DNA of 64,000 nucleotides from Branchiostoma floridae (lineage: Eukaryota; Chordata; Leptocardii; Amphioxiformes; Branchiostomatidae), in the NCBI RefSeq assembly GCF_000003815.2, contig NC_049990.1, forward strand, positions 8,940,290 to 9,004,289, given 5' to 3'. Each line of letters begins with the position of its first letter. Position 1 is the first letter of the stretch. Below are positions 1-64,000 of the stretch, piece by piece. Made by a program: the position numbers and the translations under genes. Below the pieces are notes generated by a model. It saw nothing but the letters and a program-made list of their open reading frames with translations. It was not told the origin of the DNA and did not search any database.

Positions 1-122
1 CCCTTCCCAATCATCATTGACTGAGTGCGAGAGTAGATAAATAAGTCTGTGCTGTCCATGGGTGGGTAATGTTCACTAAATCCCTGCAGCTGAACATAAG
101 TTACTGAGGGTGGGAAGATATA

Positions 123-227
123 CCTGAACAAGGTCTCGTATGAGGTATAATTCAGATTATACTGTAGATGGTAAGTACATCTTAGCATAACCCCCAATTA
201 TACCTCACTGACTCGACCTTGTTCAGG
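123..227. repeat. Small inverted-repeat (hairpin) element
   Basis: The sequence at 123-135 is the reverse complement of 215-227, and similarity continues inward for about 15 more bases (GAGGTATAATT against AATTATACCTC). The stretch can fold back on itself with a loop of about 50 bases. It looks like a short non-autonomous element or the terminus of one. Its right arm belongs to the 48-base segment that recurs inverted at 6041-6088. Confidence 0.6.
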
Positions 228-244
228 GAGAGTACAATATGCAG
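197..244 (+). repeat. 48-bp segment, left copy of a distant perfect inverted repeat
   Basis: These 48 bases are identical, on the opposite strand, to 6041-6088. No divergence in 48 bases suggests a recent insertion or gene-conversion history. A second short segment, 1-18, also recurs inverted at 5943-5960. The two pairs are in A,B...A',B' order rather than nested A,B...B',A', so this is not a simple terminal inverted repeat pair. The unit probably continues left of the window. Confidence 0.75.
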
Positions 245-1352
245 ACTCCAAAGCTGTATCTGGACAGCACAGGTATCAACTGAAGTATCAGTTATAGTCT
301 AAGAAGGTCAGTTCTCGTGACCTAATGTCCTACCAGTATAACTGTTAGATAACACTGAGTGCCTGATGAACAAACACTGAAAAAGCATTAATCCTTAGGA
401 CTTGGTACACATTGTCCAGTCCCATCAACTTGCCCCCCCCTTTTCCCAAGGGGAAGGAGCCATCCTCAAGTCACCTTTGAGGAGAAAAACACAAACCTCT
501 TGTTTCCCTTCATAGAGGGGAGAAACCCATTAGATGAAGTGGCTGATCCTCGTGAAAGAACAGCCTATAACAATAAAATAAATCAATGTTTATTGCACAA
601 CAATTGTAACGGGTACAATGTACATGTAAGGTAAGGCAATGTATAGCATGAATGTGTTGAACGACTGGGCTAATATAAGAGCGCCCAAGCCATCTATCGA
701 CCACAGGAAACAATAGCTGAAATTCAAGCTAACTGTGGCTCTAAATAAACCAAAGAGTACCAACATACCAATAATACATTTGAATTGGTGTGGTTCATGC
801 AAAACATGAAGTCAACTGTGTTAGATTCCTCCGGAATCCCCATAACGTGTGTAACAAACATACTGAACTTGTAACAAGTAGAAGCCTCATCTGTGGCAAA
901 GGCAATCTTTACAAATACAATCGAAGTGAGTACCAATTTTGGTAACTCAACATCACATTTTAATGTTTCCAGTCAAGTGGATTGCAGGCTGCCAGAAGCC
1001 AGCCTTGTGAGCCTAAATTGCATGGCTCACTTGTCACCCATCACCTACCGGAAGCTCGGGATAGTGACGTTCAGAAAGGTGTCTGGTAACTTGCATTGTT
1101 CCCCAACACCTAATTTAACAGTGAACATTTTACACTCACACATGAGTACAGTTCCACCCTTAACGTGTGAACTTGTATATTTCACTAAGAAACATTAATA
1201 GCAAGAAGTACTTGCAATATGTCAATATCAACTGACATCAAGAGTAGCACTGAAGGACAAGGTACATTGTGGGCCTTCGTCATGTTGCGGACACCAGCAA
1301 AACTATAAGGGTTGACATAATACGAAAAACATCACAAGTTTTATCGTATTAA
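245..1352. other. No gene recognised
   Basis: Short open frames exist on both strands around 590-1198 but none begins with good coding context, matches a family I recognise, or has splice sites that would connect it to another exon. The region includes a C-rich run near 430 and AATAAA-like AT-rich sequence near 573. I treat it as intergenic or repeat-derived. Confidence 0.5.
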
Positions 1353-1575
1353 TCCCATCACATGTCCCATCATATTGATCACATCACATATCTCATCATA
1401 TTGATCACATCACATATCTCATCATATTGATCACATCACATGTCTCATCATATTGATCACATCACATGTCTCATCATATTGATCACATCATATGTCTCAT
1501 CATATTGATCACATCATATGCCTCATCATATTGTTCACATCACATGTCTCATCATATTGATCACATCACATATGC
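1353..1575. repeat. 26-bp minisatellite, about 8.5 copies
   Basis: A unit reading roughly GATCACATCACATGTCTCAT plus CATATT repeats every 26 bases, with point variants (ATATCT for ATGTCT, ATCATATG for ATCACATG). There are no spacers, so this is a plain tandem repeat and not a CRISPR-like array. Each unit contains one GATCACAT and one TCTCATCATATT block. Confidence 0.95.
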
Positions 1576-3310
1576 TTCAGCATACTGACCAGCTGGATAG
1601 TATGATAAAAAACCCAGATGGTAACAATGCAACAACGTCTATTAACGTTAGTCTGTGTGCAAAGACTGCACAAGATAATTAAATTGATCTTCTCTGCAAT
1701 GTCTGCCATGATCAGTTTTGATCATGGCTATGTGTAACATGTTCTACAACTCTGTTGTAAGTTACCTGTGAACTTAAAAGGAACACATATTGCGCTACTT
1801 CAACACCATGTGAAGAAGAGGGGCGACGGACGTTTCCGTCCGTAGAAGCGCCAGCAGTAGCTTAACGCTAATAACAAGCCACAAAACATGTACAAAACAT
1901 AATGTAATTGAAGCAAAAATAGTCTGCACAATTTCTCCGCACAACTCAACCATATTAGCGATAGTTGTGGAGACGTATCAAGCTCGGGCAGCGGCGCCAA
2001 TTCAGAACAAGAGTTCCGAAACTTGAAGTTCACGTTCATATTGGTACATGTAGCCAAGGCGTTTTGCCCCTTGACTTCAGATTACCGCTGTACACGTAAC
2101 CAAGTAACTACTGGTGTAAAATTAGCAGCCAGAAAGGTAGCTAAGTTAATGTAAGGCGGCAGAATTGCGTGCTCGAGGCCCCTCCTCAAAAACAGGGCCA
2201 CCGATTTCCCGAAAAATATGAATGGAACATCGGGGGGCGTTCATGCCGACAAGATAAAAAGCGGGTTGCTTTTAAGGTCTTTTAATACCCATGACACCAC
2301 TGAACGTTACGCTGATAGTGGACTTTCAGTCGGATTCAACCAATGTGATGTTCCCGATAACGTATAACGTGTAAAAAACAGGTCTATAGCTGAGCCTGGA
2401 ACGTAAATTATGGCGGCCAAAATGTTACCAGCACGTTCCAATGACCTTTTGACCCTTTAATGGGGTCCTCTAGCGATTTAAACAAGAATCGCACTTCTGA
2501 TACAACATTAGCCAACGGTATTTATAAACATCCGACTAAGTGCTTGTAGATTCGGTAAGTCTACTGGCAAGAATAGCAGGTTTCACACCTGCATACGAGG
2601 TATTGAACGTCTACAATATTCGAACGGTAGTGTCCTTGATTGGATCAAGGATAAGTTACCTGATTGGCTACCTCAATAGCCCCTGCTCTGGTGACTGGGA
2701 ATCCCCGCCAGTCCAGGACGAGCACGTGGCGAGCAACTGTATACAATGCTCAGATGGTCGGCATATAATAGTTAATCAACCAGTTAAAGAACGTGGTTAA
2801 TATTTTCTTCATCCTAAAACAACAGGAAGAAGACAACGTTCCGGTGTCAAACACCAACATGCTAAGAATGATGAGGATACTTCCAAGCCGAGCGATGTGG
2901 ACGCAAGGCTAAACAGTGTATAACTGACAAGTGTCTGCCATGTTCAGACTATATTGTCTGTTTGCACTATAATGAACACAACAAAACTCCATTGTCGGCT
3001 CTTGTGATAAGGCCGCGCCGAACAGCAAAAAGTGTGGCAATTAAAATTATTGCCATAGCGACGGTTTTAATGTTTATAAGTTTTACAGATTGTTGTTGTT
3101 AATGGGTTTTAATAGTCGTATTCCATTCGTTTGGCGATCGATGTTCATAGAGCATTGCTGTCAAAGGGGGTCCCTTGTGAGTGAAGGGTGAACTAATGTA
3201 AATGCTCCTCATCGATTTTACAAATCAGGGCCTCATTTTACATGAATGATATCAGTTGATCATCCTCTCTAGCTAAATAACAATATGCTAAAAAAAGGGT
3301 TTTTGCCAGT
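1576..3310. other. No gene recognised
   Basis: The stretch has mixed composition and only short open frames (longest about 85 codons) without recognisable motifs. Some of it is mildly GC-rich, such as 1800-2060 and 2150-2260. I see no tRNA, rRNA or convincing exon. Confidence 0.5.
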
Positions 3311-3349
3311 ATCGATATAGATATATATATAGATATATAGATAGATAAA
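3311..3349. repeat. ATAGATAT microsatellite
   Basis: Alternating ATATAG, ATAT and AGATAG units form a simple AT-rich microsatellite. Confidence 0.85.
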
Positions 3350-3354
3350 AATAT

Positions 3355-3795
3355 TTTTCTACTGAATTAATTGTGTTTGTCATGAATTATGCAAATAAGG
3401 CTCTCATTTGCATAAACTATATAACTTGATCATCTCCAACGAATTGACATGCGCAATATATGTTAAGAAAGGAGACTTTTGTCGCCTTTTCTGCTAATTT
3501 ATGCAAATTAGGACCTAATTTGCATAGTTAATGTTAAACGATGTTCACTTGTACATAACTTCCAAATGCTACAAGTAAGAAGTTCCCGTCATTTATCAAA
3601 ATGACATTATAGCATTTTCTCATTAATTATGCAAATTATGCATTTATTTATCAATATTCTCCTCTTTCTCAGTTACAAAGGTCACATGTTGTAATGGTCC
3701 TTTAATTGAGCTGAGCATGTTTCCCAATTTATTATGCAAATTAGCTTCCACTCTGCATAATTCTTCATAACTAATATGTAATTATATTAAGCATC
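3355..3795. repeat. AT-rich interspersed repeat with ATGCAAAT boxes
   Basis: Repeated blocks of ATGCAAAT/ATTTGCAT occur at about 3390, 3408, 3502, 3520, 3630 and 3736 within otherwise AT-rich sequence. Several face each other as inverted pairs (for example ATGCAAATTAGG and CCTAATTTGCAT around 3501-3527). The arrangement is typical of an old dispersed element. No coding capacity is visible. Confidence 0.6.
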
Positions 3796-3799
3796 ACGT

Positions 3800-4215
3800 A
3801 ACCTATCCACATACCAAAAACCATAACAATCCGTCAACCCCTTCTTTAGTTATTCCCTTTAGAAGTCTGACACCTAAGTCTAAACCTGTCCTGCAGTTCC
3901 AAAATAAGCCGCTAGGGGGCCCAAACCTATACCACTTACTTACAGCATCAAGAGCTGTCTACCACTTAAGATTCATAGCCGCAGCATGTCCAGAACTCGA
4001 GATATCAAACCAAGAAGTTCCGCTGCAGTACCGTAACAGGCCACTAGAAGGCCAAAAATCTTATCGCTTCCAGGTCTCAACAAGAACTACCCACGTACCG
4101 AATATCAATACAATTCATCCAGGCGTTCTTGAGCTATGGTGGTCTTCTACAACCGGCACACACATACAAACGCTACCCAAAATATAACTTTCTTGGCGAA
4201 GGTAACCATCACATC
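3800..4215 (+). repeat. Interspersed repeat, retroelement-tail-like, copy 1
   Basis: The block has a CATCCAGGCGTTCTTGAGCT core followed by ACACACATACAAACG and a final ATAACTTTCTTGGCGAAGGT segment. The same order (ATCCAGATGTTCTTGAGTTA, then ACACAGATAGGCAG, then TACCTCCATTTTTCATGGAG) recurs at 19415-19617. The shared 3' layout suggests a non-LTR retrotransposon 3' UTR or its SINE. The assignment is inference. Confidence 0.55.
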
Positions 4216-5190
4216 GCTATCTCACAACCCCCACATGTTTTAAGCTCAAACAATGCTTGTTTCACACATCAGTTTGTACTTTTGAAAACAGAAAGATATT
4301 AAGGGTGAAGAAGGCCACCAAACTTTCCAAACTCCTGGACACATAAACCACGAACGAACCCGGAAGTGATTTCCACGACTCACAGGTCATTTTCCGAGAA
4401 ACATATCTCCACAATCTTTTACCCCCTGTTTCAAATGTTTACATTTCCATGACCACCATACTACATACTACAATTCGGGTACGTTTGAAGTCCTAGGCTT
4501 TTCTCAATTTTGCCCGGCTATCAATCAAAAATTGCCTTGCGCGAATACGGAAAACACTGATGAGCACGTACGTGCCCTGGGCGACTGGAAAGCTTACCCG
4601 TGGAGGTAATGGTACAGTCCGGCATGATGCAACTACGCATGCGCGGACTTTTGACATTCCTGACATTCCTATACAGTTTTTAGAATACTTTGGAAACGGT
4701 TCCACACTATACTATTAAGCTCGCCCATCAGGCGTCGCTAAAAAGGTAAACAATCGTTCTAACCGTAGTAAGTAGGTAAACACAACAATGTTACCTGAAG
4801 TTCCGTGAAGCACACAGAGCTCCTTCTTCCCATCTTCTGGAACATACTTACCAGGAAGAAGTAGAATCATAAGAATGCTCCGCAACCACGCCCGGGACGG
4901 TCAATCCTGAGTGAGCGGAGTTCGGAGGAATACCGCCGACCATTTGCCGACAACATTCGCAATGTTTGCATTGTTTGCATAACAATGGTTTATTAGAAAG
5001 GACACGTGTTCCTCGTATAGAACAATATTCTATCAAGACTACCAAAAACATGTTAGACTCGTCAACATGAACATGTTAAATCTTGTTGTCTAAGTAACAA
5101 CAAAGAGCCAGACGTTTTTCCTAAGTCAACCGCTCATAAAACGACTTTAAATTATGGGTTAAACTGCTGGACGCTCCTCCTAGACGAGCG
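4216..5190. other. No gene recognised
   Basis: Unique-looking sequence without a supportable exon. Short open frames at 4493-4705 and 4848-5051 on the minus strand show no motif. Confidence 0.5.
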
Positions 5191-5860
5191 TAGAATGCAA
5201 CGGCAACATGCCTAACAGCGTGTTCAACATGGAAGCTTATCCGAGCAACCATAACGGAGCGACCGGAGCCCGTAATCTACTTACAGTTCCATTGAGATGT
5301 CGATTACCCCGACCGGCCCACGTGGCACGGCGGCTGCCGCTCCTTCTGAATATGGATGGGGCCACGAGAACAGTCTTCCACCGTTCTCGAATCTTTAGCG
5401 TCACCTGGCGCAAAGAACGTGGGGTATTACCTCAATTCTCCGAAAGGGCCAGTGCCTCAACCTCGGGCACCATGGCCATAGCGGCCGTCTGTGGCTGCGC
5501 TATCCTCCAGGTTTTTCGGCCTGGTGCGCCGATAATGCCAGCTCCGTGTAAGGCACAAGGTATGACGGCCGTCTGTATACGTAGCCTCGCCGATAACCTC
5601 CAGGTTCTACGGCATGCTTGGCCCGAATTCTTCCCGTGCATGTTGCGCCGAAAGGGCCTTTTGGTCCTTCCCAGCGCCTGGCAAGCCTTGAGCGCTAAGC
5701 TCGACCGCCAGTACCGATAGTAGCCCGCCGATAGGGGCTTTTCACCCTTCCCGGTCTTACGGCCTGCTGCGACGATAGTAGCCGACCGATAGGGGCTTAC
5801 CCTATCGGCGGCATGGTGCGCCGAAAGTGGTTCTTCTCGTAGCTCCACCACTTGATAATT
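5191..5860. repeat. GC-rich, CpG-rich stretch with degenerate internal repeats
   Basis: This is much more GC-rich than its surroundings. It contains degenerate repeats: GGCCGTCTGT occurs twice, CCTCCAGGTT(T/C)T(T/A)CGGC occurs at about 5510 and 5597, and (C/G)CCGATAGGGGCTT occurs twice after 5725. Open frames of 170 codons on plus (5208-5720) and 145 codons on minus (5432-5869) overlap each other. Both look like by-products of GC richness, and neither shows a family signature. A decayed coding sequence or a CpG-rich promoter are alternatives. It lies just inside the inverted copy at 5943-6088. Confidence 0.4.
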
Positions 5861-6040
5861 TTCCAACAACGAAAAACTGAGTCACTACCGGATCATACCG
5901 GAGCAAACTCGATGCGTGCACCTTGCGCGAAGCACAAAAGGAAATGATGATTGGGAAGGGGCGTCATCACGTGAGGTCCCATCATGCTTTTCTTTTCTTT
6001 TCTTTGTATGTTGTGCACCATCTAGCGATTCCCAGGAATA

Positions 6041-6088
6041 CTGCATATTGTACTCTCCCTGAACAAGGTCGAGTCAGTGAGGTATAAT
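6041..6088 (-). repeat. 48-bp segment, right copy of a distant perfect inverted repeat
   Basis: This is the exact reverse complement of 197-244. An 18-base companion at 5943-5960 is the reverse complement of bases 1-18. Nearly 5.8 kb separates the copies. Confidence 0.75.
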
Positions 6089-7583
6089 AGGCTCTTTCAT
6101 TGACACTATGTGACCTGTCAGTTGATAGACTACTATAAATGTGGCAACTTTAGACTCCACTTCCTCTCGCTCTGGCAGCTCCCAAAATTCCGGTCAGTCT
6201 GTAGTGACATCATTTGCTGTCACTGTGGTGAGATGAGTATGGAAAAATACCACAAAAACAAACGAACCCCCCAAACAATACCTCTATAACGTTACCTAGA
6301 AATAATGCCACACAACACAGGTTTGTACTGTCAGTTTGTATGCTCGAATAACACACCGTTTACATGAGCTTTTACAGTGGAATACAAAAGCTACATACAT
6401 AACAATATAAGGCGATTTCACTGGGCTGTTCTATTTGAAAAGTTGGCATGACAGTCAAGAAGAAAATGACATGACATATGAGAGGATTTAAGAAAAATAA
6501 AATAAACGTGGGTGCTGAAGAACAAATTAATTCAAGATATGTCAATTAGAAATAGAACTAAAAAAGGGAGGAGCCAGGTGACATTTGCCTTTCTAACCCT
6601 TAACGTTTCAAATAGAATAGCCCAGGATTTTATGAGAGTACGACAATTTCGAACTCAATCTGTAAACAATGGTAGATGGTACAGAAATCATTTCAAGTAC
6701 AAGACTGCGGTGCAATGTGTAAATTAAAAGTTAATAAAAAATAAAAATTAAAAAATCCTTTGCCATTTGCAGAAGGTTCAGCAATTACTGCAAACTTAAA
6801 TGCATTTGCAGTCTCTCTGTTGACATGTACTCAGATCAAGATCTCTACTGGTTGAATGGGTGATTCTGCCAGATCCCAATCTGCATCCTGACATAAACAT
6901 AACATTTTCAACTGCTATGATGACATGAAAGCACTGTGTAATACCAGTGACAGATCTACATCTACATGTTGGGTATCACATTAAATGTTACTCTGCACTA
7001 TGTACATGACTGTTAGTAACATTCGGATGTTAAGCACTGGGTAAATGTTTAAACATCACAGTCACTTTCTATATCATACCGGCAATAATATCTGCATAGT
7101 CGAATTGTCACAAAAATATCTCATTTCTTAATTTTCTACAGACAGTACAAGAGTCTCTAGCAACATACCATTTTGGAAGTCTGCTTATTAGTATTTAATG
7201 TATTGTGACAAGAATGTTTGCTACTGACACTACACATTTTCCTGTCCTACATATTTAATATTATTCTTATGGATCCAGTTATATATAATTTCACTAAAAG
7301 TACAAATGAAAGAAGGCTTTTATAATTATAATCTGATTGTAGGTCACCAGAATATACAAAACTGATCACAAAAACAAAACAACAAAAAAGTATGATATAA
7401 AAATGATCTCAGGTAAACTAAACTGTTGTTATAAAGCATATATTTCATTCATTGGAAAGACTGCAGATGCCCTAACAACCACTTTTGGACATCGTACAAT
7501 TTATGATTCTGTTTCAAGCAGGCTGTAACAGAACAATCTCTACCACTGGATAAAATTTGGAGATCTAATTTTGCATGTTTGAG

Positions 7584-7634
7584 TGACATCCATCACTCTT
7601 CTTCAGCAACACTGAAGAAGAGTGATGGATGTCA
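7584..7634. repeat. Perfect foldback, 23-bp arms
   Basis: The 23 bases at 7584-7606 are the exact reverse complement of 7612-7634, separated by a 5-base loop. With no mismatches it would form a strong hairpin if transcribed. The core CATCCATCACTCTTCTTCAG resembles a sequence near 47020, so it is probably a repeat-family piece. Confidence 0.9.
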
Positions 7635-8475
7635 ATAAAACATCCAGAGCAAAATTTTCGATTTTTTCTCCAGTTGTAGAGGTTGAATTGCATTGAATAT
7701 CACAACTCAAGACTCAGTAATTCTGTCAACTTATTGACTTTCACATCTTTCAGACTTATCTAAGAATATGATATAAATTACTGTTAAACAGCTTTATACA
7801 TAGTTTCAAGAAAGTATCATAATTATGGCATCGTATATAATACTGTAGCCCACACCTTGCCTAATCAAATCTAGAACAGTAGACAGCAACTATAGCATGG
7901 CATAACTAAGTTCCCTTAGGAAAAAATACAAGCTTTATCATTGTACAAAGCAACAAATACTGAATTTCAACACAACACCAACTCCCTGAATTAGCTAAGA
8001 ATGTAAACATATACTATAAAGCATAATTTTGTAGTTATTCTAGGATCACTAATATTACATGGTATTCCTAATTTCTACACTGACAAACGTTCAAAAAATA
8101 TTCTAGCTATAACTGTACATCATTTGCTCCTAGAGGGTCTCTGGTATTACTTAAATTTTCATTATTTGTACACCAGCTAGCTTTGTTATATGTTAGTACC
8201 ACAACATGACATACATGTACAGCATGTACCCTTTCAGAAGAAAACACGTCACCCATGTTTTTTTTCTTTTGTTCCATGTCCAATAACTAAATTTCCTGTA
8301 ATTCCATAACTTTTGCAGTTTAGTTGTCAACATTCACGTAGTTGCACATTGGGTGGTTATAACACCCCATTTCCACTAGAGGCCGAAAACACACTTTGAC
8401 CGTTGAGTGACCAGAGATTTGACAGCTCATTCAACAAATTTCAAAGATAAAGAACAAATCTTTTAGCCTAATAGA

Positions 8476-8556
8476 CATCCTACGTAGTGACCGCTGGCTC
8501 AATACTTTCACTTGCTAACCATGTATTGAGCCAGTGGTCACTACGTACGGAGGATG
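8476..8556. repeat. Foldback element, about 30-bp arms
   Basis: The arm 8476-8505 pairs with 8523-8556 with few mismatches (CTACGTAGTGACCGCTGGCT against AGCCAGTGGTCACTACGTA), around a short loop. It looks like a miniature foldback transposon remnant. Confidence 0.85.
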
Positions 8557-9021
8557 GTACAAATCTTGTGTGTTTTGTTGTGTTTAAAATCATACTTTTT
8601 TTATATAGCATCATATTTCAACTATGAAATCAAAGTTCACAGAAATTCACTTTTGGTCACTGTACAGTCACTCAACAATCACCATCTAGTGAAAAGTGGA
8701 TATCCGGACCTATGCTTTTTTCAAGCAGGTGAGCTTGCACCCAGCTACATGTATTTATAAAGAAGTGCTACATACATTTTGTAATGACTTGTTAACTATG
8801 AATTACATACACCTTTTTATGCATCGTCAACAATGTCTAGCCAGTGAAATATTTCATGTCTGAAGTAACAAAACTCTTTGAGATAAGGACAATTTAGATT
8901 CATCATTTGCTAAAAGAACACGTTTTGCCGCCATTCAAATAAACATATTGCAGCATGGAGTATCGTTGTGGTTGTCCCATACTCTACATCGTACAAATAT
9001 AAAAAGGATGTGAATTCTTCC

Positions 9022-11684
9022 TCAGAGTAGTGACTGCTCAAACATGATTCCCTCGAAGCCCTCTGGCGCTGTGTGGTAGAACTGAGAGAACTGTGTGTCT
9101 AGGATGGCACTCTCATCAACTGGGGTTGGACATGGAAAAGAAAAGAAAAGTAACGGTAACCATAAATTCCATTATTTTTGCAGGAATTTCTTTGACTTTG
9201 GAATTGGCTATGGTATTCTACGTATCCTTTTTCCAATACCATTTTTTAAACATACAACATTATTTGCGCATTTTGCTGCTTATTTGAAAAACTTATGGTA
9301 TGGTCACTCACCATAGAAGACTGGGAAGACTGTTCCTCTGATTCCTGTGACAGTGCAGGGTAACTGTGCCCCATTCCTGTAGAAGTTCATTTCTATATGG
9401 TCGTACGTGACACCCTAAAAAGATACAATGACATTTACAATGTTATGACCAGCATTTAACTACATGACTTTATCTGTATTATTGAAAATACAGAAGTGTA
9501 CTTCATACCTGATATCATTCTGCTCTAAGATTAGAAAAGAAATGAAAAGACGGACAGACAAAACACTGGGTGCATGTGCACTTTGTGCACCAAAATTTAG
9601 AGTTGTGTCCTAATATTCTACTGTGGGTGCACCAGTGCACCTTTATATGTGTAGGGTTATGGACATACTGGGTAGAAACTAATAATTGCTCAGTTCAAGA
9701 AAGTCAAAGAAAGGGTATACAAGATAGTATAATGTTGGAGACTCACAATGACGTCTCCCTCCTCCACATAGTTGGTGAGTTTGTGGATCATTTCTCCGTC
9801 GTGGAACACGGTTCCATCTGACCTCAGTACCCAGCTGTCCTTATCCATCCCCAGGGGGACTGAGTTCAGGTTACTCTTCCTGGTGGCCAAACCAACACCC
9901 CAGATACCTGCAACATGCACAAATGTGTCAAATTCATATTTCAGCAAGTCTCAGGCCAGTCTTGTGATCTCGTGAGACAAGGTCATTCCGTGATCAGGAT
10001 GTACTTTTTTGAAGGGACGTGTCTTACATGTCTTACACTGATTGAAGAATACTTGAAAGTTGAAGTATTCTGTTGACAAATTTGTTGTTACAGCATCACA
10101 TTACGACCATCTTGTTGTTGAGTCTGTTATCTTAAGCATATGAAAATACATTTTTATCAATTTCACATTGCAAAGTTCAGATTTCTTTCCATCCCAACAA
10201 ACAAATTTCTGTCCTGGGATGGAGTGTCCTGGAGACAGCACTGATTACAACTTATATAAGTTATAGCAGGTTTCTTTACACCTACTTGAACTTACCTGTT
10301 GACTGCACCTTGATCTCAAAGTAGGCTTTGTTCTGGACTATAGGTGCATTAGCTAGGGCCGCACCTGTACCACAGATTCTCCTGCAACTCTTCACAATCA
10401 CAACATCGGTTCCTGTGCAAAAAAAAATATACCAAACTTAATGACAATGTGTTTAACCTCATGATGAAATGACATATATGTGCCTGACACACAAAGAAGA
10501 CTACAACTACATACTGAACCATTCAAATGTGGTCATGTGGCTATTGTTCCTGTCAAAAATGTAAAAAATTGACAGGGAGCACAGTATAATAGGCTTAGAT
10601 AAGTGGAGGCCAAATAGAAGAATCTGTACAATATCTTAACAGGTAGTGCATTCAACTTACATGTGGAAGGCCATGACTTTGATCCCTAGTAATAAAGAAA
10701 TAATTTTTTTTCTACCATGACACCCTTTTTTTTACTACTCTAGATAGTTAAGGAATCTTGCTCAGGGGTGTCAGAAGTATTATTTCCCACCATGTTACCC
10801 AAGGCCAGGGCAAGGATTGACAGGTGTTTTCACAAGCCCTATTAAAGGAGCATGCTGTCAATAGTTTCAACATAGAATCTTACTGACAGGACATCCTATC
10901 AATAGGTCAGAAATATTCTTATTGACAGGAACATAGTGTTAATAGCCCCAGCCTTAAAATCTTAATCTTATGTAAATGAACTGTAAAATCTAGTATTTGT
11001 TTTTTTCCTACGAGAAGTTAACAAATTTGATTGTAAAGCTACACCAGCTGAATTTAAAAAACATTGTCACCTTGCCAAGACTGTGGCGTTACTGCATAAT
11101 ATGTTTACTATTCAGACTCAGACAGAAGCGACTACAATACTTTGGGTCTACAATCTTCAGGTAGATTCATCTGTGGCATAAGATATCTAAGCTGGCCAAG
11201 AGTGGAGTCAGCCGTCCACCGTCAAATTCTGCCTGGAGATTATCAATGCTGCATGCTGTTCCGAAACACACCATAATTTTTACACAGACAACAACCGGTA
11301 TCTCAATCTAAAAAAAAAATCCAACAGGGTATGCTACAAAGGACATAATGCTAAAGAATTAAATCATGCAATTTGACACAAAGTCTGAAGCAAAATTCAA
11401 CAATCCGTGGCAAAGGAATAGCCAACAAAATCATGACCATGATGTCATCATCAAAATTGCCCTACTTCGGACCAGGAAAAGGGGGAGGGTCCCAAAACTT
11501 TGAACTTTCAGAGAGTACCTAATCTCAGAACTACGAACAACCGGACGCAGATAAAACGCCAGGGTGTTTCCTTACCCATGTGTGAAGTGTCCAGTTGGAC
11601 TGTGGGCAGTTCTTTGAGCGGAACGTGGTTAAATCCGCCCGCAGACGCCCAACAGCAGCGGAAACAGCAGAAACACGCCGCCAT
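9022..11684 (-). CDS. SPRYD7: SPRY domain-containing protein 7 (SPRYD7), complete, 5 exons
   Basis: Coding exons on the minus strand are 11576-11684, 10296-10412, 9747-9907, 9312-9414 and 9022-9119, all with GT donors and AG acceptors and consistent phases. They add up to 195 codons plus TGA. Human SPRYD7 is about the same length. The N-terminus (starts MAACFCCFRCC, then HVPLKELPTVQLDT) and the core (TDVVIVKSCRRICGTG, QSTGIWGVGLATRK, GDVIGVTYDHIEMNFYRNG, GIRGTVFPVFY, FYHTAPEGFE) match the family closely. The protein is essentially one SPRY/B30.2 beta-sandwich, a protein-interaction module. Its ligand and cellular role are not established to my knowledge. The cysteine-rich N-terminus is a family feature that could be acylated (inference). 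The start ATG at 11684 is preceded by AAAG. It is head to head with the selenoprotein gene. Confidence 0.95.
9567..9660. repeat. Diverged GTGCAC-type MITE fragment in SPRYD7 intron
   Basis: It contains GGGTGCATGTGCACTTTGTG and GGGTGCACCAGTGCACCTTT, which resemble the interior of the intact element at 37518-37880. No terminal inverted repeats are left, so this is a decayed fragment. Confidence 0.5.
10541..10936. repeat. Inverted-repeat-bounded element in SPRYD7 intron 1
   Basis: The left end CTATTGTTCCTGTCAA faces a right end TTGACAGGAACATAG (15-16 bases, 14 matching). Between them TGACAGG/CCTGTCA motifs recur (about 10573, 10893, 10923). This suggests a non-autonomous DNA element of about 0.4 kb. 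No target-site duplication could be established. Confidence 0.4.
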
Positions 11685-12496
11685 CTTTTCTTTGGAGGTA
11701 CTGATGGGAGTATCCGCGCAAAAGCATATGCCCTTCTGACGATTTTTATTGCAACAAATTAGCACTCAATATATGTGAGCTTACTATGTATTTTATGTAT
11801 AAATAATCTTGATAGGTTTCACCGAATTACATGACAGTTTTACACAAATAAGTGTAATAGACGCTACTTTGATATCTACAAATTACACATTCAGAACCTT
11901 AGTGAAAGCACGGTAATTTAAGACCGCCACAAAACGGATATAAGTTGATATATCCTCCGCAATCTCATTATCTGTGTTGTTTGAACAATTTTTTCTCTTT
12001 GTTGACTACAAAAATATATTTTGTCGATAAAATTGGTTTAAAATTATAAATATTGCTGCAATTATGTCGTCAACATAAATAAAAGGCGATAAACTTTATT
12101 TGCGCATCGTTGCGGTGATGCACCTGTCAGCTATCCCGCCCGGTGGTTGATGGGCAATTTGGGTTATTCTATCTTTTAAGGGTGTATAAATAATACCTTT
12201 GAACAATATAAACAAAGATTTTGACGTTTTTAAAAGGAATATTTCGATACTAGTGTCCAAATTATCATTAAATTTGATTTGTAATTTGATTATATGACAT
12301 TTTTTTAAAATTTAAATGACTTTTTTGTTCGTTGTGTAGTATCTGGACATCTGAATATCTCAGTGGAAGAGTCTAACATCTAGGGTCAACGTACGTGAGG
12401 TCAGTGTTGCAAAAAGTTGCAAGTCTTGCATACATAGGAACGTCTTGCACCATTTGGGCTCGAGTTTTGCAGCTGCCGCGGAGGTTTTGCGGCACG
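11685..12496. promoter_or_regulatory. Shared intergenic region between divergent genes (putative bidirectional promoter)
   Basis: The 812 bases lie between the start codons of SPRYD7 (minus) and the FrnE-like selenoprotein (plus) and must hold both 5' UTRs and promoters. The middle is AT-rich; the flanks are more GC-rich, with CCCGCCCGGTGG near 12137 and CAGCTGCCGCGG near 12470. No canonical TATA placement can be assigned without transcript starts. Confidence 0.55.
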
Positions 12497-14983
12497 ATGG
12501 CGACCGGTGGGGGAGAGAAGCCCCTCATCAACATAGACGTGGTGTCAGATGTGATGTGACCCTGGTGTTGGGTCGGGAAGAGGAAGCTAGAGGTACTAAG
12601 GAACTTTCTATTCTACGTTTAAACTTTGACAAACTTTTAGGGGGCGTTTCTCAATATCTAGAAGTTACTCGAACCTTCATGTTTTTGACATTTAATCATA
12701 CTTGATCTAATTAATTTACTAAGCAAGGACGTTATGTTAGAGCAATGCTGGTCTTCCTAAATTTACCATGAAGTGTTGTCAAGATCCCCATATGCAGGCC
12801 CTCAGAAAGCATCTCCATATCTTACTGTTAGTCATGCATATTGTATATTGCACATACAGGAGGCCATGCGGATGTGTAAGGAGAAATACACCTTTAACGT
12901 CAGCTGGCAGCCCTACCTCTTACGACCCAACATGCCTTCAGATGGGATGGAGAAACCTCCTCAGTACAAGGGGTAATGGAGTAGCTACTGTAGTAGTAGT
13001 AGTAATACTAGTAGTTGTAGTTACTACAATTCCCCCCAGGTAGTAATAGCCTGGTATCCAGCCGTAATATAGCTCCCGAGTCTCTTCTCTCCTCTTTGCA
13101 ATTACGTAATTGCAAAGAGTAGAGAAGAGACTCAGGAGCTATATTACGGCTGGATGCCGGGCTAAGGTAGTAATACTAGTAGTAGGAGTAGAATCTAAGT
13201 GTCAAGGAAGGGCAACAACGGCCACAATGCTTTGATATCCGCCGGTTGCCATAGCAGGACCACTCTAGCCATTTCTTCATGTCAGCTAGGGTTCATAATG
13301 GCTAATGTTTAAAGGGCTTTTGAATCAACAAATGCACAAAAACGGTGTTATTGACCTCTTGTTATTTGTGCCCCAGGGTGAGCGACCATCTGAAGGCAGC
13401 CGGCCAGTCTGTGGGGATTGACTTCACGGGGAAGTGTCCTCGCTTTCCCAAAACCATCCAGGCGCACTGTCTCCTGGAGCATGCTGGGAAGGTACCGGAT
13501 GGAGGGAAGACTCAGGACAAGATGGCAGAAGTTCTCTTCAGGGTTTGTTTCTTTTTTTATAATTTGTTTTGCATAACCGGTAAACAACCTTTTGGCATAA
13601 CACACCAATTTTCGTGCAAGGTTCGTAAAACCCATCTGAAAGGCTTGAACCACTCACACTGGAATGGACCCCTACTCTTTTAGATAAGTGTGGTGGGTTC
13701 TTTAAAGTGCTTGAGGTATGGCTCTTCCCCAACATACTCACGTCACAGGACCTCCAATTGACGACCTGAGGAACGGCCCTAGCCAAAGCGANNNNNNNNN
13801 NNNNNNNNNNNNNNNNNNNNNNNNNNNNNNNNNNNNNNNNNNNNNNNNNNNNNNNNNNNNNNNNNNNNNNNNNNNNNNNNNNNNNNNNNNNNNNNNNNNN
13901 NNNNNNNNNNNNNNNNNNNNNNNNNNNNNNNNNNNNNNNNNNNNNNNNNNNNNNNNNNNNNNNNNNNNNNNNNNNNNNNNNNNNNNNNNNNNNNNNNNNN
14001 NNNNNNNNNNNNNNNNNNNNNNNNNNNNNNNNNNNNNNNNNNNNNNNNNNNNNNNNNNNNNNNNNNNNNNNNNNTAGGCCAATTCCTCAGGTCGTCAATT
14101 GGAGGTCTTAAGTGCCTTTCCCAAGGGCTCAAGATTGGTGACATGGCAGGTTTTGGACCCAGGTTCTCTTGGGCCTGAGCCCAAAGCGCTGCCGATTACA
14201 CCACACAATCTCACTGACTCTGTCCTTGCCAGGCGTACTTCACAGATGGCATGTTACCATCTGGTTACAACCTGGTGGAGCTGGCTAAAGAGGTGGGGAT
14301 GAGCCAGGAGGAGGTGGAACCAGTCATCTCCAGCCAGGACAACCAGACAGCTGTCTTCAACAAGGCAGGGCAGTACATGAAGGATGGAGTCACAGGTCAT
14401 TCATTATATGTGTCTCATTCTTAAAACAGCACAATTTAACCTTCTCCCTGTTAGATGACTTAGAATGGTTTAGGTCCCCCACTAATGGAACAGTTGATGC
14501 ATGCGGACTGAGCCCTCTGTGGTGGGGGCGCAGTGAAGTCTGGTTCAAAGGACTCAAGTGTGAATACATTGTGGTTCTGTTACATGTGTTTGTGCTTGAT
14601 TATTCCCTGACAGAAGAGGGATAGAGGCCAGTTAACACTTCATGCAAATGATTCCAAACCATAGCCCGGCAGAGTAGCTTTCAACGACAACAAAACATGC
14701 AGAACATTAAAAAAGATAATCATTAGCATAATTTGTATATACTCCTTGATAAACACTTATTTAGATTGCAAACCCTCTTGAAAATTTGCTATGGTTGATT
14801 CTCATTGGGATAATGTTTATAAATAATTGTTTTCTTTTTTTTTTAGGCGTGCCGTTTTTCTACATGAACGGCCGCCCGGCCTTCTCCGGTGCCCAGGACC
14901 CCGGCAACTTTGTCTACTGTTTCCAGAAGGCTGCGGAGAAGTTTCCTGCAGGAAAGGGTGGGGCTGGTCAGAGCTCCATGTGA
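12497..14983 (+). CDS. FrnE/DsbA-like selenoprotein (UPWC active site), complete, 5 exons
   Basis: Exons are 12497-12592, 12860-12972, 13377-13542, 14233-14395 and 14847-14983. The phases fit, giving 224 residues plus TGA. The fold is the DSBA-like thioredoxin family (Pfam DSBA, FrnE subgroup). It starts with a beta strand INIDVVSDVM, then the redox site and GKRKLEEA, a helical insertion, and a cis-proline loop GVPFFYMNGRPAFSGAQ near residues 180-196. FrnE proteins normally have CPWC in DV(V/I)CPWCY(V/I)GKR. Here codon 21 is TGA (12557-12559), giving U-P-W-C with Cys24 as resolving cysteine. The rest of the frame is open and well conserved, and a SECIS element follows at 15496-15562. TGA is therefore read as selenocysteine, not as a break. 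The likely role is thiol-disulfide oxidoreductase or isomerase; no signal peptide is visible, so a cytosolic location is inferred. The exon 4 donor is GTCATT, a weak one. Conventional gene calling would truncate the start. Confidence 0.92.
12557..12559 (+). other. In-frame TGA read as selenocysteine (Sec21)
   Basis: The TGA occupies exactly the position of the first catalytic cysteine of the FrnE CxxC motif, followed in frame by CCC TGG TGT (Pro-Trp-Cys). Upstream codons from the ATG at 12497 and downstream codons through the exon 1 donor at 12593 are in one frame. TGC or TGT would give the ancestral Cys, a single-base difference typical of Cys/Sec exchange. Confidence 0.93.
13049..13162. mobile_element. 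Near-perfect palindromic MITE in selenoprotein intron 2
   Basis: Two arms of about 56 bases (13049-13105 and 13106-13162) are reverse complements with only a few mismatches and almost no loop; the centre is TTGCAATTAC/GTAATTGCAA. The element is flanked by TA on both sides, which would fit a TA target duplication as in Tc1/mariner-type elements. That class assignment is inference. Confidence 0.8.
13580..13749 (+). repeat. Dispersed repeat family R1, copy 1
   Basis: It contains GGCATAACACACCA, then CCACTCACACTGGAATGGAC, CCCTACTCTTTTAGATAAGT, GTGGGTTCTTTAAAGTGCTT and a final CACAGGACC. The same ordered landmarks occur near 44030-44155 and 55045-55235. It runs straight into the inverted repeat and assembly gap that follow. 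Confidence 0.65.
13750..14106. repeat. Assembly gap inside a perfect 23-bp inverted repeat
   Basis: Ns fill 13792-14074 (283 positions). The 23 bases at 13750-13772 are the exact reverse complement of 14084-14106, and weaker pairing continues inward toward the gap. The gap therefore sits in the middle of a foldback element in selenoprotein intron 3. A hairpin there would explain why it was not assembled. Open frames running through the Ns are meaningless. Confidence 0.85.
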
Positions 14984-15495
14984 ACTGAAAAATCTACATG
15001 ACTACCATAACCTGAGAAGTCTAATTTTGAGTTTGCTCTTTCAATGCTATAGCAATAGTAATCTTTAACATACCAGAGCACTGTAGATGAACACCCTCTA
15101 GCAAGTAAATTGTGAATTGCAGTTAGCTCACAGTTCCATTATGTCAGCAACTACTTCTCAACATAAGGTTATCAGACAATGCCCTACCAAAATTGATACC
15201 ACAATCTATTGTGGTCTTGAGGATATGTTGAGCTTTTTCTGACAATCGTTATTCTTTCCTTGAAGTCAAAGGTTTTCTTTTAATTCTATGCAAGTTAATT
15301 AAAATTGCAGTATAATGGTCATTGCAAAGTCTTTATTTGCAGATAGACTGAACATTCAAATCGTATCTGTGTTATGATTCAACCAATTAATGACTTTTAA
15401 TGTGTAAATAAGAATACATCTGATTGGTCGGATATATGGTGCCTTTGGTAAAATGACTAATGATTGTTCTTGAGACATGAACTCTTGGCTGCCCC

Positions 15496-15562
15496 TGCTA
15501 ATGCTCCATGATGGCACTGGGCCCAACTGAATGCTCAGTGCCTGATAAACTTCAGCATTGCA
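15496..15562 (+). promoter_or_regulatory. SECIS element in the 3' UTR of the FrnE-like selenoprotein
   Basis: The core quartet is ATGA at 15508-15511 facing TGAT at 15543-15546. Helix II is ten pairs, GGCACTGGGC (15513-15522) with GCTCAGTGCC (15533-15542), with one G-U pair. The apical loop CCAACTGAAT carries the conserved unpaired AA at 15525-15526, 13 bases after ATGA. Helix I forms below an internal loop: AATGCT (15500-15505) with AGCATT (15554-15559), extended by TGC (15496-15498) with GCA (15560-15562) past one bulged T. These are the required parts of a eukaryotic SECIS, in the right spacing and on the right strand, about 510 bases past the stop codon. It recruits SBP2 and the Sec-tRNA elongation factor. 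Confidence 0.92.
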
Positions 15563-15579
15563 TGGAGGCTTTCTGTAAG

Positions 15580-15585
15580 AATAAA
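15580..15585 (+). terminator. Poly(A) signal AATAAA of the selenoprotein gene
   Basis: AATAAA lies 18 bases after the SECIS element, so cleavage near 15595-15615 would leave the SECIS inside the mature 3' UTR. The resulting 3' UTR is about 620 bases. Confidence 0.8.
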
Positions 15586-15615
15586 ATGTCTCAAAACCAC
15601 TGCTGCCATGTCATT

Positions 15616-17518
15616 TTTACATTATTTAGAGTTGTGTTAAAGATTGTATAACACCATGGTACCAAAGTACAGCATTATGTTAAACAACAATGATAGCATT
15701 ATTCCATTCATATGCACGTATGCATTTGCAGCTCCTATGTTACACCAAACCCTCTTCAAACCTTGAATCACGACAGATGATTTATAACAAAGAAAGGTTT
15801 GACTTCAGCTAAAGATACTTGTATCTATCATGGGAGTTAGAACATGCTAAAAATAAAGAAACATGCGGTGCCAAATTACATATGAAATAGTGATGCATGA
15901 CTCTTCCATGTAACTTTTGTTTTGTCTTCAGGAGTTTTAACTCTATTGTTTCACTCGATGAAATCCATTTCATTGTTTTTGCAAGGAGAGCTATGCCTAA
16001 GGATCATACTTATGTTGCTCTTTACTAGCTTTATATATACACCCGGACATGTTGACATGGTGCACTTTAATTGGTAGCGGACGATAATTGGTAGCGCTAC
16101 GCTACACGAAAGGTCAAGGGTAGGACTTGAATGACTTTAAAGATCCCGATTGGACGAAAACGAAAAGACGGCGTCTGAAACTAGTGTCCGATTTTCGGCC
16201 ACTAGACGATTAAAACATTCCATGACGCAAACCCTTACGTACCAGGTATGGATCAGCTTACCTGTTTATTTTATCTGAAACACCGTTTTGTGTGTAATCG
16301 CCCCATGTCGGATTTTCTTTCGGTCGTGTTCTGACACCATGTTTGTATGTAAGTACCGGTGTCTCCGCGCATGGCCAACTCCGCTTGAATGGAAACCTCC
16401 GAAAGCGTCAATAGATGACGTCTAGCCGGTCTAGGGCATTAGCGGGCTCTTCACAATACGTTCAATGGACGGGGAGTTTCCTAAACAGCTCCTCAAGGCT
16501 AAGATAAGTTGTTGTTTTTGTCGTTCTCTTTTTATTACAGGGTAGAGCTGCATTCCAATGTAGCCTTTGAACTCGGACAAATGTGTTTTGAATGTCACAT
16601 TTACGCACTTTGCTTTTTATGTGATTTGATATAATTGTTCTCACAAGTCGCATAGTATAATTACAACATTATTTCAAGACCGTTTGTAAAAGCCAACATA
16701 CGCAAGGCCTGCAATGTCTCATCGGAATTAGAGCGTTAACGTTTGTAATATGAAGCTGGTGCTTAATTCTGTGTGGTCTTGTGCAAGTTTGAGGCGACGT
16801 CATTATAGTATAAAGTAACAAAATACAGGGTCAGAATGTAACGTTAGTTGGGATAAAGTTTGCATATAAACATTACGATTGGAATAACACAAAGGCAAAG
16901 TTTTCATACTTGGCGATATGTAGCTTAAGTAACAATCTACGTATGTTTAAGTACATACAAATTTTTGGTTTTCACATATCTAGCAAAGTCATCTTTTTAA
17001 TACGAACTTTTGGAGGGAGGGGCTTCGAACTTGCTATCTGAGGCCGCGCCAAATATAGCAGATGTTTTCGTCTCGTGAGTACCAAAATGGGGTACATGTA
17101 AACGCGAGCCTGTTTCACCAACGCAAAAATAGATGGCCCTTCTCTATTTATCCAACACTCTCTTTCTACTCGCCTAGCTACTAGTACGTCAGCACTGGGC
17201 TAACTTTTGTATGACATCAAACACAACTTCCGACCAGTCACTGACCCGTACCTCTCTGTTAGGGCTCTATTTACTAACCCGTATTTCCTATGCCACAGTC
17301 AGCTGTTGGTGCTTGTGGGTTGAGATGTTCAAACTGTCCCTACGACGTGTTTTCTGTCTTTATTACCGACTTGTGCAAACGTTTCATGTCACGGTTTAAC
17401 CATTGACGTGGGTGTAGAGGTCATCAGATAACTGAGGTGTCCATTTCCGAGTTTCCCGCCATCGCCACAGACGTCTGCGAGTAATCCTACTTCATACCAA
17501 GGTATTTACAAACTACAA
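15616..17518. other. Intergenic; no gene recognised
   Basis: Only short open frames. AATTGGTAGCG occurs twice close together near 16070-16095. The part nearest 17518 is presumably promoter and 5' UTR of the exon starting at 17529. Confidence 0.5.
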
Positions 17519-17539
17519 ATGACGGCAAATGGACTTTGA
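17519..17539 (+). promoter_or_regulatory. Overlapping uORF
   Basis: An ATG ten bases upstream of the start at 17529, in another frame, opens a six-codon frame (M-T-A-N-G-L) ending at TGA 17537-17539, past the main ATG. If transcribed it would reduce initiation at 17529. An in-frame TGA at 17520-17522 shows that the main frame cannot start further upstream. Confidence 0.4.
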
Positions 17540-17768
17540 AACGCTTAATAGTGGCCCGGCAAGTTCGCACACTTGCCATCACAAAATGGATACCATCAAA
17601 GAAGAGGTTTTGGAGGAGGATTTGAGCCTTTGTTGGGAAGACGTTACGAGAAGAATCTCGTCAGATAATCTGCTCCAGCCACCGAGACCGAGATTCGAAC
17701 GAAGCGGATCGCTAGAACTAGAGAGATTCCTCGTCTTTCCAGATCAAGAAAGTGAAGAACTAGACGAG
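17529..17768 (+). CDS. Candidate first coding exon (possibly far-upstream RhoGEF promoter)
   Basis: Eighty codons starting at ATG 17529 and ending GAG before a GTATGA donor, phase 0. The peptide is acidic with a Ser/Arg patch (starts MDFETLNSG; contains RRISSDNLL and ERSGSLELERF) and matches no family I recognise. Its phase does not fit the giant exon at 24236, which needs one base from the previous exon, but fits the phase-0 acceptors at 33565 and 44897. It may be an alternative first exon of the RhoGEF gene or belong to an unrelated gene. Transcript evidence is required; the coding reading itself is moderately supported by length, start and donor. Confidence 0.5.
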
Positions 17769-19414
17769 GTATGAATTTTCGTGTTATTTAGTATTAATCT
17801 GACTATAATTGATGACAAATCAAACATAGACCACTCAGATGAACTAGTTTTTGGTCAGTATTATTTGCTAACAGGTGGTATAGATGTCCCAATATTCCGT
17901 TCAAAGCATTGTTTTTCACTTAGTCCTGTCTTTAAGAAATTATGAATAGTGTTTTTAAATTCGTTGAAATCAGTTAATTCAGCTGATCTCTGTAGCCTAG
18001 TTAACACGTACGGTATGCTTTTTTAGGTGTCACCCACGTTCTTGCGTTGTCTGGTCTCTTGTTTGCGCTCTCCCCTCAATTTATCAAGTCAAACCTTTGT
18101 TTTCAAATTTCAGCTACTGTAAAACAGCGGCTTGTTGTGGAAACACCTAGAACATTTCCGACGACGCCCTTATGCTCAAAATTGCACTTGAATTCAGCCG
18201 TTTTCTTGTCCTGTCAGCTGTCTGGCTGTTTTTGACTATTTACGCATGGTTAAAGCAGTGCCAAAGAGTCTTTGTCACGTTTAGGCCATTCATTCGGTGA
18301 CACCTGTACAAAGATCATTCATACCGCTACTAAGTCATTTCAGGTTGCTTATGTGTATTTAAAGCGTTCGTTCTTCTCTTTTTGAATCAGAGCTATGGTC
18401 CCAATCATAGAATCTTTATTTGGAAGGTCATGCATGAAGCTCGAAGTCTAATTACAAGGAAACATACAAATAAGAAAAAAAATGTAAGCAATTCTATAGC
18501 ATGTTCTATAGATCTATCCAAGGAGGTCTTTTTTCAACCTCTTTTCTTCAACCTGGTCTATCTGATATTTCCACGTACTTAAAAGGAAGAGTTTGATTTC
18601 TCTCTTCTTTGCGCAGGCAATGGCTAAGGCTTTTGTGATTTTAGTAGATAGGTGTCTTTTTTTAGTCTTCTAGTGAAAACTGAGGGAGGTTATTTCAATT
18701 GTTCCCCAAAGCTTGCTTTTGTCATAATTAGGACATCTACAAAAGCCATGTATTTCATTGTATTTCACTACTACTACTACTACTTTTGTCTATTGCATTG
18801 CTCACGCATTGTATACGTCGTTAACATTTTTTACTTCTCTTTTACGTATTTGACGCTACAGCTACAGAATTGTTTTGGTAACCGTATCTGGTCAGGGAAA
18901 AATATAGAGTAATGGTTAATTGATTTCGTAACAGATAATCCCCTTGTAAAAGCCTGACTGTAGAAACGTGTTTGCGTGAGGATTTGTTCGTAAAACGCTT
19001 GGTCAGAATTGATAGCTTCTTTTCCCTGACGCAAGACGGTGACGTCACTCCATTCAATAGCGAAATGTACCCAGACATGTTCCATATAATAAGGACTAAG
19101 CTAAAGCCTTTGTACACTTCCGGCGACAGGAAAAATAAATAGAAACGTATATAGTTAGACTCAAGCAAAACATTTGTCACTAGTTGAGGTCTCAGGCGGC
19201 GCAATTACTCAGTAGTTTGTTCCAGTCAATCCATGGTAAAATGCGCACCTTAGCTTTATGGCTGCATATACAATTAACAAACAGCTGCAGTTGTTTTGCT
19301 TTCTATTGCAAGACATTTGTTCTTAGGCACTTTGTGCTACACTACCCTACCTATACCCAACAACAATCATCTTCGGTAGTTAAGAATATCAAGACTTAGC
19401 ACCGGTACGTTTTG

Positions 19415-19617
19415 TTACAGACATTAACAAGGTCACATACCAAGGAGGCCAAACTTGACCTTCACCTTCGTCTTCCCAACACCTACCTACATGCCAAATA
19501 TTATCGTAACACATCCAGATGTTCTTGAGTTATGCTACAAAAATCCGGAAACACAGATAGGCAGATAAACAGACTCACGCAAAACTATACCTCCATTTTT
19601 CATGGAGATAATAATCT
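19415..19617 (+). repeat. Interspersed repeat, retroelement-tail-like, copy 2
   Basis: The layout is the same as in 3800-4215: CTTGACCTTCACCTTCGTCT, then ATCCAGATGTTCTTGAGTTA, an AC-rich stretch, and CCATTTTTCATGGAG followed by ATAATAAT. The ATAATAAT end looks like a 3' tail of a non-LTR element. Confidence 0.6.
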
Positions 19618-22600
19618 GTCAGGTACTTCTTTATTACATTTGCTTCTAGGAAGATCATCTTTCTGTCCAGGGCAAACGATTCTCATTGATTAAGTCTTGA
19701 TTAAAGTCCAAACATGTTTGACAGATTAATGACAACTAATTTCTCAACATCTCCTGAGCTTGCTCTGTATTTATGTATTGCTCTTTGTTTTCTTGGTACA
19801 TTTCAAGTCAATAATGACTTGATCAAATGTGTTGCGACCAGGTGTATATATATATATATGTACGGAATCTAAGTGTCTCGACTCTTTATTGCCGTGGTCT
19901 TTAGATCTTTGTTTTGTTTTCTCTCTTCTGTATACATTGGTTCCATGCACCCATATATAACGTCACTTACGTAGTTTGCAGTATGACAAATCCTGCTAGG
20001 TGCGCAAGTTTACCTGTGCACCATCTGTGCCCACTCCACTACATGTATTTGACTAAAATCATATGTTATGAAAATATAGTATATGTCGATGTCTGTTCTC
20101 TCTGTATTGTAAGATTACTACTTCATATTCTATACATTTAGTGGCGTATATTTGCTCCCTTTGAGTGCTTTCCTCGTTGTTTGCGTTTGTTTTCCGACCT
20201 TATAGAGGCTAATAGCTTTGTTATGATCCTCTTTGATATAGATTAGAAAGATGGTAGAATACGATGCTAAGATTCTTAGGGAAAAAGTCATGAATCTATT
20301 CATTTCATGTATATTTTCCAAGTCTTGAAGCAGATAATCAATTATACATGTAAAAATCACTACATTAGTGGAAGTGGATTCACGTCCACAGCAACAGTGG
20401 CGCAAAGTACTATCTTAAGTAACACATACCTCGTGTAATTCATGACAGTATACGTTTATGTTTTGCGTCTCTCTAGGGGTTGTAATGGCTAATTAATCAC
20501 AATATTCTGTGACTCCATGATGATAGTGCACTTGAGAACCCCTTATCAGACTACCGTTGCTCGGTTCCAAGCCTCCATTCCGCAAGCCTCTATAACAAAG
20601 ATGTACATTGGTTGACAGATGTATGACGCAGTTCCGGTGAAGAACAAAAAGGCGGGAAAGATAGCCAAGCGTTCCTCTCTCAGAGAAAACCTAGATACTA
20701 ATGTAGTGTTCACATTTTACTTAATTTTCCTCAAACAACGTTTGCCGACAGTGAATTTAGCTGGGACCTTTACAATCGTTTACCCAAGCAACAGTACAAG
20801 TGTTAAGCAAATAGTGTGAAAGGCGACAGACCACTTCAAGGTTCGACAAGCTAACATGAGAGAGTAACTGAGGTTATTACATTACTTATTCATCGAGGAA
20901 TGTAACATCATGATGTTTCATAGGGGTCTACCTTTTTTATTCTGAAAATCAAAGGTGCTGAATAGCCTTTCATTACTTGATTCGACCTTAATGCCCCCTT
21001 TTTGGCAAAATCTAAAAGTTCTGATCATTTTAAACGTATTTGATCGTGTACATAGCTATATACACCCCTACTTTTATTGGACTGAGCTCCAAAATCCAAA
21101 TAGAGTTGTTACAATACAAGACCAGGAAGAAAAATATCCCGTCGTATTTGAAATGAGGCTAAAATTTAGTTTGCTCGTCGTCATACTTTAAATCCGGAGT
21201 ATCTATACATAAACCCTTTTCATGACAAAACTGTGAAGAAAGATAAGTTTGTACTACTTGTGCCCCTCAAGAACGCGCGCGAAAACATTGCAGACGACAA
21301 TTTGGACACGCACGCGCGCTGTGTCACAGGCAGCGCTTGGTGCGAGTCAGTTTTGGCGGGTGTCCAGACCAGCAAGTTCCGACTTCCACAGGTGAGTAGC
21401 AACACTGTTTTAATGTCTCCGGTTTCCAAAATAGTCACGGCATATCATGGGTATAAATTGACCTTCCTGTATTTGAGATTGCTGTTCGTTCGGTGATGCA
21501 ACTGTGTTTTTATCTATTAATGTCTTGTGTAACAACACTTAAGACCAATTACTTCAATGAAACTTTGACATGTTCATTTTATTCATATATACATACGCTG
21601 TTCTCGGGGTCTGTTGGTATATTGTAATTCCTAACTAGCAGAGAAGAAAGCATAAGTTTAAAATAAAATGGCGCACGTCTAAAAACGTAGTACATGATCC
21701 TTGTAGAACATTGAGGCTAAACCAGACCATACCAAACGAAATCAGGCATATTCCCGATCGATACCTACGACACACGCAAGACAACCTACGTGCACGACAG
21801 TGCGTCGTCAATATGTCGAAGTTCTAATACCAATGTGACACGAATATGTTTCGAAATACCTGTATATGTACATGTAACGTTACCCCTTTATTTACAACAG
21901 CGTAAACTTTATTTTTTTCCGTTTGCTTTCATTGTCATCGCTATAAAATGGCGCACCCTGTTCCCTTAATCCATCACTCCATATCTAAATGAGCTCAAAT
22001 TAATGTCATTGGTGTTTGGCAACGGTGAACGAGAGATATCCAAAATGATACATTTCTGTACTTAGTGTAGCAGCCCATTAATTGCAAGTTGGACTTATCC
22101 TACAAGAAAATGGTGTAATTTAAAAAAAAACGTAATAAACATGGATAGAGTGAAAATTCAAATGTGATCAATGCTACTGATTATGTTTTTTTTAACAATC
22201 AGTACAGGATACTCTTTATAGCTATTTAGTAAATGAAACGTAACGTGTAAATACTGAAAAGTCGAGGTGTAGTCTGAACTATTAAGGTTGCAAATAAACT
22301 GCTTGTCTGAAAATTCGTCACGAACATGAAACATTGCCACGTGGATTGGGCTTCCTCACATCTAGTTTTATAAGTCACAATGAGAGTTCAAAATATTCCT
22401 AGTAAGAAATTGTGTAGAACATAAATCGAGACCACCACATCATCGTGACACTATAACGTGTGTTGGGCGGAGTTTCTGACCTCATACCCTCTTACTCCAT
22501 TCAAAAAACTCGCTCAGAACACTTAAGAACAGCGGGGCGTCGTTCAGGGCAACACAAAAAGCTCAAAAGCAGAATTCGCCATCGCCTCGGTCGTTCCTGT

Positions 22601-23598
22601 TTTACTCTGGGGTCATAGTTTATATTTAGACAGTTTTCTAAAGTTCGCCTGGACGCCATTGATTACGTTCTTTGCTTTGCAAACACTCGCCGCATTACGG
22701 TTGTCTAGGAGACCACAACGGCTGGGCATTCAGTTCCAATCCTTAAAGTATTTGTCCTTCATCTTCTTTAAGGCCTCAGTTCATATTCAGACCATTCCTT
22801 GGCTTCGTAAACTAAGGGATGGTCCCTTTTGAGTCAGTTTGTTTGTTTACCGCACCTGTATATAGCGCCTGTAAAATTCGCCTAGCCCCGAGAACGTGCC
22901 GGGTCACAACGCTCAGGCCTCCCCCGGAGATAAATGGCGGGCGGTTGTCATAAAATCGAAGTTTGTCTTTATATAATTACTGAACGAATGAGTTTACCGC
23001 GTAACCAGAAAGGGTGCGGCCTAGTAGAGTGTCTGTGTGATTTTACTGATAAAAGGTTGATGTGGCCGGCACCCAAAATGTTACAAAATAAAATAGATAT
23101 TCACAGTAGCTTTGTAACCATCTGGCTTTGTCCTTGTTTGGTAATTTCCTTTGTACCTCTAAAATACTCAGAAAAAATAAAAGTAATCAATATAAAAAAG
23201 AAAGGATTAACGTTATATAAACTGGAAGTTCGTCACCATTTAATACACTCAAGTGTATAACCTTTTTTTACTTATATTTTCCATAAATAAAAAAAGGAGG
23301 TTTTATAAAAATCTGTACCCCAAAAATTCTCTGTACCTGTACCTGATGTTACGGTCAGGTACAAATCCCTGCAGTGATAACCCAAAATTGAATTGGAGGG
23401 AACTATCATTTATTCTGGCAGAGCTAGTGAGTCATTGTGTAGCTACGCCTACGCGTGACACCGGATACAGGTCTTGATCGTGATTTTACGGTCAACAACG
23501 ACAACCGTTCTATTAATGGCTAGTTTGCCAAAAATAGATAACATTTGATAAAATTCGTGGTTCGTTCGAAAACAGGAGAATATTGTTAGAATCTATTT

Positions 23599-23698
23599 CT
23601 AAGTTTAGTTGCCCAAATCGCCAAGCAATACACATGTCATGTGTATTGCTAGTAACATGTCATGTGTATTGCTTGGCGATTTGGGCAACTAAACTTAG
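23599..23698. repeat. Perfect foldback, 38-bp arms
   Basis: The 38 bases at 23599-23636 are the exact reverse complement of 23661-23698, and an inner ACATGTCATGTGTATTGCT motif repeats in the spacer. A foldback this perfect is a recent insertion or duplication. It lies about 300 bases upstream of the start at 23992, so it could affect the promoter region. Confidence 0.9.
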
Positions 23699-23991
23699 GT
23701 GATGTGTGTCTCTTCCTCGGCTTTTGTCAGTCGCTGGCTATACGCTAGTTCTCCCAACTCGACAAATCATGCAAAATAAGTTAAACCGTTCGCTTGAAAC
23801 TTTTGACTGCGTGACGCGTGCATGTTTTTGAAGATGAAAAACGCAATACAAACATGTTCAAATTTGAAATAATCGCTCAATCTGACAGGTAGCCACATCA
23901 AAGGGCGGCCGCCAGACAGCCACGCCCACTTACCTTTACCGGTAGCTTATGAATATTCATGAGGCAAGTTGGTCGTTTGTAGAAAATAAAT

Positions 23992-24013
23992 ATGGCGGCG
24001 GCCGCATCAGCTG
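23992..24013 (+). CDS. ARHGEF4/SPATA13-like: Short first coding exon preceding the giant exon
   Basis: ATG at 23992 followed by codons for AAAASA, ending after one extra base (phase 1) at a GTTCGT donor. The giant exon at 24236 needs exactly one base, so the joined codon GGC restores the frame and gives [18 protein letters not shown]. The 222-base intron has a CTCTACAG acceptor. Alternatives are an upstream non-coding exon or initiation inside the giant exon. Confidence 0.6.
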
Positions 24014-27000
24014 GTTCGTATTGTTTAGTTATTTTTGCCGTTTTCTCGTTATGTCTCCTCATCTGTTGTTGAAAAACTTGAAATCCCTTTGCATATTGAC
24101 CTTAACGTTAGAATTTTGATCATGTTGATGGTAATTTAAGAAAGAAAATGGGATATTTTCTAACGGACTAGTTGGCATTATGGAAATGATGAGGTAATGG
24201 CGTCGAATTTGAAAACGTTATAACTGTCTCTACAGGCAAGCGGGCCAGCCATCCCCCGTCGCCGGGTCCTACCGCCACGAAAGCCCGAGTAGTCGCTGCC
24301 AGTCCACGGCTGGAGAAAATTCTGACCGAAAACGGAGAGAAAAACAAGACTAGAAGACAAAATCTGACCAAAAAACCGAGCGTAAACGACCTCGACCACC
24401 AACGACATGCGGACGTGACCAACTCGCAACCGTTTTCGAAGAAGTTGTTGCTACTCACGGAGGAGCATAAAACCCGCTCAGAAAAGAAAACCCGCTTACA
24501 GAAACTGGTCTTTGGTCGTAAAGGTAAGCTTGATATTCTTGCTAAAAAGCCTATCGGCGTAGAAAGCAAGAAAGTCGGCCCAGGATCAGAAAAATTCGAT
24601 GAAGAGGGTGGGGGACCCTCTTCCGGTACACACGATCCTGATGTAAACAAGATCGATAAAATCAGTGATGAGAAGGGAAGGGTTCCTGCAGTTGTACCCA
24701 GCGTTTCCTCTGATTGTGCCAGAGAGGATGCCATCTGTGTACTTCCATCAAAACACAAAGTCTCATTGTACAATGTAGAGAAAGGAGACGAAGGGAAATG
24801 TGAGAGAGTGAACAATATTGGGCAAGATACAGACTGTTCTAAGAATAGAGACCATGTCAGTGAGTCTACTGTTTTGAGTGAGCCTCAGACTATCGAACTA
24901 GACTCGAATCAGGACCCAAAGCCATCTGGAAAAGCTAGGAAAGTCCTAGGCTATGTGTCACCTTTACCTAAACCATCTTTAAGTAGGGCTGACCAATCAG
25001 AGAGATCGGTAGACGTGACTTTGGACGAATCAACTTGGAGTCTGTCGCTCGATGACAGTACGTTTAACAGTAGCAGTGTGTTTAGCAAGAGTTTTCGAGA
25101 GAAATTCAGCACGCCTACATCTGTGCGAAAGTTTGCGAGGAGTCACCTGGCCAACATTTTTACACCTCGTAGTCATACCAAGGGCTCAGATCGCAAGAAA
25201 CCTTCCATCGTACACCTGCATATTCCTTCGGATGTTGACGTTGAAGGGAATGACAAAAATTCTGGCGACACACGTAAGGGGACTTCTTTTGTAATCGCAG
25301 AAGCTTTGGAGAATGTCGTGCCGAAGGATATCACGAATGCTCCGCCAAAGTCAAAGAAAGGGTTAAAGTTCAATGGCAAGTCAAACAGAGAGATGGAGAG
25401 CTCTGAGTCTGACCAAAGCAGGAAAAGTGCAGGTGTTGTTCCTTTGAAGGTGAGCACTTTAAAATCATCAAAAGAAGTAACGTCTGTTGAACAAGTGCCT
25501 GTCACTCCGGCAAACAGGGTGGTCAGGTCACGACATGTAAGTACACCCACTACACCACGTTCAGCAAGGCCGACAGGTATTCCAACGCCTGTGAAGAAGA
25601 GATCGCAATCAGCAACCCCACAAAAATCAAACACTCCAAGTACACCTGCTAAAAGGGATGCCAATCTGGTACATTCAGGTGTTAGCGACAATGCAACTAC
25701 TGGTGTGACCAAAGATAAGGATGTAACAAGGGGAAGGACCCCCAGCAATGCACCTACAAGCAAGCAAGGTGCACCCAAGAAAGTCAGCAATGCATCATCC
25801 CTAAAACCTTTGCATACCAATGGAAAGCAAAGCACCGCATCAACAAATAAGGGTCCTAAAAATGGCCAAAGCCTCAAGCCAGGGCAGCCTGTGAAAAAAG
25901 TAAGCCAGGAGTCAAGAGTTCGAAAGGAAAGTGGGAAAACAAAGACTCCACAGAGCCCGAAACAACCACCCGCAAAACCGCAGACAGAGAAACCAGCAAC
26001 ACATGCCAAGCGGAGGCCGAGGGCAGCAAGACCCAAAACAATGGTCATAAAGAGTACAGATATAGTGGATATACCTTTGACTAAATCCAACTCACAGCCA
26101 GACCTAACAAATCTAGAGGCTACCAATGGAACAGATGCTGTCATGCCAACAAAAGAAGAGGAATCATCATCTAATAACACAAAGGAAAACTCAGTGTCAG
26201 AGCATCAAAAAGCCCCAAAGGTAGCCAAAAAGGATTTGCTGAAAGTCCCAGATAAAACAACTACAAGGAGGAGCCTTGGGAGGCCGGAAAAGGGTTTAAC
26301 ATCTGCGACAAAGAAAACGTCATCTGAAGAGGTTGACCCAGCTGCGGGTAGGAAAGCTAGCCAGAGAGCTGCGAGAAGTCTGGTCACTAATGCTAAACGA
26401 CAGAGCCTTGGGGTAGGGAAACGGAGAAGCATAACTCCTGCAAGAGGACCACGTCAATCTCAGACTGATAGTGGCTCCAAAGCTACCGGTACCACCAGGA
26501 GGACTGCACCTTCAAATGGAGGAAGAAGATCTCTTTTGCCTGAACCACAACGGAAGACACTCTCCAACTCTGTATCAAACACTCCACCAACAAGAGTCAA
26601 GAAAAGCTCGACCGATTCTTCCTCGTCAGACGGAAATGTAAAAAGGGATGATGGAACGCCACATGAAGAAAAGCCAAAGGTCAAGAAGCCTGCTGCACCT
26701 GCGGGAAGTGGTTTATCAAAAGGTTCCAAACAGGTGTTAGCGAGTAATGGAAAAAGTAAACAAGAGATCATATCCTCTACTCGTAAACCTAGAAACATGG
26801 TACCGGCTAGTACGAAGCAAGTACTGAAAACTGCAGCAGACGAGAAAGCAAGGAGAAGATCAGCACCTCCAACCACAGGAGCAAGGCCCAAGGGACAGTC
26901 TACTACACTTGAGACAAGAGGTATTGTTCAAAGACAGACTAGAGTAGCTCAAAAGCAAACAAGAGTCACAAAACCAGACAAGGAGATCAAGCAGGGAACA

Positions 27001-30000
27001 AGTGACCCACTTTCTAGGAATAGAAAGAAAAACACTGTAAAAGAAAAACAAGCTGTTGAGAAAGCAGGGATCGTTTCATCGCGAAGTTCATCAAATGAAT
27101 CTGTAAGTGACTCTAGTGCTGTAAAAGGTAATGATGCAGTCACAGTGTTGAAGGGCACAGAAGGAATGCAAACAAATGTTGAGCTCCAATGTACAGAAAG
27201 TGGGGCTAACCCCCAGGGCTTCACTGTGGGTAATTTGATTACGCCTAATACAGACAATGGAGAAAGCAATGGTCAATTAAGCCCAATTAGTGATGACCCC
27301 CTGGCAAGTAATATTGTAAGCATGGACAACTCAATAAAAGGCAGTTCGCACGAGCCATTGAGGGAACACAATGGAGCAGAATCGACTGACAAAAGTCAGG
27401 ATGTTAGCTCTACCTTTGGCGAAAGCAGGACTTTAGATGCTGCATCATCTGTGACGAAAAATGTTGTCGGATCAAAAGAGTTGTCAGTGGTTGATGTGAT
27501 TATAACGGAAACACCTCCACAGACCTCGGACAATGCTAATCGAATCGAAGTTCAGCAGGCGAGTTCAATAGAGAAAAGTTCAACTGAGAACACGCGTGCT
27601 GACATGGATCATGGTGAAGATGTGGAATTTCCCATGCAGCTTCACGTCTCTGTAGACGACGCGCAGGGTGAGAAAACAACGGACTCAAGTTCCCAAGTAA
27701 GTGGAATAAACACGGCTAAGGAGGCTGTTACCAAGCAGGAACAACAGTCGAGTGGGATCAGTACGGGCGCAGCTGAAGGATCTGACAAAGAAGAAACAAG
27801 GTTTGTCCAGCTGAAGATCCAAGACCATAGTGATGCAGTCATTTATGAAATGCTTGATGTGAGTCAAGGAGGACAGAAAGTCGGACAAGTCGAGAGTGAA
27901 CAGAAAGAGGAAGACGTGTCTTGCATTCAAGCAGAAAACAACAGAGGTAACTACGGCAAAACTCGGCCTCCGGCAATCCAACCTCCGGAATGTTTTACCT
28001 CAACTCTACAGGTTAAGCTGAAAAGTCAAAGGAATGAAAATATGCAAGTTGACACCCAGGAACGGAGTGCTGATAGTACCCAGGATTTGACTTGTAAGCA
28101 TAACAGTTCAAATATCATTCCATGCATGGAGGGGAAAACTGATAATGAACTTCCAGAAGACGTCAGTCAAAGTTCCGCCACTGACCAGAGCAAATATTTG
28201 CGTACAGCCAAGCAGAGTGGAAAAGACCAAGTCACGTGCAATGTCGTGGAACCAAGCATGAGTGTCAAACCAGATGACGCCGATACCACGGGCCCAAAGG
28301 AAGTTGGTAAACAGTTGTCAGAGGATACGATAAGTGGCGTAGATGATTTACCAAGGTCAACACGACCTTGTGACAGTGACGACGTGCTTGATGGATCCCT
28401 TGTATCACGTGGCATGAGGCGTGCACATGGTACTTTGTCCCTTGACAAGTCCAAAGGACAAGTTGCCTGCATATTTGACAGCCCAAACAACATTACAACA
28501 GCTACAGGCATGGTGTGTTTAGACAACATGCACTCTGATTTATCCTCAAAGGATGGGCATTTCATGCTACAAGAGCTTAAAAATTATGCAAACGATAAAA
28601 TGACAGATGCCGACAATGCCCCAGAGGCACTGAATGTTGACCTAACAAACACTCAAAAGTGCGAAACAAACCCTAAGACTAAAGATATACCAGAATCGTC
28701 AAAACCACTTGCAGACCATGACAAAGAGCAGGAGGCTGAACAAATACAAGAGGAAGACAACGTCAAGGCTAATTGCAAGGCGTTTCTATTTTCGGAGCTT
28801 GGAAGTCCACCGTACAGTCTAATAAAAGACCAACCCCTTCATTCCAGTTTACCCAACATAAATGGTGGTGAGGCTGTTGAGAAAGTGGCAAGCAAAATGC
28901 CCTCCCACATGCCAATGGGCTCCCCGCCCCCAGTACGAAGACGCAAGTCAGTCTGCTTTGCAAGCTGCCCGGCTAGTCCTACCGCACCGAGGTTGCGGCG
29001 ACGCCACAGCAGTTACATCCACCCATCCCTGATGGGCCACCTTCATCATCATCAGTCGCTATCAGCTGTAGATCGTCTCTATCCAGGCGGACATCTGCGA
29101 CGGACACTGTCTCTCTCCGGCGGTCACACGCCGTCAGAACTGTCGTCGGGACAGACCACTCCCAGCGCGAGGGGAAGCCATTCTGAACTGCACCTCAGTC
29201 CGCTAGTAAAAAGGCTGCAGGAACTTTGCGAGGAGGCCGAGATGGAAGAAGGAAGGAAGCTTCGGGAACTTTGTGAAGAAGTCCAGTGGGAAGAAGGACA
29301 AAGGCTTCAGAAACTGTCCGAGGAGGTTGAACGGGAAGAGGGAATCGTGTCTCAAGATGAAGCATTGAATGAGGTGAGAAATTTTGGAGTTGACAAAATA
29401 AACTCTATTGATAAAAGCTATATGATGATATGTATAGTAAATGGTTTCACAGATCATTACTGCAAATGGCAATACAGCTTCATTTTTCACTTTTGCTTTT
29501 CAAAGACAGTTGAAAATAAGCTAAGTACACATTGTCTTTGATCAGTAAAATGTTTGAGTCTTATCACTCATACTCATACTATAGTTTATTACAGCTTTTG
29601 ATATACTCAGACAGTTATGAATTCATATTTTCAAAAAGCAGTGCTTGGTGAAAATGAGATTGTGTGCCTACAGTTATGGGTCAGTCTGTATTCTCCAAGC
29701 AGATATTACGGTGGGTAGGGTCGGCTAGTACTAGTAGTAGCCTGAAAGTCATTCTAGTTAGTTTACCTGGGCTCCTGTATGCTCCCCCCTCACCGAGCAT
29801 ATGGGAGCCCCAGTAAACCAAACAGGCCAGTTGCAGGGGGGTTGGTAGCGGCCACAATTTTTCCTCTGCCACCCTCCACAGATGGAGGAAAGAAATTGTG
29901 GTCACTAGTACTAGCCTCCTGGCAGACCTCTTCTTGGAGAATAGGGAGACGCATAGTCTTCATGTGTCTCTCTTAGTCTGTTCTCCAAGCAGAGGTAGAC

Positions 30001-33000
30001 ACGTAGTCTTTATGTGTTAAGATAATATGAGTACATGGTAAGTTTGGAATGTTAACGGTTAATAAGTTTGGTGTGGGCGTGTGCCTACATGTCCTACATA
30101 GGTGTGCCAGAGGAAGGTTCAACTGTTACAACAACCCAGATTCAAATCCTGGGAGGGCCAAGGTACAGAAGGGCATGTGTTGGTATCCATGGGTGCCAAG
30201 GCACTTTGTGTGTACTAATGCTATATAAATATATAGTAATAGTGACCTAGAGAACACCTAGGCTTATCTATCAGAAGTTGACTTTCTGTCAGGGTTGGAC
30301 AAGTTTTGTAAAATTCACTTGTCCTATCGGGCATTAGTACATAGAAAAAATCACTTGCCCAAAATTTAAACTACACTTTTCTGTGTATTTTCCTTTCCAT
30401 CAATGGAATTCTTTTATTGTTAGCTCTATTTTTTCTGTGTCAACCAATGCTTGATGCCGTGACTGTGAAAAGTAACAAGTATATCAAAATCTCACTCATT
30501 TCAGTCATGGAAAAATCTTGCCTGATCGGGTAAGTGGGGTAGGACATGCGCAGTGTCAGATTGGCACTTTCACTAATGCCCGGGACAATTAGACAAGAGG
30601 ACTTGTCCAACCCTGCTTCTGTTATAGTTATCCAAATTGGTCTGCTCCTCTAAATGCATTGCATCCCTGATGAAACTGAAAGATCAGAGGACAGAACTAA
30701 GAATTGGTTGAGGTTTTGTGTATGTGAAAATTTGTGCATGAACTTCGAATTCAGAAGAATCTGTTTTGAACTTCAGAGGAATCTGTTTTGAACTTCAGAA
30801 GAATCTGTTTAAAACTTCAGAGTTTTTTTTTAATGACATGGATTGGAATCAACACAAATGTTCTTTCAATTTTTATTTATTCAGTTATTTCTTGCATGAA
30901 AGCTTTCCTGTACAAAAGTCTTGGAAAAGATCTGCACTTTAGAAACTGCGAAATTACACTATTAGCCTTATACTTAATAAAAATTATATAGAATGGAAAA
31001 GAACTTCAACAACATGTTATATATATTACAATATAAAACATTGTCTTTGATATTTGTAGTAATAGTTTATTAATTTTTTCCGTGTACACAATAACTATTT
31101 GTATTACCCCCTTCTTGTTACAATGACTACTTGCACCTCAAGACCTGTCCGACAACCACACAGGCTTGTGCTTGTTACAAGTAACCCCCTATTTATCAGC
31201 TGTTGAACTTGAATGGGGACACTGTTATCTTAGTATTTACCGATGATGATACAAGCTCCTTCCAACTATCAAAGTTACATTTGATATTTGCTGAAGGTTT
31301 GCCCCTTCCGTTGATTTGAATCTGATAATTATCAACATTGAAGTTTCAAGGTCATCTTTATTGTAGAGAACTGTTAGAAAAATGTTAATTCAGAAATCTA
31401 GATTACCTCTGTCTGTCTATAGATTTTAAGATTTCTTGTTTCATAAGTCTTAGCGTAGTACTGTACTCTTATGAAACAAGAAATCTTAAAATTTTCAGAT
31501 AGCATTCCATAATGGTGTTCACTGGATCAGCTGCATGTATATCTCGGCAGTTTTGGAGTTGATTGAGGGCTTGCAAATTTGGGGTGGGGGGAAGGGTCAA
31601 GGCTATGCTAGCAACTCTTTGCTTTACGCTAAATTCAGGTTCCCATTTATGCTGTATTGAAAATGCACTTATGCTCCACGTTAAATTTGAGCAGTCCGAC
31701 TGTGAATAATGTATCATTAAAGTGGCTAAATACATAATTAAGGACATGCGGGCCCTCTTTGATGCATATATTTTGAATATTCTGCATATCTCATGGAGTC
31801 CATTTGAACTTAGTATGACTATAGTATGACATAGCATAAGCACACAATTAATTACAAAGGTTACTTACAGTACCACCGTAAACTTGCTGAACACAGTAAA
31901 TATAGAACAGATTATGCTGTGTATGTGCATATAGGAACAGTCCCTGTTAAATATAGAATGTATTATTGCATACGTGCATTGACGCACGTAGGGGAGAAGT
32001 ATGGCCTGACCCAAGCTAACCTGTGCAAACTCCAGATACGTGATAAAGCATTGTATAGTAGACTCTTCAGGCACACAGCAAATAACATGAGACAGCAAGT
32101 GTCAGCTAGAACAATCAACATTAGCGGCAACACCAACAGTACTTTGAATTTTACATAATCATACCTTTTGAAGCAGGAGTTTAGGCAAAACTTTTTAACT
32201 CTTTGAAAGAATAAGTAATGAAGGCAGTGACAGGTTGTTTGGCTGAATGGTCATTTTCATTCTTAGACCTTTTAGCTGCAAAGCATTAAGGACAGGCTTG
32301 TCGACTTAATCGTGTTTTAAGCATTCATTGGTGCCATTTGTCAAATTTGGCTGGTGGCTTTAAGTCTTGCACAATTGTTAAGGCCTGCTGATACTTGTGA
32401 TTTCATCAGCCAGTCTCTACCAAAAATAGACTTGCATTTGTGCAGATGTTTTTTGAGCATTGGCCACAATTGAGAAATGAGATTAAATACCGTAAAGAAT
32501 ATAAGAACAATGGCTCAGCTTGTGATACTGATCTTGAGAAGTTCTAGCCTGACTCATTTTAGCGTACAGGTAATGATAGTAATATAATGAAAGGAAGCTT
32601 TGGGACCTTCTATAGTTAAGTTCATGACAAACTACGGCCTGAACTTATCCCTTATTTCCAACAACAATCCAGCTATCTACCAATCAAATACATGTATTAT
32701 GAACATAGCTTTTGCAGAACAGGACCAAACATCTGTATCAAGTGTGTACCTCTAGGTTTCTTGCTTTGTACATTGGTATGTATTGGGTCAAACAAAACAT
32801 AAAGATGTATAGAACTTATTGCTGCCATGAACGAGATTTGTTACCTTTTGAGTGTTGTTTTCTTTCCAGTTACATTTGCATGTATTTGTAACTGTTACAA
32901 TGCATTGCATTGGATACATCTACATTTGGTGTTGAATGTTGACCGATGTGACCATTCAGAAATTTGTTCCCTCTACAGTACCAGTAGTTTCTTAATGTTG

Positions 33001-36000
33001 GAACATTGTTATTTTAAGTTCATGTTTGCGTGTTTGTCACAAGTTCCAATACAATCGCATGGTTTCTGTGTACTGAACTATGAGCCCACACAATATGACT
33101 ATATTGCCCCTGCAGTCTTGAGCACTGCTTAGCTTCTATTTGTACCTGTATCTCTACATCTGTATTTCCTTTATAGCAGCTCTTTGATGTAACACACCAG
33201 CTTTGCACTAATTACAGTCATGTTGCATGGTAGCAGCTGGTTATATTACACTCTTAACCTTTGCACATTTAGCATTTAGCTATATAGTATATAAATTAGT
33301 ATGTTCCTACTTTATTTGCTGGCCATGAGTTCTACAGTACAATAGCTCTAGGAAAGAATAATTTTGTTCAAAGCACGATGCCCTGGTTGATAACGCTTGT
33401 ACTATATCAGTTATAGGTATGACGTAAAAATGTCTTGTTCTTTCCTGAGCTGGTACGAAGTACTAGTATTAGATATTATACTTAAGTTGGTACCTACACC
33501 AGTTTTTTGTCACTTTATATATTATGCATAGACTGGACATTTCCTTCTGTCTTTGGTTGCACAGAAAGTACTGTGTGTTGAAGCAACTGAAGAAAACACC
33601 GAGGTTGATTCCAAGGTTGACTACAAGTAATCATTTAATGCTAATTGTTTTATATCCGGACTAGATCGATTCTTATGCTCACACTGTCACTTGGTAAATC
33701 AAACTTTTTGAGGAATTTCTTTGATCTGCATGGCAGTTATTTTGATGAATGATGAGGAAGAATGCTACTTTTGATTGATGCAATTTTCTGAGCTTATGAG
33801 ATTACCCAAACTCGCTGGAATTTATTATGAAAAGGTGAACTAAATCTTCTATGTGATACTAATTCAGCTAGTACAGGTCATATAATATAACATTGCTTTG
33901 CACAATGATTTGCAAAATGACACAGAATAATTGAATGTGTTTGAAAAAGTAACCATATTTCAAAGAAATGATCTCAAAATGCAATATTTTTTACGTCCTT
34001 GGAAGCATCACAATTTGATGTTTGAGCAATATTACTCTAAAAATACAGTTCAAACAGTCCTAAGGGCATTGGGAGGAAAGTCCACATCCATGCACTAGTG
34101 AAAATTACTTTATTACTTATAGTTATATCAATACCTTAGATTTTGACTGGCATGCATTGATTAGTTTTGTGAGAAGGACATCTGGTAGAAGTTTTTAGTG
34201 GATTTTAATGATTTTTATGCCTAGCTATGGGCCTTGGTGGAGAAAAAGAAGTGCTTATACCTTTAAATTATCTGTATCCAGATTCAGGTCCGGGAGCTAT
34301 TTATATAGGATTCCGAATTATGAGAATTTTTTTGTAAGCCATAGCTTCTTAACTATTGGTACATCATTATTAGTAATGTGGGAGATAATCTCCATGTAAA
34401 TTTCTGTCAAACAAATTTATGGAAATTCCAAACAAAATTGGAAATTCTAATTGAATCAAAGTTGCTTCTGGAAATGCATTTCAGAGCCCCTGACAATCTT
34501 GCACTTGAGAAGCAAGAAAACTTCTATACTAGTAGATCTTTGCAATCTCTTTAGATATATGATATGGACCATTCACCACGAAAAAACGATTCAACATTGA
34601 ATAGTTGACCAAACTTGTTAAGGTTCAGATGAGAACGTATACCAGAACTGCTGCAATTGTACCTTTTCCCATAGAATAATTGTTTAGGTACACAGCCCTT
34701 TGCATCTGATTCTTTAGAACAGGGTACAGATCCCCATGGCTTCACAGATAGGCTTAGAAATTCTGAGGTTAACAGTGGATTAATGGTTTAATTAAGGTTG
34801 TGATTAGTTGTAATGCCTATTGATATGTACAAGTTCCTATAACTAGATTCAAATTATTTTGCATTTTACAACACAGAGACAGAATGTTTCGGTCATTAGT
34901 ATATATCTGTCAACGTCTACCCAAACATGGTACAATAGGAGCTCTTGTGTTTGATTGCTTGAACTTTTCAAGGTGGTTTGTTCTTCTACAAGTCATTTAG
35001 ATTGATGTTACAATGGAATGTGGTTGTTCTTGGCTGCTTTAGAGTTGGTATGTGGATACAGTTGTGATGAAGTGAGTTTCATTGTTGTGTTTATGACTTG
35101 TGGGAAGATAAAAGAGGGTAAATCGGATGCAAGGAGAATACAGCATTTCTGTGTAAAGCCACGATCACAATTGTGTGTTTCATGATACCTCATTTGTCAT
35201 GAAAGGTACAGTTTGATGGGCAGGGATTTTTTTTAGAAAATTATTCCTCAACACAGCAGGGCAATGATGTGGACCCCCCCCCCCCCCATTCCACAGTGTG
35301 GAGCTTTTTTTCTTAAAGATTTTCAATAAAAACTGAGGCGTTCTAAGACTTCCTGAGGGGTAATATCACAGTTAGACAAGTCCCTGTTGAAGACTCAGAT
35401 ACACAATGTAACCTAGTAGCATTCCTGGTCAATTGGAATTTCATGCTTGTCAGAATCTGCTCCTTTGGGTGAAGGGAGGTATGGTAATGGTTAGAACCTG
35501 AACTACGGGTTTGGCACCCTTCTTCCTACCTTTAGAAAAATCAATCCATGATGAATGTATTCTAATTTAATGCTGGTTTGCTGCTTGACTGGTATTGTGT
35601 AGCAAGAGAATGATAGCTGCAAAACTTATTTATTGCCCTGGTAAAGTGAAGAGACCCCTAGCAGTACATTGAATAACTGCACTTCGGCCCATTGAACCAA
35701 ACTTGAGTGTATACAGTCTACAGATATGAAAAAGTTGTAAGTATGTAACTCTTATGTAAACTGCACTGAAACATCCTAATATCTAAGCAAAGGATTTAGT
35801 ACCCTAGAAATGTTGATCTTGCCAATTCTGTGCAATACAGTTGTTGTTACCTATGATGATTGTTTTTTTAACATTGTCATTCCTACATTTTCCTCTGGAC
35901 CCCCTTCTATTCTGGAAGTAATTGACCAAATCCTTTTATTCTGCCTCACAAAAGATTTTGATCCCTCTAGGATTACAACAACAACAACAGAGGATTAACA

Positions 36001-39000
36001 CAAGCCTGTTTACTAATTGGTATTAAATGAGGCTTGTCCCCTCCCAGTGGGGGTTCTTTTACTGAAGCCACATTTGGCACAAGGCACATTTATTTGACCC
36101 ATATGCTTGCATAACCCATGTAACAGTCAATGATACTTACAATACAGCAATTTGGCAAAGAAGTGTTTATTACATTGACACATATACCTCTGAAAATATT
36201 GAACAATGATATCTATTATCAATTACTTGTATATCCTATGTACACGGAACTTCTTGGAAGTATTCAATATTGGAGGTCAAATCTATTGGTGAAATAGCTT
36301 CTGTTGTATGAGAAACATTAAGATTAACAGGGTCATTTCCAAAACCAACCTAGAGATTTTATACGTTTAGGGGACAAAGAGCACATTTGAGGCTTTGAGA
36401 ATACCTTAACTATGAGTATGACGTCTCACCCTTGTTCAATGCCTTTGGCAAGGGTCAAGTGTGATGAATGCGTGTTTTCCAGTCTTGTCTTACAGGCTTT
36501 CAAGGTACTTAGTTTTGGGTGACTTTCAATATGGCTAATTTGCAAAAAAGAAAAGACATTCTAACCTCTCTGAGGTAACCCTACAATACCCAAGGCCGTC
36601 TACCTAATGTTGGAGCAATACCTCAAGTGGAGATCAACTTTGTTATCCTTGTGGGTCCTATACAGGTTTGAGTTGTCTGTGGACAATATCCCTTTGGTCT
36701 TAGGTCGCACTTCTATCAGTGACACTGCATTAGTGGTATAAGCTTCTGTCGGCATTGCGTCAAGCAGAAACTATAGCACAGGGCATGGACTTGACTGTAT
36801 TCATACATTCAAGTATGTATTCATACATGTACGTCATACATGTATGTCACATGTAGTACTTAATGCAGAGCCATCAACTTGATCAAGGAGTCTTTCACAG
36901 TCAGAAGTTAGCTTCCACCAGTGTGCTTGTTGGTAAGTTTTGACTTTGTGCTTCCACTATATTTTCTGAGAAGGCTTACTTTTGTTATTTTACTACTTAA
37001 ACTTTACTTACAGCATTGTCATTGAGTTATTTTTTTTTATAAAAGAGGAAATTTCAAGATAGTTTTCTTTTCATCAACACCAAATTGATATATCATATTT
37101 ATCACCTAGTTTAGTCTCTTTAGAGCAGTACTTTTTATCTGGTAATCCTTATGGTAATTTTTACTCCATTCTAAATTCAGAGTTGGAAATATTTGAAATT
37201 GCAATGAAAATTCCTATCAAGCTCTTATGTGCTCCTGTTTTGTGAGTAACTGTGACTATATATAGTGTTGTGTTGACAGTCACTGAGTGCAGTCACCTTG
37301 GATTTTGTGAAGATCTTTACAAACTCCAAGCAGGAGACGTTTATAACTCAAAACACCTGTTACAACTTACAGGCGTGAATTACTGCCCTTCTTTAAGCAC
37401 TCAACTTAATCATTAATGTTTGATAGAGGGCATGAATTGGAAATACCTGTTAAGTTTTGACTGTAGCCAAATCTTGTATATTTCACCATACAAAAGAGAG
37501 GTCATGAGTTTAATTAGCAGGGCTCGAAATTCATTTTTGGGATTAGGTGCACAAGTGCACCCAGCTTAAAAAATTGGGTGCACCAAAACATTTTTGGGTG
37601 CACCACTTAAATTTGAATAGAATGTAAAAAAAAACCTAATAACAGAACTTAGTTACAAGCTATCAAATTCTTAAACAGGTAACATGACAGACATTTTTAT
37701 CATCTTTCTAACACTTAGATGTCAAGAATATGATGTATACTGGTATACTTGATATCTTTCTATACATAAACCTAAGAAAATATTTGGGTGCACCCTGTGC
37801 ACCCACTGAAAAAAAATTGGGTGCACAGTTCCAATTTTGGGTGCACCTGGGTGCACATGCACCCAGTAGTTCGAGCCCTGATTAGTGACATTCTTTTGTG
37901 AAGACACTGTATATGATTTTCCTCACTCCACCCAGGTGTAAAAATCGGTACCGTAGGCTGATTTTGTTGGGGTTGGCAAAGAGCAATTCTTTAGAAAGAG
38001 AGGGTTGGGCTCTGCCTTCCAATATCGTGCCCTACACACAGTGGAATACAACCCACTGCCCTTGTGGCCTTAAAAAGGCTATGGGATCATCACCATTAGT
38101 TAGCTTTTACCTTGAAATGAAGAGACAACTCTTCAAATTATTAAGAGTAAACATTATCTCATTGGCACTGGTTGTAGCTGCAATGCTTCTCAAAGATATA
38201 TACACGGCCTGAGCCTCACACATGTTTTTTCTGTACTTTTTCTTCATTGGTCATTACGTTTGAGGGCCCTCAAAGACCCAATTTCACCACTTCAGTCCTA
38301 ATGAATTTTTTTGTACAGAGCAGTGAGTGGTACTTTACCACGTACTTCTTTTTACAATAATCAGCAATCGTGGGTTTAAATCTACAATGATGTTAAAGGG
38401 TACTGTTACAATGTTTTCTTCCCTATTTTGTCACGTACCTAAACAGTTATGGTATGCCCTTTCTTTCTGTAGTTATAAATCTCAGGTGTATAGAACGTTT
38501 ACTCACAGCTTTTACTACTGTTGTGTCCTAAGTATACAAGGCTGCACCTCGCTGAACTACATTGTAAAGCCTTAAATTTGCTGCGTGCTATTTGACCTGT
38601 CATGGATTTACATGGTTAAGGGCCCCAAAGCAATAAACTTAGGCACTTCAAAATTTGTAGTTGAGTACACAAATATTTGAGTATGTTTGACTTCAAAATA
38701 TGTGAAAATGAACAAAAAGTTGCCAGCTGATGCCCATGTAAATCCTCTCTTACAATGTATATGACACTCACTGGAGATCAAAAGAACTGCAGTCAATTCA
38801 TAGCAGTTGGCAGTAACAGTTCATGCTCATGAGAACTAAAAAAAAAATCATAACTCAACTCATACAGTCTCAAAACTGACATATTCCTCTACCGTTCAGC
38901 ACAGTTTTTGCCTCAGAAGAATTCCTAGGGCCGCTTCAAGTACTGTGACTAACTACTTTATTGTATCCACTGACTACTAACTTAGGCCCAATCAAGACAC

Positions 39001-42000
39001 ATGAGTTTTTACTGATATCTGTGGAGATGTTGGGAGGGATCTGGAATGTTGGCCGTGGGACACCTGTGGCGCTTGCAGTCATAAACAATTATATAGCCTA
39101 ATGAGCCCGTGTTATATGCTAATAAGCCCTCCCGAAGTCGGGACACATCTACACGCACGCGGAAGCTGTCGAGGACCCCTGCTAAGCTATCGGGGACCCC
39201 TTCTTAGGACCTTTCAGGAGAAATTCTGCCGACATCTTTATGGCGATATTGCAGTTCCATCTAGACACTGAAAAACTGTCGGCAAAACTGTGTCTAGATC
39301 GTGCCTTAGTGGGGCTAGTGGGCAAATACTGTGACCTTAAACCCTGCAAAGGCCTATCATTATTAACCCCCCACCCACCCTTATAATCTCGGTTTACAAG
39401 GGTGATACTGATATTACTGGTTGTTAGCCTGCCTCTTTGAAGTTTTTTTTCCTTTCATTACTGCGCACCTAGGAGGTAGATACAATTCAAAGTGACCGAG
39501 ATTGGTTCCCAAACGAAATTAGTACGTGCTCCAAAACAACAAACCAAGAGAAAACATGCAGGCTGATTGCTAAAGGGTTATTCATATTCATTTTTAGTTA
39601 CCATTGATGTAATATATTTATACTGCTCTAGCACAACAAAATGCAACAGTTGTTGGAGGCACCTGAAGTTCTCTGAACATTGAATGCAGGCAACATTAGA
39701 TTCAAATTCAATAAAGTTTTTTTGTGATTTTTCTCTAGAAAAAAACTCATGGCCTGTAATATGGTACATATCATCGCCTGATTACACTGCATTGGTATCT
39801 AAAGTTTGAATTGAAATCGTGGGCAAAAGTCTGGAATTGAGTTTCTTCAGGGTAATCACATCACTGCTTGTTACACATCTTTCCCAGCAACCCTAGCAAC
39901 TGTGATTACCATCTCTCCCGGCTAACACAAGAAAGGGTTTGGTCCGAGCTGTGTTTAGGACTGTTAAGGACAGATTCCTTCGGCCCTAAGGCAGGCAGGG
40001 TCAAGCATTGTCGCACAGATTTACTGCTTCAAACGAGGATACTGTTTGAGAGGATGTGGTCTTTTGAAAGAAACCATTGCCAAGACCTTCCTGGGGTATG
40101 AAATGAAAAGTCGCAATTTCTAAGGAGCGATTATGTAAACTGGTGTCACTACAAAGTGGCAAACAATCCTCTCTAGACACTAATGATAAAGAAAATTAGA
40201 ATATAAGATGGGATAGTTTTGTAAATCTGTGACTAGAGTGAGTTGTAGAAAAGCTTTACTTTGAGTTTCCCCTAGAAGTATGTAGCATGTTCCATCGCGA
40301 TAAGGGGGCTACTTTTGAAGACCTTAAACTGTTTACACAGCGGATAAGGGACCAGAATTAGACACTAAGTCAATTACGAAAATTGAAAACAAGTAAGAGC
40401 AGCCAGATGCCGACAGATGGCGTAGACACGTCTGCGATGATGCGTTCCTTAAGCGTTGAGCACTGCCTGTACGGACACTCGATAATGCGCCAAGAAGCAA
40501 AGGTATTTGTGCTTTGCAACCTTTCGTTTGTCGGGTCAAGTATTTCTAACTATGATTTACAGATAGAACAGTGTTACAGTGTTTCAGTCACTTTCAGTCA
40601 TATTGCCGTACTCTTACTAAGTGTTAGCCTACAAGTGATACGTGTACTTGGATCTATTGAACTAGAATGGAGCTCGAGGTCTGTCTTTGCAACCACAGCT
40701 TTTGGCAGCTTATGCCAGACATTCAGGTAGATTCTTCTTCATATTATTATCAATTTTTTATCTTCAGTTTTTTTTAATAGATGTTGGTAAAGATCCAGCT
40801 GGTAAGATTTTGTTAACTTAAAGATGCTTTGTATTTCCATAGCATAGACAAACAAAAAAGTTTTATTCAGTACTTCACATGCAAAGAGATGTTACATTTA
40901 AGTTTACGGTATCATTGTCACAGTGTAAAGTGGGTTGTTTACTGTATTAACCATCAAGAACAGCCATGCCTACATATGTCCATTGTTATTATAGGTTGAA
41001 GAGAACTGTGCTCAGCAATAAAAGCGTTTTTGCTCTCTGGAGGGTTTTGCCAGCACAGTTTCATTAAATGAAAGAATCAAATGATTTGTGTTATCAGAAA
41101 GATCAGTAGACGTTGAAAAACATCCAGTGACATTCCGACCTGGCCTTGCCGTAACAGCAATTAAGTCTGACACTTTGATTTAAGAATGCTGGAATATGGA
41201 ACCTTATCGCTTTTCGCTTAATCTTACTGCTGTTTGCCAATGTCACGATGAAGGGTACAGAGGTAAGCCGTACAAATCAACAATGGTGGACTATATACAG
41301 GTTGTTTCCCAGTGATTAGACAAGTGCTTCATACTTTTTATGATGTTTTTACATATTCAAGTTGTAACAGCAATGCAGCATGCAAATGCGAGAAACAAGG
41401 CATAACGTTGGATTGGCCTTAAGAAATGATATTTACAGTTTTAACCTATATAAACAAAAAGAGAGACTTGAAACATTGTCTTTATTTATATTATGTCCAG
41501 TATAAGTAGTGTTGTCTTAGAAACACAGTGTTGAAGTTTGACCTGTGACCTTTAAAGGACTGTCATAAATGAAGTGTTGTAACAATATGGTCAGCAGGAG
41601 CTCCCAGAGACTGTATGCACATAAGATTTGTCCTAACGATTAGCTGATTAATAGGTTACCTCGAAGGTTTGCCATGTTGAAGCTGCTGCAGCGCTTCTTG
41701 TGGGTTTGCCTGTTGCTGTGCGTGTTGAGTGTGCTGGTAGTTTGCTGGGTACTTGACAGCATAGTCAGAGAATTCAGCAGGATTGTACAAGTAAGTAAAA
41801 ATACATAGTGATTTACAGGTGGTAGAACCACCTTTGCATTAGCACACACTTGTAAGGTTTAGAGACAGAAAGTAGCTGGTTGAGATAATTAGGACAACTT
41901 GCCTTAGGTCTTGATATCCAACTGTAGGTATTGTTTTTAAAGTAGATACATGTACCAAATAAGGTACATTTTGTATTTCACTACATTGTATAGTACTCAG

Positions 42001-45000
42001 CCTATAATGATTTCCTTGGACCTTGGTGTATTGGAACCATTGAGCTGCTTTCTGTTCTTTGCAACTGAGCTTGCTCAGGTCTACAAACTTGTTTGTAAAT
42101 GGTGTATCAGTTTGGACATTTTCATCCTGTTCCTTAGCTCTTAGTTATAAGTTGCATCCATTTATAATGTAGTTGTGAGAAGAAAAACAGGTGCTATACC
42201 CACATGTATCTAAAGATTTTGATGTACCAGAGAAATTCTCTGAGAACTGCCACGCATCAACTAATGATACAAGTGAACGATTGATTGATTGTCTTGTACA
42301 ATGGACTCATAGGGGCATTGCTTGCACGTAGGATTCCTGTCCTAAGAATAACATAGGCCAACATGAGTCACTACATCTTGACCGTTAGGTCGAAATGCAG
42401 ACAGCAGGATCGATGACCAGTGTGTCACCACTTGAACGATACCAAACACCCTTTCCATAGACTAACGTAAGCTTCATGCCCTGTCACCATCAAATCCGCT
42501 TGCTTGCAGATAGCTACTTGTTCTACGTGGTCAAGCTAGCATACCGTATGCAGGGCTTACTATACATTCAGGGTGCATATGTGCACTTTTATGCACCCAA
42601 TACTGGAGCTGTGTGCCTTATTATTCACAAAGGTTGCACATATATAGTTTAGTACAGAATATTCTTGACATTTTAAGTTGGAGAAATTGTATTGTATTAC
42701 TTAAGAAAGTAATTAGTTACAGTTATACTTTTAGTTATATCCTGAGTATTTCTGATTGCATGGGAAGTTAATAACCTGGTGAGGATTTCCTGTATATGAT
42801 TATAACAAACTTCCTGTTCATGACTCATAATTCCTGGTCAATTTTCTTCTTAAGCTTCCTGTCGTAAATTTCATTTTCGTTATCATCCAGCCATGATTGC
42901 AGTTATGCCTGATCTTTATCATTTATATCAGGTCTGTCTCCAGGACCCGTCCCTCTGTCCCGAACAGAAGATGAATCATTCTAAAAAAATTAATCCCCAA
43001 AATCTGAACTTCATGACATAAAATGGATGTTAATAGAATATTCTTACATCAGTGACTCTTGAGAATTTAAAGATGGATACAGCCCTTCACAGTCACTGTA
43101 ACAGTTATAGAAATTAAATACAATGTATAAATGATTTTGTATGTCTTTGAACATAAACCTGTCCATTAAAATCTACATTTTGTGTGCAGTGTAAAGTTTA
43201 ATATTATTGTAATCCTTTCCAGTAGCCACTCAGTTTGGCTTATGTGCTTTAGTTGTAACTTGTACTATTCTCGGCATGTTGTTTGTGGGTGGGAACCTCA
43301 AAGCTTGGCTTATCTGAGGCAGGTTAAGTATTACATGGTCCCCATGGTTTCCTGTGGCCTTCTGGCTAACTGTGTGTGGCCAAACCTACTTAATTCTACC
43401 ATAAAGTTAATCATTACACCCGCTTTACTGGCACAAGTTGGCACTACTGGGCCGTGTAGTCTAGAGTCAAGAAAACAGACTCCTGAGTTTCAACATTTCA
43501 TTTTGTCTGGAGAGCCTTAGGCCATGTAGATGCAATTATTTGGTTGACATCTGCGCACACATCAATTTCCATCCGTTTCCATACTACAACAAAGCAGCTG
43601 CATAATGTCTGAGCAAATATTTGCTGTTAATTGCAAAAATATTATCGGAAAACAGATCTAAGTAGTCGTAGAAGGCCAAAGTCAATTCCAAAGTCAAAGA
43701 AGAAGATGATAATATGAAAGAACAAAAATTAAGAATCTATAATTGTTCATATATACTGCGTGTTAAGTCATTTTTTCAACCTCCCTGACCACTTAGATTT
43801 TACATTGAAAGCAATTCTTTTTTAATTTTCACAATGGCATCTCAGAGGTTGTCATACATGCAATTGAATCAATATGGCCTAACATGTGACACATACATGT
43901 AAAACAAGGTGAAAGTCCATTGCTGGCACTGCAGATGTTTTTCAATCATTAATGTAGGACTGTGTCTTGTGACTCCATCAAGATTTTTGTTACAGACTGT
44001 GTTTTCAAAGTCAAATGGTTGAAAAATCTTCTGTAACAATTCTTCCTGAATATTAGATGGTTTGATCCACTCACAATAGGAAGAACCCCTACTTTTTGCA
44101 ATAAGTGTGGGTTCTAACATGCTCAAGATGTGGTTCTCCTCAAACACAGGACTTCCTTTATAAAGTTTATTTGGACAATGCAACAACAAGGCTTTAAAAC
44201 TTCATATTTGGGAATAGGTACACCGGTGTACCTAACATAAATGTTAAGTTGCACAAAAAATTTTGGGAGCACAAATTACTTGAAGTCAAATAGAATGTCA
44301 CCAAAACCTTACTGCTCCTGCGCATAGCATGAATCTGAAAATTCTATGGCCTAGCTTTAGAAAAGTAAATCAGAAAGGTTCCAATATTTGTACTTAGATA
44401 TCAAGATTATACTATTTACTGGTGAACTACATTACCTTGCATGTAACCCAAAACTAATACATTTGGCATCAGGTACTGCATATTTTGAGCCCTTGATTGT
44501 GGACTTTGCGATTTCTCAGTAAAGGGCTACTTTTAAGCTTGCTTCAAACTCACAGGAAACAGTTAGCAGTTTTATGTTTGCTGAGTCATGCTGATATATT
44601 GCTCTCATTCTTGATAAGGTGAAGTAGGAAGTCCTGTTACTTTCTCCATTTGCTTTAATTCATTTAAGTATACCGGTCCAGATCAATGAGTTTCTATTAC
44701 CCCTTGGCACTCTCACTAGGTTTCCTAGACAATGACTAGTCATCACAGGTAGCGTCACTATTGTCAACAGCACTTGTTTGTTTGTTAATGATTATCCAAA
44801 GCTACGTCAACACCTGCCAGGGTCCTCCATTGCCGATCTGTCACACCTGTACCAATACGTGCTTAAACACTGTTTGCTGTTTTCCCACCCCTGTAGGCTC
44901 CCACAGGCTTGAATGGTCGGCCGTCTACGGGAGAGGAGGGAAAGAATGGGGCGCCGCACACCGCAAACAGAGCCGGCTCCGAAGACAAACGATCAGGCAG

Positions 45001-48000
45001 AGGGGCGTTAACAAGCGAGGGGCAGCTGAGGGTCAGTCACCATGAGACATCAATGCTTTTACCACTTCCGTTGACATCATCGTCACAACAAGAACCCGAA
45101 AGCAGCAACCGACAGAATAACACAAGGAAAAGGGTGTCTACTTCAGATGTACCGAACTGTGTGAACACCAGACCGACGACGTTGACCAAATCTGCTTCGG
45201 AGCCTGCGTTTGTTGTGGACGGCAAACAGCAGAAATATGTCATCGAAATTCACCTGTCTCCTACGCAAGAGGTTGTAGCAGCTGGCGAAGACCAAAAAGT
45301 TGCGAGAGAATCTGTAGAACACGAACACGAGAGTGTCTTTCTTGAAGGAAACGCGCCCTCTGTAGTTGTGACTTCTCCCGAAAAAAGACAACGGAATCCT
45401 TTCACCAGGAGCCAAAGTTTGCCTGTGTCTCCCACAATAAATATTGTCCCTTGTGGGGACATGCATGATAAGCCTGACCTACCTTCCAACATGGCAGAAG
45501 TAGAGGACGCAGATGATGACTGGACGCGTGTGGTTCCCAGGGTCTTGCAGAAGTCTGACAGCATCTCAGTTCCGGAGAGTAGTGGCGGCCCTTTTCGACG
45601 CTGGTCACGTTCACGTACGGATAGCATGAATGAAGCTTTGAATGATGAAGGTCGGATTGAGATGACAGACAAGGAGAAATTGCGAAGTCTTGACATTGAC
45701 AAGGACCGGGAAGTCATCCACGACATAGCACACTTTCTTGAGACCCAAAATGAGAAACCAAATAGCTTGCCACCAGACTCCATGCTTACTGTTGCGCCTG
45801 GTAAGATTCAGAAGTTGGAGGTGGAGTCTCAGAGTCAGAGTCTACCATCCTCGCCGATGCCAAGTCGTAGGGTAGGAAGGCATTCTCTGAGGAGTCTTCC
45901 AGTGTCCCCCCATCCCGAGAATCAACCTGAAAGATCTCGGTCAAGCACCGATTCCTTGGACGAGCACCCAAGAACAAACTTTCTCACTGCCCCTGTGCAA
46001 CCTGAGCGGCCAGTCACCCCAAAACCTTACAAGAAACCAGCTTCGTCTTCGAATTCCCCGAGCTCTTCTTCCCCGAGTTCTTCTTACAGCCATCTTTCTG
46101 TGAATAGCCCCCCTCCCGCACGACCTGTGACCCCTAAGCCGCACATCAGGCCATCAACTTTGTCTGGTTCAAGTTTAAGTCCAAAGTCATCACTACTTGA
46201 CATTCCACAAGAGGACTCGGTCGTGATGAGACCCATAAGTCCGAAGTTTGCTACCATTACAGAAAATACAGACGTTCTAGCGCCACAAGCAAGGCTGTCA
46301 GCAGAGCCCCAGTCTACTGGATCTCCACAGCTTGCGAAAAACAGGAGTAGAAAAACAGCTTTGTCTGCAAAGCAGAACCACGTGCTGATGAGGATTTCAG
46401 CGGCGGGAAGCGAGGATAGCGGGCTGGGGGATAGCCAATCACAGCTCAATTTGGCTGTTCCGTCATCGGAAGACAAGTCCTTGCAAAAGGTGAGTTGTAA
46501 AAAACTGTGATCAGCACTGTGACATAATGTGTTAGTTCGTTGATGAAGGTTAGACATCCAGGTAAGCCAAATAGCAGTTACTCACTGACAGATGTTTCAG
46601 GCAGAATACACCTAGTCTACCTTTCATCAATGACCCCTTCATCAGTGATACCTGACGAAAGGTAGTGCATGCTGCCTGAAACGTCTGACCATTTCCAAGA
46701 TCATATCCCAGGGCTCGAAATACATTTTGTACACTTTTCAGTCAACTTGCACCAGTGCAAGTTAAGCCAAAGGTAACTTGCACCAAAAGAAACTTACTTG
46801 CACAACCCAAAATAGTGAACTGTTAACCCTTTATTCTTCTTCTGAAAATTTGCAAATATATGGTGATACATAAAGACCACATGTTTGGATATTTGTTTTC
46901 CAAAGCGTATTTTATTTTGGATTTCAAATTGTACAACAAATGTGAATTTAGGCTTAATTTAAGACAATTCAATGTCTGTATAACTTGATAAGATCAATAG
47001 ATTTCTTCTGGACTCTTCGAGTGACTTCCATCACTATTCTTAACCATCGCTAGAACAACTCAAGACAAACACATATAACTGGAAAATCCAGTTGATCATA
47101 TCAAAGTCACTAAATTGTATGCAAAATGTATTTACTCATATGCAAATCAAGGTAAGACAACACCATAGGAATTATTAGCATTATAGAGATGGAATTGTCT
47201 TCAAATTTTGTTTACCTGGATGTCTAACCAAGTTTAGAAATAACAAATTTAGGCTATTTTTTTATTCAGTGTTGTTTTCTTTTACCTTTCAATGGCAGAC
47301 AATATTCTTGGTGTGTGTAAGCTTTTTCTAAAGTCAGGTATTAGTGGATAAAAGTAACTTGCACTGGTGCAAGTTTGGTCCAAACTTACTTGCACCACAC
47401 CAATTTTACATGCACAAACTTGCATATGCATGTGGTATTTCGAGCCCTGTATCCAGTTGCTTGAGTAACTTCTACAAAATGTATTTGGCATAATGTGTTA
47501 GTTCATTTGTCATCCTTACTAGATAGCACTTCAGAATCTGCCCTCTAGTATGCATTTGTCAGGTAAATCAGCATGATGTTTGTGCCCAATCTCACACATA
47601 TACGGAAAAAAATTGTTTTGTATCCCCTGTTCATGAATAAACTAATGACAAAGCTGATGGTGTAACATACTTTTCCCAGCAGAGGTAAATATTAATTCTC
47701 TTAACTTTATCATTTAGGTCATCCATTTGCCTGATCAAATAAGGTGAGACAGGACTGTCTCAAGGACATTTCCCTCTGAGACCCTCACAGAAATTTTGGA
47801 TTTGGAATGAAAAATTCCATCCCGTCCATCCAAAAAACACGAAATTGGGAAAAATGTATTTTCAACATTAGATTTAGGATCGTGAGCTTATAAAAAAATA
47901 ATGACAGATTGTACATGCATTGGGCTCCCAAACAATGAGTGGGGCAGAAAAATAAAAAGCTGCATGGAGACAGCACTTTGTGAGGACACTATCTATAGCC

Positions 48001-51000
48001 AATTTTATGTCAAATTGTATTTAAGGGATATATAGCATTGGGGTTGACAGGATCATGAGGTGTATGAAGTGAAGTGAGATATGAATTGAAGATAATCTTG
48101 ATCAGGTACTCAGTACTCATTTACACCTGAGTAGAGTAAAGAATTTGGTATTGATTGCCTCACCCATGCACGGGCACAATATTGGGAGCTGTCAGGGATT
48201 TGAACTCAGTCAGTGCCTCCAAGGTCATAGTCAACAATCTTAACCCTTAAACTGCCAAACCCAGATATATCCGGCACATATAATACATGTCTTGTGTGCT
48301 GCACCCAGATATATCCGGGATGTATTGCAAACCCCGGAAGTTAGGGACTTTGGCCTTGTCCGGGGGGTTTTTGGAGGTCAGCAGCCAACCCTGGCACTGA
48401 TAGCATTTTATAGTGCTGAAACTCTGGCAGTTTAAGGGTTAAGATCACATTTTAGGCCACCCATTCAAAACTGATAAGTTTTCATTGTTGTGCTGCAATG
48501 GTAGTGCTAACAATACACGTCTCTTTTTTAAATCCAGGATGCTCCAAATGTACAAACCAATGAAGAAACCGTCAGATACAGACGGGCGACCAAACAGCGG
48601 CGACGCAGACCAAAGAGCGATCTGGGCTCTTGGGTTCAAAAAGCGCCCGTAAAATCTCGCCGGCCATTGACTATCCACGGAACACCCCACCAGGAAAGCA
48701 TTGAGGAGAACGAACACTCAGATGATGACAGTACAGATGGAAAGAGTTTGGATAAACTAACATCTTTAAGAGATGCTATGAACTTATTTACAGTGGACAG
48801 TCCTAAACTGAACAGAAGGGTAAGTACAAAATGTGTCTATGATCATATTTTAAAGTAAAACCATCGTGAACATATCAAGATTTACAGTACTTGGCTTCAT
48901 TTCGTACAAAATAAAAACTTGTGATTCAAATAAGATTTTCCTGAACATGTATAATGGTTGTAACCAGGGGATACACAAATTTTTGGTCTATGTTTCATTC
49001 TACAACCTTTGTACTGTAACAATGTTATACTTTTGCGTGCACTGCAAACATGGGCGCAAATTAGACTACTAAAACTTAAAAGTAATCAATAACTTTAAAA
49101 TGTTGTTCAAACTTTATTTTATGCTGTAGGTGTTATTGTTTAGTCGCTGGAATTACATGTATTCTTAGCACATTGGTAACATCTGTAATTTCTTTCAATT
49201 GTCCCATTATTGTTTTTTCCAGTTTTTCATTTACTTGACATGTTGGTTTGGCTGTTCATAATGCAGAGCCAGGACTGCCCAACTATATATAGCCTGTAGC
49301 TATGACAGAGATGTATTATGTACATGTATTATCATTAGTCTTAGAGAAGTTTATATTGATGTTTTTAAGGTAATTTTATTCGTAATTGATGTTTATTAAT
49401 TTTCAATCTATCTTCTTTACTTTCAGAATACTGTGCACCACATGCTTGGGTCACCTAACCATCCAGGCATAACACAAGTTAGTACCAAAGTCTTATGTTC
49501 TCTGTTCACGGTCCTTGTAAAATTTACTCAGTGAATTATGTATTTACTAATAATAAATAATATGTAGAAATTCTTAATTGTAATTGCTAAAATCTTTTCC
49601 ATATAATGAAAGAAATTGAAAATGTTAGATGTATCTAATAATGTCAAGACATTTGTTTTGTGTGTTGTGTAGTACTAGGAACTTGTTTTCACAACTTTTA
49701 TTTGTTTGCAGAAAATGTCTGGAGTAAAAGAAGAGTCTACCACTCCAAGAGCTTACATGCGAACTGTCAGTGCATACAGCCCTCCGATGGGGACTCCTGC
49801 ACTCAAGCGCTCTCGTAGCACACCCTGCAGTCTAGATAGGACCGGGAGGAGAAGAATACATTCCATAGGTATCTACTCACAGCCTCCTATTCTAAGTTAC
49901 CGTTTAGACCACTAGAACTGCTCTTTCTGAGGGATCAATGGAATAGATGTTACTTTAATGATATTTAGTACAAGGCTCGCAATACCGAGGACATCCACAC
50001 TTTTGCATACCCATAATTGGAGCTGTGCACCTAATTTTTGACTGTGGCTGCTCCAGTGCACCTAGATATTTATTTAGGGTTATTTACATTGTAATGTAAA
50101 AAGGTGCAATCCATAATAGAATTTGGGTTCATCACAATTGATAATATTTGCCTAACAGTGACTTCCAGATTCAGCCTGCAAGTCTGGACAAAATTTTTTT
50201 CTCTCTACTTGTTTTATTTACATTGTACTGTTTCCTTGTGCACCAAATCCATTTTTCTGTGTACCCAGATTTTCAAGGTTAGCTGCACCAGTGCACCCAC
50301 TCCCCAAAATATCTTTAGATTGAAGCTTCTTTGGACTAACATGTTTTACTGTTTGTTCTTTATTAGCAGATAAGGGGTCAGGCACGCCGCGATCCACAAC
50401 AGTCGCAGTCGAGCTGAGTGGCCCGTCGTCTGACTCGGAGTCTGATGACGACAACGAAGCGACAAGCGTGCCGTCGTCACCAGCTGTCAATCGTCGGTCG
50501 AGTTTCACTGGGATCCCTCCTGGTCAGGACATAGATGAGGTGAGTAAGACAATCGTAACGCGAAAAATGTTCTTGTGGCACCTTAGATAAAGACAACATT
50601 AATATGTAACTGAAATTACACATGTATATACTGTAAATCTTGACATATTTGCTGTGGTTTTATTTTTGCGTGCGTAAATGCAAACTTAAATCACCATGAA
50701 AACCTCCTAAAGTTTCTTATCTTATTTTGAAGCAAAGTCCCACAAAAATTAACAGTACAGCAAGACTTCAGAAATCCTGTATCATGGTGTTGATGCCACT
50801 CTTTGGGCTTATTTGATGTGCTGTAAATTTCCATTGTTGCTGTCTCGTACTGCAGTGCTTTCTAGAAAATGAATTTCAAAGCTTTCTTTAATGTGGCCTT
50901 TCTAATTTCCTACTGTGTTGCCATAGATACAATTTAGTCAATTTTATATCCTCTCTATGTAATTAGATTCATACATCATATGATGACAATTTCATTTCAA

Positions 51001-54000
51001 GGTATATCTTTATTACATTTTTATCCGTGATTTACATAAAAAAACATCAATGGCTTTTAATGTGGCTGTAATTGGAACAGAATTAATGCTTTTGATGGAG
51101 GGGCAAATTTAATCGACTATTTGATGTTTTTCTACTTAGATAAGACCAGACCTGTTGAATAAGACTAAGGTCAACGTCCTAGCATATATTATGTATAATA
51201 ATTTTTTTTCCCTTCTTGACATTGTGTAATGTCTAAGAAAAAAATGCTGTATTCTGGTAACCCAACAGACCCTAGTAAACCTAGAAAGTAAACTAAGATT
51301 GGATGAATTGCCTGGTTGGAATCATCATATTTCTTGGCAGTCATCATATTTCTAACTAAAACATCATTAAATTACCTTTGGCCATTGGTCGTTAAAAGAT
51401 AGAGAAAGTTTTAGCCTGTATTGTCACCAATTTTACCAATTTTGCCCCAAATCCTCTCAATGAGTGTGCAGGGTTGAACAAGTCCAGTAGTCCACTTGCA
51501 AGTGAAAGTGCTGATCGGCAAGCATATGTCCTACCCCACTTGCCCGATCGGAAGAATCTTACTCGTTTGGGCAAGTAAATCTTTTATGTTCTTGCCCGAT
51601 AGGACAGGTGAACTTTAGAAAACTTGTCCAACCCTGGTGTATTGGGTTCTTTTAACATTGGTTCTTCCTTTCACAGATGTTTGAAGAGGAGGATGAGGTG
51701 ACGTATGCGGAAGCCCTGTGGGATCATGTGACGATGGATCCCGATGAGCTGGGCTTCAGGGCCGGGGAGGTGATAGAAGTGACGGACCTGAACCACAAGG
51801 ACTGGTGGTGGGGCTGTATCGAGGATAGAGAGGGATGGTTTCCTGCGGCATTTGTTAGGGTATTTATCCATCATGCATTTATAGACCCATTATGAAAAGT
51901 ATAATACCACATAATGTTGTTTTGCTTCTGAAAATAAGTTCATCGGGTTGCTTGAGAAAGTAGTAGTTCTCTGAGAAAGATGGCTGATCGGCATCAAAAA
52001 GTGAGAAGCTGAAAAATTACTGGTTGTGTAAATGTTCACTTGTCTCGAGCCTGATCCAATGAGATTCATGTGCAAGTCTTGGTTTAAAACAAATTCATTT
52101 GGCAAACTGATGATGATCAACAAATAATCTCAAAGCTCTTTGACTGTTTGCCAAGATCTGGGTTGTATCCTTTTGTTTCGTTTGATGCCCTGTATGAATC
52201 AGAATGTTCTCCAGTTTTTCATGCTGTATGTCCTTGAATGTTTTTTCCAGTTGAGAGTTAACCAGGAGGACACAGTGGAGGACTATGTTGCAAAGATGAG
52301 GCAGGGAACCAGTGTCAATCTGCGCAGATACAGCGTGAGCTTCTGTCAGAACAAGGACCAGATGAGAAGCAATGTGGTCAACGAGATCCTCAGCACAGAG
52401 AGGGACTACATCGGCCACTTGAGAGACATCATTGAGGTAAATATTCGTTTGTTCATGTCTTACTCAAAGTTACTCCATAGACATCCAAAGACTTGGACAG
52501 AATTAGACTTGATCCATTCCCAAAAAATTGCTTTATAATATTCCGTTTCTAGGTAGGCTTTTGAAACAAAGCATTTGAAAGATTTTAATTTGAATCCAGG
52601 GAATCTTGTAAAGGCTACTGTAGTATGACAGACTGTTAGCAATCGACAACTCTTTCCTTCAATCTTTTAGATTATATTAGAAGGCTGCTAATGCCATCAT
52701 TATGAAAGATGTTTTAGAGAGTGTACCATAGTAGCCGTTATGTAGATGCTACAAAGATTGTGATGCTAAAAAATAGTAAGAAATTATTTTGTACTGTACA
52801 GTAAATTTCTACCTCTGTTTCCCAGGGTTATGTAAAGCAGTGCAGGAAGAGGCCAGAGATGTTCTCCTGTGAAACCATAAAGACAGTGTTTGGTAACATC
52901 GAGGAGATTTACGCTTTCCAAACTAGCTTCCTGAAAACCCTGGAGCACAGCAGTAGAAGAGACCTTCCCCATCTAAGCGAAGTGGGCAAATGCTTCCTGC
53001 AGCATGTGAGTGTACTGTTTGTGATCCTTAGTATATTATAGGGATAGTAGTTTGGCAGAAGAGAAGCTCACCCACTGTCGAGTAAAATTTTTTGGGCATT
53101 GCTATGGAGCCAAACAGAACATTTTTTTGTCCATTCTCCTGTTAAAACCAAGAGGCCATTGCAGATACCTAAATTTTATTGGCACTTTAATCAAAGACAC
53201 AGGAATTGATGATGTGAACTTGAAAAAAGTAATGCTTGATAGGGCTTTATGGATTGGAGTATGTACTTGCCTAGTCCCGACTACAGATCGATAGACAGAG
53301 ATTGCCATTGGTCAGAGATCATGATTAGGGTCTCTTTCAGAACACTAAGTGAGTCTAGCTGAAGAATTCTCAACCAGAGTCAAATTGGAGTAAAATTTTG
53401 TTGAAGAGAAAGTCAGAACTTTTCAACTTATATTGACACTGACATGTAACTTAATAATGGATTGACTTGGAACTCAGGCTTTGTAAATGGAAGACCACCC
53501 TTGTTTTATTTTTGCTGTATTTGTGTTGGTTGCTAATGGAATGATGTTCACCTGCTTACTCTATGTCTCACATCTCTTGTTGCTTTATTTCAGAGAGAAG
53601 GATTTGAGATCTACTCAGAGTACTGTAACAACCATCCCAATGCTGTCACTGAGCTGAACCAAATCATGAAGAGCAAGAAGTACAGGCATTTCTTTGAGGT
53701 GAGCATCTTCGCAAGCCATCTTAAAGTTTGTATCCCCATTGAATAGTGAATTATGATACATGTTTGAGCCTTGCTAGGCTAAGTAATAGTAGAAGACAAG
53801 CCCGATGGTATAGTATTGTGGCGAGTAACTTGATAACAAGTTACGCTCACTGGGAAAACATTCTTCATTTTCGCAAAAATAATCTTTCTAGTTAAGAATT
53901 CTGGCTATAGTGATTTCCTGTCTACTGTCACAGTGACTATTTCATCAAGTCTTGTCTTGAGTGGACAAGTTAAGTGTAAGCATACACATTTGCTATTTGC

Positions 54001-57000
54001 AATTCAATATCGGAACAGCCATGCACGTGCAAAATGTATGTTGATCTTGCTCTACATGTTCAATTCTATCCCAACTAAATGAGTGATAAACAAATTGTTT
54101 CCCGTCATCAGGCGTGCAGACTGCTTCAGAACATGATTGACCTGGCCTTGGACGGCTTCCTCCTCACCCCTGTGCAGAAGATCTGTAAATACCCTTTACA
54201 GCTGGCCGAGCTGCTCAAATACACCAAGCCTGAGCACAGGTAAGGCTGCTTCACATCGAAACTCTCGTCTGTAGGACTAGGAGTAGGAGCCTGTGTTACA
54301 GAACAGGAAGGCAACACACTTAAATGTCGGTTGACTAAAATGTAAGGTTGTGTACGAAGTATTTTGTTTTTCAAGATAGAAGATATAATCTAATTTCGGG
54401 GACCACAAAGATCTAAAAGCTGCTGTTGAAGCAACAAAAACAACTCAATTTTCCATGTTTTCTTGATCCTTGGGCAAGTAAGACTTCACAAGAAAACTTT
54501 TCAAATTTCTCTTCAAGGGATCACGAAGATGTAAAGGCAGCGTTGGAGGCCATGAAAGACGTTGCAAACCTAATCAACGAGAGGAAGCGACGCTTGGAAA
54601 ACATTGACAAGATTGCGGGATGGCAACAGGATGTAGAAGGATGGGAGGTAAGATGAAGTCATTTATCTTTCTTCCTTTGTTCTTTAGATATATATGATAT
54701 GAAGTGCCTTGAAGATATTTGTCATCTTCTCTTTGATGTACTTAGTACAAGTCAGGCAGTTTTTTAAAACATTTTTTTTCCATTAAACAATCCATCCATT
54801 GCCAGTCTAACTTCTTCCTTTGGTCTTAAGGTTCTGTAATACCATATGAATGTTGAACGTTATTAAACATCGTCAGAGCACTTAAAACATGTTAGATATC
54901 TTATCTGATGTACATTTTCAATAAGCCTAGTGTACAATTAACATGTCTAAAGTAGGTACTGCTGTACACAGTCTATCCTTAGCACAGATTGAATGAGGAT
55001 GTTTTGAGTGTAAAAAAATTAATGTTTGTTTCTGTTGCATAACTGCCAAAAGTCCTTTAGGCATAACACACCAGTTTCGTACAGTAGGTACATGCTTCAT
55101 AAGACTGGACTGTAATATTTGATTCCCTTACACTGGGAAAGACCTTTTTGATAAAGTGATCGGTACTCTGACATGCTCAAAGTTTGTCTGTCCTCAAACA
55201 TGTGACTTCTGGCTTTACCGGTATGTCCCATCTGAGAGGACTTTCCAAACTGTAGATAGTTGCCGACTTTCACCTCAGTCATGTGGGGAATAGAGCACAA
55301 CTTTGGGGCCTACTAGGTATTCAAATGCAGAACCTTAAGGTTCAAAATTCAAAGTCAGCAACAAGACCACCTTGCAGCAAAGGAGTCACACCTATCAACA
55401 AAGAGTAGCATCTAGTAACAAAGGAGTAATGTTTCTACATCTTACCTGAAATGTGTTACTAAATGCCTTGTTTTGTTGCAGGGTGAGGATGTTCTGGACA
55501 GGAGCTCCCAGCTGATTTACAAAGGAGATGTACGGGTCATCACGGCAGCCAGGGGCAAAGTACAGGACAGGACCCTGTTCCTCTTCGACCACCAGATGGT
55601 CTTCTGCAAAAAGGTGGGTTCAATGTTGTCAAGAGCTGTGCTGTGAGTCTTGAAATATCTGCGGTAGTTTTGTGTTAGTGGTTTTTTTGCATTGATCCCT
55701 CTCCTGCAAATCATTACACAGCAAATATTTGTCCAGTGTCCCCAGCGTAAACCTAAAAACATGGCAAACATGCTCTTTTTCCTCACTTAATGGCTAGATC
55801 AAGTCCCTTTGAACTTAAAATGGATTTACAGAATGTTGATTCATATTGCTTGTGGATGTTTTTTGCAATGTAATTTAGACTGTTACACTCTCAAATTTTG
55901 TACAAGGATTGTTTTTTCCAACTCCTGGGTCTCATTGTCTAATTGTGTTGTTTGTTTGTTTTACAGGATTTGTTGAAGAGGGACAGTGTAGCTTATAAAG
56001 AGAGGATGTTGACTGGCCCATGTCAAGTTAAACCCATCCCAGATGGAAAGGGTATGACATTGTGTACTTTATTTTTACTAAACAATTTATATATTGTAGA
56101 CTTGTAGTACAACTTGTTGTAGCGTAACTACGCTACAAATTTATGCCCATAGATATAAGATAATTGTGAGCAAAGTCGACAGTAAAAGCTAATATTTTTA
56201 CCCTCATGAAAATGGACTACGAGGTACATGTATTGTAGTCAGTTGGTGTGTTTCTTAGTGTGACCAGGTGTCAAGATACATTGTATGGTGTAATACAAAT
56301 ATAGGATACTTGGAGAACCAAAAGTCTGATTTTGCCCATTTTTGTAGATAGATTGGTAGGTAGGAAGTGATGACTCATGTCTGGGCCTTAGGAACACCCA
56401 TCTGAAGATTTTTTCATTCTCTATTTCAGACAAAGAGTTGCAAACCTCTGTGAAGAATGCTCTGAAACTATATGACATGGACAAGGAGAAAACGTACATC
56501 CTCTGTCTGAAGACTCCTGAGCAGAAGATGCGTTGGCAGGATGCCTTTCAGGAGGAGAGGGAGAAAGTAGCAGACGATAAGAAGAAGGGATTTGAGATTC
56601 CCCTCGATGTGAGGAAGAACGCTATGAACAAGTCGTTCCGCAACAAACCATGCAAGCCTAGAGCAGGTAAGCCAAATGTGGAACATTTTTGTATCGGGAC
56701 ACGTTCGAGGAGTCTTTGACAACTCCTATATCCTTAGGGCCTTAGAAAATGTTAAAGAAAACGAATGCATGTTGGGAAATGTCTTGTTGCAAAACAAGCT
56801 AAATGTCTTACCGGTAATGCAGTCTTTAAACCCTCTAAATTTCAGAAGTCAAGTCTGTGTAGCAGCTAAGCCTTCAAAGAAACCCAAGATTTTGACATAT
56901 TTAGATGCTAGTTTGCTGTGTTTTTATTGTGTTTTAAGATAAAACTGTAAGGATCATTTCCTTTGCCTGGATATCAGTACTTTTATCCAAACATAAATTG

Positions 57001-57255
57001 TTCAGTTCTTATCTTTCTCCAAGGTACTACTAGCCTGATTTTTAAAGAAATTTTAATGCCTTCTTTTTTTCAGACTATCGACGTATGTCCAAGAAGTATG
57101 AGGTGTCTGAACCAAGCCTTCAGCACGTCAGCCTCCCAAGAGGCATTTCTTCCAAAGAAGTCTTCGCTGAAGTGAAGCAGAAACGCTCTATCATTCTGCC
57201 ATTCTTCAACTTTGCTTCAAAGAAGTCATCTAGAAAGGCTTCTGCATTGAATTAA
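23992..57255 (+). CDS. ARHGEF4/SPATA13-like: ASEF-type Rho guanine nucleotide exchange factor (ARHGEF4/SPATA13 family), whole gene
   Basis: Proposed full-length exon set: 23992-24013, 24236-29373, 44897-46489, 48538-48819, 49427-49477, 49712-49868, 50370-50539, 51677-51859, 52251-52436, 52826-53005, 53594-53698, 54112-54239, 54518-54647, 55482-55613, 55967-56051, 56430-56666, 57074-57255. All junctions are GT-AG and in phase, predicting about 2986 residues. From 51677 on, the protein is colinear with vertebrate ASEF/ASEF2: SH3, DH, PH, short basic tail. This family activates Cdc42 and Rac1 and is relieved from autoinhibition by APC binding. The link from the giant exon to 44897 is inferred from phase and strand; the part from 44897 to 57255 (1266 residues) is firm. 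The proposed exon set spans 33 kb, with a 15.5-kb intron. Confidence 0.85.
24236..29373 (+). CDS. ARHGEF4/SPATA13-like: Giant 5.1-kb exon: long disordered N-terminal region of the RhoGEF
   Basis: An uninterrupted frame of 5138 bases after the CTCTACAG acceptor, ending phase 0 at GAG/GTGAGA. The protein is rich in Ser, Thr, Lys and Pro with basic first half and more acidic second half, predicted to be disordered; no folded domain is seen. Visible short motifs: TGIP in basic Ser/Pro context (25573-25584; EB1-type SxIP pattern), KSNSQP (26083-26100; 14-3-3 mode I-like), KSVCF after RR (28945-28959; PP1 RVxF-type docking), basophilic sites RRRHSS and RRTLSL, and three tandem 15-residue EE-rich repeats (29215-29349). 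Codon 24415 is GTG, not a start. The frame continues past the donor to TGA 29541, which would be an intron-retained end. Confidence 0.9.
29215..29349 (+). repeat. Three in-frame 45-bp coding repeats (coiled-coil)
   Basis: Each 45-base unit encodes 15 residues of pattern L-x-x-L-C/S-E-E-x-x-x-E-E-G-x-x, with units starting at 29215, 29260 and 29305. The leucine spacing and charge suggest a short helical or coiled-coil segment right at the end of the giant exon. Confidence 0.85.
29690..29944. repeat. Nested inverted repeats
   Basis: Outer arms TATTCTCCAAG (about 29690) and CTTGGAGAATA (about 29933) enclose further inverted pieces: GCTAGTACTAG against CTAGTACTAGC, and TTTACCTGGGCTCCTGTATG against CATATGGGAGCCCCAGTAAA around 29762-29818. 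This is a complex foldback element in the intron. Confidence 0.6.
30290..30615. mobile_element. Non-autonomous DNA transposon, CAGGGTTGGACAAGT family, copy 1
   Basis: The 15-base terminus CAGGGTTGGACAAGT is repeated inverted at the right end (30601-30615). Internal CACTTGTCCTATCGGGCA and TGCCTGATCGGGTAAGTGGG resemble the second copy at 51469-51636. There is no open frame inside, so it is a MITE. A target duplication is not clear. Confidence 0.75.
31423..31492. repeat. Perfect foldback, 25-bp arms
   Basis: 31423-31447 is the exact reverse complement of 31468-31492, with a 20-base spacer. It is AT-rich and has no other features. Confidence 0.85.
33565..33630 (+). CDS. ARHGEF4/SPATA13-like: Candidate alternative terminal exon of the RhoGEF
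   Basis: A pyrimidine-rich acceptor (TCTGTCTTTGGTTGCACAG) is followed by an open frame of 21 codons, acidic (contains [15 protein letters not shown]), ending in TAA at 33628-33630. The frame is phase 0, matching the end of the giant exon at 29373. Use of this exon would make a protein of about 1741 residues with no SH3, DH or PH. No nearby AATAAA follows, which lowers confidence; the first clear one is near 35320. Confidence 0.4.
   Translation, partial: KVLCVEATEENTEVDSKVDYK
37518..37880. mobile_element. Intact MITE, CAGGGCTCGAA family, copy 1
   Basis: Ends CAGGGCTCGAA and TTCGAGCCCTG form terminal inverted repeats. The element is flanked by the direct duplication ATTAG (37513-37517 and 37881-37885). 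The interior is dominated by GGGTGCACC-type palindromic words and carries no open frame. The 363-base size and structure mark a non-autonomous DNA transposon. Confidence 0.85.
37895..38105 (+). repeat. SINE-like repeat, 3' part, copy related to 59985-60240
   Basis: The order of CCTCACTCCACCCAGGTGTA, GTTGGGGTTGGCAAAG, GAGGGTTGGGCTCTGCCTTC and TCGTGCCCTACACACAGTGG matches the copy near 60060-60180 (CCTCACTACACCGAGGTGAA, GGGGCGGGTTCTGCCTTTCA, CGAGCCCAAACACACGCAGT). The tRNA-like head is missing here. Confidence 0.6.
40407..40502 (+). CDS. ARHGEF4/SPATA13-like: Candidate alternative first exon of the RhoGEF
   Basis: ATG 40407 opens 32 codons (begins [16 protein letters not shown], ends MRQEAK) up to an AAG/GTATTT donor, phase 0. 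This fits the phase-0 acceptor at 44896/44897 directly, giving a protein of about 1298 residues. The local sequence is more GC-rich than its intronic surroundings. The frame is also open upstream for at least eight codons, so the start is not certain. Confidence 0.5.
41674..41791 (+). CDS. Candidate alternative first exon encoding a hydrophobic segment
   Basis: ATG 41674 in good context (GCCATG) with an in-frame TAG upstream (41641). It encodes 39 codons plus one base, ending at a perfect GTAAGT donor. After MLKLLQRF comes [19 protein letters not shown], long enough for a membrane span or signal anchor, then [12 protein letters not shown]. Phase 1 does not fit acceptor 44896 but fits the second acceptor at 44906, ten bases downstream (A + GC gives Ser). 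If real, this isoform would be membrane-anchored. Coding status is inferred from structure only. Confidence 0.35.
42551..42645. repeat. Diverged CAGGGCT MITE fragment
   Basis: It starts CAGGGCTTAC and contains GGGTGCATATGTGCACTTTT and ATGCACCCAATACTGGAGCT, as in the GTGCAC-rich family. The right end is not identifiable. Confidence 0.45.
44030..44155 (+). repeat. Dispersed repeat family R1, copy 2
   Basis: GATCCACTCACAATAGGAAG, AACCCCTACTTTTTGCAATA, AGTGTGGGTTCTAACATGCT and CTCAAACACAGGAC match the order of landmarks in the copy at 13580-13749. Confidence 0.65.
44187..44495. repeat. Diverged MITE of the CAGGGCTCGAA family
   Basis: Termini CAAGGCTTTAAAACTTC and TATTTTGAGCCCTTG are degenerate versions of the family ends. 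The interior has ACACCGGTGTACC and TTGCACAAAAAATTTTGGGA. No target duplication remains. Confidence 0.5.
44897..46489 (+). CDS. ARHGEF4/SPATA13-like: RhoGEF exon: Ser/Pro-rich linker, 531 residues
   Basis: Entered after CCCACCCCTGTAG in phase 0 and ended phase 0 at AAAAG/GTGAGT. The peptide begins [15 protein letters not shown]. It has two 14-3-3 mode I-like sites, KSASEP (45188-45205) and RSQSLP (45407-45424), three SLP(V/S)SP boxes, and two RPVTPKP proline-rich boxes that could bind SH3 domains. There is also a Ser-rich run. No folded domain is visible. A second acceptor, CCCACAG, ends at 44906, ten bases downstream, and would serve a phase-1 donor. The 46490 donor is GTGAGT. Confidence 0.92.
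46589..46687. repeat. Inverted repeat
   Basis: CAGATGTTTCAGGCAG (46589-46604) faces CTGCCTGAAACGTCTG (46672-46687) with one mismatch. Inner CTACCTTTC and GAAAGGTAG also pair. It is an old foldback lying next to the MITE at 46709. Confidence 0.7.
46709..47449. mobile_element. Intact MITE, CAGGGCTCGAA family, copy 2
   Basis: The terminal 15 bases CAGGGCTCGAAATAC are repeated inverted at the right end. The flanking direct duplication is TATCC (46704-46708 and 47450-47454). The subterminal palindrome is CTTGCACCAGTGCAAG. At 741 bases with no long frame it is non-autonomous. It sits in the RhoGEF intron between 46489 and 48538. Confidence 0.88.
48244..48438. mobile_element. piggyBac-like MITE
   Basis: Terminal inverted repeats CCCTTAAACTGCC and GGCAGTTTAAGGG are flanked on both sides by TTAA (48240-48243 and 48439-48442), the target duplication characteristic of piggyBac elements. 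It is 195 bases long and holds two CCCAGATATATCCGG words. It has no coding capacity. Confidence 0.82.
48538..50539 (+). CDS. ARHGEF4/SPATA13-like: RhoGEF middle exons (four), low-complexity linker before SH3
   Basis: Exons 48538-48819, 49427-49477, 49712-49868 and 50370-50539, all GT-AG and in phase. They encode a basic stretch ([10 protein letters not shown]), an acidic Ser/Asp patch ([12 protein letters not shown]), RSRSTP (49808-49825; a perfect 14-3-3 mode I pattern), another SDSESDDD acidic run and a second TGIP motif (50507-50518), ending GQDIDE. The last exon has tandem acceptors TAG and CAG (50366 and 50369), a NAGNAG site that would add or omit one Ala. No folded domain. Confidence 0.9.
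49971..50300. repeat. Diverged MITE of the CAGGGCTCGAA family
   Basis: The left end is CAAGGCTCGCAATACC and the interior has GTGCACC words (AGCTGTGCACCTAATTTTTG, CACCAGTGCACCCACTCCCC). The right terminus is lost. It occupies most of the intron before exon 50370. Confidence 0.5.
51469..51636. mobile_element. Non-autonomous DNA transposon, CAGGGTTGGACAAGT family, copy 2
   Basis: Ends CAGGGTTGAACAAGT and ACTTGTCCAACCCTG (one mismatch). Flanks GTGTG and GTGTA suggest a decayed five-base duplication. The interior CACTTGCCCGATCGGAAG matches the 30290-30615 copy. It lies 40 bases upstream of the SH3 exon. Confidence 0.75.
51677..51859 (+). CDS. ARHGEF4/SPATA13-like: RhoGEF SH3-domain exon
   Basis: The exon encodes a complete SH3 fold: an acidic lead-in, [15 protein letters not shown] (ALYDY position), RAGEVIEV, the DWWWG tryptophan pair, and GWFPAAFVR at the end. 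The ALWDHVTMD signature is specific to the ASEF (ARHGEF4), SPATA13 and collybistin (ARHGEF9) group. In ASEF the SH3 folds back on the DH domain to block GTPase binding. The sequence just before it corresponds to the vertebrate APC-binding region but is short here. Phase 0 at both ends. Confidence 0.96.
52251..54647 (+). CDS. ARHGEF4/SPATA13-like: RhoGEF DH-domain exons (five)
   Basis: Exons 52251-52436, 52826-53005, 53594-53698, 54112-54239 and 54518-54647. The first carries the SH3-DH linker and conserved region 1 ([19 protein letters not shown]). The third has [14 protein letters not shown], and the fourth the conserved region 3 ([20 protein letters not shown]), the part that contacts the GTPase. 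The fifth gives the last DH helix ([20 protein letters not shown]) running into the PH domain. The catalytic DH domain is therefore complete. The sequence is nearly colinear with ASEF and SPATA13, which act on Cdc42 and Rac1. Collybistin is the third member and cannot be ruled out by the DH domain alone. Confidence 0.97.
55045..55235 (+). repeat. Dispersed repeat family R1, copy 3
   Basis: GGCATAACACACCAGTTTCG, then CCTTACACTGGGAAAGACCT, TTTTGATAAAGTG, ACATGCTCAAAGTTTGTCTG and CCTCAAACATGTGAC follow the same order as the copy at 13580-13749. Confidence 0.6.
55482..56666 (+). CDS. ARHGEF4/SPATA13-like: RhoGEF PH-domain exons (three)
   Basis: Exons 55482-55613, 55967-56051 and 56430-56666, in phase. 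The fold reads from [38 protein letters not shown], through [20 protein letters not shown] to the C-terminal helix [14 protein letters not shown] with the invariant Trp. The PH domain of this family supports membrane targeting and DH activity. A basic tail follows ([17 protein letters not shown]). Confidence 0.95.
57074..57255 (+). CDS. ARHGEF4/SPATA13-like: RhoGEF terminal exon
   Basis: The exon gives 60 further residues, including [18 protein letters not shown], ending in TAA at 57253-57255. The short basic C-terminus resembles the ASEF tail. The 3' UTR follows to a likely poly(A) signal near 58739. Confidence 0.93.
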
Positions 57256-58760
57256 ATCTAGAAAGGCTTAAGCCTTAAATTCAATTAAACGTGCTGAGTT
57301 TAGTAAAAGATCAGATTATTCTTAAACATTGTAGTGTATGTTGATAGCTAATTAGCATATGTCACATGTATACTTGTATATAAGAGACTGTACTTCTTTT
57401 AGTTGCATTCATTAACTGAGGCTGGCTAAAAAAAACAAGCAATGAAAACATTTGTTTGAAAAGAAACCCAAAGAACCCTATACAAGTCAAAAGCAATTTT
57501 GACTGTTATCGTTGCCATAGAATATAGCTGTTTTCTTTCCTCTGACAAAATGTATAGAATTGTACTAAAGTTGACCTATTTCCCTAAAAAATAATCAATT
57601 TTGTACACACCATGCTGAGTGTATGATATCTTAGCAATGGTGATATTTTTGCTGTATTAATGTTAAAAAGATGCTGCATAACTTGTAAAATGTAAGATAC
57701 TATTAAAATATTTCCTTGTGTCATCAAATACAGTAAATTTGTAACATGTATTGTTGTAGAGTAAGGTAAATAAGAACATCTTTGTAAAAGGCCTGAGCCA
57801 ACGTATAACAGGCAAATTACTATGTGTTATACCAGTGCCTACTCGGTAAAAATATAATGTAAATATAGAATGTATTGAGTTACTATGTTAGCTTTAGTTT
57901 GGGCATATCAGCTCGGAAAGTGCCATGTAGTTAGATCTAATCCTGAAATAGTGGTATTCTATAAACGGTGAATGATTTTATCAGGTTAGAAAATCAACAT
58001 GATTCTATATTCACAACCAGGCTCTGTATACAATCGACAGTTGACAGTTCTTTACGTTTGGGACCACATTGTTAGCAGCAACACCTTAGCTGCAGTGTGG
58101 GGTAGTACCAGTACAGAATTGCCCTGAAGAATGTTATGGACGGTCATGACACATCGGCTGTCTATTGTATAGATCCTGGCTGTGACTGAAGAATATTGTT
58201 ATCTTGTATTCTAAAACAAGAGTCATTCAAGATACATGTATCTACAGCAAGATAGAATTCTGCCCACCAAAAACTAAATCATGTTAACACAATATTCGTA
58301 TAAAAATTCCGGCTGTAAAGTCTTACCCAGAAATCAGACTATTTTTGTATGAAAATAAGCATATTGTTGAATAAGCAATTTTGCTGGACTCCCAAATTAG
58401 AATGGCAACTTGTTCTACATACTACAAAGGTTAAAGCATCTGCATCATGGTTTCAAAACTCTTGGCTCAAAGTAGATTAATTGAGGTGGCATCCAAAGGT
58501 ATGAAGACTTGTTAGTATAGCTGGCAGATACTGTCCTATAAGTATGAAAATGCTGCACAAACATTCTTGCTGTCAACAAAATAATCTTTAAAAATGCCAA
58601 ATGTACTATTTTGCCATAACATTATACCATAAGTAAGAAATGGAATATGTATAGAAATGTTATTATCTTGGGGCATTTGTTTGTTGATGTACACCTATAC
58701 GTGTAATGTTTTAACATTTCCTCTAAATACCAGTAAAAAATAAAAAAGTTTAACATGTGG
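57256..58760 (+). other. RhoGEF 3' UTR
   Basis: AT-rich non-coding sequence of about 1.5 kb after the stop codon. AATAAA at 58739-58744 in an A-rich context is the best candidate for 3' end processing. Earlier AT-rich variants exist, so shorter UTR forms are possible. Confidence 0.6.
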
Positions 58761-58975
58761 AAATAACGTTTCCTTTTACTGATTCGTGTATTGTGGTTAT
58801 TTTAAATCTTGTATGAAATTCCTAGTAGCTTCCTTCTTGGAGAGGGACGGCGGGGATACCAAATCTACATGTATACTGCTATATGTTGTAACGCTAGTTC
58901 ACCTTTATTCACGGGGTAACCTTTATCCATTACCTAACTATCGAAATTGGAGACAACATTTTCCCAGCGCCTTAC

Positions 58976-59795
58976 GTATAACCACTAATTCAGCACTAAG
59001 GACGGAGTAAGGGCTTGTAATCATTATCTTAGTGTGCACACTCGCGCACTGTTATTTACCGTGTCAAACTAAAACTAACGAGGAGAAAATCATTCCGGCA
59101 AATTTGCATTAAGTGTCGGTTAGGTTTGACTGCATTTTATTTCTGTCAACAATCCGTTTGTGTAACGTTGGTTATTTCATTGCCTAACCACTAATTCAGC
59201 ACTAAGGACGGAGTAAGGCCTTGTAATCATTACCTTAGTGTGCACACTCGCGCTCTGTTATTTACCGTGTATATCTGAAATTAATAAGGAGAAAATCATT
59301 CCGACGACTTTGAATTAAGTGTCGGTTAGGCAAGACTGCATTTTATTTCTGTCAACAATCCGTTTGTGTAACGTTGGTGATTAATTTCATTGCCTAACCA
59401 CAAATTCAGCACTAAGGACGGAGTAAGGACTTGTAATCATTACCATAGTGTGCACACTGGCGCGCTGTTATTTTCTGTGTATATCTGACATTAATAAGGA
59501 GAAAATCATTCCGACGACTTTGAATTAAGTGTCGGTTAGGCAAGACTGCATTTTATTTCTGTCAACAATCCGTTTGTGTAACGTTGGTTATTTCATTGCC
59601 TAACCACTAATTCAGCACTAAGGACGGAGTAAGGCCTTGTAATCATTACCTTAGTGTGCACACTCGCGCACTGTTATTTACCGTGTATTTCTGAAATTAA
59701 TAAGGAGAAAATTATTCCGGCGACTTTGCATTAAGTGTCGGTTAGGGATTATTCCATTTTATTTCTGTCAACAATCCGTTTGTGAAACGTTGGTG
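58976..59795. repeat. 206-210 bp tandem repeat, about four copies
   Basis: The marker ACCACTAATTCAGCACTAAG (or one-base variants) starts at 58981, 59187, 59397 and 59603, spacings 206, 210 and 206. Each copy also holds GACGGAGTAAGG, GTGTGCACACT, a GGAGAAAATCATTCCG block and CTGTCAACAATCCGTTTGTG. Copies differ by scattered substitutions. No coding frame is conserved across copies. Confidence 0.93.
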
Positions 59796-59984
59796 ATTCC
59801 ATAGCGCTTGACAGCAAGTAAGAAAAATACAACAGCGCTTAAATGTATAGCATAAGTCAATTCATGTAGCTTTTGTGTTTTACGGTCAGAGATGGGTGAA
59901 ACAACAGGGATGTTCAATATATACAGACAAAATGTCAGAAAAAAGAAAGTATTTTAAACCATGCTTTTGAGCATTTCTTTGGGT

Positions 59985-60240
59985 CTAGTGGCTAGGTTAC
60001 CGGACATGAGACCGAGATGTCACTGGTTTGAAGTTCAAGAAGCACCTCATACAACTTTCCTCACTACACCGAGGTGAAAAATGGTTGCCCTGTTTCTTTG
60101 GTGGAGGTTAAAGGCAGTAAATGGAGAGGGGCGGGTTCTGCCTTTCAAAACCGAGCCCAAACACACGCAGTAGATCAAGGAGGCTATACCTTCCAAATAT
60201 ATATAACCTCCGACCTTCCAAAACCATATCCAGTTGCTTG
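59985..60240 (+). repeat. tRNA-derived SINE-like element
   Basis: TAGTGGCTAGG resembles a Pol III A box and CTGGTTTGAAGTTCAA, about 35 bases on, a B box (GGTTCGANTCC type). The rest (CCTCACTACACCGAGGTG, GGGGCGGGTTCTGCC) matches the repeat at 37895-38105. This is a decayed SINE and not a functional tRNA: the acceptor stem does not close. Confidence 0.6.
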
Positions 60241-61292
60241 AGTAACTACTTTTTGGCGTACATAGAACCTTCTTTAGTAATGATCAATCAGATCCTACGG
60301 TGCCATAAGATAGTATCAAAGCTGACCAAGGATTGATATCAAAGCTGATCCGGAGTTTAGCCGGCTACGGGAGTCAAACAGGCACGGGAAGTTTGATACT
60401 ATAACTAGACATTACGCACCGTGGATCTGGTTGGAGATTACTTCTTCAGTAGATTAGCAACCGGCTGCCCCTACGGCCTTAGAGAGGCATGGCAAATACA
60501 GTTGTGAAATTAGTGACTAGCGCATTGTTGGTGGTTAATGGCCGTGTATATACTAGTATCTTGCCAATTAGCGCTACAGAGTTCTGGATTTTACATAAAG
60601 TGGTAATAGGCCTTGGGAGAATAACAGCTGCAGTGGGTTACAAAGAATGCTGCAATGTGATCTATAATTTTTTATTAATTTGACAAACGTAAAGACTATT
60701 GGCATTCGTAATTAAAAAAAGGAGAAAATCTCTACCTACTGACAATATCTTTAAAGACCGTTGTACGAAACACAACATTTATTTCCAAGGACGAAGATTA
60801 CAGACTTACCTCGTATGCAACTGAAACCTTGCGTAACTAGCATTAATCAAGGCCATTATATAACGCCCTTGCATTAATTGACCTAAGTCAGTTATGTAGT
60901 GGTTTTCAACGGTGCTCGATCAGCTCATTTCCTTCCAGCATTGACAAGATCGGCTGATGTGTGAAACACCTGGTGATGTTTTGTAAGAGTCAAAATTGGA
61001 TTATGATTTGCGGCAGCACACCAAGCGCGATCGCTGTGAGATGAGTAGTATTGAGTTATATGCTCATAAGTAGTGGAATTGATGACATTTGCGGTTTCAA
61101 AAGGCGTATTTCGTTCCTATGACGATTTTTTCCTTTTGACTTTGAAGCGCTGCTTGCTTCTTTCCCATCAAACAACATCGATGAAAACACGTTGTGTAAA
61201 ACGTGAAAGAAAACATTTCATAACATGCGATGGAAAAGTATATAGGTACACATTTGCAACCATCATTGGACCTTTCGCTACTTGACTATACG
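60241..61292. other. Intergenic, GPCR 5' flank
   Basis: No supportable exon. The frame of the GPCR exon is open upstream to an ATG at 61230, so the last 60 bases may be coding. Confidence 0.5.
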
Positions 61293-61598
61293 ATGGCTGG
61301 GATCGCCAACGGAACCGGACTCGCCGACGACACTAACGGCACGGCCGAAGACGGCTGGCCTACGATCCTTCCCTCCGAACTTAAGGCGACGTTCGTCAGC
61401 CTCATTGACCTGGGTCTCGTCCTGGGGAACGTCTTCGTGGTGGTGGTGATCCTAAGGGCTCCGTCGCTAAGAAACTACACGGGTTACCTGACTGTTTCCC
61501 TGGCGTGCGCAGACATGTTACCGGGTCTGTTGGTCATCCCCTTCAGCGTGAAGCCGGCCTGGACCGGGCACTGGATGTACGGCGAAACACTCTGTATG
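61293..61598 (+). CDS. Class A GPCR, first coding exon (partial; TM1-TM2)
   Basis: ATG 61293 has A at -3 and G at +4; an in-frame ATG at 61230 would add 21 residues. The 102-residue exon has an N-terminus with two NGT glycosylation sites (residues 6-8 and 15-17), TM1 with the GN pair (N46, N1.50), TM2 with LACAD (D74, D2.50) and a proline (P83), then WTGHWMYGETLC with ECL1 Trp94 and C101 (C3.25, the conserved disulfide). It ends phase 0 at ATG/GTAGGT. These are hallmarks of rhodopsin-family receptors and the pattern recalls aminergic receptors, but the ligand cannot be told without TM3-TM7, which lie past the window edge or beyond a long intron. Confidence 0.85.
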
Positions 61599-63732
61599 GT
61601 AGGTGTACACAAATAAATAAAATAGTAGATGTCCACAAGCGTAGTAACATGGAGGTCACTTTCGTCGTAGGACGCGTACGCCGTACGCCTTTTATGTCTT
61701 TCGATTTATCATTTGCAAAATGTAACAAGATATCACCTGTAAAGTCATGACGGCATTGCTGATGTTTGAGAGTCAACATATGGCACGGACAGCTAGCATA
61801 CTAGTACATACTAGTACACGAACATACTAGTAACATAGACAGAGATTTAATTTTGAAGTAAGCCGTCACGTAACAAACCGCCGACAAGGCTTTAAGACAG
61901 AATTTTTGGTAACAAGAAAACTGATCTTTGCACCACACGAACACGACTATTTTTAGAATGTTCTCACTTTGAGATCAATCGTATGAAGATCGTACTACGG
62001 ATGTGACCAGACTCACAGGTGTGTATTGTACGACTGGTATGTATGACAGTAGATTTGGAAAATTATTGGGCAGTCATTCATGTATCGTGTACCTACCTTG
62101 TTCAGCCGTCTTTCGAATGGTCGGGTGGGTCATAGCCTCCACAAAAATCGGACGAAAAATATCTCACGACATATGATGTGTAACTGAGGTTTTAGGTTCA
62201 ACAGGTTTTGTTGTGTTATATGTTTTTATTTGCATAAAGGCGTGGGTGGTGATTTGTCTAGTCGAATATTTCAAATCATAGCAAAGGAAAACGTTGAGAT
62301 ATCAGTCTACAATTTTCCAGAGAGCTCCGCAATTGGATCGTACTCAAAGCTGCCAATTGTTTGGCCTCTTTTTTTTCTTACGTTAATGTTCACCAATGGG
62401 CGAGAGAAGTAACATTATCCTTACTGTGTTTTGAACAAACCTACAAGCGCAAGATGAATGCTTAAAATTTCCAAGGTCAGCGCTTTTTTTTTGGATTAGA
62501 GCCCCCAGGGGAAGCAATTGTAAACTTAAGAGATACAACTAAGTATAAACCGTATCTGTTTATTGCGTGTTATGTGAAGTAGAATTGAGTTACTGCAGGC
62601 ACGCAATATCGTGTATTTTAAGATACTTATGGTAGTCTTCAAGTAGATTTATCGGTGGAAAGGCAGTATGTGTTCAAAGGACCAACATGGTATCCAACCG
62701 GCTCCCGCGGCCGGTTGCATAATAGTTGGCCGCTTGGATACTGCCTTGCCACCGATACATCTACTTGGAGATTTATTACGTAAGGTGGAATCCGACCGAT
62801 CAAAACATTAAGACAAAGTCACCGTTTTGAGCCATTTTTTTTTCAATTTGCCGCTTGAATTTTCCGCCATTCTGTCCACACGGAGTTTTGTGGCCGGAAC
62901 TTGTCAGTAGCTAGGTTATACAAAAAAATAAGAGCTTTCGCCCGGCTCGCTTTCGCACTGTTTACCAAAGCAGGAGCAGTGAAAGTCATGAGAATATGTG
63001 AAAATTGATAGCAAAATCAGATTATCAATAATCGAAAACATTTGTAGTGTTGGCACCAAAATTCTACACCTTTAAACGATTTGAACTGATCATTTTACTT
63101 AATCTAAGATAATATGCTCTCTGCTTCACCAAATGTCCCTTTGTTTGATGAATAAATGGGCTAATTGCTGAAGATCCGGGTCAATTGTGGACTCAAAGCA
63201 AGAGATGATTTACGTTGCTAAGACTGCAAATTGAAGAACAGCTATTCACACACACACTACAAACATTGTTATTACGCTTAGCCCCAGATCTCCTCACACC
63301 GACCTATTTTTCTCGGCACTGTTTTTTATTCATAAGAAAAGTTGACAAACATGTATCCAGAAGTTGTTTTTGAGATCAGCACAAGATTTCGCAACATTGC
63401 ATTGGCCAATAGTTATTTGCGATATAAATGAAGAAAAGAAGAGGAACGTTATTTCATGACAATTGTAAAGGATACAATGTGTGGCAACGTACAAACAAAG
63501 CATACAAAATAGTTGAACTATGTGTGTTATAGTATGTATATAGTTGATTTATTTGGACAGCATGCACTCCGGACAGGGGTAACAGAATATTGTTTTTGAT
63601 ATTGGAACTGTTACCTATTTCAAATTCAATGTCAACTGGACAATCTATTTTTTATTCAAAAATATTATCTGCAGAATCAGAACAATTGTTTCTGATGTTG
63701 AGGCCCCGCTCAAGCCGACACCTGTTAGTTTC
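61599..63732. other. GPCR intron 1 (partial); no second exon seen
   Basis: No exon with TM3 signatures (DRY or similar) was seen up to 64000. The region contains the foldback at 62639-62768 and CTAGTACATACTAGTA-type short repeats near 61797. Confidence 0.5.
62639..62768. repeat. Foldback element
   Basis: CAAGTAGATTTATCGGTGGA and AAGGCAGTAT (62639-62669) pair with ATACTGCCTTGCCACCGATA and CATCTACTTG (62737-62767), with three mismatches. The centre contains a second, GC-rich inverted pair, AACCGGCTCCCG against CGGCCGGTT. Confidence 0.75.
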
Positions 63733-64000
63733 CCTTTTTTATTTATTTTACCAGGAACATACAACTCAGGTCAGACTAGACCTGCTTTTCAGGCAATCCT
63801 GGGCATACATAGAAACAACACAATAACAATAAAGACATATTTCAATAACAACATAGCTGTAAAAATAGCATTACTAAGCAATTAGGTATAAGTCATTTGG
63901 CGCTTAAATGTCCTGAACTTCACCAGACTACGTGATTCGAGAGGCAGCTTGTTCCACAGCTACACGCCGTAGTACTGCAGACTGCCACGAAATGACGTCA
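63733..64000 (-). mobile_element. 3' end of a decayed non-LTR retrotransposon (LINE)
   Basis: Read on the minus strand, the last 100 bases encode RGSLQYYGV, a stop, then LWNKLPLESRSLVKFRTFKR. The LWN-LP-R-F-FK pattern is typical of the extreme C-terminus of non-LTR element reverse transcriptase ORFs. A 3' UTR follows, ending in AATAAATAAAAAAGGG near 63733. The internal TAG and the lack of a continuing frame show it is inactive. The rest lies beyond the window. Confidence 0.65.

Follow-up and report, generated by a model that had tools for sequence, protein, structure and literature searches.

A five-exon gene with one in-frame TGA

The window analysed here, a 64,000-nt stretch of the Branchiostoma floridae genome (contig NC_049990.1, positions 8,940,290 to 9,004,289), carries on its plus strand a five-exon gene for a protein of the DsbA/FrnE type, the joined reading frame of which contains a TGA codon at the active site. 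The coding features of the gene are as follows:

12497..12592, plus strand: coding part of exon 1, MATGGGEKPLINIDVVSDVM-U-PWCWVGKRKLE, from the splice join and aligned to FrnE and bacterial homologs
12557..12559, plus strand: in-frame TGA, here read as selenocysteine (Sec), residue 21 and the U of the active-site motif UPWC, from the joined frame, with Cys in 8 aligned homologs
12860..12972, plus strand: exon 2, bounded by GT-AG introns with the frame kept
13377..13542, plus strand: exon 3, from the splice join
14233..14395, plus strand: exon 4, from the splice join
14847..14983, plus strand: coding part of exon 5 with the cis-Pro loop GVPFF, from the splice join and the FrnE alignment; the stop codon is the TGA at 14981-14983

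When spliced from the genomic sequence, the five exons give 675 nt, that is, 224 codons and a stop, and all four introns begin with GT and end with AG. The TGA at 12557-12559 is the sole internal stop in this coding sequence, which bears out the single 224-residue frame with one TGA that had been proposed in the initial annotation. The GC content at third codon positions is 0.71, against 0.40 for the window as a whole. In the unspliced genomic sequence the nearest in-frame stop upstream of the start ATG is a TAA at 12374, 123 bases away, and if the 5′ UTR is taken as unspliced, no further in-frame ATG lies between the two. A protein search of the genome (513 Mb in 431 contigs) scored six candidates and returned five matches, one per exon, all of them at this locus alone.

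The introns and the remainder of the window hold some features of their own. Intron 2 contains a near-perfect palindrome (13047-13164) of two 59-base arms that are 93% complementary and have no spacer, and it resembles a small mobile element of the inverted-repeat kind. In intron 3, 283 consecutive N at 13792-14074, the only N in the window and outside all exons, may mark an assembly gap. Two long open frames lie farther downstream on the plus strand: one of 1782 codons (24193-29541) that on inspection has many Ser, Lys and Thr residues, and one of 537 codons (44897-46510), Ser- and Pro-rich by eye and with repeated RPVTPKP-like motifs. Neither matched a Pfam model at E values up to 0.01; the longer one probably represents a single large exon in a gene for a disordered protein.

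The TGA codon occupies the position of the nucleophilic cysteine

The encoded protein matches the Pfam DSBA family (PF01323) over residues 13-203 at 107.6 bits, where the cut-off is 25.6 (E = 9e-31); no NCBIfam model matched it at that model's own cut-off. Its best relatives of solved structure in the PDB are two FrnE sequences, 5cp1 and 5cnw, the latter represented by four more entries of the same sequence (E of about 2.5e-23), and this similarity indicates the fold. We take these FrnE chains to be DR_0659 of Deinococcus radiodurans. The amphioxus protein resembles this FrnE in its DSBA thioredoxin domain, in the CPWC or UPWC site and in the GVPFF loop, and would differ from it by a Sec where FrnE has its first active-site Cys. 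In the pairwise alignment, residue U21 and the loop GVPFF face the leading Cys of CPWC and the GVPFF of FrnE, respectively.

A search of plasmid records found 788 with a homolog, and from the 40 of these that were listed we picked eight for alignment, leaving out clinical-sample records and near-duplicates, among others. All eight bacterial proteins, which are 29-34% identical to the query, have Cys in the column of the TGA, and the columns corresponding to UPWC (residues 21-24) and VP (residues 181-182) are invariant as C, P, C and V, P. Similarity to these homologs and to the PDB FrnE runs on across both flanks of the TGA. The order of a CXXC-type site followed by a cis-Pro loop, as in FrnE-type DsbA, is thus present, with Sec as the proposed replacement of the first Cys. 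By simple arithmetic, a TGA placed at random in the frame would fall on residue 21 with a chance of about 1/224. Scanned against bacterial and archaeal genomes as a lone query, the protein gave 24 pattern matches, none of them confirmed as a relative.

The alignments therefore uphold three claims made from the unaligned sequence, namely that the TGA falls on the first, nucleophilic Cys of the CPWC motif, that the resolving Cys is kept and that the cis-Pro loop GVPFF is intact. Taken together, these data provide good support for a product of the DsbA/FrnE type in which Sec serves as the UPWC nucleophile and the resolving Cys is retained.

The same alignments bear on a different reading of exon 1, in which the TGA would belong to the 5′ UTR or act as a true stop, translation would start at an ATG in exon 2 and the product would lack the active site. 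Two in-frame ATG codons do lie near the beginning of exon 2 (residues 35 and 37), and the original database model of the amphioxus gene placed the exon with the Sec-TGA in the 5′ UTR, which the 2010 report describes as a misannotation (PMC2874816). Against this, exon 1 is conserved at the protein level on both sides of the TGA, a start in exon 2 would cost the protein its catalytic motif, and a SECIS-like element lies downstream of the coding sequence. We regard this reading as very improbable and rejected a stop in the 5′ UTR.

A SECIS candidate lies in the 3′ UTR

Downstream of the stop codon, two further features accompany the gene:

15508..15546, plus strand: SECIS candidate, with ATGA at 15508-15511, a 10-bp helix (15513-15522 with 15533-15542), unpaired AA at 15525-15526 and TGAT at 15543-15546, from a descriptor and energy folds, with no Rfam match
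15580..15585, plus strand: AATAAA polyadenylation signal shortly after the SECIS candidate

The candidate begins 525 nt past the stop codon, its helix includes one G-U pair, and the AA lies in the apical loop. Other AATAAA or ATTAAA signals occur at 15298 and 15852. A 111-nt stretch around the candidate folds with a z score of -2.7, and 2 of 200 shuffled sequences folded equally well. The 10-bp helix is common to two energy folds, which disagree on the stem beneath the helix; in one fold the ATGA is partly paired. A descriptor of the element (ATGA, 10-bp helix, AA, TGAT), written after the candidate had been seen, finds one site in the 1017 bases past the stop; among 4000 order-1 random sequences of equal length, 21 contained a site. 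In the whole window this after-the-fact descriptor finds two sites, the second at 50785 on the minus strand; 60 random 64-kb sequences gave 0.32 sites on average and at most two. The Rfam SECIS model had no match in the window at its gathering score, nor in 14850-16400 at E values up to 10, so the case for a SECIS stands on the geometry of the hairpin and on the published report discussed below. The initial annotation had invoked a SECIS without giving coordinates, and none lies inside 12497-14983; the candidate described here is farther downstream.

The genome also contains tRNA-Sec genes, as expected of a eukaryotic host of selenoproteins. The tRNA-Sec model RF01852 listed 12 matches, four of them over the cut-off, and ARAGORN assigned three of these four to tRNA-Sec with anticodon TCA and one to tRNA-Ser.

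The gene belongs to a known selenoprotein family

A DsbA with Sec, together with its SECIS, was described from B. floridae and two Ciona species in 2010 (PMC2874816), and the paper names XP_002210295 as the B. floridae record. As described there, the Sec-TGA of the B. floridae gene lies in the first exon and the open reading frame was completed by extension of aligned ESTs; the ESTs stop short of the UTR, and the SECIS was found by SECISearch in the downstream genomic sequence, with an AA motif and a COVE score of 18.83 (PMC2874816). The window gene is like the Branchiostoma and Ciona genes in having Sec for the first Cys of CXXC and the Sec-TGA in the first exon, and the amphioxus gene has, past its frame, a SECIS with the AA motif that is also seen in the window's SECIS candidate (PMC2874816). 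On the published description we find no difference between the two amphioxus genes, and the single Sec DsbA counted for B. floridae in 2012 (PMC3473315, Table 1) agrees with the one locus found here. The window gene is almost certainly identical with the B. floridae selenoprotein DsbA gene of 2010.

This earlier record also bears on whether a Cys codon could have become TGA by sequencing error or by a recent nonsense mutation, leaving an animal with the Cys form or a pseudogene. TGC and TGT are each a single base away from TGA. However, the remaining frame is unbroken and its splice sites are correct, there is a SECIS candidate at 15508, and the 2010 frame, built with ESTs, has the Sec-TGA at the same place, as do the two Ciona species (PMC2874816). 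An error or recent mutation is accordingly an extremely remote explanation. We likewise rejected a pseudogene, given the intact frame, the correct splice sites and the SECIS candidate, in agreement with the initial view that the gene is not decayed. A chance frame was considered and rejected.

In the 2012 survey, Sec DsbA was counted once each in Lottia and Capitella and twice in Nematostella, Amphimedon and Trichoplax were given the Cys form, and the Sec family was described as lost or replaced in vertebrates (PMC3473315). SelenoDB 2.0 carries the family under the name FrnE (DsbA), in a text whose relevant part leaves Branchiostoma unnamed (PMC3965025), and Sec forms of FrnE or DsbA are likewise reported from algae (PMC6627142, PMC7539508). 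The suggestion that the gene might be little described and lineage-specific does not hold in view of the reports from Branchiostoma and Ciona in 2010 (PMC2874816) and from Nematostella, Lottia and Capitella in 2012 (PMC3473315). Because Sec DsbA/FrnE has been published from amphioxus and other taxa, the window gene represents a correct rediscovery: it is a real selenoprotein gene that was already known.

Predicted activity of the amphioxus protein

We conclude, with a probability of about 95%, that this locus encodes the Sec-containing version of amphioxus DsbA/FrnE and that a SECIS in the 3′ UTR directs the insertion of Sec at the exon 1 UGA. The product is probably a cytosolic thiol/disulfide oxidoreductase with a DSBA domain; the cytosolic location is suggested by an N-terminus that has, by eye, no hydrophobic leader. 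FrnE-type proteins are predicted to be cytosolic thiol oxidoreductases, and the D. radiodurans protein acts as an isomerase and reduces insulin in vitro (PMC8945050). In the amphioxus protein, the predicted role of the Sec21 selenolate is to attack a disulfide of the substrate, or to create one by way of a selenenylsulfide, with Cys24 resolving the Sec21 intermediate and the loop around cis-Pro182 binding the substrate. The activity is most likely that of a Sec-based disulfide reductase or isomerase.

D. radiodurans FrnE has a C-terminal CXXXXC motif, a proposed helper in regeneration of the active site (PMC8945050), whereas this motif is absent from the amphioxus protein, which has one Cys within its last 23 residues. 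The motif occurs in many but not all FrnE proteins, and those of D. maricopensis and S. roseofulvus also lack it (PMC8945050). It is conceivable, if rather doubtful, that Sec21 compensates for the missing CXXXXC relay of many bacterial FrnE, making the protein a cytosolic Sec oxidoreductase that relies directly on glutathione or thioredoxin reductase for its regeneration.

The value of this locus as a discovery is small, as the amphioxus gene, its TGA and a SECIS have been in print since 2010. What the analysis provides is confirmation, in this assembly, of a selenoprotein family that has a Sec form in several marine invertebrates.
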